Source: Oegoconia quadripuncta
Taxonomy: Eukaryota > Arthropoda > Insecta > Lepidoptera > Autostichidae
NCBI GenBank assembly: GCA_949316235.1
Contig: OX438748.1
Span: 4,839,001-4,903,000, forward strand
Direction: 5' to 3'
Length of the DNA: 64,000 bases
Shown: positions 1 to 64,000 of the stretch, one piece after another
How positions within the stretch are numbered: position 1 is the first letter of the stretch
Layout: each line of letters opens with the position of its first letter
Made by a program: the position numbers and the translations under genes
Notes under the pieces: generated by a model
What the model was told of the DNA's origin: nothing
Databases searched by the model: none
The model's input: only the letters and a program-made list of their open reading frames with translations

Positions 1-40
1 TAGTGTGGAACTACGAGATGTGTATGTAAAAGGATATTAA
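1..40 (+). repeat. SINE-B, 3' end fragment
   Basis: The start of the window matches the conserved tail of the SINE-B family (TGTGGAACTA... then a GTGTATGT motif), cut by the window edge. Intact tails of the same family are at 10062-10325. Confidence 0.55.
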
Positions 41-448
41 ATTATTTAATTAAATACGTTTTTCAGTTTGTCCTTTTTAAATAATTTTATTATGTACAGA
101 ACCCTAGATACATGAGTACTATTCTCAATAGACTGTCTTTTTTAAATTCATTGGTTACATTTTAACAGGATTCCCACTGGAGAGTACTGTAAAGTGCCTC
201 AAATGTCAATTGTCGGCGCTCGTAATTCCTCTGATGCGTGTTTGATGGCTCTCAGTTTTTATTGCCTGTGAAAAATAAAAATTACGAGAGAAAAGGGAAT
301 TTTATAGGGTTTCCCCGCAGACAAGCCATTTTCCAATTTATCTTTTTATCATTATCATTGGCTTCGCCGTAGATAATGTAATTATGTCAAGATCAAGACA
401 ATGTATCACCTTTGTTTATTTTGCTGATTCAAATCAGCAGACATTTTT
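41..448. other. no gene seen; AT-rich spacer
   Basis: No open frame of note and no repeat shared with the rest of the window was seen here. Confidence 0.5.
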
Positions 449-672
449 TTTTTATGCACAACGGCTTGTTACTTGACCTCAGTCACACCTGATGTTAAGT
501 GCAGATGAGGTCGAAGGTAGAAGCTTACTGACTCGGAAACCCCAACACATTTGGGGCACTGGCTATCTTATCTCTGACAACCGGAACACAACAATGCTAC
601 TAACATTGCTGCTTGGCGGCAGATTTCGATAAGATGGTGATAGCTAGCCAGGCGGACATTTAAAATATAACC
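449..672 (-). repeat. SINE-A, body and tail, head missing
   Basis: On the minus strand this reads as the body of the most abundant SINE of the window: AGCTACCACCATCTTATC, then a TGTTGTGTTCCGGTTGTC segment, then ATCAGGTGTGATTGAGGTCA, ending in an A-rich run (poly-T on the plus strand). The tRNA-like head seen in the copy at 63398-63722 is absent, as expected from 5' truncation. Confidence 0.7.
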
Positions 673-925
673 GATATTTAAAACAAGCAAAACAGCAAAA
701 CTGGTTGTTTAAATTTAAGGTACTCTCATTCTAATTCATTCTTACACGAGTGCGACATAAAACCAGCGGCTAGTTCTTTACGTTGTTGAGTCAATACCCA
801 TTCTCTACGCAGCTACCTTAGAAATTACATATAATAGCCTACTTCTTACTTTTCCGCTTTTCAATTCTCATTCGAAACTTACGATTACACCTTTGCGAAT
901 TTGTATTTTTCGTAAAGTTACCTTG

Positions 926-1110
926 GACACACACACACAGCGCCATCTTGTTTCACACAAGGCAACTAGGCTTGTATTATGAATACCAGGTGGTTAATAA
1001 AGTATATAATTATTAAGGAAAATATCAATATCTCGGGTATACGTGTCCGTATTCATCATACAAACATATGCCCCTGGCGGTATTCGAACCACACCAAATA
1101 GGTCGTCTAA
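926..1110 (-). repeat. SINE-B, diverged, head damaged
   Basis: It starts with the complement of the SINE-B tail (CACAGCGCCATC) and ends with a damaged tRNA-like head (GGCGGTATTCGAACC and CCAAATAGGTCGTC). Part of the head between the B box and the 5' end is deleted compared with 10062-10325. Confidence 0.65.
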
Positions 1111-1461
1111 TAACCGCTCCCTGTTGTCTTTTTTTTTGAATAGAAAACGATTAGTGAGCGCAACTCGCCACGGATCCAGTAACATGATACCAATTCGCGA
1201 CGAATTACAACTGAGATTGTGTCGAGCGAGACATCAAGAACAGCTTATAACACGATCTGTTGATTCAGACGCCTGCGAGTTGGCTTCCATTCAAGAGATT
1301 AACTCTTATCCAATGCTATCTTAATTTTACAGCTGAAACGGGTTACTGGAATTGGAGTTGGCTAATGCCAAAATTGATCAATTCCGTTGCTTAACGGTTT
1401 AGTTAGTGTTGAAGATAGCTATTAAGAAATCGTGAAAAAGAAAGAATCTACTATTATAGTG

Positions 1462-1655
1462 ACGTTTCGATGTTTGTTTGTTACTCAATCTCTCGAAACC
1501 GATGAACGGATTCAGATGACATTTGGAATATAGCTAGAACATATTTATGATTAAAACATAGGATATTTTTATCCCGATAAAGTGAGTAGTTCCTTCGAGA
1601 AAACGAATAAACATACCCACGCAGGAGAAACCACGGGCGGAGAGCTAGTTAATAA
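1462..1655 (+). repeat. dispersed repeat E (Lep1/Helitron-like?)
   Basis: It shares an ordered set of motifs with 49855-50082 and, in reverse, with 9118-9290 and 20258-20468: GTTTGTTTGTTACTCAATC, GATGAACGGATT, TTTTTATCCCGATAAAGTG, CACGCAGGAGAAACC, GGGCGGAGAGCTAGT. The CTAGT end is reminiscent of non-autonomous Helitrons of Lepidoptera. The class is an inference and I see no transposase. Confidence 0.55.
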
Positions 1656-1670
1656 TAAACGATATTATCT

Positions 1671-1900
1671 TTGGACATACCCACAGCGCCATCTAGTTCC
1701 ACATAAAGCAACTGGGCTTGTATTATGGATACCCTTATGGTTCATTTACTACACAAATACATTTTTGTAAATAAATAAACATATGAATTCTCCTTATAAA
1801 TAAATAGACACATGTCCGGAACAATTATACAAACACATTCGATCCCGCGACATTTTAGTATACCAGTCAGTATTTCTATACACTACCCGAACAGGTCGTC
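1671..1900 (-). repeat. SINE-B, diverged copy
   Basis: Tail complement (CACAGCGCCATCTAGTTCC), central TTGTAAATAAATA region and head complement (ATCCCGCGAC ... CCGAACAGGTCGTC) follow in the SINE-B order. Confidence 0.65.
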
Positions 1901-2321
1901 ATAGAATGTCTAAGAATTCAACATGTCAAACTGATTTTGAACGGTTTATGGTATTGAGATAGATGAGATAATACTGGTACAGTATAGGTAAACAGTAGAC
2001 AGTTACTGGTACCACTACCTAACCTGGAGTCTGATCGATAAATAAGCCGATCGAACCACGTGTCCTAAGAGGTAATCACAGCCCAATCAGTAAGGTTTTT
2101 AAACCATACAATTTGTGCATATAAAGAAAAAGATTTTTTGAGCCCTACTAAAAAAGAGCAACTTTTAAGTATCTTACTCGTTCTTCTCTGAGGAACCAGC
2201 TTTGTGAATGAGCAGCAATTTTAATGAAACAAAATGAAGTTGTTATTCATGTACAGAACCAGTTAAAAAAGATATACATAGTTTAGGTGTGGTGTCCAGA
2301 TCCAGCCTCTTCAACAATGTT

Positions 2322-2456
2322 GTTGATATACTACATATATATATATTTTTATAAATAAATACTTATTATAAATGAAAACATCCATAACTCGGGTACACAT
2401 GTCCGTATTAATCACATAAACAAATGCCTCTAGCGGGATTCGAAGCCGCGACCTTT
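2322..2456 (-). repeat. SINE-B, 3'-truncated
   Basis: Contains TTGATATACTACATA, the AAATACTTATTATAAATG linker, ATAACTCGGGTACACATGTC and the B-box complement GGGATTCGAAGCC. The tail and the 5'-most head are missing. Confidence 0.65.
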
Positions 2457-3700
2457 TTCATTTCCATAAAACATGGAAAAGAATCATCTCCCAAACACAA
2501 ACTTTTTCAAAATCGGTTTAACCGTTTTGGCGTTACGTTACACATAGGTATACAAGTTGTGGGATTCTTCACTTATTTTTCCATATATAATTCCCATTTT
2601 GTGATAGTTTTCACATACTCGTACTTACTGCAATTTTCAACAGAATTTGAAATTTGATGGAATGAAAGTGAAATGATTAATCTGTGTTTAATTATTGCTT
2701 ATGTATACTTAGGCATGCTGGACTTGGTTACGTCTATTTGTATTTCTCAAACTCATTCCAAGAGGAATGAGTTATGTGAGTAGTGAATCGGAATCGGAAG
2801 ACTATTCCGATTCACTAAAATAGCCAGGAATCATCTTCATTTCAGCATTTCACTTCTGAAATCCGATTTTAACAAGTTACCGGTTACATTGTGTGGCTTT
2901 AACACACAGTTCCGCTAAGGTGGGGCCTTACTATAGACTGGTAGCGGGCGTGTGCAGAAGACAGTAGGTTAACAGTCTGTATAACTCATATGTTGGGTCT
3001 TTACCTATGAAATTGGAGTTTTTTTTCTTCGTTAATCATAAGTACCAATTCTTTTTTATTTGGATTTGATTTCAAGGTTTCACATGAAATATTTTTTAAC
3101 TTCTGGGCTAAATCACATAATAAAAAAAATTTGAACAGAGCTCTTTTCATGTGCTTCCCATAATCATTTCTTAGATTCGCTGAAACTTTGATAAAAATTA
3201 ACGCTGCCTACACTTAACTTAATGTTATCCGATAATACACACAAAGTTTAGCTAAATTTGGATTTGCCGTTCCCAAATGTTTGTATGGAGAAAACACTCT
3301 TAATGAAATTCTTCATACAAAACGCCAATTTCATAGGTAAGGACCTAATATGTGTAACCATAGATACAAATAAATACTTATCAATGTATCTATCTACCCC
3401 TCAGCGCTCACCCTCGGAAGGACTCCTTATTTAAAATGGGTCTAACTGAAAATTCAACCTTCAGAGTATGCAACAAAGAAAGAAGCACCTGTGAAACTGC
3501 GTATGCGTCATTTGGGTAAAGGGTGTCCTGGACATAGTGACGACATGCTCTCTCCACTAACCTGTATCATAACCATAAGACTTATGAAGTCTATAAGTTG
3601 ACAGTAGGAGAGCGCGAAAGCACAAAAGATACCGATGGGGTCGATGTGTGTTTATGCTTGTAAGAACACCGCAAATATAAGAATTATTCAGCAATAATAT
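2457..3700. other. no gene seen
   Basis: AT-rich sequence with a short inverted repeat near 2783-2815 (GAATCGGAA / TTCCGATTC). No coding frame above background. Confidence 0.45.
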
Positions 3701-3709
3701 TAAAATATT

Positions 3710-3772
3710 AGTATCTTCAAGTGTAGTCGTTTCGTTAGGTGGGATTGTAGTTAAACGCAAATCCATGATAAG
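3710..3772 (+). repeat. LINE 3'-end remnant
   Basis: The segment ending GGTGGGATTGTAGTTAAACG matches the 3' end of the LINE fragment at 41640-41819. Only some 60 bases remain recognisable. Confidence 0.4.
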
Positions 3773-4794
3773 TGCGTATAATCCCATATTCGATGTCTCT
3801 TCAAGCTGTCGCATAGATTTGGCTAGACTTTTTTAGCTTACCAATAGATTTGTAAACGCTTACACTGTCACAGCACCCTACATGTAGACTGAAAAGCGCC
3901 CGCCTTTTCAGTCGAGGACTTAAGCCGTGCTATCGTGGCGGACAGCCCACTTGCACGATTGTTGGCTCAAACGCTTAATTAGTTGCGGCTCAACTGAGCA
4001 ATATCGCTCAATTGAGCAAGCGGAGGAAACTTTTTGTTTTGAGCGCGGAAGTTACGTTGAATGCGATGTACTATTCGTAGGTACTGTGTAAGATGATTTG
4101 GAGTACTGTTTTGATATAAGGGATTTTGATTAAAACGAGGGTTGTCCAATATAGGGTGCTATCATTAATTTAAATGCTATAGATATGGTCGCGGAAATAA
4201 ATCGCTTTCGCGATTTTCTTAGTAGATAAAACAGCGAAATCTTTTAAAATCCTCGATAACTAATAGGACTGCTAAGAATAAATGGCTAAAACTTCCTCGC
4301 ATGACCAATACTTTTTTAGTCTATGCTCACAACCTTATGAATCGGACACAAAAATGCAATAATAAATTACAATTGTGAGATTAATTAATATTTTTATGAA
4401 TATTATAATGTATATATCCTTAGCATTCAAAATATAATAATAAATATGTAAAGAATATAATTTGAGTATCGAGTGAGTGACAGGCATTGCCGCCATTGTT
4501 GTTGTGGACGGAACGTTGTGAACGTTCTCTGGAAAATGTAAACATATAATTTAAAATAAATAAGTTATAGATAATATTCGCTTCATTTCTTGACGACGCC
4601 CGAATCTGAGCTTTCACAATATTGAGCAAAAATATGAATTTTACGAGTAATACTTTATGTTTGTTATACTTGAAAGACACTCGCATGTTTTTTGGTCACT
4701 TTTCTGTGGTAAGTTTGATACGACAGTTCGCGGACGAAGGCGGTGTGTGACTGAGTTCCCATTGGTTCCGAACTCCCGTTTTAATACCAATGAA
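3773..4794. other. no gene seen
   Basis: Includes an imperfect GCTCAA(C/T)TGAGC duplication near 3985-4020. Nothing coding or repeated elsewhere in the window was recognised. Confidence 0.45.
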
Positions 4795-5051
4795 GTATTG
4801 GTTCGGTTCGGTCTTCGGTTGGTGGTAGCGCATTTTAAATGCCCGCCTGGTTAGCTACCACCATCTTATCTAAATCTGCCGCCAAGCAACAATGTTAATG
4901 GCATTGTTGTGTTCCGGTTGTCAGAGATAAGATAGCAAGTCCCCCAAATGTGTTGGGGTTTCCGGGTCAGGACGCTTCCACCTTCGTCATCATCTTCACT
5001 TAACATCAGGTGTGATTGAGGTCAAGTATCGTTGTGCATAAAAAAAAAAGT
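4795..5051 (+). repeat. SINE-A, 5'-truncated
   Basis: Runs from the GGTTGGTGGTAG...CATTTTAAATG segment through TGTTGTGTTCCGGTTGTC and CATCAGGTGTGATTGAGG to TTGTGCATAAAAAAAAA. The head before the GGTACATG segment is missing. Confidence 0.75.
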
Positions 5052-5521
5052 GGTGCATTCTCATTATTTGAATAAGACGGTCTATACGCAGTAATATATA
5101 AGTCTATATTTATTATGTAACAATTTTATACGCTAATTATAATGATTTAAATTTTGACAAAATATGTGTTAGTTCATCTAAGAAAAATATGTCGGGATTT
5201 CGTTATACGATCATTATAATTACATAATAATATTATGATTTTAGTATACCTGACGTCAAAAACGACTCAATTAAGGGTTATGCATCTCACTGACTTTGGT
5301 GTACCATAGTTTGTTAACTCGCGCAGCTAAATCTACTAAACCGATTTTAACAGATGAAGGGTCATTGGATTCGACTTAATCCATAGTGTCCTAGGTTATG
5401 TAATCAATGAATCAAAAATGTTTTATTTTCAAAGGTATTTCCTTTTCCTCTGCGTAATAAAGTGTATTTGTATTGCATTGTAAAATTTACACTTTGACGT
5501 CACAGGACATCTTTATACATA
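5052..5521. other. no gene seen
   Basis: AT-rich spacer up to the MITE. Its last two bases (TA) are the proposed target duplication of that MITE. Confidence 0.45.
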
Positions 5522-6207
5522 CAGGGTGAATTTGGATTCGTATAATTCCAATTAAACTTCGCCATCAGCGTCGGTGGATCAGCGGTTAATACGCGGTCTC
5601 TCAATTGGGGAGGTCCGGTTTCGATTCCCAGGCAGGCCATGTATCGATGAGTTTTTAAATTTAATTTAATTACTTATGTGCATTTATCCGACAGCTCTTA
5701 AACAGTGAAGAAAAACATCGTTATGAAACCTGCATGCCTGAGAAATAAAAATTCAAAGGCCTGTGAATTATTCAACTATTTTAGCCCGTACTCCCTCATT
5801 ATACGATGGAAGGCCTATATCCCTGTAGTAGGATGTTTACGGCTGATGACAATGAGACTCCCCTCTTGATTACGAACAACTTTCCCCAAAGAACCAAAGT
5901 CGAATTCGATCAAAAATTTTTCGATAAGCCATACAATGTAAACCATTCTGGAACCATCTTTAGTATGGAAGTTCAACAATTTTCCGCTGAATTTGGTTAT
6001 AGTTTCTAGTGGAATGTTGTTCGTAATCAGGAGTCGAGTCACTAGCCGACAATTGTTGGACTTGCATACTTAAGGTAACTAATCGAAAATGTTAACTTAT
6101 CGAAAATGTTTTGATCGAATGCGACTATGGTTCCTTGGGGAAAGTTGTTCGTAATCAATGGTGTCGTCACCAGTTAATGGGAATTACACGAATTCAAATT
6201 CACCCTG
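5522..6207. mobile_element. MITE family M1 with long TIRs, interrupted by a SINE
   Basis: The ends are inverted repeats of each other: CAGGGTGAATTTGGATTCGT at the left and the complement of CAGGGTGAATTTGAATTCGT at the right, each flanked by TA. Inner parts also pair: GATTACGAACAACTTTCCCC (left) faces its complement near 6137-6157. The TA duplication and CAGGG start suggest a Tc1/mariner-type non-autonomous element. A SINE-C occupies 5566-5851. Related copies are at 50440-50850 and, partial, 58327-58543. No transposase is present. Confidence 0.75.
5566..5851 (+). repeat. SINE-C, near full length, inside MITE M1
   Basis: tRNA-like head GCGTCGGTGGATCAGCGGTTA with B box GGTTTCGATTCCC, then TTTTTAAATTTAATTTAATT, TGCATTTATCCGAC, CATGCCTGAGAAATAAAAAT, TTCAAAGGC and the end GGCCTATATCCCTG...GCTGATGA. 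About 80 bases around the GGGCCAGCGTGGTGG motif are missing here. Confidence 0.75.
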
Positions 6208-6925
6208 TATATGCATCAATTTCTATATTTCATTGCAATAACAATTTTATTAACCAAAATAATCCGATTAATAAAGGTAGTCGCTGTGAAATTATATCAA
6301 ACAATCGTATGTTAAGAAACGGACGTCGATCTCTAAGGGACATCTCTGGAGTATTCATCGTCCAGATATCTTGACCCTTAAGTTATTTCATACTTACACC
6401 TTCACTCTTACGTTTGTATACAATTGCGGGAGGGCTGATGTGTCCGTGGATAGCTGGTCACACTATACATAACAATTGGCCCGTCGTCTTATCTAAAAGG
6501 ATCATTTTTCACGTCAGTGCAGCCACGGAGGGGCATTTGTCACAACTCCTTCAAGGCTTTTTATAGGCTGAAACGGGTACCTTTTGCTGGGTTTAGGAAA
6601 CAAGGATTTATTTTCGGCTTTTGTAGTATTAATCTATGAGGACGAAGTTAAAAGTTGCCAAATGAAATTGTTACAAGATATCGTGCAACAGTTCTCTAAG
6701 AGGGTTACAAATTTTTCGATATGAATGTACCGATTCTAATGAAACTTATACGTATCAGGTAACACAGATCTGAAAGGTTATTAGAGAATATAAATATAAA
6801 AGAATATTTTCGAAAAAAGGTAGAACTACTAAATTATGACATTTTAAAAGTTCTATAGTAACAGAAAATGCAATATATTCTTTTAAATGTGATATTTTGA
6901 AAATGTTTTCTACTAATTTTTTAAA
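6208..6925. other. no gene seen; traces of MITE family M4
   Basis: Contains ACCGATTCTAATGAAAC and TTATACGTAT near 6728-6755, motifs shared with the TTAA-flanked MITE at 48859-49213, so the end of this stretch is probably a decayed relative. No coding frame. Confidence 0.4.
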
Positions 6926-6927
6926 CC

Positions 6928-7083
6928 GCCTCCATGGCTCAATGTAAACAACATTGGGTTTACAATTCGGAGGTCGCGGGTTCGATGGCGGGTACATGTT
7001 TAAGTACTCGACTTCATTGGTGGTAGGGCATTTTTAATGTCCTTTGATTGAGGTCAAGTATCAATCCGTTGTGCAAAAAAAAT
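6928..7083 (+). repeat. SINE-A with internal deletion
   Basis: Complete tRNA-like head (CCGCCTCCATGGCTCAATGT, B box GGTTCGATGG), then TTTAAGTACTCG and GGTAGGGCATTTTT. It jumps from AATGTCC directly to TTGATTGAGGTCAAG and an A-run, so most of the body is deleted. Confidence 0.75.
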
Positions 7084-7482
7084 CATAAAGAATTATGAAA
7101 AAAGCCTTCCCCAGTCGACAGCAGCAATAAACAAGCTTTTCTGCACGTAGGTGCCTACTAGGCATTACTAACTTATGTATGAGTAAAACCTTTTAATAAA
7201 TTACCATGAACACAAATCGACTTGCTGCACCGTGAAAAAACATTCCTCGCGAAATATATTCATAAAACGAAAATTACGTCGCATTAGGAGATTATATCGA
7301 GGGGAGGAAAAGCGTTTGGATACTAATTTATTCAATACATTTGCATTAAACATGAGTTGGAGTAAGTGTGAGCACACCCTTATGTTAATGTGATAATGCT
7401 AGTAAGAAAAGCAACAGGAATAAATATAAATTGAAAATTTAAAGAACCCACCACAAAAGAAATTATTTATAATTTAATATCA
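7084..7482. other. no gene seen
   Basis: AT-rich spacer without recognisable repeats. Confidence 0.45.
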
Positions 7483-8008
7483 TTGACGACCTGTTTGGTG
7501 TAGTGGTTAAAAATTCTGACTGCTAATACCAAAAGGTCGCGGGTTCGAATCCCGCTAGGGGCATATGTTTATATGATGAATACAGACATGTGTTCCCGAG
7601 TTTTTTTTTTAATGATTGACTGGATTCACCTTTGACCACAATATTATCTGATGGAAAGTGACGATGTGGTCGAAGATGAAGCACGCGAGCCCAGTAAATG
7701 CCTATCTGCTCTTGAAGATCCCAAGGTTGTAGGATTCAGGAAAACTGACGCCGGAAGCGAGTTCCATGCCTTGGCTGTTCGAATGATGAAAGAAGAATCG
7801 AACTTCTTAATGCGAATGTTCGGTATATTAACTATATACGGTTGGAATCCCCACGCGACGAGTTATGGATGTTTTTCATTTATTTATGTATTTATTTACA
7901 AAAAAAATGTATTTGTGTAGTTTATCAACCATTTGGTATCCATAATAGAAGCCTAGTTGCTTAGTGTGGAACTAGACAGCTCTGTGTTTATGTGGAAAGA
8001 TATTTATA
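7483..8008 (+). repeat. SINE-B split by a LINE insertion
   Basis: Bases 7483-7600 are the head (CTGTTTGGTGTAGTGGTTA, B box GGTTCGAATCCCGC) and first linker. The body resumes at about 7859 (CGAGTTATGGATGTTTTTC) and runs to the tail at 8008. The interrupting LINE fragment is described separately. CGAG occurs on both sides of the insert and looks like its target duplication. Confidence 0.7.
7601..7858 (-). mobile_element. LINE 3' end (Jockey/CR1-like), C-terminal coding remnant
   Basis: Read on the minus strand it ends in a poly-A (7601-7610) and encodes, with frameshifts, the sequence YNLGIFKSR and then TFHQ. The better preserved copy at 41640-41819 has YDLGIFKSRVNRHLLGAR. This is the usual extreme C-terminus of lepidopteran LINE ORF2 proteins. 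It is truncated to about 250 bp, lies inside SINE-B and is flanked by CGAG repeats. Confidence 0.6.
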
Positions 8009-8135
8009 ATTTATCTAAATAGACAAAATTAACTGTATTAATAAAAATGAAAAGTTTATTTTCGACTTTAGTAGGTATTTATAAACTATCGAATAAGGTG
8101 AGTAAGAGACTGAGAGCTTTACCCCTCGAGGGATT

Positions 8136-8425
8136 CGAACAGTTTTGCAGGCAGATCCCACCCCGCTCTCCTCCCACTGTAATTCCTGTAAGCTAGGATC
8201 AACACAGTGGTACTCTGCCGTCGCCTACTGAAAGTAGACGGTGCCCTACATGACTCTATTGCTATCTTGAACCACAGACAAATGAAAGTCCGACTTCCCC
8301 CCCCCAGCAAATGTGATGCAAAAAGCCAATGTGGCTAACCCTATAGGGGAGAGAGTCAAATGAAGCTCGACTCCATAATTTAATACACCACGGAGAGCCC
8401 CAGACCGCAGTTTTGCAGAGAGGGT
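8136..8425 (+). repeat. dispersed repeat family D1 (coding-like), copy 1
   Basis: Shares CTCCCACTGTAATTCCTGTA, AGTGGTACTCTGC, GGCGCCTACTGAA-like and TGACTCTATTGCTA motifs with 41848-42180, 45868-46150 and 60820-61140. In copy 4 the plus strand reads TPVSHDQQWYSARRLL and DSIATLDHRLIKERI. This copy is frameshifted. Family identity is unknown to me. Confidence 0.55.
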
Positions 8426-9117
8426 ATCACTATACCCTATATCACTATACACTAGTCCACTGACTATACCAGTCGGTCATCTGAAAGCTAAATATTTTCA
8501 ACACGGTCTAATCAATATCCATCAACTATAAAAGTATCTTCAGATATAATTTCAAATATAAAAAACTACACCCTCGATATGCTATGATATCATGGAAATA
8601 CAAAAAAAGAGTGATGAAAACTAAATATCTTCGACACTGCTTAACCGATTTTCATCAAATATATTTAAGAACCTGTTGTTTAGTTTTTAATATAAAAAAA
8701 CTACCCTATACTAAGATAAATCCAGACAAAGATTGGATACCTATCCATACACAGTAATATTCAATTTACAATAGTTTTGCATGCCAGGACTGGTTCTTCC
8801 GTCATACTAGGCGGGTTTGCAAACGTAAATTTTTGAGAACACTCCACACAAATTTTAAAACATGTTTTTAAGAATAGAAAGTTCATTTCGTTCAATAATG
8901 TGCTAGCACTGTTATTTTTGCAGCAGAGATTGGTTCAAGCATTTACAGCGACTTAATTACGAGAGCTCTGACTCGGTAGAACTCCCTAGGAGTCAGCGAT
9001 CTTCACGAGTTGTAAGAGTAGGTACTTATCTGAATATTTATTGTACGGACACCAGTAATCTATTCCTGTTAGCGTCCAGATTTTTAACTAACATTATTAT
9101 TCGTACTACATAAAAAT
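8426..9117. other. no gene seen; remnant of repeat G
   Basis: Near 8775-8840 the sequence resembles 58141-58265 (CATGCCAGGACTGG / GGCGGGTTTGCAAACG versus the TTGGCAGGCG group). Otherwise featureless AT-rich DNA. Confidence 0.35.
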
Positions 9118-9290
9118 GACTAACTAGCTTTCCGACCGCGGCTTCATCTGCGTGGAATGACTTTATCGCTGATATCTTTCATTTGATTATCCCGCAGGAA
9201 ATACCCACTTTATCGAGATAAAAAATATCCAATAATCCAACTTATGTTCTACCTATAAGTATACCAAATTACACTCATATTAGTTAGAAG
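9118..9290 (-). repeat. dispersed repeat E, diverged copy
   Basis: ACTAGCTTTCCGACCGCGG, CTGCGTGGAATGACTTTATC, TTTATCGAGATAAAAAATAT and TATACCAAATT appear in the order of the reverse complement of 49855-50082. Confidence 0.5.
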
Positions 9291-9339
9291 TATTTGCTTT
9301 TAATAATTATACAAATTAATGAAGTATGTACATGAAACA

Positions 9340-9603
9340 ACAAATTTATATAACACTATTGGAAATACCTATGTCTTGTAGAAAAAATACGCCGTCCAAA
9401 TCGCTTCCATGAGGCATAGAACCTAGTACGCTAGCGCTATTGCCCCGCTGAATGCATAAGCTTTGAGCAATGTAGGCACCAGCTCTCACATCTCCAGAGG
9501 CGTGGACCTGTCTAACGGATAAATCCTTTACAAATTGTTTCGTGTCAGAATACCAAGGGCCCAATGTCTCCACTGCAAGTGCCGCAAACTCGTTGTTTAT
9601 AGA
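9340..9603 (-). pseudogene. LINE ORF C-terminal fragment
   Basis: A 75-codon open stretch on the minus strand contains ETLGPWYSDTKQFVKDLS, ASGDVRAGAYIAQ and IQRGNSASVLGSMP. From memory this is the post-RT tail of a lepidopteran non-LTR retrotransposon polyprotein (consensus similar to LAIQRGNAASVLGT). It lacks start, RT and endonuclease and is a 5'-truncated relic. The fragment at 17860-17965 is related. Confidence 0.55.
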
Positions 9604-10061
9604 GATTGACGCATATTTACGTTAGAAGTTAGAAATATAGATAAGAATATTTACACAATCCATGTATTTATCCCATTCACTAAACGGGTCACTAATTATT
9701 AGCCTGAACTGGTATGAGCAATAAGAGGGCCCAGTGCGGATGGTGGATTTTTGACAGACTATCGTTGCCACCTGACAGTTAATGTTTACAAGCAGCCCTT
9801 GTAGGCGACTGCTTTAAACAGAACCGACCGACTATTTAAAGCTTTCCTATACACGGAAACACTCATATTGAAATGCTATATAGTCACCCATCGTAGAAGT
9901 GATCCGCGCCAGAATTGTTTCATCATCAGCCCGTCAATGACAATCTGAAAGATACTTAACATTTAAAATAATGTCATTGTTTCTAATAGTTGATAGTATA
10001 TGCATTACGTAACGATAATATGCTGAAGTTTACCAATCGGCATAGATAATAAATAATAATA
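9604..10061. other. no gene seen
   Basis: AT-rich DNA. A short CATCATCAGCCCGT motif near 9921 may be a stub of SINE-C. Confidence 0.35.
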
Positions 10062-10325
10062 ATAAATATCCTTAGACATACACACAGCGCCATCGAGTTC
10101 CACAGTAAGCAACTATAAGCTTGTGTTGTGGATACCAGATGGTTGATATACTACATAAATACCTTTTTTTTGTAAATAAATACTTATTATAAATGAAAAC
10201 ATCCATAACTCGGGTACACATGTCCGTATTCATCACACAAACATATGCCCCTAGCGGGATTCGAACCCGCAACCTTTTGGTATACTGGTTAGAGTTGCTA
10301 ACCACTACACCAAACAGGTCGTCAC
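10062..10325 (-). repeat. SINE-B, full-length reference copy
   Basis: On the minus strand: tRNA-like head with A box (TGGTGTAGTGGTTA) and B box (GGTTCGAATCCCGC), TAGGGGCATATGTTTG, GAATACGGACATGTGTACCC, the TTATAATAAGTATTTATTTAC linker, ATCAACCATCTGGTATCCAC, then GGCGCTGTGTGTATGTCTAA and an AT-rich end. The box spacing fits RNA polymerase III promoters of tRNA-derived SINEs. The full copy is about 260 bp. Confidence 0.8.
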
Positions 10326-10355
10326 TTTCACACACACACACACACACACACACAG
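10326..10355. repeat. (CA)n microsatellite
   Basis: About 14 uninterrupted CA dinucleotides abut the head end of the SINE-B copy. Confidence 0.9.
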
Positions 10356-10618
10356 ATAATAAAACTAAATATATACAACGAAGTCTGAAATCGTCCAAAA
10401 TATGAGATATTATAATTTTATATAGAGGAAGAGCAAATCAGCCCAGTCGCTTTCCAACAACTTGACCAAAAACACAGAGCAAAATAATATGAAATAAATA
10501 AATCTCTTTATTTCATATAAATCAGCACTTTAACAATGAATTTCTGCCAACTCCAATAGTTTTCACTGTTACAGTAGGCAATTTCTTCCCAAAATTGTCT
10601 TAGTTACTATTTTTTTTT

Positions 10619-10923
10619 CATCACCGGCCCGTTAACATCCTACTGCAGGGATATAGACCTTCACCTCGTATATGAGGGAGTATGGGCCGTAGTCCACCAC
10701 GCTAGCCCAATGCAGGTTGGGGACTTCACATGCCTTTGAATTTTTATTTCTCACGTATGCAGGTTTCCTCACGATGTTTTCCTTCACCGTTTAGGAGCAG
10801 TCGGATAAATGTACATAAGTAATTAAATTAAATTTAAAAAGTCATTGGTATATGGCCTGCCTGGGAATCGAACCTGGTCCTTCCAAATTTGGGGACCGTG
10901 TCTTAACTACTGAGCCACCGACG
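10619..10923 (-). repeat. SINE-C, full length
   Basis: On the minus strand it starts GCGTCGGTGGCTCAGTAGTTA with B box GGTTCGATTCCC. It continues TTTAATTTAATTACTTATGT, ATTTATCCGACTGCTC, GGTGAAGGAAAACATCGTGA, AGAAATAAAAATTCAAAGGC and GGACTACGGCCCATACTCCC, and ends GCAGTAGGATGTTAACGGGC. The stretch before it (10356-10618) holds nothing recognisable. Confidence 0.8.
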
Positions 10924-10973
10924 CACGCATAATTGATTAACTAAACAAATACACGTATAGCGTAATAAACAAC

Positions 10974-11095
10974 GTGACGACCGATTGGTGGAGTGGATCA
11001 CTATCTGACCCTGTTGCGGGTTCGAATCCCGCGAGGGGTAAATGTTTGTGTCATGAATAGGAATATCTATTCCCGAGTCATGGATGTTTAATAAA
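10974..11095 (+). repeat. SINE-B variant, head half
   Basis: GTGACGACCGATTGGTGGAG and GTTGCGGGTTCGAATCCCGC form a variant tRNA-like head. The copy breaks off at CGAGTCATGGATGTTTAATA, where an oppositely oriented SINE-B begins. Confidence 0.65.
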
Positions 11096-11343
11096 TAAAT
11101 AAACATCCTTAGACATACACAGCGCCATCTAGTTCCACAGTAAGCAACTATAGGCTTGTGTTGCGGATACCAGATGGTTGATATACTACACAAATATATT
11201 TTTTTGTAAATAAATACTTATTATAAATGAAAACATCAATAACTCGGGTACAAGAAACATATGCCCCTAGCGGGATACGAACCCGCAACCTTTTGGTATA
11301 ATGGTCACAGTTGCTAACCACTACACCAAACAGGTAGTCAATG
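11096..11343 (-). repeat. SINE-B, near full length
   Basis: Same order of motifs as 10062-10325, with GGGATACGAACCCGCAACC for the B-box complement and CCAAACAGGTAGTC at the head end. Confidence 0.8.
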
Positions 11344-11380
11344 TTTATATATTATTTATGTATTCTTATCCGTTATCTAG

Positions 11381-11445
11381 TATCCATAGTACAAGCATTG
11401 CTTAGTTTGGACTAGATGATTGGTGTAAGTGTCCGAAATATTTAT
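11381..11445 (+). repeat. SINE-B tail fragment
   Basis: ATCTAGTATCCATAGTACAAGC, TTGCTTAGTTTGGACTAGATG and GTGTAAGTGTCC follow the tail order. Confidence 0.55.
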
Positions 11446-11780
11446 TATTATTAAATAGCGAATGCGACTGCGCCATAAATGCTTCCATAGCAACGGACCA
11501 CAGTTGCCACCGCTCTTCGTTTAGTAAATTGAGACCAAACATTGCTAATGGTTTTCATTAGCAACTTCAGTGGTGCATTTTCTTTTTAAAAGAAATGAAT
11601 AATTAAAAATGTGATGGGCTGCCACTATGGACGCTCGGTGTCCTCCTGAGCCAGCCGGCACCAGCAAAATTACTAGTATTCTTTAGTAGATTGTGACCAA
11701 TAATGTAAAACCACTGGAAATTTTCTTTTTAAAATTAACGAATTTAAAATTTGGTTGGTATCTAAATCTATATAAATCTC

Positions 11781-11969
11781 TAAATATCTAAATCTGCCGC
11801 CAAACAGCAATGTTAATAGCATTGTTGTGTTCCGGTTGTCAGAGATAAGATAGCCAGTTCCCTAAATAAGATGGGATTTCCGGGTCAGAACGCTACCACC
11901 TTCGGCCTCATCTTCACTTAACATCAGGTGTGATTGAGGTCAAGTGCTAATCCGTTGTGGATAAAAAGA
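11781..11969 (+). repeat. SINE-A, 5'-truncated
   Basis: Starts at ATCTAAATCTGCCGCCAAAC and runs to GTTGTGGATAAAAAG through the conserved TTCCGGTTGTCAGAGATAAG and CATCAGGTGTGATTGAGG blocks. Bases 11446-11780 before it hold no recognised feature. Confidence 0.75.
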
Positions 11970-14205
11970 AAACGAATTCTTGTAAATATGATTGACGAAA
12001 TAACCGCCTACCAGCAAATTGTTTTTTTTTTTAATAATAAATAATTTATTTCAATAAACAGCTACAGCGTCATTTTATACAGTTCCATACATCATTTTAT
12101 ACAGATCCATAGTGAAAAAAGAAATCTATTGGATACTTCCTTTAGGAAGTAGGCAAGGTTGGACTGCTGAGCTCTAAACTAGGTAGTAATTACCTGTATC
12201 TTAGAGGTCAGTAGGTTCACCCAAACATAATGATGTTAGTTAAGACAGGTTGTACAGGAATTTTAACGCAGATGACTATCGCCTTGTATCGTCACTCACC
12301 AGATAGACAGGTCCTCGTCTTCTTGGGGTACCACTGATGATGGACTCCACAGGCTGCTGGTAATTGACGCGTCTAGGCAATGCACTAACCCTTCAGTTTT
12401 GGATTTACAGCGAAATTAGATTTTTTTGTAATTTATTTGGGGCGCAGATACAACGAGTGCGCAGGAGTAGTTGGAACGGTAACCGACTTCAAAAAAGGAG
12501 GATATTCTGTATTCGGGGCGTATTTTTTAGCACGGATATTGTGCTCGATACAATGCGTTTTTGTTACAGGGTTTTAAAAATAAAAAAAGCGGATATAGGC
12601 AATTTGTGCTAACAATTACAAATGAATAAAATAAAGGTACGGAACTCAAGTGTATCACATCACTTTCGTACTATGTTGTTTCCTTAACGATTTGTGTTAG
12701 CTTATATATACGGTTTTATAGCATTATTTACGGTTTTAGTCAGCAGGCAGTCATTTCTGCATTAAGTAGGTAATTGAAAACGCAATGGAAACTTTTAGTA
12801 ACCATCAAAATAGCGTTGTAGTGTTGCCATTATGAAATTGTCCATAATAACGCAATAATGTTCACGGACAGACGGCTAGTGCATTTGGCTGAGTCAAGTA
12901 TGCAACTACATAGATGTGGGACGTACGCCAAAATTTAAACTGTCTATATGTATCGGTGTAAGGGTGTCAAATAATAAAATATAAGTACACCAACAATCCA
13001 AGAACTATTGTATAATTTAAGAATAAACTACTCATTAACAACATTATTGTTATTGTCCTACGTCGGTTTTACTAGAAGATATCTTTTAAGAATAAGCTCG
13101 CCTTTTGTGTAGATAGATTTATTTATTAATAGCTAAGTATCGTTGTTATTGAATTTTTTTGTGTATGCAATAAAGTGTTTTAATAATAATAACATCACTC
13201 TATCCAATTTTATAACTTATAAGTAGTTTCGCTATCCGCGTCTGTTAGTTTTTCCGCCTTGCTATTCTAAATTACAAAATGGAATTTGATATGGTTTTAT
13301 AACTATCTAAAAGTTCTTCAGGAACGTTTAGGTGTATACAAGTTTGTTCCGAGCTTTATGCGGACGTAGCAGCGGGGGAAAGCTAGTCAAATAAATTGAA
13401 AACAACAATCCACTGGGGATTTAAACCACTCCCAAAGCGGGACTTGCATTACTTTTGCCACATTGGCACAAATTGGTGTTCCAATTGAGCCAATGTGCTA
13501 TTGCATACCGTTAGTCATTTTAGAGCTTATTGTAATCAAACTTTACAATAAAAAGCTTTGACTTATTTCAATCAATCAAAGTAACTTATTCGGAACACTT
13601 TTCACATAGGATATACCATATCTATACCAATTTGGAACTATATCCATTGTCAATGTAAACCACAGCACTATTATGAAATCATAAATCGCACTCGGCTTAT
13701 TAACTTGGCAAGTTGGCAACCCTGTTTGTCTGCTTTGTTAATAATAATGTTTTATTTCGCTTTTGGAAATGAAATATGGGCGTAGTGCCACCATTTTGGG
13801 TATATTACGCGCGGTGTTTTTTTATCTTTGTTGATTAAAAACTTCGCGAATGTAAAACATGATTATTACCCAATTTTAAATTTTAAACGCGGATTGTATA
13901 CACAGAGTCATTTACAGTGTGGAAATTTAAATTGGGCTTACACTATCATAATTTATTTATGTTACAGTCACGTCAATAAATATTTAATGGTCTCAAATAA
14001 TTCCGAAGTATGTACATCTGCCTGGTATTTTATTAACTCTTATTTATTTTTAACTCCCGACGAAAAACTACGGATGGTATCTGTTTGATAGCGTAATGTG
14101 TGTGTGTCCATGCAGTCTTTGGCCGGACGTATGCCAATAATATTATACACTAACTTTTTAGATATGTGGAATAAAAAGGTTCGTCATCTGAAGGTTGACT
14201 TAGGT
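11970..14205. other. no gene seen; small LINE-type motifs
   Basis: A GGTAACCGACTTCAAAAAAGG block near 12477-12497 resembles a motif common in lepidopteran LINE 3' regions. 13320-13395 ends in GGGGGAAAGCTAGTC like repeat E. Open frames at 12364-12612 and 13828-14088 look random: no domain, AT-driven composition. Confidence 0.4.
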
Positions 14206-14212
14206 TGAGTTA

Positions 14213-14420
14213 GGTTTTTTTTTTTTTTTTTTCGTTTCAGAATCCCGACCGCGACTCAGAATTGTGGGTGTTGGCGTTAAGCCCGGGGGGGTTTTAGTGG
14301 GTAGGCCAGCTCCTATCATTGGAGCGGGGAGCCCCACATATCCCCGCCGCTGACCCCATCAGCGGCGGGTCGAATGCGTAACTGCATTTCCCCCCCCCGA
14401 AAAAAAAAAAAAAAAAAAGG
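14213..14420 (+). repeat. retroposon 3' end with poly-A
   Basis: A GC-rich block (GCCCGGGGGGGTTTTAGTGG, GGAGCGGGGAGCCCCACA, CCGCCGCTGACCCCATCAGC) ends in C-rich sequence and about 18 A residues, with a poly-T block at its left. GC-rich sequence ending in poly-A inside AT-rich DNA is typical of a 5'-truncated non-LTR element. The family is not recognised. Confidence 0.45.
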
Positions 14421-15004
14421 TTTTTTTCGTTTGATTCTCTCCTCTAGGAGAAGGCAAAGGGATCTAGCCCATAACAGCCATGTCTAATTTATCTTATTTC
14501 TTCAGTTTGTAAGTCAGTCTCAGTCACAACAAGTAATTCGTCGTATACTTAGCGTATACAGAGTCTAGTCACGGTCAAGTCATTCTTCACTAAAGTGGCA
14601 GAATGCTTTACAAAAGATTTTTGCGGCTTCTTGTGGGAACCCGAAAGCTCCGTTACGCACTTTAATTTACACTTCCCTTCACTTGTACACCGTCACTAAC
14701 GTTTGCTGCACAATATTCTGCCATTATTAAGCTTCAAAAGTTAGAGTGCACAAATTATAAGAATTATAAAGAAAAATGCAACTTCACTCGCCGAGTTCCC
14801 GCCAAAAAGCCCACAAATTGTTGATTGACATTCGAGAGAGAGTTTTCTTCTTCCTTGTAATAGGAAAGGCTAAGGAACTAAAGCCATACTGCCTCGTCTT
14901 CAATATACCGGATGAGTTATTTTACCGTAAGGAACAAAGTAGGGCATATTAGGCAAGTGAAATAGATTTTCTATGCAACAGTGTGATGTGTTACTTAGTT
15001 TAGA

Positions 15005-15181
15005 AAGGTTGTGTCAAATTAAAGTATTTCACATAGACTTAGTATATATTGGCGTAAAGTCTATGGTATTTGAAAATTGACGAGCCTTTTCTTTCTGAGA
15101 TGTTTCATTAGAATCGGTTTATTTATTTCGAAAAATTTGGACTTAATAATTTGTATGGAATACTGTGCGGGATAAATCATC
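15005..15181 (+). repeat. MITE M4 right half (piggyBac-like)
   Basis: TTTCATTAGAATCGGTTTAT, AAAAATTTGGACTTAAT, GTATGGAATACTGTGCGGGA and a final GATAAATCATC followed by TTAA match the right half of 48859-49213. The left half was not found. The stretch 14421-15004 is otherwise empty. Confidence 0.5.
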
Positions 15182-15368
15182 TTAACTGGTTAATTATAGT
15201 TGTAATTTGTGATTTGACAAAACGAATTCCGCGATGTTTGCAACAATGTCGGCTCCGTAATTAATCACACAGAGCTATTTTAAATGATTAAGGGTAGCAT
15301 GCTGCTTATGGTTCATTACGTTTATAAATTTCTTTTTTAAAACAGAATAAATCTAAAGAATCGCACTG

Positions 15369-15530
15369 ACCTGCACTCCAGAAGCCTAAACGCTAATTAT
15401 AAATAATACCTAAATAGCTTCAATGGGGGTTGTTTTCCTGAATTCGTGGTTATGAAAAAAGTGGCTATTTTTATAAATAATTTTGAATTCTCTAAAATAA
15501 CCGCAATTAAAGCCATTTATTCGCAGTTTT
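15369..15530. repeat. MITE M3, partial copy
   Basis: CTGCACTCCAGAAGCCTAAACG and TAATTATAAATAATACCTAAAT equal one terminal arm of the MITE at 20063-20253. The opposite arm is lost. Confidence 0.5.
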
Positions 15531-16888
15531 CGCAGACATGAGAGTCATTTCAGAGAACCGCGGATGTAATAGCTTAAATAGGCTACCATTAATCATAATA
15601 TAGATCAGCTCTGTATGAATAAGCACGATGCCATCTGTACAGGCTTTATATTATTGGGAATTTCCCTACAATTTTAGAAGAGGAGTGATTTTTGTTATTT
15701 TAGAGGTCGAAATTACTACTATTTAGTTCTTAATACAGAAATATATTCTCCTCAGTATTTTCCGTTTCCTGACAGAAACGGAAATATTCCCACTACATAG
15801 AGAAGATCGGAACTGCACAATAGAAGAAGACAGGTCACTTGTGAATTTCTGTGTATTTTAAATGGTGAATCTTAAATGTTGTTGAAGTCGAATGAAGTTA
15901 ATGTTTCGGAACACCCGAAAAAACGGGATAATGCTGACCACTCCATTTGGGTTGAAGGTAGTGAATAATGTATTAAACCAAATCAGTTTCTATTACATAA
16001 TAATGATAATACAAACAGGCAAAGACAACATCTGATCAATTTTATAACTTCCATATTTAATCTGGAAATAAAAACGGACCCTGTTTAAGCACGAGTCAAG
16101 CAAAAAACTCTAATTCCAAGAACGAGTCGTTACGTGCCCATATACGAAAAAGTCTCTAATACCCGATGATACCGGTTTAATCCGGTAACGGGCAAATTAC
16201 GTGACATAATCCCTGTTAAGGGAGAAGCAATCAGCATTATGTACAGACAGTGTCGACATCGGAAAGTATCTAATTCTTGGGACTTTGACAATATTTTAAG
16301 TGAAAAGGTAAAGTGTAGGCATCATAAAGAGCTTAAAATATCCTACTGCAGAGTACAGGTCCTGACTCAATACATAATTAATAATCTCGAGGAAACATTG
16401 CAAAGTACAGTCAACGCCATGTGGTTTCCGAAAGAAAACAATAGAATCAACCTATTTCCTTGATATAGTATATTATAAATAAATAAATAAATAAATAATG
16501 TGAGGGTTCTGTCAAGCCAGACATGTAATGCCCAAACAGTTTTTACAATAATAAAATTAATAAATCATTTATTCTCCAGAAAATAAGGTCCAGTTTGTTA
16601 ATATATAATCATGTATAAACATAACTATAGTAAGTAGTAGTAAAAATTGAAAATACAGATTAGTAATCAAATGTCAATTGAACAATTAAAACATACAATT
16701 CTAAATTTATATATTGCAAATTAAAAATTTAATAGTATTATAGAATTTGTGAAATTAAATAAAATAGCAGAATAATGTATTGAGGTTAACAGAGCAGAAA
16801 TTTATTCGTCATATTAAAAATCTTTGTAAAAAGAGTTATTATAGGATCGATAATTAAATAAAATAATAATAATATTTCTTTTGCGTAA
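15531..16888. other. no gene seen
   Basis: AT-rich. A short AAATAAATAAATAAAT tract is near 16479-16496. The 74-codon frame at 16239-16463 shows no domain and no flanking signals. Confidence 0.4.
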
Positions 16889-16945
16889 TAATATACACAC
16901 AGCGCCATTTATTTCCACACTGAGCAACTAAGCTTGTATTATTTA
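16889..16945 (-). repeat. SINE-B tail fragment
   Basis: CACACAGCGCCATTTATTTCC and GAGCAACTAAGCTTGTATT are the complement of the SINE-B tail. Confidence 0.55.
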
Positions 16946-17149
16946 TTATTTAGGCGATAAGGTATGATGAGTCTGGTGTTAGCTGGATTTCAAGTCCAAG
17001 TTAATTGCTTTTGTTTTGTAATAACCATGATATAAGAAAATTTATTTATTTAAAAACAGTAACAAATAAAGAGTTGGAATTTAAATATAAACAACAAATG
17101 TAAAAAATTGGGGCCGCGTGGCAAGTTTCCCAAAACGCAATTTTTTTTT

Positions 17150-17442
17150 TCATGCACAACGGGTTGGTACTTGACCTCAATCACACCTGATGTTAAGTGA
17201 AGATGAGGCCGAAGGTGGTTGCGTACTGACTCGGAAACCCCTCTTATTTGGGGGACTGACTATCTTATTTCTGACAACCGGAACACAACAATGCTATTAA
17301 ATGATGGTAGCTTGCCAGGCGGACATTTAAAATGCCCTACCATCAGCCAAACCGAGTACTAAATATATACCCCGCTGGGGATCCAAACCGCGACCTCCGA
17401 ATCGTAAACCCAATGTTGTTTACATTGAGCCACGGAGGTGGT
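17150..17442 (-). repeat. SINE-A, head to tail
   Basis: On the minus strand: CACCTCCGTGGCTCAATGTA (A box region), GGTCGCGGTTTGGATCCCCA (mutated B box), GTACTCGGTTTGGCTGATGG, GGCATTTTAAATGTCCGCC. A deletion removes the AGCAGCAATG block before the conserved 3' part. Confidence 0.75.
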
Positions 17443-17640
17443 TAAAAGGAAATCAAATATTCTATGTGACGTCATTGGCGTATAAGCAGCGCTGTGATTT
17501 CCCATGAGTTTTGAACGAAATAAGCCTACTCTATGATAGGTATATCATGAGGTATACCTAAACTGATAAGACCTAGTTGAACGACGCCTAATTCCGAAAA
17601 TTCTGAACCTGCAAGCATTTAACCATAACGGTATTCAGTA

Positions 17641-17720
17641 CGCTTCCACCTTCGGCCTCATCTTCACTTAACATCAGGAGTGATTGAGGCCAAGTGCTAA
17701 CCCGTTGTGTATAAAAAAAA
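17641..17720 (+). repeat. SINE-A tail fragment
   Basis: CGCTTCCACCTTCGGCCTCA, TTAACATCAGGAGTGATTGA and GTTGTGTATAAAAAAAA: the last 80 bases of the family. Confidence 0.7.
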
Positions 17721-17849
17721 CCAAAACGGAATGGAGAGAATAGGTTGTTTCTTGTTCTGAGAATATGATACATACACACATTATCACGACGTTTATCCCA
17801 AATGGCGTGGTTAGAAATACCCAAACATTAAAAGTTTATGTAAGTTATC

Positions 17850-17970
17850 GGAGCGGTTGCTCGAAGCCTCGGACGACCAGAAGCCTGGTTTCTAATTAGT
17901 ACAAAGGGTAAGCCTCGCTATTCAACGAGGCAATGCCGCCAGCCTACTCGGGATCCTTCTGGCCGTATTT
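17850..17970 (+). pseudogene. LINE ORF C-terminal remnant
   Basis: Across frames the plus strand gives LGRPEAWFL, RVSLAIQRGNAA and DPSGRI. The LAIQRGNAAS-like core is the same LINE tail motif as at 9340-9603. Very short and frameshifted. Confidence 0.4.
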
Positions 17971-18087
17971 ATCTAATTCATTATTTATTTAGGTAATATG
18001 TAGTTGGTTAAGTTTATTGTGTTATTAGTTATTAGGTAATTATTAAAATTATAAATGATTTAAAAAATTATTACTCCACCTCATTAT

Positions 18088-18160
18088 AAAAGTTTATTAG
18101 CCTATAGTTGCTTACTGTGGAACTAGATGGCGCTGTGTGTATGTCTAAGGATACTTATTT
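18088..18160 (+). repeat. SINE-B tail fragment
   Basis: TTGCTTACTGTGGAACTAGA, TGGCGCTGTGTGTATGTCTA and GGATACTTATTTATTTA equal the end of the family consensus. Confidence 0.7.
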
Positions 18161-18182
18161 ATTTATTTATTACTTAATAAAA

Positions 18183-18625
18183 CAACATCCCCGGTTCACC
18201 TTTCGAAATATATAAATGTACACATGACAGGAGGTGAGCCCATCGCTGATAAAACGTGTAAATCTACAGGGTGTAACGGTTAAGTGTAGTCATATTTTAA
18301 GGGCTTGTTCTACCCATCAATACGAACAACTTTTACTATGGGGGCAACTTCGAAATCGCGAAAAAAAAATCAGCTGTTTCATACATTGCATCGGGAGGTT
18401 ATTGAAATTTTCTATGGAACAGCTCATTTTTTTTTCGCGATTTCGAAGTTGCCCCCATAGTAAAAGTTGTTCGTATTGATGGGTAGAACAAGCCCTTAAA
18501 ATATGACTACACTTAACCGTTACACGGTGTATATGTGTTTTTTGATGGGCAGTCCCTTAGTCGCCTTTTACGATACCGGCGGCTTGGGTCCTCGCTTAAC
18601 GCACGTTAGGTGTCACTGGCTCGGC
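18183..18625 (+). repeat. dispersed repeat D2, split by a MITE
   Basis: AACATCCCCGGTTCACCTTT, GAGGTGAGCCCATC and AAACGTGTAAATCT match 40005-40170 and 43145-43305. The second part (GGGCAGTCCCTTAGTCGCC, TTTTACGATACC) resumes after the MITE at 18267-18529. Confidence 0.5.
18267..18529. mobile_element. Foldback MITE M2, TA-flanked
   Basis: Two arms of about 113 nt (18267-18379 and 18417-18529) are inverted repeats with four mismatches, two near the tips and two near the loop. The ends read CAGGGTGTAACGG and CACCGTGTAACGG inward and are flanked by TA at 18265-18266 and 18530-18531. No coding capacity: an 81-codon frame across it is a by-product. The TA duplication fits Tc1/mariner-type mobilisation. 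It sits inside repeat D2. Confidence 0.85.
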
Positions 18626-19475
18626 AACAAACGGTATGAGCAGACGAGGATTGTTACCTAAAATCAACATTCTTTAGATCAACTTTCACTATATCAACAC
18701 CAATAGGTCAACAGTGTAACAGGTCAACCATTTATTGTATCAATAATTTGTTATATCAATGGTTTATTAGATCAACAGATTATTTTGTCAACAATTAACT
18801 ACATCAACTATTTACGAGTTCAAATAGGTGTCATTAAAGGTAATAATACTTACGTGGCATAGTTAAGTTAATGAACAGATTTCTAAAATGGCGCGATTCG
18901 GTTCTGGCACGACACGTCCACTCTCGCCAGCGATTCTAGTGCTAATGACACGCGCCCCACCACACACATGCAATACGTGAACAATCTATCTCGTCAGAAT
19001 ATGCAACTATCGCTGTATTCGCATGGAATGCATATACTACACTCAGTATACTTACTACTACATTACAAAATATTTTGTTATGTAAAAAAAAAATATTCTA
19101 AGAAAAGTTTATCAAACAGACTGCATAATGAACTTAGCCTGGACTCTTTTTAATCGTACTCCTAAATAAAGCGAATACAATCACATTTACATTCCGTAAG
19201 CGGGTAAGTATTTTATTGCCTTAATTAAAATTTACTCCAAAGGGCAAGGGTGAGGATGCCCAAGTTTTTAAGCCCAAAAGTACCTGTGAGTTAATACATT
19301 TACGAATGGAATTGGAAAGGAAAGCATGCGGATTTATTGTTTACCTACCCATCTTATCAAACGCAACGCAAACAAAGGGGTGTAATGTGTTTGACACACA
19401 AGTGTTATCTATTAAGGTAAACGATAGCGACCAGTTTTCATACAAACTGTAATGGACCTTTTTCGATAGATAGAC
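18626..19475. other. no gene seen
   Basis: 18660-18835 is a run of short degenerate phrases resembling ATCAACA(N)TTTATTA (ATCAACAGATT, TCAACTATTTA, ATCAATGGTTTATTA), an imperfect low-complexity repeat. Nothing coding is supported. Confidence 0.4.
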
Positions 19476-19562
19476 GGTCGATTGGAGTAGTGGATAGTAA
19501 CCCTATCAGTGAAACCAACGGTTGCTGGTTCGAATCCCGCGAGGGGTAAATGAATTATATTT
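19476..19562 (+). repeat. SINE-B variant, head
   Basis: GACGGTCGATTGGAGTAGTGG and GCTGGTTCGAATCCCGCGAG: the same head variant as at 10974-11040, truncated soon after GGGGTAAATG. Confidence 0.6.
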
Positions 19563-19712
19563 ATATTTAAGATTGAAATAGGGGAAGGTTCTTGGCGCAT
19601 GTATGATGAAAATCGGTTAAAAGGGTTTATTATATAGCAGGCCGCAGGACGGAATCAAACCCGCTATTATGAACTTATATTTATTGACTATAAGTATAGT
19701 TAAGAATCAATG

Positions 19713-20000
19713 GCGCTTGGCTTCATGCGAGCCGGGTGGAGACGGAGTGTAGGCTGGTCGCCCGCGGCCAAGGGTCACCTCGGTAGCTGCATTCGGGAAC
19801 CTCGGGACGTTGAAGTTTGGGCGCGACAGGTGGACAGGTGACGCCCACAGCGCATGAGCCACGATGTTGGCTCGTGGGTAATCGTGCCCCGCCAGTAGCC
19901 GACGCAGCGCGAGGTCTGGTCGAGCGTCCTTGGACCCGCGCTACACAGAGCCTGGGGACATACTGTAGCGGCGGATGCCGCCACAATTACATCCAGTAGC
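19713..20000. other. GC-rich patch of unknown origin
   Basis: An abrupt GC-rich block in AT-rich surroundings. Several frames are open for 60-87 codons on both strands (minus 19723-19986, plus 19817-19999), which is what GC-rich DNA gives by chance. No motif was recognised. It could be a LINE coding fragment or an exon of a host gene; I cannot decide. Confidence 0.4.
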
Positions 20001-20062
20001 ACCCTGATTGGGTAAATTAAGATTACGTTTGAAATACAGTATTAATCAAAAATATTGCTCTG

Positions 20063-20253
20063 ATCTGCACTTGAAAAGCCTTACAGTTAATTATAAATAA
20101 TACCTAAATCACTTTAATTACGGCACGTGAATTTAGAAATTGATAAAAACGGTCACTTTAATTATAATCGTTAATTCTGGAAAATAACCTCCAATAAAGC
20201 CATTTAGGTATTATTTACAATTAGCTTTTAGGTTTCTGGAGTGCAGGTATTCT
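20063..20253. mobile_element. MITE M3 with inverted ends
   Basis: The left end CTGCACTTGAAAAGCC...AATTATAAATAATACCTAAAT faces a right end ATTTAGGTATTATTTACAATT...TCTGGAGTGCAG. Arms are about 45 nt with several mismatches. A partial relative is at 15369-15530. Target duplication not resolved. Confidence 0.6.
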
Positions 20254-20257
20254 TTAC

Positions 20258-20468
20258 TAGCTTCCGCCCGCGGCTTCGCCTGCGTGGAATAATTTTATCG
20301 CGGAAATTTATTTATCCCGTAAGAACTACGGTATAAAAAATATCCTATGTTCCAATCCAGGGTATGGTCTATCTGTATACCAAATTTCATTTAAATCTGC
20401 TCATCCGTTTCGTCGTGATTGAGCTACAAACAATCATCCAAACTTTCACGTTTGTATACTAGTTAGAT
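20258..20468 (-). repeat. dispersed repeat E, well preserved
   Basis: ACTAGCTTCCGCCCGCGGCT, CGCCTGCGTGGAAT, AATTTTATCGCGGAAATTTA, TATACCAAATTTCATTTAAA, CATCCGTTTCG and GTGATTGAGCTACAAACAA. It is the reverse complement of the order at 49855-50082. Confidence 0.6.
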
Positions 20469-20597
20469 TTAAAAGGAAATCTTAATTATCCAATGAGGGT
20501 GCTACTGGGTGGAATAAACCCTCTTAAGACGTTTCGAAGATATATTTAATAACATGTTATCAAGCAACATCAGAACAAAACAACAACCAACAACCTT

Positions 20598-20700
20598 ATG
20601 AGAGTGAATAAAGCAAAGAGGTGTGTCAGGAACGTAGCAAGTGGAAGTCTGTGGTCTCTGCCTACCCCCAACGGGAAACAGGCGCTGTCTTTATTGTACG
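20598..20700 (+). pseudogene. RTE-like LINE extreme C-terminus
   Basis: Across one frameshift the plus strand reads RVNKAK, VCQERSKW and SVVSAYPQ, matching the protein tail encoded on the minus strand at 43659-43961 ([17 protein letters not shown]). Confidence 0.55.
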
Positions 20701-20705
20701 ACTAT

Positions 20706-21734
20706 GTATGTAATGTTATCTAGCAATCCTAACAATGCAAAATTCTTCACGAACTGCTCCGAATAGCCCATTCTAATATCATATATCATACCTACCGTAA
20801 CCCCAAAATGGTTCATTCAACTCAAAATATTTATTCTTGTGTAAGCTAATAAACCTTCACGTGGACAATACTCGGAAATTACTCACTGTTCCCAATTGTT
20901 TAAAATTCAATTTCATCGTAGAGAGTGTACGAAATTAACCCCTGTATCAGATTATTATCGACCTTAACACCTTGCAATAAGCGTTACGACTTCATTGTAC
21001 ACGCCCACCTAAAAGACCCCAGTTCAATATCCTATATCCAAGGGCTTTTATGTAATTCTAAATAGCTTTTGTGTGGTTTCTGCACGTAAAAAGAATAGAA
21101 CATACACGTCTCTTCCCGTGTGTGTCATAAAAGGGTCTTTCCACCAAAAAACATATATAGATTTGCACGTTTCAACGGCGATGGGCTGTTTTGTTTTTAT
21201 TTCGTAATGTCAATTGTGGATGTTCTTTCAAGCATTAAACGTTTAATGTTTGGAACACCCAAACACTAATGTTTGGTACATCTCTGACCATCCCCTTTGG
21301 GATGAAGGTCGTTTCAACTTTTCAAATTTATTTATTCAAAATTACTTATTTTACAATAGGTACAGTTTCTCAGCTGAGAACCTCTTTTAAGTAAATTAAT
21401 ACCTGTGCCAGGGGTCCTCGCTCTTCCACAGTGAAAAGTTGTGACGACTATGTACGCAAAAGATATAAAAAATAACTAAACAGATAATATCATAGATAAA
21501 TAGACATGAGTAATTTAGCTTATGTGCGTGTGTGTTGGGGTGTGGGTGTGTGTGTGGGGGGTTTGAGTGGGCGTATATGGTGTATGGTGCAGGTATATGT
21601 ATTTAACACGAGACAGAAGATTTCGACAATAACTTGGTGGAAATGCCTCTGGACTGCCACGCATTGTTAGGTTTAAATCAGACACACAAATAAAGAGCAC
21701 ATAGAAGTGCACTACTTCTATATCTAAGCATTTG
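20706..21734. other. no gene seen; GT-rich tract
   Basis: 21522-21575 is a GT/G-rich low-complexity tract (GTGTGGGTGTGTGTGTGGGG). The rest is AT-rich DNA without a supported feature. Confidence 0.45.
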
Positions 21735-21808
21735 CATGGCTAGTCGTTGCTGGGCGCTGACCCTGAGCAGGCGGGTTGGCAATTGTAGATTTTTTGGGAG
21801 CTTCGCAC
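21735..21808 (+). repeat. older repeat G, left part, interrupted by the errantivirus
   Basis: GGCTAGTCGTTGCTGGGCGC and GGCGGGTTGGCAATTGTAGA resemble 58175-58215. The likely continuation lies beyond the provirus (30181-30235, CTATCATTGGCCTTTTACGA). The last four bases, GCAC, are duplicated at 30177-30180. Confidence 0.45.
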
Positions 21809-22035
21809 TGTTATGCGGTGGACCCCGTTTGGTTTTTAAAAAAAAACTAATTTATTCGACACACCCGTTTATTATAAAAATTCGAGATTGCCTCGGTCTC
21901 AGGACCCGAAATTCTTGGACACGCGCGGTGTAGGTGCTAGGAAAAGACTGCTTGTGACCGCGTGGCGTAAACTAGTTTTATTAGAAGGAAAGTTACGAGT
22001 CAGCATTTTACTCGGTATTAATTATGGGTATAACA
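21809..22035 (-). repeat. 3' LTR of the errantivirus
   Basis: 227 bp, TGTTAT...ATAACA. On the sense strand AATAAA occurs at the complement of 21851-21856 (GAATAAATT) and again nearer the middle (ATAATAAACG). Identical to the 5' LTR except for one T/A difference in the homopolymer near 21836-21846. Confidence 0.95.
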
Positions 22036-22046
22036 CGCCCCCCCTT
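22036..22046 (-). promoter_or_regulatory. polypurine tract
   Basis: On the sense strand AAGGGGGGGCG lies directly before the 3' LTR, the expected site of plus-strand DNA priming. Between it and the env stop are about 220 nt of AT-rich 3' untranslated sequence. Confidence 0.8.
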
Positions 22047-22267
22047 AAACGGAGCTTTATCCTAAATGAGATGAAGCGGAGATGAAAATTAAGATCAGGA
22101 ATTCTCGCGTCACTGAGAAAGAGGCGCATTTACATTGACATGGTAGACATAGCATAATAAAATAATAATTAAAATATTTTTAGAATTTAAGATAATTAGT
22201 AAAATTGTTACATTAAAGATTTAGAATGATCTAGCAGGATACAGTGAAAGAAATAGAAGACATGGCA

Positions 22268-24286
22268 TTAGTTATTTGTTAAGTTCCTATTTGAACTTCT
22301 TAATCTATCTCTATAATTTAATTGACAAGGCAAAGATTTAACTGATATCTCTTCTTCATTATTACCAAGAGATACCTCAGATAGTTCTATAGAATTACTT
22401 GAACTTAACTTACTTTGATTTTTGTTACCACACTGGTTAAATATTTGGATACAACAACCAGTAGAATTATGTGAGGTACCTTTACAAAAGAAGTACTTAT
22501 AAAGTTTATACAACGAAAACAAAAATATAGAAACAATGGCTAAATATGTCAAGGCAGAGTAATAACTACTATATTTAATAATATGAGGTTGATCCTCAAT
22601 TTTATTTAATTCTTGTTCTAGTCCGTCGATCTTATGCGCGGCTAGATTCAAAGATTCTAAGTCGATGTGAGTTAAGGTTATCGGAGATAATGAAGGCAGA
22701 GTTTTATTATATATCTCCTTTTTACAACAGTCATCTGAAACTATATCAAAATCTAATAATAATTGACTTGGAACAATAAAATCGTTATCTGTGCTCGGCA
22801 CGAATTGGATAGTTTTACAATAAGCTATACAGTTCTCAGGTAAGCTTAGTACACCTGTACCCAACAGTGGATAGTCTGCGACATTGCTATCACATTTTAC
22901 AGTGAGCTTATTTGCTTTTGATTGCACAAAGATCCATTTGTTATTGTTTAATTTCTGCCATATATCTATAATTCCATATAGCAATTTAGAATTACATTCC
23001 GAAGGTAAGCTCAGGGCGACTTCGGTTAATAATCGAGTTTCGCAGATTGGATTATTTATAGTAGAAAATATAGAAATAAGAGGACATATTGAATATAACT
23101 TATTAATTAACTTACAGTCACTAAGACTATTGAAAGTAGTATAACTTAATCTATCGTCAGTTACAGCTAAATACAAATGTGAGGGATAGATGAGGGCAAA
23201 GGAATTAGGATTTTCGGGGTAGTGCGGAGTTGGTAGAGGGATAACCTTGAAAACGTCAAATTTAGTAGGGGATATGAGAGGTATTCTTAACACAAAAAAT
23301 ATTTTACCATTAAAATAATAAGAAATTAGCTTAGATACATCTATAATTATATGGATGTTATCTATATTGAGCGATGCGGGGAAATCTAAGTTCCTCTTAA
23401 CAGAGTTGGAATGTTTTTCAAGTTCGCTCAGCAGTGTCATAGGGTTGATAACACTGGGATGAAGAATGTTTGCTTTGGCAAACAAGATTGAATTTAAGAT
23501 AGTATCGAGAGCATTGGAGATGACCAGCAGTGAACTCTCTATTATATTAGCAAGGTTATTGACCTTAATCATAACAAAATAATAATTATTATTTTGGTTT
23601 AAGTTTATTAGAATAACCTCTAGGGTCTGTAATCTTTTATTTAACTTATCTTCGTTACTAGTTAGCTTAGAAATAGTAGAATTAAAATTATTAATAGTAG
23701 ATTTAATTACGTGTATATTTTCTTTCATTAATTTCAATAACTCTTTATCGCTGTCTTGACAGGCTGATAAAGCGCTATCATATTTTCTAGCATCGTCGGC
23801 ATCGAGGGTGCCGAAAAAGAATTTTAGAACTTCTCCTCCAAATTCTAACGATCTCTTGGAGCGATAATGGGATTTAGTAGAAATAATATGTGATAAGGAC
23901 TCGAATTTGGCAATGTTTGATTGGTATAGGACTTCGAGAGGATTATAAAAATCTTTACAATCACTATTTATAAGAGATGAGGCTCTTAAGCAAAAATCTA
24001 GAGTGTTATCCAGCATCTGCTTCACGTTTGCTAGATGTGGTTTAAATGGTATGATATCTACATTTGTTACAATGTTCCAAAAATCATTGAAATAATACAC
24101 AGAGCGTTCAGGGTCATAGTATAAACCAGGGCTGTGTTGTATAGTATCTATCGAAGCCAGCGGTTCGCAGAAAACCAGCGGCGTATATCTGAAATAGAAA
24201 TTGTTTAGTTTGACACTATATAGAAGCGCATCAGTTACGCGCGGGTTTGATTTCATTGACGTGGTACTTAACATGTTTACGACCAA
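22268..24286 (-). CDS. env: errantivirus envelope glycoprotein (F-like fusion protein)
   Basis: 672 codons, uninterrupted. Errantivirus Env proteins are membrane fusion glycoproteins related to baculovirus F and are made from a spliced RNA. Visible here: a furin-type RSKR at residues 142-145; directly after it a hydrophobic segment with FFFGTLDADDARKYD, characteristic of the F/Env fusion subunit; a coiled-coil-like stretch around 175-260; cysteine-rich ectodomain at 380-525; one membrane anchor at about 577-598 (ALTYLAIVSIFLFSLYKLY); and a cytoplasmic tail of about 70 residues. Several N-x-S/T sites are present. The first 40 residues lack a clear signal peptide, so the true N-terminus may come from an upstream exon. 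The frame overlaps the pol end by 56 nt. Intact; function inferred from the family. Confidence 0.9.
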   Translation of the reverse strand: MVVNMLSTTSMKSNPRVTDALLYSVKLNNFYFRYTPLVFCEPLASIDTIQHSPGLYYDPERSVYYFNDFWNIVTNVDIIPFKPHLANVKQMLDNTLDFCLRASSLINSDCKDFYNPLEVLYQSNIAKFESLSHIISTKSHYRSKRSLEFGGEVLKFFFGTLDADDARKYDSALSACQDSDKELLKLMKENIHVIKSTINNFNSTISKLTSNEDKLNKRLQTLEVILINLNQNNNYYFVMIKVNNLANIIESSLLVISNALDTILNSILFAKANILHPSVINPMTLLSELEKHSNSVKRNLDFPASLNIDNIHIIIDVSKLISYYFNGKIFFVLRIPLISPTKFDVFKVIPLPTPHYPENPNSFALIYPSHLYLAVTDDRLSYTTFNSLSDCKLINKLYSICPLISIFSTINNPICETRLLTEVALSLPSECNSKLLYGIIDIWQKLNNNKWIFVQSKANKLTVKCDSNVADYPLLGTGVLSLPENCIAYCKTIQFVPSTDNDFIVPSQLLLDFDIVSDDCCKKEIYNKTLPSLSPITLTHIDLESLNLAAHKIDGLEQELNKIEDQPHIIKYSSYYSALTYLAIVSIFLFSLYKLYKYFFCKGTSHNSTGCCIQIFNQCGNKNQSKLSSSNSIELSEVSLGNNEEEISVKSLPCQLNYRDRLRSSNRNLTNN

Positions 24287-26672
24287 CTGATAATATTACA
24301 TTAGTTTTTCCTTGCAATTTTATAATTTTGTATGGACCTTTCCAAATAGGAGACAAGGCCTTACGAAGTCTATGATGTTGCCTTAAGTAAACTTGGTCGC
24401 CTGATTTATAGGAAGTATCACGGCTAGATTGGTCATAGTATTTTTTGGAAATTTCCTTACTTTTGGAAATGTTTTCCAAAGCTTTTTGGCGGCTAAGTTT
24501 CATGCGATATTGTAGAGCGCGGATATATTCATGATAGGTATTAGTGTTAGAGTCATATAAGGAACTAGGAATAGTAGGTTTATATCCATATAATAGTTCA
24601 TATGGGGTGAATTGTGTCGTACTATGAGGCATAGTGTTAAAGGATAAAATTGCGGTAGAAAGGTAACAATGCCAATCGTTTTGATTGTCATTCACAAAAG
24701 ATTTTAGATACTCTTTTAAGGTAGCGTGACTACGTTCTAACGCGCCGTTAGTTTGAGGGTGATAGGGACTAGTAAATAAGGATTTAATTTTACAAATTTC
24801 TGTAACTTGTTTGAAGAGCTCAGAGGTGAAACAGGTACCTAAGTCGGTAAGAATGGTTTTTGGAAAACCGAAAAGAGAGGTAAAATGTATTAAATTACGA
24901 GCAATTTCGTCACTCGTGGAAGATACCATGGGATAGGCATTTGAAAATTTGGTTAAGTCATCTTGGAGTGTTAATAAAAACTTGAATTTTTGAAAACCCG
25001 CTTCGGGTAATGGACCTACGACATCTAAGGCAAGTCTCTCAAAAGGGCGAGTACTAGATGACGTGATTTCCATAGGAGCTTTATTACAGGCGCGCAAAGG
25101 CTTGTTGATTTGGCACATTTTACAACTTTTTACATAATTTTCGATGTCGGAACGCATCGATTTCCAATAGTAAGAGGCCTTTAATCTGTTGTACATCCTT
25201 TTCATTCCAGGATGACCTGCAATAGGAGAGTCATGATTTTCTTTGAGTAATTTAGGCACTTCGGCCGGAGTAGGGTAAATAATTTGATTTTTGTAAATAT
25301 GTATTTTCAAATTTGTATTGTGAAAAATGAAACACATCATATTATAAATCTTGTTATACGCTAATTTAGAAAAGGGTTCCGAGAAGTCGGAGATAGCGAG
25401 GTCATTAGCGTCAGCATTTTCATGCACAAGCTTATCGCGTAGTTTTATTAGGATACTAAATATTGTTTTAAAGTTGACTTCATCATAATGATGCACCTTA
25501 GTAAATAAGAAATAGTAATTTTTATCGTTGGAATGGTAAGATGAGACGGTCTCTGATTGCCGTTCGGTTGCGAGTAACTCGGATGAGTCATGTAATTGAG
25601 ATATGATCTCTTGGATTTGAGGGATAGATTCGTCAAAATCTAGAGAGGTTGGACAAGCTATTATCTTGTATTTAGATAGGTGAAGTGGTTGGGAGTGTTC
25701 CTCAATCACTGTGTTAGAGGAAGGTAGAGAGTTAGTGAATTGCAATTTGAAATACTTTTCATAAGGGATGTTATTTAATTTATCGTGATCGATTGCATGG
25801 ATGGGAATGCGAGATAGAGCATCGGCGTTTGAATTTTGTTTGCCTTGCTTGTATATGATCTCGTAATCATATTCCTCCATTTTGAGTCGCCAACGAATGA
25901 GACGGCTCCCGGGGTCTTTGACATTGAAGAGCCAGACAAGGGGCCTATGATCTGTGACGATCTTAAATTTATTTCCATATAGATAGGGTCTGAAGGTTTT
26001 TATTCCAAATAGAATAGCGAGAAGCTCCTTTTCAGTGGTTGAATAATTTCCTTCTTGTTTGTTTAAAGTGCGGGACGCGTATGCTATAGGCTTATCTTTA
26101 CCGATATCGCCTTGAGATAAAATTGAGCCGACTGCGAAATTTGAGGCGTCCGTCGTTAATATGAAGGGTTGCTTAAAATCTGGATACTGTAGCAACGGAG
26201 CTGAAGTTAGAAGGTCTTTGAGAGAATTGAAGGCTTGTTCTTGTTCATGAGACCAATAGAAGATAGCGTCCTTCTTAAGAAGAGAAGTAAGAGGCTTTAC
26301 GATTTTCGAAAAATTATTAATAAATCGTCGATAGTAGCCAACTAGTCCGAGAAAGGATTTGATGTCCTTGGGTGTTTTCGGCTTAGGATATTCTTTGACT
26401 ACTTTGACTTTGTCCGGATTTGGTAATACACCTTTATCGGTGATGATGTGCCCAAGATAGGTGACTTCACGTCTGAGGAATTCACATTTATCGGGCTGGA
26501 GCTTGAGGTTAAACTCACGAAATCGATTGAAGACTAGTTTTAATTTGGAAATGTGAGATTGAAGGTCGTGGCTGTACAGGATACAGTCATCAAGATAGAT
26601 GTAGCAATGAAGACCTTGGAGACCAGAAAGAACAGTGTTCATGAGACGCTGGAATGTGGCAGGGGCATTTTT
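24231..26672 (-). pseudogene. pol: errantivirus pol, 3' part: RT palm to integrase
   Basis: Continues the pol frame directly after the in-frame TAA. Counted from the Met at 26642 (803 residues): YLDD of RT at 16-19; RT thumb and connection; RNase H with D165 (TTDAS), the TEKELLAI segment at 203-210 and D231 (DHRPL); linker; integrase zinc finger H470, H477, C507, C510; catalytic D540, D600 and E636, a D,D(35)E spacing; and a C-terminal GPY/F-like segment (WKGPYKII, about 768-775). No further break. It would act in reverse transcription and integration as part of Gag-Pol, but is separated from gag by the stop. The annotated Met is only the first ATG after the stop, not a natural start. Confidence 0.9.
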
Positions 26673-28046
26673 TTAGCCGAATGGCATCCTGGTGAACTCA
26701 TAGTGCCCAGATGTGCCGTTAGTACCCACAATAGTAAAACCAGTTTTTGCTGCGTCAGCAGGGTTTAATTTAAGTTGATGAAAGCCACTGGCGAGGTCCA
26801 GGGTCGTGAAATATTTTGAATGTCCTAATTGATCTAGGATGTCGGTGATAAGAGGCAGAGGATAGATTTCGGATACAGTGACGTCATTTAAGCGGCGGTA
26901 ATCGATAACTACTCGCCATTTTCGTTTGCCTGAGGCGTCCATCTTTTTTGGGACCACCCAGACTGGGGCGCTCCATGGCGAATGAGAAGATCTAATAATG
27001 TCTTGCTCTAACATTTTCTTAATTTGATTTTCCACTTCTTCCTTGTGGCATTCAGGGAATCGATATGATTTGACGTGGATTGGAGCTGAATTTCCGGTAT
27101 TAATTGAATGTTGAATGGCGTCTGTACTTGTGAGTGGTTCGCCTTCGAGATGAAAGATGTCACTATATTGAGAGCAGCATTCTAAGAGCGCTGATTTTTC
27201 TTCAGCGTTGAGATGAGAGCAACGGATTTGGTTGAGAACTCGATCTAAACGATCTGAGGTGGATGAGGGAGATATAGCATTAATTTGCGTTTCTGGTACA
27301 GATTCAGAGGTGATGTTATCGAGAGGAGTGAGGCTTATAAGATAGTCTTTAACTACGACATCATGCTCGGTTGTATTTAAAACTGAGACATTTATTCTCA
27401 TACTTGGTTTAATTTTAACTAACGAGTTAGCAACATAAACACCTTCGCAGATTTTATGATCTAGAACAAGAGCTTCACTAAGGTGCTGGAGCTCTTTATG
27501 ATCATTTGAGATGGCACATTCGATAACTGTTTCTGATCGTGCCGGTAGGACATAGGAAGGCTCGCTGAAGGAAATAGGAATAGAATGACCTTGTATGATA
27601 AGGATGCTTTGTGAATATATTATATCTGCTTGCAATGACTTCAGGAGATCATTTCCAATGATACCGTCATGTCGGAGATTGACGTTATCGTCCACAGCGT
27701 GAAATATATGATTGAAGCTGGTGGAACCTTGGTTGATTACGTCATAATTGAAATCGAAATATAACTGTAATGTACCTAAAGTTTCGTAGCTAGAGTCAGA
27801 ACTATTTATGCCTCTAATTTTGACTTTATTGTCTATACACAGATGAGGATTCTGTGTCGATTTTGGTAATTTTATTAGGCTGATGCTCGCTCCTGTATCA
27901 ATGAGGAACCGTAGAGGTTTCTCAGATAAATGAGTTTTAATAGAGACTTGAGGTAACGAGACGTTGCAGCTGATACTTTTTATCTCATAGCTAGGCATAG
28001 AAGAACTTGCAGTGCGAGATTCAGATGATGGAACATCGAGGTTAGT

Positions 28047-28310
28047 ATGAGGTTTAGTACAAGATTCAGTGTTAGAATTAGCATAAGATTTAGTATAAGA
28101 TTCAGTGGTAGATTTGGTATGAGATTTAGTATTAGATTTAGTATTACATTTAGTATTAGGTTTAGTATTAGATTTAGTATAAGATTTAGTATTAGATTTA
28201 GTATTAGATTTAGTATTAGATTTAGTATAAGATTTAGTATTGGATTTAGTATTAAATTTAGGATAAGATTTAGTATAAGATTTAGTATTAGATTTGGGAG
28301 AATTGGTAAA
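28047..28310 (-). repeat. 12-bp tandem repeat coding TKS tetrapeptides in pol
   Basis: About 20 imperfect units of TTTAGTATTAGA (plus strand), read on the minus strand as Asn/Tyr-Thr-Lys-Ser. The unit length is a multiple of three, so copy-number change keeps the pol frame. It separates the frameshift site from the protease. Confidence 0.85.
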
Positions 28311-28325
28311 AGATTTAGAATGGGT

Positions 28326-28388
28326 CGTGTCCTTACTACATTTGTTAGATTTCGGCTGACACGTGACCGAAATCTGATTCAGTTTAAA
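28326..28388 (-). promoter_or_regulatory. -1 ribosomal frameshift signal with H-type pseudoknot
   Basis: On the sense strand the last gag codons are AAT TTA AAC TGA, so the heptamer T TTA AAC (28388-28382) is in the correct X XXY YYZ register and touches the gag stop. Pol is in the -1 frame. After a 6-nt spacer (28381-28376) there is a perfect 9-bp stem, AGATTTCGG (28375-28367) with CCGAAATCT (28355-28347). Within the 11-nt loop, CGTGTC (28363-28358) is complementary to GACACG (28331-28326), giving a 6-bp second stem, loop 1 of 3 nt, and a 15-nt A-rich loop. This matches the geometry of known retroviral and coronaviral -1 signals. Function is inferred; the pairing is directly visible. Confidence 0.88.
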
Positions 28389-29386
28389 TTATCATTTTCA
28401 TTACAATCATAGTCAGAGTCATGTTCTACGTGCATTATCATTTTATTCGGTGCGTTTGTACTTGCATCGGGCTGTCTTGGTTGCGACGGTCCCGATTGTT
28501 GATATGAGCGCTGAAATTGTACACCGGTATTGTTATCTGTGCGGCGTTGATTATTATATTGTCGCTTCCTACATTCATTAATTGTGTGACCTAGATTTTT
28601 ACAATAGGCACAACTTTTTACATTATTAGAAATAGAATTATTATGCACATGATTTAAGGGCATTACTTTTTGTATAGATTTATTTTTATAGCATTCAGAT
28701 GAGCTATGGCCCTTCTTATTACATATAGAACATTGCTTAGGGCTTTTATAAGTAACATTGCTTAATTTATATATTTTCTCCTCCTCAACAGCATGTGTGA
28801 TAGCATCATTGAGGGATGTTGGGTTACGACAGCGGACAATATACGAAAAGTTAGGGTTTAGACCCATAATAAAAGTGTTCAAGGCTAGGTCATCCATTGC
28901 GGCGATCCTACCTATTAATTCTTTTTTTTCTGCACAATTATTTTGGATATCGGCTTGTAGTCGTGTTAAGCACGATTCCAATCGCAAAGAATATTGAGTT
29001 ACGGTTTCGGATGGTAACTGCCTACAATTTTGGAGATCAATAAGGAGATGTGACGAATGTTTTTTCTCTCCGAAGCTTGATCTCAGGAAATATTTCAAAT
29101 CTGACCAAGTGCTAAAATTCTTAAGGCTACATGCTAACTGCGCCTTGCCTTCTAGTTGGGAAATAATAAATTTACATAGGATGGTTTGCTGTTCAGTACT
29201 GGCTAATGAGACAGCATTATCACAATTTGTGAGAAAGGCGGCTAGTGTTTCTCTGTCGCCTTTATATGGTTTTATGAACTTAGTGAGGAAGCTAAGGGTG
29301 ACTTTTTCGGCCATTTCTAAGGAGCCTTTAAGGTTAGATTTTGATTTGGGAGTTCCCACTACTTCAACAAATTCGAAGAGGGACAT
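28379..29386 (-). CDS. gag: errantivirus Gag polyprotein
   Basis: 335 codons, intact. Residues about 25-205 form a Ty3/gypsy-type capsid region (for example FSTWSDLKYFLRSSF at 91-105 and TVTQYSLRLE at 128-137), the part that assembles the particle. Two CCHC zinc knuckles follow, C219-C222-H227-C232 and C259-C262-H267-C272, which bind genomic RNA, then a basic, Gln/Asn-rich tail. An alternative ATG is at residue 25. The stop TGA lies in the frameshift site and overlaps the pol frame by 10 nt. Confidence 0.92.
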   Translation of the reverse strand: MSLFEFVEVVGTPKSKSNLKGSLEMAEKVTLSFLTKFIKPYKGDRETLAAFLTNCDNAVSLASTEQQTILCKFIISQLEGKAQLACSLKNFSTWSDLKYFLRSSFGEKKHSSHLLIDLQNCRQLPSETVTQYSLRLESCLTRLQADIQNNCAEKKELIGRIAAMDDLALNTFIMGLNPNFSYIVRCRNPTSLNDAITHAVEEEKIYKLSNVTYKSPKQCSICNKKGHSSSECYKNKSIQKVMPLNHVHNNSISNNVKSCAYCKNLGHTINECRKRQYNNQRRTDNNTGVQFQRSYQQSGPSQPRQPDASTNAPNKMIMHVEHDSDYDCNENDNLN

Positions 29387-29949
29387 ATATAGGGTAGGAT
29401 TTGGAACAGTGTTATACTCTACTTATATATAAAAGTAAAAATAAAATGAGTCTTTATGAATTCGCGCACATTAAAGTTGAGATAAGATCACTACACTTCA
29501 CTGCACTTTAACGAGATTTAGGTTGTGATGAGATAGTCTAGGATTTGGAAAAAATTGACTCACAGTAGTATGATGAGCAGCTTCATAGATACAGTGGATT
29601 GCGACGTCCAGGTAAAATCCAGCGACTCAGGGAGTCGTATAGGAAACTAAGATGATGATCCAGGTAGCGGCAGGGTCTCGAACAGACAGCGCTGGCTCAC
29701 GCCACAAGGCGGAGGCTGATAGTCGACTGACAGGGTGGTGGAGATGCAGGCTCACGCTAGAAAAGCGGAGGCTAACAGCAGGACTCTTGGTGCTGGTGCT
29801 GATGACGCTGGCTCACGCGAAAAGCGGAGGCTAACAGTCGACCACGTGGCGCACACGCACTTCACGAACACGAGGGTCCGGGTTTCGGATACCAGGCTCC
29901 GTAACGACGCGACGGAAGAGCTCACTGGTATCCCACTTCTGACACCAAT
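29387..29949 (-). other. errantivirus 5' leader with triplicated motif
   Basis: Untranslated leader between the primer site and gag. It contains three related units of about 36 nt (29691-29727, 29747-29783, 29807-29842), each with GGCTCACGC followed by GCGGAGGCT(A/G)A. Packaging or regulatory roles are possible; none is shown. Confidence 0.6.
29931..29947 (-). promoter_or_regulatory. primer binding site, tRNA-Leu type
   Basis: The sense strand reads TGGTGTCAGAAGTGGGA two bases after the 5' LTR. Its complement ends in CCA and agrees with the 3' end of tRNA-Leu as I remember it. Location and TGG start are certain, tRNA identity less so. Confidence 0.75.
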
Positions 29950-30176
29950 TGTTATGCGGTGGACCCCGTTTGGTTTTTTAAAAAAAACTAATTTATTCGA
30001 CACACCCGTTTATTATAAAAATTCGAGATTGCCTCGGTCTCAGGACCCGAAATTCTTGGACACGCGCGGTGTAGGTGCTAGGAAAAGACTGCTTGTGACC
30101 GCGTGGCGTAAACTAGTTTTATTAGAAGGAAAGTTACGAGTCAGCATTTTACTCGGTATTAATTATGGGTATAACA
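29950..30176 (-). repeat. 5' LTR of the errantivirus
   Basis: 227 bp with the same ends as the 3' LTR. It should carry the promoter. An AT-rich TTTTTATAATAAA segment may serve as TATA region, which I cannot confirm. Confidence 0.95.
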
Positions 30177-30180
30177 GCAC

Positions 30181-31100
30181 CAATGACACTGCTGCCTATC
30201 ATTGGCCTTTTACGATACAAACGGCTAAACAGATGCATAAAGGGTCATTTACTCAATTTAGCATTCTATAATTCTACAGACAGATAAAATATAAATTTAA
30301 GCAACATCATCGGGCTACACTAGCCCACTGGAAATAAAAAAGCTTAAATTAAAAATAAATACTGGCCTTGGGTGAGCTACTGAACCCTATTCGGTTCGCC
30401 GTTTCCACTTATGCTGATCATTTTGGGCAAATCGAATTCATCCAGATCTTTACAGCCGATGGATGGCTTCAAAATGCGCAGGCAAATGTGCAACGTCGTC
30501 AAAGAGTCAACGCACTGTAGCGACAAGAAACCCCTACTATCCTATATAGCCGACTATAATATTACTATTATTTATAATACAGGACAAACGAACGAGTTTC
30601 TCTTCTACACGAGGTATCAACAGCCTCGTGCTAAGCCAGACTTTTCCAAAAAATGTAACTTTCTAATTAACCCTTCCTGTGGTTAAGTTCAAAAGTTCCA
30701 CCAAGGTAATGTTTAGAGGGTCTTTGAGACCACCGAAAGTAAGAAACTAAGGTTTGTTCAAAATATTTGGTTATAAACAATAAATAAATTGCGCTGACAC
30801 CATACAAACCAACTTGCTCTTGTGGTACACTAGCCAAAGATTTATAAACCTAATTGCTTATTGTTTGGCTTTAATTGGATTCGAGCCTGCAACATTTAAC
30901 ATTACAGGAAGGAAACGTAACGATTAGTCATTTCCCACTAAGCATCATATTCATACTTCAATTTAACAGAGTTTACATTTGTGTAAGTGACTAAGCGAAG
31001 ATTTTCGCCAGAAAGTAGAACTCAAAGAATTAGTAACAATCTAAAATGGCAAGGGCACAAATACTTGTCAACTCTAGGTGTTACAAATAGCCCCCCGGGT
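30181..31100. other. repeat G continuation, then no clear gene
   Basis: 30181-30235 looks like the right part of the repeat into which the provirus inserted. 30525-30630 encodes ADYNITIIYNTGQTNEFL, weakly like the end of a Ty3-type RNase H (confidence low). Otherwise empty. Confidence 0.3.
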
Positions 31101-31350
31101 AGATGAGACAGCCACCTATGTCATCTTAGGATGTCTAGGCGCAACAGAATATCGCGCACAACACTTCGGGGCACCGAAGACGCTCCCAGAGTCGTCGGCA
31201 ACGTAAAGAGTCTGCTTGGCTTCTTGAAGGCGCTGGGTTGGCAAGAGTAGAGGTCATGCCCGGCGTATCACACACCATAATAGGAATGGATATGATCGCA
31301 AGACTAGGAATAAGATGGGATTTTAGCAACCAACTAGACGTAATATAGCG
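31100..31350 (+). pseudogene. retroelement coding remnants (LINE tail and protease-like piece)
   Basis: 31104-31245 reads DETATYVILGCLGATEYRAQ and, after a frameshift, SLLGFLKALGW, resembling the C-terminus of R1/Jockey-type LINE proteins. 31258-31345 reads PGVSHTIIGMDMIARLGIRW, resembling the end of a retroviral-type aspartic protease. The two probably come from different elements. Confidence 0.4.
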
Positions 31351-33025
31351 TCGAGATGCGGTGGCCACGGCTCATTATGGTTGTTGACGCAGACCATAGA
31401 AGAGTATATTCTAAAATGGATACAGATAGTTTTGAATAGGCATCGAATCGTTGACGGAAGAATGGCTGGACACGAAAGTGTATGTGCAATAGGCAATGAG
31501 CCAATACTAATAATAATGTATATCATCCGGCCTACATCCAGCAACTTCGCTTCTATTACATATCCGTCCACCTTGTGGGTCGGACATCCCACACTGCGCT
31601 TATCGTTGCGTGGTCTACACGATACCTCCGTCTAGCAACAGAAAGTGACATAAACCGTTGAACACACAAGTAAACACACAAAGGGCTAACTATCATTGGA
31701 GTAGGATTATGTATCGTCGTAAACCCTTCTACAGATTATTAAATGCTGCATGTAGTCTTTATAGTTTACGCACACTTGAAGTTCTAACGAACGATGAGTA
31801 CTCCTAATAGGCTTAACTTATTTTCACCTTTTTAGGATTTAACTCGGTCGCAATATTTACCTGTTCAACACTCTTTACTCAGGATACGGACCTCATTAAA
31901 CTCAAAACTTTTTGCCGGGCTGCGGTCTGGGTAAAAAGTAACCTCTTTAATTTGCAGCCATTTTAAAAACAGGTAACGAAGCAGATACAGCTAGCTGCCT
32001 TTGGGACGAGGGCCAACAAAGGTTGCAAAGAGTATTTACAGCTTAAATGAGGTATATCCCTTTATACACGTCGGTTTACTTCACAAAAATATGACTTCTC
32101 ACCTAATGAGCTATGGGAGAGAGCGAGGTTCGATGTTTCACTAGGAGAATAAATCAGGAATTAAGACATCAGAATAAGGAGGATGGGGCCTTGAGCAAAG
32201 CAGCGGATTAGTAAGTTGAAGTGGTAGAAAGCAGGGCACATAATACTGATGGCCATTATGGCATTAAAATTCTAGAGTGGACACCACGCACTCGCATGTA
32301 CAGCGTGGAATGTTACCCTACAAGGTGGGATGGATGACATGGGCAGGATGTTGCAGGAAGCTGGATGCACACCGCTTCCAACCGGTTTCCATTCATCCTG
32401 TAAATAACATGATAATCGAATTCATATTTTCTCAATCCGAACCCTACTCAAATCCAGCTGACAATGATCAAAATAAATAAATGACTAATTTAACTTTAAT
32501 GTTGCATTTTCAAACGAGATTTAGCACATGGTATAAAGGCAGAGCAAATAATTTTATTGCCTACTTTATATCTCATGAAGCGGAAAAGGCAACAAAACTA
32601 ATTAAAAACGGGAGCGAAAGCAAAAAGGATACGCATAACAAAGAAGATAAATTACTAAGTTTGTTTTTTAAAGAGACATCGTATTGTTGGTTCTATTTTG
32701 TTCATGGAGTATTAAATAAGCTTTATTTGTGATACGAAATATCACGGATTTTCTGCTACACGCAACGATCAGAGGTCATTAAAAATGTGCCTGGAATAAT
32801 ATGCGACGGAGTTTAAATGAAAAAATAATTGAACAGCCAAAAATCGGCTTCTCAACCGAATTCATTAAGATTTCATTATCTTTCTTCGGAGAGCATCATC
32901 AGATCTTAACCAACCACTCTGGCGGTATACCCCAATAATAAAAAAAAATACATATAGACGAACATACAGAATCTCCTTTTTTGAGTCGGTTAAAAATAGT
33001 ATTTTTTACAAATATCATAGAGAAT
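31351..33025. other. no gene seen
   Basis: Long stretch of mixed composition with short random frames (31381-31635, 32277-32480, 32481-32732), none with a domain or support. Confidence 0.4.
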
Positions 33026-33029
33026 TATC

Positions 33030-33320
33030 ACATTGGTAAAGACTTCAGTGCTCTGCGCGTTCAGTATAATAACACCTTCAGGGGATTGATGGGACTGCCT
33101 TCGCGCTGCAGCGCCTCGGGAATGTTCGTCGCTTGGAACACTGACGGCTTTCATGCCGTGCTGAGCAAGCGTGTGGCTTCTCTGAGGAAGCTGGTGCGAC
33201 GCGGTAACAACAGTCTCCTGCGGGTGATTGTTAAGAGAATGGACAGCCCTGTTCTCGTTGGACTGGATATCATGCACGTGGCATCCAATGAGCACTTTAA
33301 ATTTTACAAACATAGTTAAT
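33030..33320 (+). pseudogene. LINE ORF2 C-terminal fragment (Jockey/CR1-like)
   Basis: Within a 112-codon frame ending at 33319, the part after residue about 20 reads ALRVQYNNTFRGLMGLPSRC, SASGMFVAWNTDGFHAVLSK and VLVGLDIMHVA. The pattern YNNAFR-LLGLP-CSASGMF-DGF is familiar from the end of lepidopteran LINE proteins. The N-terminal 20 residues are probably unrelated flank. 5'-truncated, with no RT motifs. Confidence 0.6.
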
Positions 33321-33579
33321 AAGTTGTTTGTTACTAATACTTTTGTGTATTTTTGTGTACTTATGTGTTTTATTTTATAATGTATGGACGTTAAAATCCG
33401 AAATTAATGTTTTCTTTCTTCTGTCTTTCTTTCTTAATTTTAATCATTCATGATAAGCCGTTCCACGAATTAGAAACAATTTCTTAATAATACTTTTGGA
33501 GAAATGGCCATTCAATAAGCTCTCTTTTGAACTTTGTATCTCAAAAACTTAAAAATGAATCTTGTCATTTCCAAAAAAT

Positions 33580-33908
33580 GTCAATGAAGGAAAACATCGT
33601 GAGGAAACCTGCATGAACCAGGAAACATGTATGCCTGAGAAATAAAAATTCAAAGGCATGTGAAGTTCCCAACCCGCATTGGGCCAGCGTGGTGGGGGGT
33701 TGGGAACTTCACATGCCTTTGAATTTTTATTTCTCAGGCATACATGTTTCCTCCCGATGTTTTCCTTCAGAGTTTAAGAGCAGTCGGATAAATTCACATA
33801 AATATTTAAATTAAATTTAAAAACTTGTTGGTACATGGCTGGTCTGGGAATCGAACCCGGACCTCTTAAATTGGGATACCGCATCTTAACCGCTGAGCCA
33901 CTGACGCT
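33580..33908. repeat. SINE-C inverted pair (foldback)
   Basis: 33580-33697 is the 3' half of SINE-C in plus orientation, and 33698-33908 is an almost full SINE-C in minus orientation (head complement with GAATCGAACCCGG and GAGCCACTGACGC). They meet so that 33621-33674 and 33698-33751 are perfect 54-nt inverted repeats around a 23-nt loop. Confidence 0.8.
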
Positions 33909-34509
33909 ATCCGACGCACCGACGAATTTAAGGAATACATAGATCAAAATTTCATCAACGGTTTACGCGTTAGGGTATCTCTGGGTCAGTCAGTCAATCA
34001 TGACCTTGTCAAACCCCAACGAAAAACAACAGTAAACAGTAATGCGTGGTCCTATTTCAGTATAGTTTTTTTTTTGTGGGAAAGAAGAAAGAGGAAAGTT
34101 TCTTAGCTACGTTTGATGAAACTCTGTTAAATCGCTTCGAAGATATTTCGCTTTAAACATACATGGCACCCGCTAAATACAAATGGCGTTTGCCTGGTTT
34201 AACGTATTCTGGAGTTTATTTGTAAACACTTTACACAGATACAGTAACACGTTTAAAACGGTACCTATATAAAGGTGAACTTATCCCGTGAAGCATAGAG
34301 ATCCAAGAGTCCAGTCGATCCAAATTTCTAATGGACAACGTTGATTGGGCCTATAGAAGAATATTCTCAAACATTTACTCTTATTTATTAAAGGTGTGTG
34401 TGTGTTATAGTATGTGTGTGTGGAGTAGTACTTAGTCTTTTAATAAATAGATTTTATTTAATTTCGAGCAAGAACAAGATAACAAGAATAACAAGGTGGC
34501 CCTACCTAA
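33909..34509. other. no gene seen
   Basis: Contains a short GT-rich tract near 34396-34430. No gene. Confidence 0.45.
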
Positions 34510-34700
34510 GGTTTTAAATGTCCACCTGGCTAGCTACCACCATCTTATCTAAATCTGTCTCCAAGCAGCAATGTTAATAGCATTGTTGTGTTCCGGTTAT
34601 CAGAGATAAGATAGCCAGTCCTCCAAATGTGTTGGGGTTTCCGGGTTAGTACGCTTCCACCTTCGACCTCATCTTCACTTAACATCAGGTGTGATTGAGG
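34510..34700 (+). repeat. SINE-A, 5'-truncated, tail cut
   Basis: AAATGTCCACCTGGCTAGCT through TTCCGGTTATCAGAGATAAG to CATCAGGTGTGATTGAGG. It stops there and lacks the final A-run. Confidence 0.75.
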
Positions 34701-35655
34701 ATCTGCGCGCGGCAGTAACACTGTCTGTTTCTCACCCCTTAGCGAATGTGAGATGTGTTTTTAGTTAGGAATGTCTAAATATTCTCTTTGCTCTACATAA
34801 TATTATAATATTATAATTTATCTATGAAGATCAACCGATCATTAATACAAAGGAATAATAAAGCACCCGGTCGTCTTTACCCAAACCTTTTATTAACATA
34901 TGTCTCTAATGCTAGCCTTTTGTCGGTGTTTACCCCTTCGCAGACAATGGGGTTGAAATTATCGCGTCCCACCGGATCTTCCTGTGGGGGTACGGATGTA
35001 ACATATGTACACATTCGGCGAAATGCGGTTGATGTGAGGTCGAAACGGGAAGGCGTATGGGATAAGTGCAATTGGGGCATAATAATTCTTTGTGCGAAAA
35101 GAATTTTGGCCTTTTATCGTCTTTGGAATAATATACGCAGAGATAAAATGTAACGATCTCACCACTAAGCCATTACTTAGGAGTGTGTCCTTCAGAAAAC
35201 ACTCTTAAAGCAATTGTTAAAGTTTTTGTGATAAGGCGTATTAGGTTATCTTTGATGGACGATTTTGCTACTGCGTTCCAGGATATAGCAGGATCATACG
35301 GGACGCAGTTCCATTAGCCATTCGTTTTTGATAAGCGAAGTTAATTAATATCTGATCCGGATAGAAGGCATTTTAATACAAATGTTTACGTTCTTCGTAG
35401 GAGATATTAAATAGTCGGTACCAGCTTACAGGAGCTCCTTTATTATCATAAAAGAGCTCCAGTATGACTTTGATGCCCACGCAAGCAACCCAATCCGCAC
35501 TGGGCCCGCATGGTGGATTCCAAACCTTCTCCGAGTAAGTGGACACTGTGCTCCAATAGTGAGGACATTTAAGGCTTATGATCGTCCACGATCTACATCT
35601 AAGCAACTTTTGACACTGTTAGGCCTTAGATGAAATGAACCATTATTGAATTGAA
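34701..35655. other. no gene seen; SINE stub
   Basis: A stub with CAACCCAATCCGCACTGGGC near 35484-35510 resembles the 3' part of SINE-C-like elements. The 109-codon frame 34824-35153 has no recognisable content. Confidence 0.35.
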
Positions 35656-35915
35656 CCGCCTCCGTGGCTCAATATAAACAACACTGGGTTTACGATTCGG
35701 AGGTCGCGGGTTCCATCTCCAGTGGGGTACATGTTTAAGTACTCGGTTTGGTTGGTGGTAGGGCATTTTAAATGTCCAATTTGACCTCAATCACACCTGA
35801 TGTTAAGTGAAGATGAAGCCGAAGGTAGATGCGGACTGCCCTGGAAACCCATCTTATTTGGGGGACTGGCTATCTTATTTATCTCTGACAACCGGAACAC
35901 AACAATGCTATTTAT
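35656..35915. repeat. chimeric SINE-A: head forward, body inverted
   Basis: 35656-35780 is the SINE-A head and first linker in plus orientation (CCTCCGTGGCTCAAT, GGTACATGTTTAAGTACTCGG). From 35783 the sequence is the reverse complement of the SINE-A 3' part (TTGACCTCAATCACACCTGA ... GACAACCGGAACACAACAAT). The two parts of one element therefore point at each other. Confidence 0.8.
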
Positions 35916-36986
35916 GAGACATAGAACTGTTTATGTAAATCTGCTTAAGTCGCCGATTATGTATGACAAAATTATGATACAGGGAGAGATGACACGGTCA
36001 TGTCCATATAGGTACAATCAGGTTCAAAAGCACATATTGAATTTAAGGTCAAACGATTAAAATTTTTAACGCTTTTATTGAGGGTCACCTGTACCGATGT
36101 AATCAAATCTTACAACTATAATTTGACCCAATTCCCGGAGTTCTTAGCTGACATATTGTATAATTATGTAGGATGACAAGGCAATATTATGGTGGCATTG
36201 AGCTGGCGTGATGATGGAGCCAGAAGTCACAGAACCTCAATATAGCATGAAGTAAAACTTTCGACTTTTGGCTTATATTATGTAGGTATACATTTATGAG
36301 TAACAACTCATGTTTGTGTTTACTAGAATAATTGTCGATGTTTTATGTTTTATAAGTATTGTTAATCCAGAACTTCTTTATAACTATGTTATAACGATAT
36401 TCCAATACCTTTTAAAAAATCAATTTATAAATATCGATGTTTGGGATTTCGATATCGATAAATATCACTCATGTCTACTTTGAATTTCAAAAGAAAAATA
36501 TTTTCAAACTATAATTGTACTATATAAAATTAGTAATTATTTGCCCTTGGGTTCAATAGAATATAATTCGTTTAAATTGGGACTGGATATGCACATACGA
36601 CCCCAACTGTACCTATTCAGTCACTTCGGCACGTGAAGTATTTTACTCTAAGTCTAATAGCCATAAGGACATAATAACTAACAACTATCAAACGTGAGGT
36701 CGTCGATCTATCTGTAAATAAGGAGAATTGGGGAAAAGGGGGCGAAATAAATGGATCCGGGTCAGCTAGTGCTGATCAAGGGTTATTCCGATACTGGGCG
36801 GATCGGAGCGGATTTAGTGACGGTCCGACCGGTCCGCGATACACGTGAGATTGAAGGACGTACGCACGAATAACCCACTTGTGATTGCGAAAACTTTGAA
36901 CTCTATCATGGACTGACCCAGAGATCATTGCGTAGCCCAAACGCTTAAACCGATGACAATGATGAAGTTGAAAGGTGTATTTCTGA
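35916..36986. other. no gene seen
   Basis: Ends with ATTTCTGA (36979-36986), the left target duplication of the next element. No coding frame. Confidence 0.45.
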
Positions 36987-37288
36987 CAGGGCTTGTTTAC
37001 CGGTTTATCTTTAAACCTAAATCTGAATTAACCAGAATAAAACCGGTTTTCTTAAGAAGCGAAACCAAACAGGCTTTGAATCCATTAAGCGGTTTTTAGT
37101 GGTTTTCATTTCGCTAATACCGACGTGCCGTCTCTATCACTACAACCTTCAAATGATGCCGATACGTGCACTGTCTGCCTGAATTAAAAAGGATTATTCT
37201 GGCTTTAAGTAGCGCTCTCATTTCGGACGCGGAAAATCCTGTATTAACCTTTATTTACCGGTATTTTCGAAACCGGTTACAAGCCCTG
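36987..37288. mobile_element. hAT-like MITE, 302 bp
   Basis: The ends CAGGGCTTGTTTACCGGTTT and, inverted, CAGGGCTTGTAACCGGTTT are terminal inverted repeats. They are flanked by ATTTCTGA (36979-36986) and ATTCCTGA (37289-37296), an 8-bp target duplication with one mismatch. CAGGG-type ends plus 8-bp duplications define hAT elements. No transposase inside. Confidence 0.75.
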
Positions 37289-37296
37289 ATTCCTGA

Positions 37297-38105
37297 GGTT
37301 ACGTAGACTGCTATGGGGTTTATAATAATAATAATACTAAATAAATCATTTATTTTCAGACTACTAAGACCCATATCTATGATGCATAATTTAGCACGGA
37401 TCGTTGTGCTGTCTGGCGTACTATTTTGCAGTCTTCTTTCGGCCAGAAGTCCTCCTTTACGAAGGTGTCCAAGTGATCAGTGAGTATTCGAGCAACAAAC
37501 GTTTTAAAATGGACGTAGTGGCTGGAATTCAGGGAGTCCATCCTCACAAGGTACTTCGTCTTCAGCTTGTGACGAGGTGTTCAACCTTGACTTCTTTATC
37601 TTTTCAATACTCTTTGGTATTTCACTTTTCTGGAATTAGATTCACAATTCGGAATTCAAAAATTGTTTTCGAAAACAGGGGAGAATCGTTTATCGGAACT
37701 GCTACGCCGAGGCAATGTTACGATCTTTATTTTTATTCTACCAAATGTATTGTTGTATTGTATGTATTATACATATAATAGTTTTATTCTAAAAATATAA
37801 ACGTGTGAGTGCTAAATAAAACACAAACTTCAACTTATTCCGGGAACATTTATTCACCGACATCTGTGAAAGTCTGCTGGACCAATAGGTGCAAAGTCCA
37901 CGGCGACCAACTCCTATACCTCCATCTAGCGTCGGCATCCCAGATGGAACCCTACCTGGATGTAGTCTACCACATCCTGTGCCATCATCTCCAACCAAAG
38001 TCAACATCTCCGGAATGAAAGACTCTAGAAAAATGTAAATTGGTAAGTACACACTATTGTGGACGTACGAATGTCACGTACGAAATCTTTAAATTAAAGC
38101 TCGCC
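37297..38105. other. no gene supported
   Basis: The 124-codon frame at 37404-37778 (starting MCCLAYYFAVFF) has no domain I recognise and no codon evidence, so I leave it uncalled. Confidence 0.35.
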
Positions 38106-38292
38106 GTATCTAAATCTGCCGCCAAGCAGCAATGTTAATAGCATTGTTGTTTTCCGTTTGTCAGACATAAGAGATAGCCAGTCCCCCAAATGTGTTGGGG
38201 TTTCCGGGTCAGTACGCTTCCACCTTAGACCTCATCTTCACTTAACATCAGATGTGATTGAGGTCAATTACCAACCCGTTGTGCATAAAAAA
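38106..38292 (+). repeat. SINE-A, 5'-truncated
   Basis: From TATCTAAATCTGCCGCC to TTGTGCATAAAAAAAAA with the family's usual blocks. Confidence 0.75.
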
Positions 38293-39649
38293 AAATATTT
38301 TGAATCTAGCCCGTTACGAAATATTGCTTAGTTGTTTTCTATTAAATTTAACTCCCGACGCAATGAATAAAGAGTGTCAAGTATTTGACAAGGTAGTTAG
38401 TATGTGTGAGAAGACTAAATTCTTAGTCCCGATGTATCTCCGTAATGAGCTATCAGATTTGAGTGTTTTTTTTATATTAAAGACCGAGGACAGATTATTA
38501 TATTTGATGCGATAATATTTAGTTCTTAACACAGTTGTTTTGGTGTATTTGAATAACGTCATAATCGTTCGCGGGTTAAACATTTTTAATTTATAGTAAT
38601 TTAATGTATAGTAGATCTGACTTACCCTATTACAGCTCTAATATACTTGGGTTTAGATCACTTCATTGAACATGTGATGGGCTGCGATTGAGTCGCCAGA
38701 AAAGCCCCTTCGCCCGACGTGTACCTATTAGTTATCGAATCCGACTAATCGTTAGTTTCACAATGGTTCACCCAAATTAGTATATTGAGGTACGTTCCGT
38801 TTTATTTTTGAAACTTACCGCTTTTTATCTGACTACCGCAGGAAGGAAGGTAATGTTTTTAGGGTGTATGTATTTAGGTTACAGGAGGACTTTCCTGTAA
38901 CCTAAATCGCTTCACCTATTTTGAAGTACAAGGTGTCACTAGGTTATAGGCTACATTATAAATGATAAAAAATCCAACGTGGCGCCCGCAAAATGCAAAA
39001 TCGTTTTTGGTATATAAATACTTAAATTTTTATTGGTATTAGTAGTGTAGTAATGGATAATACTCGACTTTACTATGAAATGAGCAACACAGCTTTCAAA
39101 AATGCGGAAAAACGCAACCCGCGCGTGAAATTTTCTCCGATTATGATTCTCCTGAATTTCCAAAAATCGCACCCCAGAGCAACGTGACGTCTTCTAGCCA
39201 GAAAAGTAATAGATTGATATTTATTTAGGTAAGTATTTAAATTTATTCTGGAAACAAATTTAAAATTTGAATTTAAATCTCGCTTCAATTCCGAACCGCC
39301 AAGTTCGAAGTTTCCGTTGCCACATCAGATACGTATCGGCAGTGGGCGAATTGTATTAAAATTTGCATGAGTTTTGTTTCCGTAGCTGATTTCGTGAATA
39401 ACGCTTACTACGCGCGGAATACGGGAAGTGGGAACTGGGACAGATATTTTCAGGTGGATTTGTACATTCGCCACTGTTCTTGCAACGATTCCAGTAGTTT
39501 TATTTCACACTCTTTTGAATGGTACTCTTTGGGCTACTTCTTTTTGCTGCATGTGGAATATATACCTACCTCCTGATATAGGTTGTTTTGCATAGATAGA
39601 TCGCAGGTTCAATTCTAAGGTAGATGATTGTGTATAATAAATACATAAC
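38293..39649. other. no gene seen; short hairpin
   Basis: 38872-38886 and 38893-38907 (ATTTAGGTTACAGGA and its complement) form a perfect 15-bp hairpin with a 6-nt loop. The rest is featureless. Confidence 0.45.
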
Positions 39650-39919
39650 GTTTTTTTTATCCACATGACCTCAATCACACCTGATGTTAAGTGAAGATAA
39701 GGCCGACTGGCTATCTTACCTCTGCCAACCGGAACACAACAATGCTATTAACATTGCTGTTTGGGGGCAGATTTAAATAAGATGGTGGTAGCTAGCCAGG
39801 CGGACATTTAATATACCATCAACCAAACCGAGTACTAAATATGTACCCCGCTGGGGATCGAACCCGCGACCTCAGAAACGTAAACCCAATGTTGATTACA
39901 GTGAGCCACGGAGGCGGTT
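39650..39919 (-). repeat. SINE-A, nearly full, internal deletion
   Basis: Minus strand: CCGCCTCCGTGGCTCACTGT, GGTCGCGGGTTCGATCCCCA, GGTACATATTTAGTACTCGG and GCCTGGCTAGCTACCACC. A deletion removes the block containing the TTTGGGG motif before the conserved 3' end. Confidence 0.78.
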
Positions 39920-40004
39920 AAACGTCATACGTCAAACGTCATGATCTTTATCCAAAAAGGGATTAGTCATAGATAACTTAATCCTAAGTTTAATGCTTGA
40001 TACA

Positions 40005-40170
40005 ACATCCACGGTTCACCTTTCGAAGAATACAGGAAAGAACACGTGAGAAGCGGTGAGACCATCACCATTAAAACATGTAAATCTATAGTATTTTTTT
40101 CCTATGGTGGAAAATCCATTAGGCACATTTTATCAGACCCACGGGAAGAAGCGGTTGTTCCTATTCTTCT
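40005..40170 (+). repeat. dispersed repeat D2, copy 2
   Basis: AACATCCACGGTTCACCTTT, GCGGTGAGACCATC, AAAACATGTAAATCTA and a CCCACGGGAAGAAG segment match 18183-18265 and 43145-43305. Confidence 0.5.
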
Positions 40171-40798
40171 CACGTACCGAAACCTTGTTCATTATTTTAA
40201 TTATCCACTCTCCCGGGCACAAAATAAAACAGAACTTAAACATAAGCTTCCCACGACATTTATAAGGTTACCCGTTCACCTTATCTATCCAATTTTATGC
40301 CCAACGGCAAACAGTTCTGCGTACTATTCGCTGAGCTATGTCGATGACTTTCTACAGATAGAAAAGCATTGAAAATATAATATATCAGTAAGAATTCTCT
40401 GTCACATATTGAAACATTAAAAAAGAACATAAAAATAAAACACCTCACGTAAAACCAATGCGAGACTGCCGATCGTGTGATTGAAATAAAGGTGCATACA
40501 CAATATCGCTAAACACAAAGTGCCCAGGGGAAATCACGGGCCGACGACAAATCTTCCCGGTGATCGTATAAAAAAACGCGGAATCGACGATAAATCCCAT
40601 TTATTGCGGACACCAGCCAACGGTGTGACGCGTGTACAGGTTTTTTTTAAACCGAAATTATGTGTACTATGCTTAAAACGGATGGACAGTTGCTTTGGAT
40701 GATTTGGTTTTATTTGTATGGCTGTTGTGTTGCCACTCTTGTAAATGGAGTATGTTACAAGCAGCAGGCTCTATTCTGCCACATCCATTTTGAATATT
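40171..40798. other. no gene seen
   Basis: No feature recognised. Confidence 0.45.
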
Positions 40799-41094
40799 AA
40801 CGTGGCTCAATGTAAACAACATTGGGTTTACGTTTTGGAGGTTGCCGGTTCGATCGCCAGCGGGGTACATATTTAGTACTCGGTTTGGTTGGTGGTAGGG
40901 CATTTTAAATGTCCGCCTGGCTAGCTACCACCATCTTATCTAAATCTGCCGCCATGCAGCAATGTTAATAGCATTGTTGTGTTCCGGTTGTCAGAGATAA
41001 GATAGCCAGTCCCCCAAATAAATAGGGTTTCCGGGTCCTTAACATCAGGTGTAATTGAGGTCAAGTGCTAAACCGTTGTGGATAAAAAAAAAGA
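40799..41094 (+). repeat. SINE-A, nearly full length
   Basis: CGTGGCTCAATGTAAACAAC, the B box GGTTCGATCGCCAG, GGTACATATTTAGTACTCGG, then the complete body to GTTGTGGATAAAAAAAAA. About 40 bases around the CTTCCACCTTCG motif are missing. Confidence 0.8.
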
Positions 41095-41099
41095 AAGTT

Positions 41100-41195
41100 C
41101 GATCAGTCTTTGGTGACTACAAGTGGCACTTACATGCGAGTGTTTTTGTGCATCGGAAGACACCGGTGGTTCCGTTTGTTTTCAGTTCTTCTTTT
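41100..41195 (+). repeat. possible 5S-derived repeat remnant
   Basis: CAGTCTTTGGTGACTACAAG and CGAGTGTTTTTGTGCATCGG resemble the segment that follows the 5S-like core at 60735-60790 (GGGTGACCACTAGTGGCG...GTGTTTCCG). Weak. Confidence 0.3.
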
Positions 41196-41208
41196 TAGCG
41201 AGTCGACG

Positions 41209-41368
41209 GCAAAAACATCATCATCATATCAGCCGAAAGACGTCCAGTGCTGTACAAAGGCCTCTCCCAAAGATTTCCACAACGATCTGTCCTGCACTGC
41301 CCGCATCCAGCGCCTTCCCGCGATCTCTACCAAATCGTCGGTCCACCTCGTGGGGGGCCTGACGAACA
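41209..41368 (-). pseudogene. RTE-like LINE 3' end
   Basis: On the minus strand it encodes a diverged form of DDLVEIAGR followed by the QDRSLWKS...AFVQHWTSF...DDD type C-terminus. Plus-strand hallmarks shared with 62400-62680 are CAGCCGAAAGACGTCCA, GCGCCTTCCCGCGATCTCTA and CCAAATCGTCGGTCCACCTC. Confidence 0.6.
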
Positions 41369-41382
41369 CATTAAATACAAAT

Positions 41383-41603
41383 AATAAATAAATATACTTG
41401 GACATATATCACCATCTAGGTCCACTCTAAACGACTAGTCTTCTATTGATGGTTGACATACTACACAAATACATTACATGTATAAATGACAACATACACG
41501 TACCCGTAGTTATCATATACATACATGTGCTCCTAGCGGGATTCAAACCCGCGACCTTTTGGGATAGCAGTCATGGTTTCAACAACTACACCAAACAGGT
41601 TTC
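41383..41603 (-). repeat. SINE-B, diverged, full order
   Basis: Tail complement (ACCATCTAGGTCCAC), GTTGACATACTACACAAATA, CTCCTAGCGGGATTCAAACCC and ACTACACCAAACAGGT. Confidence 0.7.
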
Positions 41604-41609
41604 ACACAT

Positions 41610-41819
41610 TTATGAACGAACCAAAAAGATTGTGTTGCCAATATCATCAAAAAGTCAAATATTATCCATTTTTCCCGACACTTACGACCTTGGGATCTTC
41701 AAGTCTAGAGTGAATAGGCATTTACTGGGTGCGCGTGATACATCTTCGGCTACATCGTCACTTTCCATCAGGTGGGATTGTAGTCAAACGCAAAACCAGT
41801 TTTTACTAAAAAAAAAAAA
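41610..41819 (+). pseudogene. LINE 3' end with C-terminal coding and poly-A
   Basis: Encodes DTYDLGIFKSRVNRHLLGAR, then SLSIRWDCSQTQ, and ends in about 12 A residues. This is the best-preserved representative of the LINE tail also seen at 7601-7858 and 51018-51215. Confidence 0.65.
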
Positions 41820-41847
41820 TCAAGCAAAATTGAAGACAAACCGCCTC

Positions 41848-42180
41848 TGCACTTCTCCCACTGTAACTCCTGTAAGCCATGATTATCAGTGGTACTCGTC
41901 ACGGGCGCCTACTGAAGGTGAAGGTAAACGGTGCCCTACCTGACTCTATTGCTACCTTGGACTCCAAAGTAATTAAGGAAAGAATACCTATAGTGAGTAA
42001 GTAGAAAAAGGAGTTTCCCACTTCCCTGCTCGGCAAATGGGAGTGTAACCATGAAATGCAAACGGCACTAGAATAGAGTGAAATTCGGCCCCTTCATACG
42101 CCACGGAGTGAGCCTAGATAGTGAGAGGGAGAATTCAAAGCTCGGCGACTTGGAAACTGACAGTTGGCCACTAAACTGAA
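41848..42180 (+). repeat. dispersed repeat family D1, copy 2
   Basis: Encodes SPTVTPVSHDYQWYSS before frameshifting, continues GACTCTATTGCTACCTTGGA, ATGCAAACGGCACTAGAATA, CGCCACGGAGTGAGCC and ends TTGGCCACTAAACTGAAACA. Parallel to 60820-61140. Confidence 0.55.
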
Positions 42181-42339
42181 ACATATCCACCAATCCGCGA
42201 GCCCACGTGGTAGATTATGTCCCATACTCTATCCTTGTGAAAGAAGGTTGTGTACTCGCTTTGAGTATGTAAGGCTGTCGACGAATGCAGTACAGTTCAT
42301 TAATGCTTAAATGAACTGCAGACTATTCTAACTATATTA

Positions 42340-42580
42340 AACACCAAAACTCAAAATATGCAAATTACACGACATATCTCCTAGCTCCATCATCAGACCC
42401 TTGACACTAAGTGCAATGAATTGGACTCGTCAAAACGAATGTTATGAGCCCAAACTCGAGAGGTTTATTTGTAGCCACTGAAGAGTTCTACAATCCACAT
42501 CTAGCTAATCATCAGACCCTCGACACCAAGTGCAATATATTGGACTCGTCAAAACGAATCATATGAGCCCAAACTCTAAG
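42340..42580 (+). repeat. imperfect tandem duplication (repeat F)
   Basis: ATCATCAGACCCTTGACACTA and TTGGACTCGTCAAAACGAAT recur about 120 nt later as ATCATCAGACCCTCGACACC and the same TTGGACTCGTCAAAACGAAT. A related diverged pair is at 44410-44700. Confidence 0.65.
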
Positions 42581-42694
42581 GGTGCCAAAATACAAAATTA
42601 TAGTATTGTCATCCGAACTACATGTACATACTAAGTTTCATTTCGATACTACAAGTAGAATTAGGTTAAAATTTACTTCCAAGATTTCCAAGAC

Positions 42695-42901
42695 TTCCAA
42701 GGTTCCCTGTGGAACGGACTTCCGGCAGCGGTGTTCCCGAACGAGTACGACATTGGACAAGAAACGAGCCTACACCTTCCTGAAAGGCCGGCAACGCATC
42801 TGTGACACTTTTGGTGTTGCGGGTGTCCATGGGCGGCGGTGATTACTTTCCATCAGGTGACCCGCATGCTCGTTTGCCGCTCTCTCATATAAAAAAAAAA
42901 C
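42695..42901 (+). mobile_element. LINE 3' end, same family as 59482-60630
   Basis: From GGTTCCCTGTGGAACGGACT to CTCTCATATAAAAAAAAAA it parallels 60430-60625: the C-terminal coding end ([15 protein letters not shown]) and 3' end. A short deletion near 42755 removes part of the GGAACCTTCAAG block. 5'-truncated. Confidence 0.75.
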
Positions 42902-43144
42902 TACCAAAATGACAGTAACAAAAAAACATGATACGTCACTGCCAAATTTCCCGCCAAATACTATTGACATACCTAGATACACACTCATAATTACTATTGA
43001 GATGACCATCATATAACATTTCTGCGGTTACGTAATTCATACCTAATACATACATAAAGTCATGACATTTATCCCAAATCGGGTGGTAAGAGATATCCCA
43101 AACTAAAGCGTTTAGGTGATCCATACATTAAAAGATTAACGTTT

Positions 43145-43305
43145 GCAACAACATCCACGGTACACCTTCGAAATATACAGATATGCACAAGTGACAGGGG
43201 ATGAGCCCATCTCGAAACGTGCAAGTATTTAGATGCTTTTGGTGGAAATCCCTTAATCGTCTATTACGACACCCATGGGAAGAGATGGGTTGGTTGTGCC
43301 GAAAC
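43145..43305 (+). repeat. dispersed repeat D2, copy 3
   Basis: ACAACATCCACGGTACACCTT, GGGGATGAGCCCATC and CCCATGGGAAGAGATGGGTT align with the other copies. The following 43306-43650 holds nothing recognised except an ACATACATACATACAT tract. Confidence 0.5.
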
Positions 43306-43658
43306 CACACAGGTCTGGTAAGTCATACATAACATACAACTGAAGAATAGATTGGCGTGTATGAAAAGCTAAAGGTCGCTATTGCAACCTAAATGTTAAA
43401 ACCTAATAATATAAATGGAAGCCCATTTTCTATTTTCATATTAAAATGAGCGCATATTATCGTAAAAATCCCTCTCACTCACATCCATAAAATATGATGT
43501 ACAGTCAACATCAGAAGTATTCAACATTTCTAATGTTGTTTTGATAATTAGTGACGATATCCAAAACTCTAGGGTTATAAACGCATAGGCGTCCGAGTAA
43601 ATAAAGATGTAAGTCATAGATGCCCTGATGCAGCTAAAACATACATACATACATAATG

Positions 43659-43961
43659 TCACGCCTCTTTCCCGTAAGGGTAGGCAGAGACCACAGACTT
43701 CCACTTGCTACGATCCTGACACACCTCTTCTGCTTCGTTGACTCTCATAAGGTTGTTCATACATGCTCGTCGGTTTAGGGTACTCTTGACTTGATCTTTC
43801 TTTAAGACGTCCCCGATTTGGTCATGGTACGTTCGCCGTGGTCTTCCCCTACCAACACTACCATCCACATTCCCTTTGTATATCTCTTTCGTAAGTCTTC
43901 TTTCATTCATCCTCTCCACATATCCAAACCGTCTCAGCATACCTTTTTCAATCTTTGTCAC
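43659..43961 (-). pseudogene. RTE-like LINE ORF C-terminal fragment
   Basis: A 100-codon frame on the minus strand: [40 protein letters not shown] and [20 protein letters not shown]. The pattern RRFGHVERM-RGRPRRTW-DR-W is the tail after the RT domain of RTE-clade non-LTR retrotransposons. RT and endonuclease are missing. Its coding is intact in this part, so it is moderately young. Confidence 0.7.
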
Positions 43962-44044
43962 TACGTCTTCAGCTAAAACATCTAACTAAAAATTATAATT
44001 CACTAAACTAAAGAACACAACATAACGCGATAGTGTAAGATTAG

Positions 44045-44345
44045 AAGCATTTGAAATGTGATTTTGGCGAAGAATGGCGAGAATAAGCTGGATGAAAAGA
44101 AAGAGCAATGAAGAGGTCCTGCAGATGCTTAATGAGAAGAGAGTGTTTTTGAAGATCATTGATAACAAAAGGAGAAAGATGTTTGGTCATCTGATACGAC
44201 ACGACAAGTTTATCAACAACATCATTGAAGGAAAAGTGGAGGGGAGAAGAAGAAAGGAAGGCCTAGAAGAACATGCATGGTACAAGGAAAGGAAAAAGTA
44301 AATGCCGTGTCGTATCAGGAAGTCATAGAAAAGGCGGAGTGTAGA
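44045..44345 (+). pseudogene. second RTE-like LINE C-terminal fragment
   Basis: On the opposite strand to its neighbour: RISWMKRKSNEEVLQMLNEK, DNKRRKMFGHLIRHDKFINN and IIEGKVEGRRRKEG, the same kind of post-RT tail from a different subfamily (NEEVL - FGHLIRH - IIEGKVEG). A frameshift separates the final part (QEVIEKAECREVWRKF). Confidence 0.65.
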
Positions 44346-44409
44346 GAAGTGTGGAGAAAATTTAAAGCATAGCTCTTAAATTGAAGAGAGAAACTTAAAA
44401 AAAAGGTTA

Positions 44410-44700
44410 TAATCGCCTTTTAGCTCTTAAGTAAATCAAATGAGGTCAATCTTTTTTTACTGTTACTGTTTACTAGCAGCCATTGAAGAGTTTCACTGCT
44501 CCCGTGTCGACCCGCATCACCAAGTGATATGTATTGGACTTGTCAACACAAACCAAATGAGGTCATACTCCAGGGGTTTACTGGTAGCCATTGAATAGTT
44601 TCTTTTCACCTCCTGATTTCATCATCAGATCACCTCGATGGTCTCAAATTATTATATTGTCATCTGAACCACACACATTAACAAAGCTTCCAACGGATTT
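44410..44700 (+). repeat. repeat F, second location
   Basis: AGCAGCCATTGAAGAGTTTCA and GGTAGCCATTGAATAGTTTC, with ACCAAATGAGGTCATACTCC, match the organisation at 42340-42690. Confidence 0.5.
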
Positions 44701-45147
44701 GACTTAAGTACGTAGGTACAGGTTGAAAGCGTTAAAAAAATAGCTTCGTTCTAAACATTATCCGATGTTTTACACATTAAGTTGGAGCCAATAATCATAC
44801 TGAGCCGTTATTTGAATTAATGCATATTTCAGAAAATGACACCGCACTAAATGGATTTTTCGTAGCAGCATCTGATCAAATTATTTACGCACGGCACCTG
44901 TGCAATCAGTAGCTAAAAGTAAATACGCGGCCCATATGCAGCAAAATACGCAGATAACATGAGAAACAGGGAGCAAATGCTTCTTTACTAAGATACATTT
45001 CATTTCAAGATCCTTTGTTGCCTCGGAGCCATGCATAATAAGTGACTGCTGAGTGAACGCAAAATGCCAGTTTACCATTAGGAACATGATAGCTTTCGAA
45101 AACAATATCTCTGTCAAAAGAACGCCATATCATATCCAAGTAGTTTT
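44701..45147. other. no gene seen
   Basis: A 78-codon minus frame (44881-45117) has no recognisable content. Confidence 0.4.
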
Positions 45148-45412
45148 AACCGCCTCTGTGGCTCAATGTAAACAATATAGGGTTTACGAATCAGAGGTCG
45201 TGGCTTCGATCCCCAGCGTGGTATGTTTGTAGATACTAAAACATGTGTTTAGGCATATTAAATGTCTGCCTGTATAGTTACCATCATCTTGTCAAGTCTG
45301 CCGTCAAACAGCAATATTAATAGCATTGTTGTGTTTCGATTGTGAAAGATAAGATAGCCAGTTCCTCAAATAAGATGGAGTTTCCGGGTCACTACGCTTC
45401 CACCTTCGGCAT
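45148..45412 (+). repeat. SINE-A, full head, tail cut
   Basis: CCGCCTCTGTGGCTCAATGT, GGTCGTGGCTTCGATCCCCA, then the body to CGCTTCCACCTTCGGCATCA. Diverged. Confidence 0.75.
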
Positions 45413-45867
45413 CAGTAGAATTTGAATATTTCAAAAGACGGCTATTACATGCCGAAAAAAAAAACACGTGAAACTTAGGTAACAACCGTTGCTGTCGGTA
45501 CATGTACGAGTGAACGAGAATCGGTTACCCGGGGCGTTCGGTGGCAGTTCGCGCTCGGTATAAATCAACGTTGTGCAAATTGACGGTCCGCGCGACTGTA
45601 CACAGCTGCTTCCTCCGTAATATACTCGCATGGCCGGAGCAAACCATTTTAGTCGCTAGAGGGAAAACTTTGTGGTGTTAGTGTTAGTGTTTATGTCAAT
45701 TTAGTTGAATTTCATGTATTGTATTTAACATCTGTGATCGTATAATATTAGCATAATAAAGCCACAGACACCGCCCAGCGGATTAGTAACTTGCAGTGGT
45801 GGTGGGCAGCCGGTTGGGAATTAAGTTCAGTAAAGGACATCCACCCATAAGTAAACATTACCAGCCT

Positions 45868-46150
45868 CCACACTCCTCCCACTATAACTCCTGTAAGCTA
45901 AGATCAAGTACACGGCGGCTACTGAAGACGGTGCCCACATGACTCTATTGATACTTTGGATACCAGACTAATCAAAGAAGAGATAAAGGTGTGGTGTAGG
46001 AAAGAAGATTCCAATGCCCTGCAAATGGAAGTATAGCTAACACAAACCATACAGCAGGTGTGAGAATGTGGCCCGCTGATGCGTAAAGGAAACATCCATC
46101 TGGATGGCCACTTACTGCACCTGGATGAGATAAAAACTATCGGCGCCAGG
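45868..46150 (+). repeat. dispersed repeat family D1, copy 3
   Basis: CTCCTCCCACTATAACTCCTG, TGACTCTATTGATACTTTGG and GCAAATGGAAGTATAGCTAA. Many short deletions. Confidence 0.5.
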
Positions 46151-46375
46151 AAAATAATCCAATTACACAAAGAGGCAAACCTGAGCAAGGAACTGTAGTT
46201 TAGTGGCGATCACAATAGACCGACAACGGTCGCAGTGATACAGGTTTATATATATTATGTATGTATGTATTCAATTAACGTATGTATTTATATGGGTGAT
46301 TTATTTATTTTATTAAAATTAGTTTACCGCTGCACGCTACCTACATGTCATGTGCATAATGCTTCCTAACCCAAC

Positions 46376-46500
46376 TTGGAAGAGATCGCTTTTAGTGATA
46401 AGACCGCCAAATTGTACTATCCCCTTTTTCTTATTTTTTGTCTATGCTTCTTATTGTTGTACAATAAAGAATATGTTGTTGTTGTTGTTGTCTTCGACGA
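46376..46500 (+). repeat. LINE 3' untranslated end
   Basis: TTGGAAGAGATCGCTTTTAG, TGATAAGACCGCC, CTATGCTTCTTATTGTTGTA and CAATAAAGAATATG followed by (TTG)n. This is a common lepidopteran LINE 3' end with its polyadenylation-like ATAAAG and simple-repeat tail. A fragment of the same is at 51165-51215. Confidence 0.55.
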
Positions 46501-47039
46501 CCTGCAAAAGCCACATACACTGCGACGGGTGGTAGGGTTTCACCCTGGGATGTCGCCTGATGCAGTAGAAATTGGTTGAGTGTCGTAAGAGGTGAGACAG
46601 AGCCGTGAGATCCGCACCTATTGGACCAGCAGTCTTGTACTGCACAGGTGATGACGGTGAATAAACGTTTAAAGAAAATAAGTAGTAAACGTTGTATTTG
46701 ACACTCACGCGTATAGCAATTTATAAAAATGAATTACTAAAATAGATACAGTTTCAAAATCGGAAAAGAAAAGTATAGATTGGGAAACAAGTCCCCCTTG
46801 TGGCAGTCCCAGAAAAGGCTGCCCACTATTTTAGACAACAATTCCGAATTCGGAATTTTGAATCGAATTCGAAAAAGTAAAAAGCCAAAGAGTAGATATC
46901 GAAAAGAAAGAGGTGGAGGTTGAACACCTCGTCATAACACAACCAATACCAAACACAAGCCACAAGGTGGACAGACGATCTAATGAAGGTCACGAGAAGT
47001 CCCTGGATGTAGGCCGCTGCCAACCGCTCGCTCTAGCAA
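46501..47039. other. no gene seen
   Basis: Nothing recognised. Confidence 0.4.
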
Positions 47040-47365
47040 TTTGAGGCCTTTTTTTTCGCGGGGAATCGCATTACGCGTACCACTCGCCTGGGAGACGGCG
47101 AGACGGTTATGTGGGACTCCCCTCCCTGTTGGGAGGGATACCCACTACAACCCCGCGGCAATCTTCTTCGGCAGTAGGGAGGACCTGGGAACGCATAAGC
47201 GGCTCCAGGCCCACCCCTCACAAGGGGAGGCCCATTCCCGGAGAGCGTCTAGCGCACCCTCCGTAGGGCGCGCTGTCATGCCTCACACCGCGATCAGCGA
47301 GCGGTATGAAGCGCGCCAGGGCTTGAATTTGAGGCCTATGTTCAGCAGTAAACCTCCTGTCTGAT
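47040..47365. other. GC-rich repeat-like block, unknown
   Basis: A GC-rich block (CGCCTGGGAGACGGCGAGAC, CTCCCTGTTGGGAGGGATAC, CTCACAAGGGGAGG) with several small hairpins in AT-rich DNA. A 107-codon plus frame crosses it, but with no domain. Probably a retroposon; family unknown. Confidence 0.35.
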
Positions 47366-47792
47366 TTGATGATCGCGTGTTATCATGCGAGATTAACATT
47401 ACATGGTTTCGCGTACACGACAGTTTATTGATAAGATAATCTTCAACTTAACGGTTCTACATAGTTTCTATATACACCTACCTATAGCAGCGTTCTAGAG
47501 CACTGGCGGCAGACAGATAAGACCGTATACCAATAATTGGTGGTTAATCCAAATACTAAATACGTACATCTAAATCGAACTGCGACCTACGTATCTCTAA
47601 CTCAATGTTATTAGTATTAACCCTTAATAACTCGCGTGGGGTTCATTTGGACCCCGTGCACATTCTACGTTGTGTCATTCCTCGAAATTTGTAACTATTT
47701 GTCTCTAAGCGCCTAGTAGCTGCCGAAACCGCTCATTACTTCATAATTCACTTACATGCGTGTCCTAGACCTGATTTGATGTAGAGTGAGTA

Positions 47793-48064
47793 AGCGTCGG
47801 TGGCTCAGCGATTAAAACGCAGTCTCCCAATTTAGGAGGTACGGATTCGATTCCCAGACAGGCCATGTACCAATGAGTTTTTAAATTTAATTTAATTACT
47901 TATGTGCATTTATCCGACTGCTCATAAACGAAATAGAAATATGAATTACTCAACCTGCATTGGGCCAGCGTGTTAGAGAGAGTATGGGTCATAACCCATA
48001 CTCCCTCATACGAGGGAAGGCCTATATCCTTGCAGTGGGATAATTACGGCCTGATTATGATGAG
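47793..48064 (+). repeat. SINE-C, nearly full length
   Basis: GCGTCGGTGGCTCAGCGATT, the B box GGATTCGATTCCC, TTTTTAAATTTAATTTAATT, CATTGGGCCAGCGTG and GGCCTATATCCTTGCAGTGG. A deletion removes the GAAGGAAAACATCG block. Confidence 0.78.
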
Positions 48065-48858
48065 TGGAGGGATTCAAACAGACTTCCGTAACTTTTTTGG
48101 AGGTGAAATATTTGTTGAACCATTATAAAAACATATGAAACGAAGTATAGAAATTGACAGACCTGAATTTTCTACGACACCCCCTCCATCAACTTCCAAA
48201 GGCAGATGTATCTTTAGTTCAAGATCTCAAGGCATGAAAATGAATAGCCCAATTTTTTTAAAGACCTTTTGACTGTGCTATGTACTATCTACAAAAAATA
48301 TAATTTGTTTTCTAAATTATAACGTGTGTAAGTTCTTGGACGCTCTTTATGTTATTGTTGTGTAGTATAGGTACAACTAATTACAAAATTTGAGATTGTA
48401 ATACATTTTGATTTTGAATTTTTTTTACGTGCGAGTGATTAAGGGTATTATTGATTTACCTGTAGTTCTAAAATTATCGATAGTGGAAATTTTCGATTTA
48501 AATATTTTCCGACTTCTGGCATTTCATGATTAAAAAATAAAAGGCAAGTGCAGGTTAGACTCGCGCACTGACGGTTCCGTACAAATTTGTATGCATCATC
48601 ATCACGGTAATCGAGTAAGTGTATAAGTAAAAAGATTATTTTTGTGTATGATAATATAACCACAAACAACCGATTTTCATTTCTTTTTCTTTACTTATGC
48701 TGTGAGACGGGATTAAAAAGATGAACTGGATTGAGGGACCTTGCCGTTGGAAAAGGTCATCCTTATTATATCGATATAGGTCGCGGACAGTTTACCAGCG
48801 GCAAATAAGTTTTTATCGCAATTTTTTTTGTAATGTAATACAAATTTGCGCTTCTTAA
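48065..48858. other. no gene seen
   Basis: Ends with TTAA (48855-48858), the left duplication of the next element. Otherwise AT-rich DNA. Confidence 0.45.
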
Positions 48859-49213
48859 GATGATTTTCTACACGGCATTCCATACAAACTTTCAAGTCCA
48901 AATTTTGCGAAATGAATAAACCGATTCTAATGAAACTTTATACGTATAAGCACGAATACATAATATATCTAAAAAGTTTTTGTAGAAAACATTTCAAAAT
49001 AATCGAATGAAGTTATTAAATTTTTTTTGTTACTATGGGAAACTCAACATCGCCCTAATCTAGTTTCAATACTCTTTTTCGAAAGTATTCTCTACTAACA
49101 TTTTAGATATACGTATGTGATTTATGCGTATAAAGTTTTATTAGAATCGGTTTATCCGTTTGGAAAAATTTGGACTTGATTTTTGTATGGAATACAGTGC
49201 GGGATATACCCTC
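48859..49213. mobile_element. MITE M4, TTAA-flanked (piggyBac-like)
   Basis: Inner arms CATTCCATACAAA...AAACCGATTCTAATGAAACTTTATACG (from 48876) and its inverse (GTATAAAGTTTTATTAGAATCGG ... TTTGTATGGAATAC) pair over about 75 nt. TTAA flanks both ends (48855-48858, 49214-49217), the signature of piggyBac-type insertion. No transposase. Confidence 0.65.
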
Positions 49214-49227
49214 TTAACCATACACGT

Positions 49228-49728
49228 TTACAATATAATACAATACAATACAATACAATACAAACAACACAACACAACACAACACAACACAACACAACAC
49301 AGCACAGCACAGCACAGCACAGCACAGCACAGCACAGCACAGCACAGCACAGCACAGCACAGCACAGCACAGCACAGCACAGCACAGCACAGCACAGCAC
49401 AGCACAGCACAGCACAGCACAGCACAGCACAGCACAGCACAGCACAGCACAGCACAGCACAGCACAGCACAGCACAGCACAGCACAGCACAGCACAGCAC
49501 AGCACAGCACAGCACAGCACAGCACAGCACAGCACAGCACAGCACAGCACAGCACAGCACAGCACAGCACAGCACAGCACAGCACAGCACAGCACAGCAC
49601 AGCACAGCACAGCACAGCACAACACAACACAACACAACACAACTCAACACAACTCAACACAACACAACACAACACAACACAACACAACACAACACAACAC
49701 AACACAACACAATACAATACAATACAAA
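49228..49728. repeat. symmetric pentanucleotide satellite, 64 perfect AGCAC units
   Basis: Order along the plus strand: AATAC units, AACAC units (to 49300), AGCAC exactly 64 times (49301-49620, no interruption), AACAC units with two AACTC variants (49621-49710), then AATAC units. It is followed by AAATACTCTTTATTGCGC, the reverse complement of a LINE 3' end (GCAATAAAGAGTATT), so the array probably grew from the simple-repeat tail of a minus-strand LINE. Long repetitive frames on both strands are artefacts. Confidence 0.95.
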
Positions 49729-49854
49729 TACTCTTTATTGCGCAAAATAATTTACAATAATTTTTGATGTTAGCAAATAGAACACAATTTACTAACGTTT
49801 ACATTTCGGCCACCATTTTCTTGAACCATTTAACTAATATCTAATTAATATAAT

Positions 49855-50082
49855 AAATGCGAAAGTTCGTATGTTTGTTTGTCTATTTCTTTGTTGCTCA
49901 ATCACGGCGAAACATATGAACGGATTTGGATGAAATTTGGTATATAGGTAGAATATACCCTGGGTTAATACATAGGATTTTTATCCCGATAAAATGAGTG
50001 GTTGCCATAGGGTAAACAAATTTCCGCGATAAAGTTATTCCACGCAGGTAAAGCCGCGGGCGGAAAGCTTGTATACTATAAA
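49855..50082 (+). repeat. dispersed repeat E, best preserved
   Basis: GCGAAAGTTCGTATGTTTGT, TTGCTCAATCACGGCGAAAC, GAACGGATTTGGATGAAATT, TTTTTATCCCGATAAAATG, AATTTCCGCGATAAAGTTAT and AAAGCCGCGGGCGGAAAGCT. Confidence 0.65.
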
Positions 50083-50439
50083 AGGATTCTGAAATATATG
50101 GCGGTGATACACGGACAGAAACCGAGGTTATTTCAATAGTTGTCCGTTTTGCCATTCTTGATAGTGAACACTAAAAATAAGAGGCTTATGACGGTTTTTT
50201 TCCTCCAATTTTCTTTGGAGTGAGGTCGTGCTGAAGGACAGAATAACTAAGTAAGATATGAAATTTTAACTGCAAGGAACGTGGCCGTCCGGTTAAAAGA
50301 CGAGAAATATTAAATTCTTTAAAAAATATTTTTGAAATCTCCATTCCGGGAAAAATAGAAAAATTTTTGCGGACATCTGTGCTTTCTTCCCAATTTTGCG
50401 GGCAATTATTTTCATACAGAATATAATTAAGTCATTATA

Positions 50440-50850
50440 CAAGGTGAAATAGAATTCGTACAGTTCCATGAAATTATATAATCTACTGCTAATATAGATG
50501 ATGCATGTAATGTTTCTTTTAAAAAGAAACACGTCTAGAATGAGAACCTTCTTCCAGGGCAATTGCCGGTGTGCCACATTTCAGCCAAATCGTTTCAGTA
50601 GTTTTCATCGGAAAAAACAAACAATCTTTCACATTTAAATTATTAACAAATTTAGTTGGAAATAGTTGTTAATAGTTGGGATCTATGAAAGTTGGATAAT
50701 TAAATTAACATTAGGTACCTATTAAAAATAAAAAAATTAATAACTTTATTATTCATAAGATCATAAGACAGCACAAAGTCCTGCAAGGAGAGGTTTCACT
50801 ATCAGTTCGATTCAGGAATGAGGAAATTCCATGAATTCAGTGTCACCCTG
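50440..50850. mobile_element. MITE family M1, copy 2
   Basis: The left end CAAGGTGAAATAGAATTCGT and the right end (inverted) CAGGGTGACACTGAATTCAT are flanked by TA (50438-50439, 50851-50852). Diverged relative of 5522-6207. The 94-codon minus frame inside it is not supported as a gene. 50083-50437 before it holds nothing recognised. Confidence 0.55.
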
Positions 50851-51017
50851 TATAGAACTATATTTATACGAGTGCAAAGCCAAATTTTCAGGAGCTAACT
50901 AGTGGTATTGTTCTAAATTCTGTGCTCTGAGTACAATGAGACTCTAATGCGTAAATATGGACATTGGAAATTCAAATTATACGACGACGTTTATTAAATG
51001 TGGACTGCTACGAAATG

Positions 51018-51215
51018 GAACTAACTCCCTGCGGGCGTCAGTGTTTTCCGAATCCTACACTTTAGGGATCTTCAAGTCCAGGAATCAGGGCCATAGCAGA
51101 ACCCACAACCAAGTCCAGCAAGCAAACGTCCGTTTCGAAAATTTTATATTTAAATGTCAAAAAAATTTAGTGATAAGGCCGCCAAATTGTACTATCCCCT
51201 TTTTCTGATTTCTTT
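51018..51215 (+). pseudogene. LINE 3' end, diverged
   Basis: Encodes SVFSESYTLGIFKSR, the LINE C-terminal motif, followed by TTTAGTGATAAGGCCGCC and CTATCCCCTTTTTCTGATTT of the LINE 3' untranslated region. Confidence 0.55.
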
Positions 51216-52229
51216 TTATGCTTCGTTCTCCAGGCGGTCGTGCACCCTCAATGTCCTGGGTGGACACAATTAGTGGACAATCTGTCAACGGTCCACCGCT
51301 TGTTTCTTGTGTTGGTTGTAGTACAACAAATACGACTACATCAAAGCTCTAACAGGAATCGTACGGCCCGATATTACCGAAACTATCGCACCCGAATGTT
51401 CGTACAAAGTCCTTTGGCTCGGTTGTGTTTGTGTTAGTCACAAACGACCGCCCTTATTTATTTTAGAGTTCGTCGACACAGCGAGCGAACGGCAAAGGGA
51501 CACTGAACAAGCTAGGGCTGTCGCACAGAGATGTTAGAGTATATTTTTTATAATAATAAGGTGACTGGACGACGTCAATGCTTTTAACCCCCGACGATAA
51601 ACGACGGATGTTATGTGTTTCACGGCATGTCAGTCTTTGTCCGGAGGTAAATCACGTACTGTGTAGTTCGATTTGAGTGCAGTTTTTATTGTATTAAAGA
51701 TTAAACGATCCCCTCGTTTAGTTTAACGAGCTGCCATATTTGACAGCTGGCATTGCAGCCTTCCTAAATAAGTTTTTTGAGCCCCCGATATTTGAGGTCG
51801 AAAGATGAGATGGATTAGGATGGATGAAACAGGATGAATGGAGGTTATTCTTGCTTTGAAAAATGAGTGTGATAATGTCCTATAAAAATGGACACTGCGA
51901 CTTAATATTGGGCGGAGCGCTATCGATATTGGGCAGAGCGCTATCGTTTTATTGGGCAGAGTGCTATCGTGCTCGCCCCACCGCCCGGTTAAACTGAAAA
52001 AGTCCTTAGGACTGTCAGAGAGTTCCAGCCTAAAAAAATAAAAACAAAATTGATTTAATTTTTCTTATTCCTGTTGGAAGGAACAGCAAGAAAAATAAGT
52101 CTGTCTCTTTCAGTATTCTCCTTTATGTCATTTTCATTATTTTTCGATGTGGGATAGCTTGGAGAGACGAATGAAACAAACTATCTTCCTTGACAACCGT
52201 ATATTGACTGCCTTTGACGGCACCATAAT
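51216..52229. other. no gene seen; short duplications
   Basis: 51908-51970 contains three phrases of ATTGGGC(G/A)GAG(C/T)GCTATCG. Otherwise nothing. Confidence 0.45.
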
Positions 52230-52422
52230 CAATATTTTTTTTTTATATGAGAGGGCGGCAAACGAGCATGCGGGTCACCTGATGGAAAGCAATCACCGCC
52301 GCCCATGGACACCCGCAACACCAAAAGGGTCACAGATGCGTTGCCGGCCTTTGAGGAAGGTGTAGGCTCGTTTCTTGAAGGTTCCAATGTCGTACTCGTT
52401 TGGGAATACCGCTGCCGAATAT
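52230..52422 (-). mobile_element. LINE 3' end, same family as 59482-60630
   Basis: Reverse complement of the 60440-60625 end, including the poly-A (as T-run at 52232-52243), CTCTCATATAA, the CGGCGGTGATTGCTTTCCAT segment and the coding end ([11 protein letters not shown]). Truncated at CGGCAGCGG. Confidence 0.78.
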
Positions 52423-52890
52423 TAAAACTTATTACCTAATTAAGAGCTACGTATGGGGGTTGTGACTCACACACTACAATTTTATGTCATACGAATACGT
52501 TAGCAATTACGAGTGTATATTCGCGGTCGCTCTACAGGTGAATTGATAACTTTCCAACAGGTGTGCTCCTTATTCGTTTGCAAACCTTTATTAAAAATGA
52601 ATTATTTAGAATTTTAGATAGTGTCAACCCTACGCACAATAAATATAGACTGTTTGCCTGAACAGCAGACACTGTGCTACAAGTTTTGAGAACTTTGTAC
52701 TAATAGTGGTACTTATTATTAGTACTCCACATTAGGTTCTGGAATAATAGGAAATTATCTAAGAGTTATTGTGAATTACAGTATGTACTAAATTACAAAA
52801 CATTATTATGGTACATTTCACGTTTAATTACGTATACATAATTATGATTGAACACTAACAGTATTCATGAAGAACTTTACCATGAAAAAA
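52423..52890. other. no gene seen
   Basis: AT-rich, nothing recognised. Confidence 0.45.
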
Positions 52891-53203
52891 TGCATCATCA
52901 TCAGCACGTAAACATCCCACTGCAGGGATATGGCCTTCTCTAGTATAATGAGAGAGCATGAGCCATAGTCCACCACGCTGGCCCAATACGGGTTATAGGG
53001 ACTTCACATGCCTTTGAATTTTTATTTCTCAGGCATGCAGATTTCCTCAAGATATTTTCCTTCACCGTCCTAAGGGTAGTCGGATCAATGCACATAAGTA
53101 ATTTAATTAAATTTAAAAAGTCGTTGGTACGTGGCCTGTCTGGGAGTCGAACCCGGACCTCCCAAATGGCAGACCGCATCTTAACCGCTGAGCCACCGAC
53201 GCT
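52891..53203 (-). repeat. SINE-C, full length
   Basis: Minus strand head GCGTCGGTGGCTCAGCGGTT and B box GGTTCGACTCCCAG, down to the 3' GCAGTGGGATGTTTACGTGC. Confidence 0.8.
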
Positions 53204-54289
53204 AATGAAACAATGCATAAATAAATAAAAAGCAGACAGTTGACTCTAACAAAAATTAGCACTTTAAACTCTGAATCGAAACATTGGTAAAGATAGCCCA
53301 TAATATTTTTAACGACTTATACAACAACCCAGGTGATGGGGTACAAAAATAAAAAAAGAATCATCCCCATTTTTTGCGTAGTTTTTTTCAAAATTTTATT
53401 TTAACACTTTGTCAGCATAATTTATAGTATCATCATCATCATCATATCACTTAACATAAGGTGTGATTGAGGTTAAGTGCGAATCCGCAAAATAAGTCCA
53501 TGTTGTTAGTGTTCGGTGGGTCGTCGTGTAAATCCGACTTAGGAAAGTTGTCTAAATTATTCATCGGCTGCGTGGGAGTGGGACTTTCATACATTTATAT
53601 CCACAAATGAACTACAGTTTAAAGGTCAGTTTGGTTAATTATTTATAGGATGTCTACTCATATTTCATTTACCTAAGTTTAGGGAAAATAAATTGTTTAG
53701 ATCGGGAATTTAAGTCGAGATTAAGTTAACAAGTCTATTCTACGGAGGGGTAAAAGAGATTGAAATAATTAAAGTTAATGATTTTGTTTGTAAAAGAATA
53801 TTTATATACCCACAGGTTGAATTTTACAAGTGGGCCTGTATGACCAAATCCGAAACTATATTATAAGGAATGCAAAAAGTACTCAAAGAAGTCTCGGGCC
53901 CCATTATGATGAGAACAAAAACTGCATCATTAGATTTTGCTATTATTTGGCTAGGAATATTGAAAAATCAATATTCCTAGCCAACAATTGCAATCGTTAA
54001 TTTTGAAAATAGAGACTATATTATTACACAATTCGATAGTGACGCTAATAAGGAACGAATTCTGGGAAGTAAGGACATACCGCACACGCATGTAAACATT
54101 TGAAATTAGAACGTAAAGTGAATTGGCGCCTTTTTTCCCGCGCTTTTGTATATACACACAATTTATTTACAACAAGGAATGAGTATGTAAGAGGGTGTTT
54201 AAAAGCGGCACCCGTGACAGAAAAGTTGAAAAAAAAAAGTTCCGCAATCGGTACAAGATAGAACACTCCGTATTGTCTTTTTGTACAAT
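53204..54289. other. no gene seen; SINE-A stub and a perfect hairpin
   Basis: 53448-53490 (TCACTTAACATAAGGTGTGA) is a SINE-A tail stub. 53947-53963 and 53968-53984 form a perfect 17-bp hairpin with AAAA loop. Confidence 0.45.
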
Positions 54290-54432
54290 AAAGCATTATA
54301 AACAAATAAACTACATAGATACATTTTTTTGGAAATAAATACAATTATAAATATAAAACATCCATAACTCAGAAGCACATATATGCCCATAGCGAGATTC
54401 GAACACGCGACCTTTTGGTGTAGCAGTCAATA
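54290..54432 (-). repeat. SINE-B, 3'-truncated, diverged
   Basis: AAACTACATAGATACATTTTT, TATGCCCATAGCGAGATTCG and CGCGACCTTTTGGTGTAGCAG. Confidence 0.65.
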
Positions 54433-55894
54433 CAGAAACGAATATCTAAACTTTTGCAATAATATTAAGTTAAATAGTTACATATTTTTATTAATTTAAC
54501 TAACTAATATTGCGCATATCATATCATTAAAAAAGACGGTTGTGTTTCACGTAGATTTTTTAAACAATGAAAATAGTGATGTTTTTCCTTACACGTTCCT
54601 TTACCGAGGCCGTGTGCGGTTTAATTAGAACTGAGGTTACGCTCAAAGCAGAGCCAGTGGAAAATTAAAAATAAGAAGCAGAGAGATTTGTAATTAAAAA
54701 TATAGTTTTTCAATTTAAGGATGTGAGATTAATCCGTCTGTTTTTTTTATTTATTTGGGCAGAAATGTGAGAATTTATTTCAGGCTCATTTTTTTCGTCA
54801 TTGGTCCCGTCCAAAATACGTACAAACAATGTGTGTTACCAATGATGACAGGCGGCACTAAAACGTGATAGATAACTGATTTGCATACGTTTCTCTGACT
54901 TCTGTTGCAAAATTCATTTCACCTTCCTTCCCTACTTCAAGTGTAGATATGGCTCCGAGGCTGTCAAGCAAAAATATATGAAGTTTTATTCACAATTAGT
55001 TTTCATTTTTCTCGCAACGTTGGTTGATAAATGAAATCCGAAGCAGACTTAAACATAGTTGTCTCTTAAAATGATACATTCAGGGATCTATATTCAGAAA
55101 TGGTGATTATGAGGAGAAAAGTTGAACTATTAGATGCCTCAAGTTTACCCCGTGAGGAAGAATTCCCAAGATGGTCGTGGGAATCTGCGGCTAGCAGTAC
55201 TTACCTTGGGGGACGTAAGAGTCAGCTCTTGAGTCACTCCATGAAAGGTGAAGCACCACTCCATCCAGCCTTTTAAATGACCCGCAAATTACATATACCA
55301 GGGCACGCAGAGTATAAATAGGAACCAGCTCAGAAGTGATACAAGTGCAATCGTCTTGGCCAAATATGGTAACAAAACACACAAACATACTACCTCTTTC
55401 CCCAAACACATACTTTCTCCGTGACGTCGTGGGTAAAAATATTGCATTAATAATATCAGCTGGCAACATGAACGCATTTATCCCAACGTTAGCTCTTATT
55501 AGATATTTAACGAAAAGAAAAACATACTAATAAAACACCAATAACATTTATTAAAGGAAGTTCTCCGGGCAAAAATTACGTTGGAGCAAGCACTCTTTGG
55601 GGCGTGTTATTAAATTTTATCATTTTACCGGCCATGTCGAAATATCTTTGTTTAACGTAGCGTGGAAAACCGCGGGCCGCACTTTTTCAGCTACAATTTA
55701 TTATGAAATACTTACAAGGAAAATAGATAATAACTGTAGAGAGATGTTGTGTGAATAGATTCGAAATATCATTGCGAAAGTCTTTGGATTAAGTTATGCT
55801 TTATGTTGAACTGAGCGTCTGAGTCTTGGCGAAAAAAAAAAACGATGCCGCCTTAGAGTTTTTGTATTCGACGTATAATATAATATCACCACAA
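54433..55894. other. no gene seen
   Basis: Open frames of 60-92 codons near 55191-55530 on both strands have no domain. Mostly AT-rich DNA. Confidence 0.4.
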
Positions 55895-56110
55895 TAATCA
55901 TCATCATATCAGCCGTAGGACGTCCTTTGCTGAATAGCAGGCTATAGATTAATTTCAACATCTGCATGTATAAATTATCCATGTTCTGACAAATAAAATT
56001 TATCTTTTAGATGTCCAGAGCGACCCTTTCGCAGTGGCCTGCATCTAAGGACTTCCCGCGACTTTAATTCGCTTTCGTTATTCTACCAATTTCTGCATAA
56101 CTGATTGAAT
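55895..56110 (-). pseudogene. RTE-like LINE 3' end, decayed
   Basis: ATCATCATATCAGCCGTAGGACGTC, and then GTGGCCTGCATCTAAGGACTTCC, match the plus-strand image of the RTE tail at 62400-62520. Confidence 0.45.
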
Positions 56111-56143
56111 CTCGTAGTGAAAAGCCGAGCATCGCCTTCTCCA

Positions 56144-56444
56144 TCATCATCAGCCCATAAACATCCCACTGCAGGGATATAGGTCTTCCTTCGTTTAATG
56201 AGGGAGTATGGGTCATAGTCCACCACGCTGGCCCAAAGCGGGTTGCGGACTTCACATTCAATTTTTATTTCTCAGGCATGCAGGTTTCCTCACGATATTT
56301 TCCTTCACCGTTTTAAGAGCAGTCGAAAAATGCACATAAGTAATTAAATTAAATCTAAAAAGTCATTGGTACACGGCCTGCCTGGCAATCGAACCCGGAC
56401 CTCCCAAATTGGGAGACCGCGTCTTAACCGTGGAGCCACCAACG
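56144..56444 (-). repeat. SINE-C, full length
   Basis: Minus strand head GCGTTGGTGGCTCCACGGTT (A box mutated) and B box GGTTCGATTGCCAG, through to the 3' GCAGTGGGATGTTTATGGGC. Confidence 0.8.
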
Positions 56445-57324
56445 CTTTTCTCCATAGCTCGTTGTAACCTTGAGCTTTTTATAAGGCCCATAGTGAGAGA
56501 CCAAGTCATCATTGGTAACACACATTGACCGCATTCGTCTTTAAGCACTGAAGTAGTTGGAATGAGAACACATTGCTAGTTGAATTAATATGTTCCAAAT
56601 CTCGTAAATAAATTAATTACTCATCACACACATCTGCCAAGTCAAAGGCTACATTAGTGTACCCGGTTAATTCGGGTTACCAGCTCCATAGATACACGAA
56701 AACAATAGACCGGTTCTGACAAAAACGTTGATTGATAGGACCGGATCTGGTGGGGACGTGGACATAATCGATCACTAGATATTATCGGTTATTATTTGAT
56801 AAATCTGCTGAACATTGTCACAGGCGGCGGAGACATGGAAGATGTAATTATTGATTATGATATGATACAACACGACACTAGTCAGGTCAGTAAGAATCAA
56901 ATAAATATATCAAGCTATGAAAAGTTTATTGAGTTATTAAATGAGAATTTGAGATCTTTAAAATGATTATTGATACTATTGACTACTAACCTACTACTAA
57001 CAACAACTTTTAAGCTCAAACTCAAATCATTTATTGCATTCCCTATGTTTTCAGTGTACTGTATCAATAAAGACCTTGTGAAGGCACAGCAACATGAGAG
57101 AGTAGCATGCACTAATTTAAATAATTACATAAAATTATTAATACATTATTTACCAGCTAGATATTTATTCTATTATATTATCATATGTATTTTTGCCATT
57201 GTATTCCAATTATATTATTATTTTTCTGTTAAATTATTTATTAATATGATATTGTATATATCTAATCTTTCTAAATTATATGATTGATTTTCAACGTAAT
57301 TTAAGATCGCTTAAAGTTACGTTC
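56445..57324. other. no gene seen
   Basis: The AT-rich 105-codon frame 56970-57287 has hydrophobic composition driven by T-rich sequence; not supported. Confidence 0.4.
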
Positions 57325-57570
57325 ACTGCTGGATACATGCCTCCCCCATAGGATTCCAGAGTGATCGGTTGGAAGCGGCCTGCATCCAGCGATTTCCCTG
57401 CTACCTTTATTAGGTCCTCTGTCCAGCTTATGAGTGGTCTCCACTCGAGACTTTAATACCACACCGGCCATCAGTTCTTCGAGCTATGTGCCCTGCCCAC
57501 TGCCACTTCTACTTGCTAATTCCATGGGCTATGTCAATGACCTTGGCCAAAAAGTAAAGGAATAACAACA
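57325..57570 (-). pseudogene. RTE-like LINE C-terminal remnant
   Basis: GAAGCGGCCTGCATCCAGCG, GGTCCTCTGTCCAGCTTATG, GTGGTCTCCACTCGAGACTT and GTGCCCTGCCCACTGCCACTT parallel 62480-62645. Confidence 0.55.
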
Positions 57571-58140
57571 AGGCAACACTTGTTTTAAAATTTTATGCTT
57601 TCCGAATGAGAAGTACGTGGTCACCTATACTTTTATTTTGATTATCTTGCCTTTCAAAAATATATATGATTTAAAAATAGAATATGTCTATTTAAAAAGA
57701 AAATCTTTATGAAAACAAAACATTAAAAAAGTATAAAGGCTTCGCTAGTGTCAATACCCACAACATGGTAATATTAACGCTACTTTTTTTTTATATAGGT
57801 TTTTATCGTAAGAAAACGATATGCCACCCTCATAAAAGCAACATTCCTTAATAAACTACCAGTAGAGTCAATTCCTTCCACTCATTGCGGGGTTCTAGTA
57901 GGTGATACCTATAGTAATAGCCCGAATACTATTTTTTTTTATTTATTTTTTTTATTTCTTGGTACACAAAACAGATTACAATCGTACATGAGAAGAACTT
58001 AAAGTTAACTTAGATTCGAACTAGATTGGAATCCCAAGCATGTATACACAACATGGTCAAACAAGAACAAGTTTAATTATTGTATTTTTGTTTTTTGTTA
58101 AGAATACCGACAGAATAAAATTATTATTTACTGTGGGACA
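57571..58140. other. no gene seen
   Basis: AT-rich with poly-T near 57932-57957. Confidence 0.45.
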
Positions 58141-58270
58141 TACGCATCGCTTTCCATGGGAGGATTTGCCCTAATCGCCACGCTTGGCAGGCGTATTGGC
58201 GATTGCTGATATATCGTGTCTATATTGTCACGACGTTTTGTCGCCTTTTACTACGGAAAGAGACTGGTTG
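58141..58270 (+). repeat. repeat G
   Basis: CATCGCTTTCCATGGGAGG, GCTTGGCAGGCGTATTGGCG and TTGTCGCCTTTTACTACGG: the family into which the errantivirus inserted at 21808/30177. Confidence 0.4.
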
Positions 58271-58326
58271 GCCCTATTCTAATCTGCCGGGAACCATACG
58301 ATCTACGAGCGGATAATAGTATACAG

Positions 58327-58543
58327 ACCAAAAATTTTCAGCTGAATTAGGCTACGGTTGCAAGTGGAAAGTTGTTAGTCAGCAGCCGAAAATCGTTGGA
58401 CTTCCATACTAAAGGTGGTTTCAGAATGGTTATGTTGTGTTGTGAACATGTTTTGATCGAGTTCGACTATGGTTTCTCGGGGGAAGTTGATCGTAATCAA
58501 CAGTCACCAGTTAACGGGCATTACATATAATATTCACCCTGTA
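58327..58543. repeat. MITE family M1, right half
   Basis: TTTTCAGCTGAATTAGGCTA, TGTTTTGATCGAGTTCGACTA, GGGGAAGTTGATCGTAATCA and the end ATTCACCCTGTATA match 5970-6209. The left half is missing. Confidence 0.6.
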
Positions 58544-58855
58544 TATTTCAATTATTATAATTAACGTCTATGTAATCAAAATATATAACTTTGTTTTTAT
58601 CTCATTTATCGATACGCTACACATGTTTGTTGATAACTAAATATTTTCAATTTTGGAGTATGCTATCCCATTTTTAAATTTTTTAGGATCACCTGCAGCA
58701 CTCACATTTTACATTAGTGAAAATAATTATAATAAAGCAGTGTTCTAATATATGCACCAATAACAGGTGAACATAGCGTTCTTCCACGGGATAAAAATAA
58801 TAGCTAAAAAATTCCCCTAGTTAAAAATTTATCCCTAGAAATTAATTTTGCGTTT

Positions 58856-59164
58856 TTTTCATGCACAACGGGTTAACACTTGACCTCAATCACACCTGAT
58901 GTTAAGTGAAGATGAGGCCGAAGGTGATAGCATACTGACCCGGAAACTCCTGGAGGACTGGCTATTTTATCTCTGTCAACCGGAACACAACAATGCTATT
59001 AACATTGCTGTTTGGCGGCAGATTTAGATAAGATCGTGGTAGCTAGCCAGGCGGACATTTAAAATGCCAAACCGAGTACTTAAACATGTACCCCGCTGGG
59101 GATCGAACCCGCGACCTCCGATTCGTAAACCCAATGTTGTTTACATTGAACCACGGAGGCAGTT
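58856..59164 (-). repeat. SINE-A, full length
   Basis: Minus strand: CTGCCTCCGTGGTTCAATGT, GGTCGCGGGTTCGATCCCCA, GGTACATGTTTAAGTACTCGG, the body, and the 3' end GTTAACCCGTTGTGCATGAA. The GTTGGTGGTAGGGCATTT block is shortened. Confidence 0.8.
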
Positions 59165-59481
59165 TAATTCCAGACATAGTAAATTCCAGGTATAGTAATG
59201 TTCTATACAATAAACAGGACAAATGCACTCAAGTAGGCAGCACTACACCCTCTTATAGCACTATAGCGCCAAGCACGTCGTTGGCCTGGAACAAAGAAGG
59301 GATTTTCAGAAATTTCCACTCTAAGTGGATCAAAGAAGCAGAAATATTTCATACAAATTATGTCAAAGCAATTATGTCGACTCTGTTGAGCATTCTCTGA
59401 ACTAACTCAATTAAAGCCAGTACTAAATTAGTGATGTCGCTTTCTTTCTGGAATAATAAGACGCGATAACACAGAAATTAA
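59165..59481. other. no gene supported
   Basis: A frame runs through the SINE into this stretch (ends at 59400), encoding TSLAWNKEGIFRNFHSKWIK. Not recognised. Confidence 0.3.
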
Positions 59482-60564
59482 ATGACGATAGTACCATCCC
59501 AAATCCAATTTTTCAAATGGGTTGCCAGCTTTCTCACGGATCGTAGCATTAAAGTCGTTGTCGACGGTTCTTGCTCTGATTTAAAACCCGTGAACGCTGG
59601 AGTCCCGCAAGGCTGCGTACTATCCCCCACCCTGTTTCTTCTGCATATCAATGACATGTTACAAACCTGTGACTTCCATTGTTATGCGAATGACAGTACG
59701 GGTGACGCCTTATATGCCGGCCGTGCTAATCTTTCTCGGGCGCACGTTGATGAGTGTCGGGACAAGCTTGTGTCTGAAATCGAGACCTCACTAGACCAAG
59801 TCTCTAATTGGGGCATTCTCAACCTAGTTAAGTTTAACCCTAAAAAGACACAAGTTTGCGCATTCACCGCAAAGAAGATTTCATTTCCCCTGTCTCTTCA
59901 ATTTCAGAGCACTCCCCTTGACGTTAAGCTGAGTATTGGGATTCTCGGAGTGAACATCTCCAATAACGTTCAATTCCGCGGTCATCTGGAGGATAAGGCC
60001 AAGTTGGCCTCCAAAAAGTTAGGTGTCCTCAGTAGAGCGGCTCGTTACTTCACGCCGGCTCACCGCCTCCAACTTTATAAGGCGCAAGTTCGGCCGCACA
60101 TGGAGTATTGTTCTCACCTATGGGCTGGGGCACCTCAGTACCAGCTTCTTCCTTTTGACCGCGTTCAACGTCGCGCAGTCCGAATTGTCGGCCAAGAGAG
60201 TCTCACCGACCGACTGGATCCCCTGGCGTTGCGAAGAGACGTCGCGTCCCTCTGCATTCTCTATCGCATATTTCATGGGGAGTGTTCTGAAGAACTGTTC
60301 GAGCTAATACCCGCTGCTCAATTTAACCGATACACTTCTCGGAGATAATTAAATTTCCATCCACATCACCTGGATGAGTGGAAGTCTACCACTGTACGTT
60401 TCTCAAGAAACTTCTTACCACGTACGACCACCCTGTGGAACGGACTTCCGGCAGCGGTGTTCCCGAACGAGTACGACATTGGAACCTTCAAGAAACGAGC
60501 CTACACCTTCCTCAAAGGCCGGCAACGCATCTGTGACACTTTTGGTGTCCATGGGCGGCGGTGA
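59482..60564 (+). pseudogene. LINE reverse transcriptase, C-terminal half, catalytic motif mutated
   Basis: Non-LTR retrotransposon protein, probably of the Jockey/CR1 group. In order: VNAGVPQGCVLSPTLFLLHI (RT palm); then YAND where family members have YADD, so the first of the paired metal-binding aspartates is Asn; LNLVKFNPKKTQ; LGVNISNNVQFRGH; LGVLSRAARYFTP; QLYKAQVRPHMEYCSHLWAG (thumb). An in-frame TAA at 60346-60348 follows YTSRR. The same frame then continues with [32 protein letters not shown] and [15 protein letters not shown] to TGA at 60562-60564. Endonuclease and RT fingers are missing (5'-truncated). Inactive. The 3' end with A-run reaches about 60630. Confidence 0.85.
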
Positions 60565-60630
60565 TTGATTTCCATCAGGTGAACTGAATGCTCGTTTGCC
60601 GCCCTCTCATATAAAAAAAAAAAAAAAAAG
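60565..60630 (+). repeat. LINE 3' end with A-run
   Basis: GATTTCCATCAGGTGAACTG, GCCGCCCTCTCATATAA and about 16 A residues. The same ending is at 42845-42901 and, inverted, 52230-52290. Confidence 0.75.
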
Positions 60631-60711
60631 GTAGGATTACTTACCTTAAGGACTTAAATATCAATTATTTTAGTGTCAATTATAAATCGTGAAGCTTTTG
60701 TAGCGCATCGC

Positions 60712-60800
60712 TATTCTTTTTCGATTAGCGTAGTTGAGCAATGTTTGACGTGGTCAGTCCTTGGATGGGTGACCACTAGTGGCGTTTTAATACAAGTGTT
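60712..60800 (+). repeat. 5S rRNA-like segment, probable 5S-derived retroposon
   Basis: GTTGAGCAATGTTTGACGTGGTCAG and CCTTGGATGGGTGACCAC resemble the internal promoter (box A, IE, box C) region of 5S rRNA genes (eukaryotic form GTTAAGCAACGTCGGGC...TACTTGGATGGGTGACCGC, from memory). Flanks do not match 5S, so it is a SINE-type derivative or a pseudogene rather than a gene. Confidence 0.5.
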
Positions 60801-60819
60801 TCCGTTCAATAGATCCCAC

Positions 60820-61140
60820 CTCCTCACTCTTCCCACAATAACTCCTGTAAGCCATGATCAACAATGGTACTCTGCACGGCGCCTACTGAATGTACACGGT
60901 GACCTACGTGACTCCATTGCTACCTTGGACCACAGACTAATTAAAGAAAGAATTTAAGGGTGAAAAAGTAGCAAAGAAATAAAGTCCCCCCAGGCAAATG
61001 GGAGTGTAGCTAATGTCACGCAAAAAGTCAAAAAAGGCACATTCAATAGTCGGTTCCAGTTGTTTTCAATTGAAGGCAGTCGTTAAGCTAAGTTGGTCAC
61101 CTTAAGAACACTGACTGTTGGGTGGCCACTAGTTTGACAT
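60820..61140 (+). repeat. dispersed repeat family D1, copy 4 (best open frame)
   Basis: Encodes TITPVSHDQQWYSARRLLNV, HGDLRDSIATLDHRLIKERI up to a stop at 60955-60957. It continues GGCAAATGGGAGTGTAGC, the GCATTCAATAGTCGGTTCC region, and TTGGGTGGCCACTAGTTTGAC. Coding-like but not recognised. Confidence 0.5.
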
Positions 61141-61393
61141 AAATCCACCAATCCGGCATGAATAAACTATTTATGTAAAAGCAGTCGTGTGTTTCTTATA
61201 ACCTAATCGAACAACTGTACGGTATGCCCGGCGGTTTTTCGGTTGGTTGGTCGGCTAGTAATAGACGGGTAATAGACCGATTACCAACAGACAAAACATT
61301 AACTAATACGTAAAAAATTGGTCGGCTAATACTAAGAATTCATATTACTAACCAGGCTGGTTGATGGTTAAGAAAAAAAATTACTAACCGTCC

Positions 61394-61800
61394 AACCAGG
61401 TGGACAGAGTGGTTGGTCGGCTAGTAATATACGCAACCAGGTGGACAGAGTGGTTGGTCGGCTAGTAATAGACGCAACCAGGTGGACAGAGTAATTGATC
61501 GGCTAGTAATAGACGCAACCAGGTGGAAGAGTGGTTGGTCGGCTAGTAATAGAAGCAACCAGGGGGACAGAGTGGTTGGTCGGCTAGTAATAGACGCAAC
61601 CAGGTAGACAGAGTGATTGGTCGGCTAGTAATAGACGCAACCAGGTGGACAGAGTAGTTGGTCGGCTAGTAATAGACGCAACCAGGTAGACAGAGTGATT
61701 GGTCGGCTAGTAATAGACGCAACCAGGTGGACAGAGTGGTTGGTCGGCTAGTAATAGACGCAACCAGGTGGACAGAGTGGTTGGTCGGCTAGTAATAGAC
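61394..61800 (+). repeat. 41-bp minisatellite, about ten units
   Basis: Unit: AACCAGGTGGACAGAGTGGT, TGGTCGGCTAGTAATAGACG, C. Ten units with single-base variants (TGATTGG, TAGTTGG, GGGGG) and one-base deletions. An ancestral-looking unit lies upstream at 61241-61285 (GGTTGGTTGGTCGGCTAGTA). Bases 61141-61393 hold no other feature. Confidence 0.92.
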
Positions 61801-61905
61801 ACGCGTGGTGGAGTATGGCCTATATTCTCTTCCAATGAGAGTAGGCTGTGCCCCAACAGTGGGGAAGTGCAGGCTGTAGATAATCACCATTGTTTGCCAT
61901 ACTTG
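61801..61905 (+). repeat. SINE 3' fragment
   Basis: GCGTGGTGGAGTATGGCCTA, GAGAGTAGGCTGTGCCCCAA and CAGTGGGGAAGTGCAGGCTG: the 3' segment of a tRNA-derived lepidopteran SINE related to SINE-C. Confidence 0.5.
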
Positions 61906-62399
61906 AAATAGAACAAGCCGTTTATGCTACAGGAGGTAACATTAGATCTACATACATACATTACATACATACAATTGAAAAATATTACCCTCCTTCCTTG
62001 GCAGTCGAGTAAAAAACCACACACAAATCGGATCACGCATTACTGACATACGTCCGGGCAAGTACTGGACACACACACACTTACACGACGCCGTCAAATA
62101 CATAACACCCGTCGTTTGTCGTGGAGGGTGAGAAACCAGGCTTAATTTTTTAATAGGGTGTTATTTTTATTTACTGGCGAAAAGCTAGTTATATACATTG
62201 CCTTTCTTCTTAGTATTTAGGTGGTAGACATTTTGTAAGTACCACTTAGAAGTACTTACTTCGTGTCGACAGTATAAATAAAGCTGCGTTCCACGAAAAC
62301 CGCCTTTGATATTCCTCCCTAGCTTGCACCGTAATTTCCCTGAACTCTTGAAAACGATGTTATCTTAATTCATGAAGGGACCATAATTCAATTTAATAC
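61906..62399. other. no gene seen
   Basis: Short ACATACATACAT and CACACACACA tracts. Nothing else. Confidence 0.45.
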
Positions 62400-63195
62400 C
62401 TTCATTATCATCAAATCAGCCGAGAGACGTCCACTGTTGAACAAAGGCCTCACCCAAAGATCTCTACAACGATCGGTCCTGCGCTACCCGCATTCAGCGC
62501 CTTCCCGCAATCTTTACCAAATCGTCGGTCCACCTCGTGGGGGGCCTGCTCACGCTACATCTTCCGGTGCGTGGTCGCCACTCGAGAACCTTTCCGCCCC
62601 AACGGTCGTCAGTCCTACGAGCAATGTGCCTCGCCCACTGCCACTTAAGGCATAGCCCAGGTCTCAATCGAATCCAAGGCTTTTTCGTCGTCCACAAATG
62701 CTAACCATTGTGGCTGGTCTTCGGTCTTCTGTATAATCTGCCGCTGCCGCTGCATATGTATGTGGTCTACGGTGCTAAAGCCTTTTCGGAAACCGACTTG
62801 TCCGGGAGGCTGGAAGTCGTCGAACCTGCGTGCCAGACGACTTGTAATGACTCTCGTGAACAACTTGTAGACATGACTCAGAAGCGAGATGAGTCTGTCT
62901 GTAGTTCTACCACAAGGTCTTGTCGCCCTTTTTGATGAAAAGTACCACAACGCTCCCATGCCATGCCTGTGGCATATTTCCATCAAGTATGACGGAATGA
63001 AATAGCCTCAGAACAGCTCTGCCACCTGCTTTAAGAAGCTCAGCCGTGATTCCATCTTCACCTGGCGCCTTGTTGTTTTTAGGCTGTATGAGAGCCAGTC
63101 ATTCATTCTATTCAGCCAAGCTGACGTCTGGGATGTCTTTCGAATAGCGTCGAGTCAACCTGGCTCTTGGATCTGTGGCCAGATTACTAACACGG
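62400..63195 (-). pseudogene. RTE-like LINE with internal deletion
   Basis: Minus strand, 5' to 3': LIQPKNNKAPGEDGITAELL-type sequence (63110-63030, frameshifted); GGRAVLRLF; MPQAWHGSVVVLFIKKGDK-like; then RLISLLSHVYKLFTRVITSR, QVGFRKGFSTVDHIHMQRQ and WLAFVDDEKALDSIETWAMP. At about 62645 it jumps to LKWQWARHIARRTDDRWGGK and RTGRCSVSRPPTRWTDDLVK, the post-RT tail. The RT palm with YADD is therefore deleted. RT fingers plus tail identify an RTE-clade element. Inactive. Confidence 0.75.
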
Positions 63196-63269
63196 TTTAT
63201 TCTTTCGAAATAATAATAGTTGAATAGCATTTTCTTTAATCAATGTGTATTACCAGTGGAGACTTGTGG

Positions 63270-63350
63270 CACTGAAACATTTAAAATGCCCTAAACCGAT
63301 AACTAAACATGTAAGTACCTCGCTGGGGATCGAACTCGCGACCTCAGAAT
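63270..63350 (-). repeat. SINE-A head fragment
   Basis: ACATTTAAAATGCCCTAAACC, ACATGTAAGTACCTCGCTGG and GATCGAACTCGCGACCTCAG: head complement without body. Confidence 0.6.
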
Positions 63351-63397
63351 CAGAATCAATTTATCGTAGAGCTGTGGTACGGCCGGTGGTGGTCTAA

Positions 63398-63722
63398 TCG
63401 CCTCCGTGGCTATGTAAACAACATTGGGTTTACGATCGGAGGTCACGGGTTCGATTCCCAGCGGGGTACATGTTTAAGTACTCGGTTTGGTTGGTGATAG
63501 GGCATTTTAAATGTCCACCTGATTAGCTACCACCATCTTATCTAAATCTGCCGCCAAGCAGCAATGTTAATAGCAATATTGTGTTCCTGTTGTCAGAGAT
63601 AAGATAGCCAATCCCCCAACTGTGTTGGGGTTTCCGGGTCAGTACGCTTCCACCTTCGACCTCATCTTCACTTAACATCAGGTGTGATTGAGGTCAAGTA
63701 CAAACCCGTTATGCATAAAAAG
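63398..63722 (+). repeat. SINE-A, full-length reference copy
   Basis: CGCCTCCGTGGCTATGTAAA (three bases lost in the A box), B box GGTTCGATTCCCAG, GGGGTACATGTTTAAGTACT, GGGCATTTTAAATGTCCACC, ATCTGCCGCCAAGCAGCAAT, CCTGTTGTCAGAGATAAG, GTTGGGGTTTCCGGGTCAGT, CTTCCACCTTCGACCTCATC, ATCAGGTGTGATTGAGGTCA and CCCGTTATGCATAAAAAG. About 325 bp. Confidence 0.82.
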
Positions 63723-63739
63723 AAATAAAAAAAGTACAT

Positions 63740-63815
63740 TTGATTCGTAAACCGTATGTTGTTTACACGGAGTCACGAAGTCGGTTAACATTGAACCACG
63801 GAAACCGGCTTTAAA
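63740..63815 (-). repeat. degenerate SINE-A head duplicates
   Basis: GATTCGTAAACCGTATGTTGT, CACGGAGTCACGAAGTCGG and CATTGAACCACGGAAACCGG are two decayed complements of the SINE-A head in series. From 63816 to the window end nothing is recognised. Confidence 0.5.
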
Positions 63816-64000
63816 TATTCTTTACAAGACTAGATGAATTTCAGAACACAGGTACAAAATTATTTCACAAGATATTCACCACCATAAAACACGGTAAGTG
63901 AGCTTTCTCCTACGAAAGTAAAGTTACAGTAAACCTCGCAATAAAGATACCCACCTGTTCTAGTAAGAACGTTAAGTTCCGCAAAATAATGAACCATTAA

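What the first reader, a model, noticed from the sequence alone, without database searches (positions are those of the whole stretch)
28326..28388. Textbook -1 frameshift signal with a predicted H-type pseudoknot at the gag-pol junction
Seen directly: heptamer T TTA AAC in gag register touching the gag TGA, pol in the -1 frame with a 10-nt overlap, 6-nt spacer, perfect 9-bp stem with 11-nt loop, and six loop bases (CGTGTC) fully complementary to GACACG 15 nt after the stem. All distances fit known -1 signals. UUUAAAC is the slip site of several coronaviruses and retroviruses, and errantiviruses are known to need a -1 shift for Pol. A complete pseudoknot of this geometry in an insect errantivirus may be undescribed. 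The gag UGA placed just after the slip site may also tune efficiency.
Basis: partly seen in the sequence, partly recalled or inferred. Interest (0 to 1): 0.82.

Follow-up and report, generated by a model that had tools for sequence, protein, structure and literature searches.

The report
Frameshift signal of insect endogenous retrovirus
A young insect endogenous retrovirus carries a classic "slip back one base" signal, with a predicted RNA knot, exactly where its gag gene meets its pol gene; the protein trace of the slip site recurs in its moth and butterfly relatives, so it is a good new example of a known device rather than a new kind of thing.

Summary
On the minus strand T TTA AAC (28388-28382) abuts the gag TGA. 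Pol is in the -1 frame, which opens at the slip site itself because a -1-frame TAA stands directly before it (10-nt overlap). A 6-nt spacer, a 9-bp stem (10 with U.G) and a 6-bp second stem follow. The knot is rare by chance: 0 of 20,000 shuffles, 0 of 200,000 synonymous recodings; of 993 canonical heptamers in the window only this one has it. Stem 2, given stem 1, is less compelling (1.3% of shuffles). The element is errantivirus-type: LTRs 226/227 identical, Gag, Pol, baculovirus-F-type Env. Gag ends Leu-Asn-stop in 88 of 120 listed homologues, Lys-Asn-stop in 7, Leu-Asn plus 1-6 residues in 24, which fits a conserved U_UUA_AAC or A_AAA_AAC. No DNA of a close relative was obtained, so stem covariation is untested, and no activity is measured. 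A distant gypsy-type locus shows the same slip-then-stop plan, G_GGA_AAC then TAG. This copy's pol has an in-frame stop in RT. Verdict: a real -1 frameshift signal, new member of a known kind.

The parts
28382..28388 (-). slippery heptamer T TTA AAC, in gag register
   Evidence: Leu-Asn at this place in Gag homologues
28379..28381 (-). gag stop codon TGA, directly 3' of the heptamer (first half of the spacer)
28389..28391 (-). TAA in the -1 (pol) frame directly 5' of the heptamer, which bounds the shift window
28376..28381 (-). 6-nt spacer TGAATC
28367..28375 (-). stem 1, 5' arm AGATTTCGG (T28366 adds a U.G pair)
   Evidence: pairing probability 0.9-1.0 for most pairs
28347..28355 (-). stem 1, 3' arm CCGAAATCT (G28356 adds the G of the U.G pair)
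28358..28363 (-). stem 2, 5' arm CGTGTC within the stem 1 loop
   Evidence: 0.85-1.0 unpaired in the non-knotted ensembles
28332..28346 (-). loop 3, 15 nt, spanning stem 1
28326..28331 (-). stem 2, 3' arm GACACG
   Evidence: its first base is mostly paired elsewhere in longer non-knotted folds
28379..29422 (-). gag open frame (347 codons from stop to stop): Retrotrans_gag, CCHC knuckle below its cut-off
26673..28388 (-). pol, first piece: repeat-rich linker, protease (RVP, just above its cut-off), N-terminal part of RT; ends at an in-frame stop
24231..26672 (-). pol, second piece in the same frame: rest of RT, RNase H, integrase
22268..24295 (-). env, Baculovirus F protein family
29950..30176 (-). 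5' LTR, 227 nt; GTGC target-site duplicate at 30180-30177
21809..22035 (-). 3' LTR, 226 of 227 identical to the 5' LTR; GTGC at 21808-21805
28006..28343 (-). 12-nt tandem repeats coding for the K-S-x-T-type pol linker, just 3' of the signal (the repeat tool's outer limits overlap the last bases of the signal)

Best explanation
This is the programmed -1 ribosomal frameshift signal of an errantivirus-type insect endogenous retrovirus. Ribosomes reading gag reach UUA AAC with a predicted H-type pseudoknot 6 nt ahead. Most terminate at the UGA that follows at once, giving Gag. A minority re-pair both tRNAs one base back (UUU AAA) and read on as CUG AAU CAG..., giving Gag-Pol. Shown here: register, overlap, spacing, non-random structure, lineage-wide Leu-Asn or Lys-Asn at the Gag C-terminus. 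Inferred: that the codons behind those residues are slip sites, that stem 2 forms and stimulates, that slippage is tandem, and the Gag:Gag-Pol ratio.
For: Pol can be reached from gag by a -1 shift only inside the 10 nt between TAA 28391-28389 and TGA 28381-28379, and that stretch holds one canonical heptamer. UUUAAAC, spacer 6, S1 10, S2 6, L1 2, L3 15 sits among the viral pseudoknots tabulated in PMC3835772 (e.g. IBV: UUUAAAC, spacer 6, S1 11, S2 7, L1 1, then 32 and 0; Berne torovirus 5, 11, 6, 2, 10, 0; passages seen; which loop each column means is my reading). Chance controls. S1 main pairs stay at 0.98-1.0 in contexts of 127-501 nt. A rough nearest-neighbour sum with a recalled 9.6 kcal/mol pseudoknot penalty gives -18.7 against -12.1 kcal/mol for the hairpin alone. 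Gag homologues end LN-stop 88, KN-stop 7, LN + 1-6 aa 24, none of these 1, of 120 listed; the representatives of all 87 clusters at 75% identity have one of the three types. In an alignment of 36 of the 121, Asn347 is in 36 of 36 and Leu346 in 34 of 36, after a linker where most columns vary. 28 of 51 animal elements in a 2003 survey had pol in -1, many with classical heptamers (section read, PMC5009743). Drosophila gypsy pol is described as read by a frameshift (passage, PMC4276936). A distant gypsy-type locus, L001, also has a canonical heptamer at the end of gag with pol in -1.
Against: No DNA of a close relative was obtained, so neither stem is tested by covariation and the codons behind Leu-Asn in relatives are unseen. 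Given stem 1, stem 2 arises in 1.3% of shuffles, so it is only moderately improbable by itself. Stem 1 alone is commoner in the window (276 of 127,860 positions) than in shuffles. Bulk folding z-score is only -1.0. In longer non-knotted folds the first base of the stem 2 3' arm is unpaired at only 0.07-0.14, the second at 0.53-0.61 and the last at 0.59-0.67. This copy's pol has an in-frame stop in RT, so this copy cannot make complete Pol whatever the shift does. No activity data.
Confidence: 0.82

Rival explanations
1. The slip site is real, but the stimulator is the 9-10 bp hairpin alone; the 6-nt complementarity to the loop is coincidence.
For: Stem 1 forms in all seven contexts folded; a stem-loop serves in HIV-1 (abstract and section 21 of PMC4373837); with stem 1 kept, stem 2 arises in 2,624 of 200,000 shuffles (1.3%); stem 2 conservation is unseen and its 3' arm has weak competing pairing.
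Against: 1.3% is still unlikely, L1 and L3 lengths fit an H-type knot, the 5' arm is free, and a rough energy sum favours the knot. The zero counts for the whole knot do not isolate stem 2, because stem 1 is already rare there.
Confidence: 0.2
2. Pol is made by another route (splicing into the pol frame, re-initiation, or UGA readthrough) and the heptamer is incidental.
For: Some database gene models join gag and pol or pol and env pieces (P0149, P0151, P0154), which may reflect predicted introns.
Against: UGA readthrough keeps the gag frame and cannot enter pol. The -1 frame has a stop directly before the heptamer, and Leu-Asn recurs at or within 6 residues of the C-terminus in 112 of 120 listed homologues, which no such route would require.
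Confidence: 0.05
3. The hairpin, whose loop holds the palindrome CACGUG, is mainly a genome dimerisation or packaging element (kissing loops), as in the retroviral dimer initiation site.
For: Palindromic loop; loop-loop duplex of 6 bp predicted at -8.1 kcal/mol.
Against: Retroviral dimerisation sites are recalled to lie in the 5' leader, not the gag-pol junction; the distance from the slip site is that of a frameshift stimulator. Both roles could coexist.
Confidence: 0.04

Closest known systems
Coronavirus and torovirus UUUAAAC + H-type pseudoknot signals (IBV, Berne virus; PMC3835772 table)
   Same: Same heptamer; spacer 6 vs 6 and 5; long stem 1 (10 vs 11 and 11); stem 2 of 6 vs 7 and 6 bp; loop 1 of 2 vs 1 and 2 nt
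   Different: Unrelated virus; loop over stem 1 is 15 nt (32 in IBV, 10 in Berne, on my reading of the columns); 1-nt junction; no activity measured here
Rous sarcoma virus gag-pol signal, with a natural stop right after the slip site (as described in PMC4373837 section 21)
   Same: Retroviral frameshift element with a pseudoknot and a natural stop codon as the codon after the slip site
   Different: Here an errantivirus-type element; stem geometry not compared; effect of the stop not measured here
Other -1 LTR elements of animals (2003 survey summarised in PMC5009743 section 11; Drosophila gypsy, PMC4276936 passage)
   Same: pol in -1 frame with a classical heptamer (survey); pol read by a frameshift from gag (gypsy)
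   Different: The survey itself could not be read, so whether it includes this lepidopteran group or a pseudoknot is unknown to me; the gypsy passage gives no site
TED and other lepidopteran errantiviruses (PMC5803895 passages)
   Same: LTRs with gag, pol and env open frames in moth cells
   Different: The passages seen give no frameshift site; the TED gene-organisation paper is not held, nor was a recalled DOI for a Gag-Pol processing paper found
Gypsy-type element on L001 (JAOXSG010000014.1, a contig filed under a bacterial MAG)
   Same: Gag and pol overlap in -1; canonical heptamer G GGA AAC (1690-1696) directly followed by the gag stop TAG (1697-1699); candidate 6 + 6 bp knot 7 nt downstream
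   Different: 38% RT identity, 70-nt overlap, different heptamer and stems; its knot is weaker evidence (17 of 10,000 shuffles under looser limits, and the plain minimum-energy fold differs)

Membership tests
Programmed -1 frameshift signal (X XXY YYZ with 3' stimulator) | canonical heptamer in 0-frame register within the overlap of the two frames | tested here: met
Programmed -1 frameshift signal (X XXY YYZ with 3' stimulator) | spacer of about 5-9 nt before a stable structure | tested here: met
   6 nt; stem 1 main pairs at 0.98-1.0 in contexts of 127-501 nt
Programmed -1 frameshift signal (X XXY YYZ with 3' stimulator) | H-type pseudoknot | tested here: inconclusive
   geometry present and non-random as a whole, stem 2 alone 1.3% by shuffling; no covariation or probing
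Programmed -1 frameshift signal (X XXY YYZ with 3' stimulator) | slip site conserved in relatives | tested here: met
   at protein level only: LN/KN-stop 95 of 120, LN + 1-6 aa 24 of 120; nucleotides unseen
Programmed -1 frameshift signal (X XXY YYZ with 3' stimulator) | measured frameshifting | not testable with these tools
   needs a reporter assay
Errantivirus-type endogenous retrovirus (Metaviridae) | LTRs with target-site duplication | tested here: met
   226/227 LTR identity, GTGC on both sides (read)
Errantivirus-type endogenous retrovirus (Metaviridae) | Gag, then Pol as PR-RT-RNase H-IN | tested here: met
   (RVP just above, rve just below its cut-off); Pol is interrupted by one in-frame stop
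Errantivirus-type endogenous retrovirus (Metaviridae) | env of the baculovirus F type after pol | tested here: met
   Baculo_F, E = 4.8e-47
Errantivirus-type endogenous retrovirus (Metaviridae) | placement in the errantivirus clade on an RT tree | not tested
   no tree built; the Gag hits that carry an organism name are Lepidoptera

The most novel reading that the evidence does not exclude
A large lepidopteran errantivirus lineage uses one compact 'slip-then-stop' cassette: in this copy the shift window is bounded by a stop in each frame, and across relatives a termination codon directly after the slip site is kept while the Gag linker before it diverges. Termination (eRF1) may then compete with -1 slippage and set the Gag:Gag-Pol ratio, with a pseudoknot as stimulator in a fast-changing repeat-rich part of pol. 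The same slip-then-stop plan in a distant gypsy-type element (L001) and in Rous sarcoma virus would make it a recurrent design.
Probability: 0.35. Interest if true: 0.5.

Novelty: new member of a known kind. Interest (0 to 1): 0.4.

Why it matters
If the knot is real, an insect errantivirus sets its Gag:Pol ratio with the kind of signal used by coronaviruses and some vertebrate retroviruses. The near-invariant Leu-Asn at the Gag C-terminus also gives a simple protein-level marker for finding such sites among annotated insect proteins, and a natural system for asking whether a stop codon next to a slip site tunes frameshifting, which was reported to matter for an altered HIV-1 signal but not for Rous sarcoma virus (PMC4373837).

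Tried and rejected
Related DNA for covariation: viral-contig scans with pol piece 2, a 36-row Gag alignment, a 14-row Pol alignment, Gag homologue P0120 and the stem 1 pattern gave no relative. Genome contigs with the Gag alignment gave none; with the Pol alignment it gave two loci filed under microbial MAGs. L002 holds no junction, because its match lies at the contig's edge. L001 was at first set aside as too distant for covariation; on checking it proved to carry its own slip-then-stop junction and is now reported. tblastn of Gag in phages and plasmids: no match. Rfam on 28200-28500: three hits far below their gathering scores, taken as chance. PHROGs on Gag: none. A blastn self-comparison of the window (E up to 1e-8) showed no further copy of the element beyond the LTR pair and the 12-nt repeats.

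Inferring stems from pol-frame proteins of relatives was considered (P0154 and P0173 begin 'MCQLKPKPPDNG', possibly aligned to 'TCQPKSNKC') and dropped: their start codons cut off the 5' arm and codons are degenerate. Competition by the AAATCT motif of the 12-nt repeats (15 copies including stem 1 itself) was considered; stem 1 main pairs stay at 1.0 in 377 nt that include them. UGA readthrough was rejected because it keeps the gag frame. Two corrections made on checking: the array at 61393-61800 has a 41-nt period, and the stem 2-given-stem 1 control was added.

Full report
What is there. On the minus strand the window holds an LTR element from 30176 to 21809. The LTRs are 227 nt and match at 226 of 227 positions, and GTGC flanks both ends as a target-site duplicate (read). 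Pfam finds Retrotrans_gag in the first frame; a weak protease (RVP, 21.3 bits against a 20.7 cut-off) and RT in the second; the rest of RT, RNase H and integrase domains in the third (integrase core just under its cut-off); and the Baculovirus F family (E = 4.8e-47) in the fourth. That is the layout of an errantivirus. The second and third frames are one pol frame interrupted by a stop at 26675-26673 within RT. I searched the two pieces apart.

The junction. Gag ends AAT TTA AAC TGA. In the -1 frame a TAA stands at 28391-28389, so the pol frame opens at T28388, the first base of the heptamer TTTAAAC. Any productive -1 shift must happen within the 10 nt between these two stops, and one canonical slip site fits there. 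With a U.G pair stem 1 becomes 10 bp, leaving a 2-nt loop 1 and a single-nucleotide junction, a more typical H-type knot.

Chance. Among 20,000 dinucleotide shuffles of the 63 nt after the heptamer, 3 gave a perfect stem of 9 bp or more at spacer 4-9 and none gave the knot. Among 200,000 synonymous recodings of the pol frame, 102 gave stem 1 and none the knot. Sliding the search over both strands of the window, 17 of 127,860 positions had the knot; 6 of these are this structure at neighbouring offsets and 11 are adjacent offsets of one other place. Stem 1 alone occurred at 276 of 127,860 positions, so it is commoner in this repeat-rich window than in shuffles. Of 993 canonical heptamers on both strands this is the only one followed by stem 1 of at least 7 and stem 2 of at least 5 bp. 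Stem 2 on its own is less striking: with stem 1 kept and loop and downstream bases shuffled, a fitting 6-bp stem 2 arose in 2,624 of 200,000 trials, 1.3%. Bulk folding energy is ordinary: z = -1.0, 28 of 200 shuffles at least as stable. In contexts of 127-501 nt stem 1 holds (main pairs 0.98-1.0) and stem 2's 5' arm is free (0.93-1.0), but in the 3' arm the first base is mostly paired elsewhere (unpaired 0.07-0.14), and the second (0.53-0.61) and last (0.59-0.67) partly.

Relatives. A search with Gag gave 136 proteins, of which the best 120 were listed. The rows that carry an organism name are Lepidoptera (Epargyreus, Dendrolimus, Anticarsia, Parnassius, Loxostege, Leguminivora, Euphydryas, Plutella, Aricia, Spodoptera). 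C-termini: 88 end in LN, 7 in KN, 24 in LN plus 1-6 residues, 1 (P0099) in none of these. LN occurs elsewhere in these proteins at 8.2 per 1000 positions. Clustered with the query (121 proteins) at 75% identity, the 87 representatives are 63 LN-stop, 19 LN + 1-6 and 5 KN-stop; at 65%, 49 representatives are 33, 14 and 2. In an alignment of 36 of the 121 proteins, chosen by me from the list for spread, Asn347 is identical in 36 of 36 and Leu346 in 34 of 36, while columns 292-345 before them are mostly variable or gapped, Pro325 (27 of 33) being the main exception. UUA AAC codes for Leu-Asn and AAA AAC for Lys-Asn, so the pattern is what conserved U_UUA_AAC or A_AAA_AAC slip sites would leave. 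It is protein evidence: the codons themselves are not seen.

A second, more distant group (29 proteins) was found with the Gag part of P0149. A pattern of LN followed by a conserved P-R/K/M tail fits 18 of 29 by script; 27 of 29 have LN within the last 32 residues, of which 26 look by eye to be at the same place. This group is Asn-rich (LN 15.7 per 1000), so it counts for less. In many members the gag frame runs on past LN through a conserved tail (GPRPAANPRT-like), which suggests a longer dual-coding overlap there.

A distant comparison. L001, a 4,119-nt contig filed under a bacterial MAG, encodes Retrotrans_gag and then protease and RT in overlapping frames; its RT is 38% identical to this one. 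Its gag ends G GGA AAC TAG at 1690-1699, pol is in the -1 frame, and a 6-bp stem starting 7 nt after the heptamer encloses a loop that can pair by 6 bp downstream. That knot is weaker evidence: 17 of 10,000 shuffles gave one under the looser limits used, and the minimum-energy fold is a different one. It is no test of the stems here, but it is an independent slip-then-stop junction.

What could not be tested. Covariation of the stems needs DNA of close relatives. None came from five viral-contig scans, two genome-contig scans, tblastn in phages and plasmids, or the genome search (twelve requests, never answered). The knot is therefore predicted, not shown.

Literature. PMC3835772 (passages seen) tabulates viral pseudoknots: IBV UUUAAAC, spacer 6, S1 11, S2 7, loops 1, 32, 0; Berne torovirus 5, 11, 6, loops 2, 10, 0. 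The present 6, 10, 6, loops 2, 15, 1 falls among them, if I read the loop columns rightly. PMC5009743 section 11 (read) reports a 2003 survey: 28 of 51 animal retroelements with pol in -1, many with classical heptamers. PMC4276936 (one passage) says that gypsy pol is read by a frameshift from gag. No held paper contains errantivirus + frameshift + pseudoknot (0) or errantivir + slippery (0). Four contain LTR retrotransposon, pseudoknot, frameshift and insect; of these I read parts of PMC5009743 and saw only the listing of the others. Of the 18 papers with errantivirus and frameshift I looked for passages in four; none of those passages describes a slip site. The papers I sought on the 2003 survey and on TED are not held. 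I therefore do not claim print novelty.

The stop next to the slip site. PMC4373837 (abstract and sections 15 and 21 read) reports that with UGA or UAG in place of the codon after the HIV-1 slip site, raised eRF1 cut shifting by 37% and 20%; lowering eRF1 had no apparent effect on those constructs. It also states that in Rous sarcoma virus, where that codon is naturally a stop and a pseudoknot is present, changing it had no effect. In the present lineage the slip dipeptide is followed at once by a stop in 95 of 120 proteins. Termination competing with slippage is thus a testable idea, but simple economy (end gag as soon as the slip site is passed) would explain the pattern too.

Verdict. A real -1 frameshift signal: confidence above 0.9 for the slip site and about 0.75 for the pseudoknot (my estimates). 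It works like the coronavirus and retrovirus signals. Of the defining features of the -1 frameshift class, register, spacer and (at protein level) slip-site conservation are met, the knot is inconclusive, and activity is not testable here. The host species was not identified; Lepidoptera is inferred from the Gag hits.

Noticed in passing
26673-26675 (minus strand): An in-frame stop interrupts pol within RT although the LTRs differ at only 1 of 227 positions, so this young copy cannot make complete Pol.
   Followed up: partly
L001:1690-1699: A distant gypsy-type element on a contig filed under a bacterial MAG (probably eukaryotic contamination) ends gag with G GGA AAC directly followed by TAG, with pol in -1 and a candidate knot downstream.
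   Followed up: partly
28006-28343 (minus strand): 12-nt tandem repeats encode a K-S-x-T-type linker at the start of pol. Spodoptera exigua proteins P0154 and P0173 carry comparable K-S-Y-N-T-type repeats, while P0122, P0126, P0148 and P0151 carry different G-N/S-Q-P-Q/R-type repeats at a similar place: a fast-changing repeat linker between Gag and protease.
   Followed up: partly
proteins P0186-P0198 and others: In a second errantivirus-like Gag group the gag frame continues past Leu-Asn through a conserved tail (GPRPAANPRT..IQAE-like), which suggests a longer dual-coding gag-pol overlap.
   Followed up: no
proteins P0154 and P0173: Two Spodoptera exigua proteins join a pol N-terminus to a Baculovirus F-type Env in one model; either gene-model splicing or a real spliced or rearranged form.
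   Followed up: no
28360-28365 (minus strand): The stem 1 loop holds the palindrome CACGUG, which could pair between two RNA copies (loop-loop duplex -8.1 kcal/mol).
   Followed up: partly
61393-61800: Tandem array of 10.0 copies of a 41-nt unit, 93% matches, in a window rich in dispersed repeats.
   Followed up: partly
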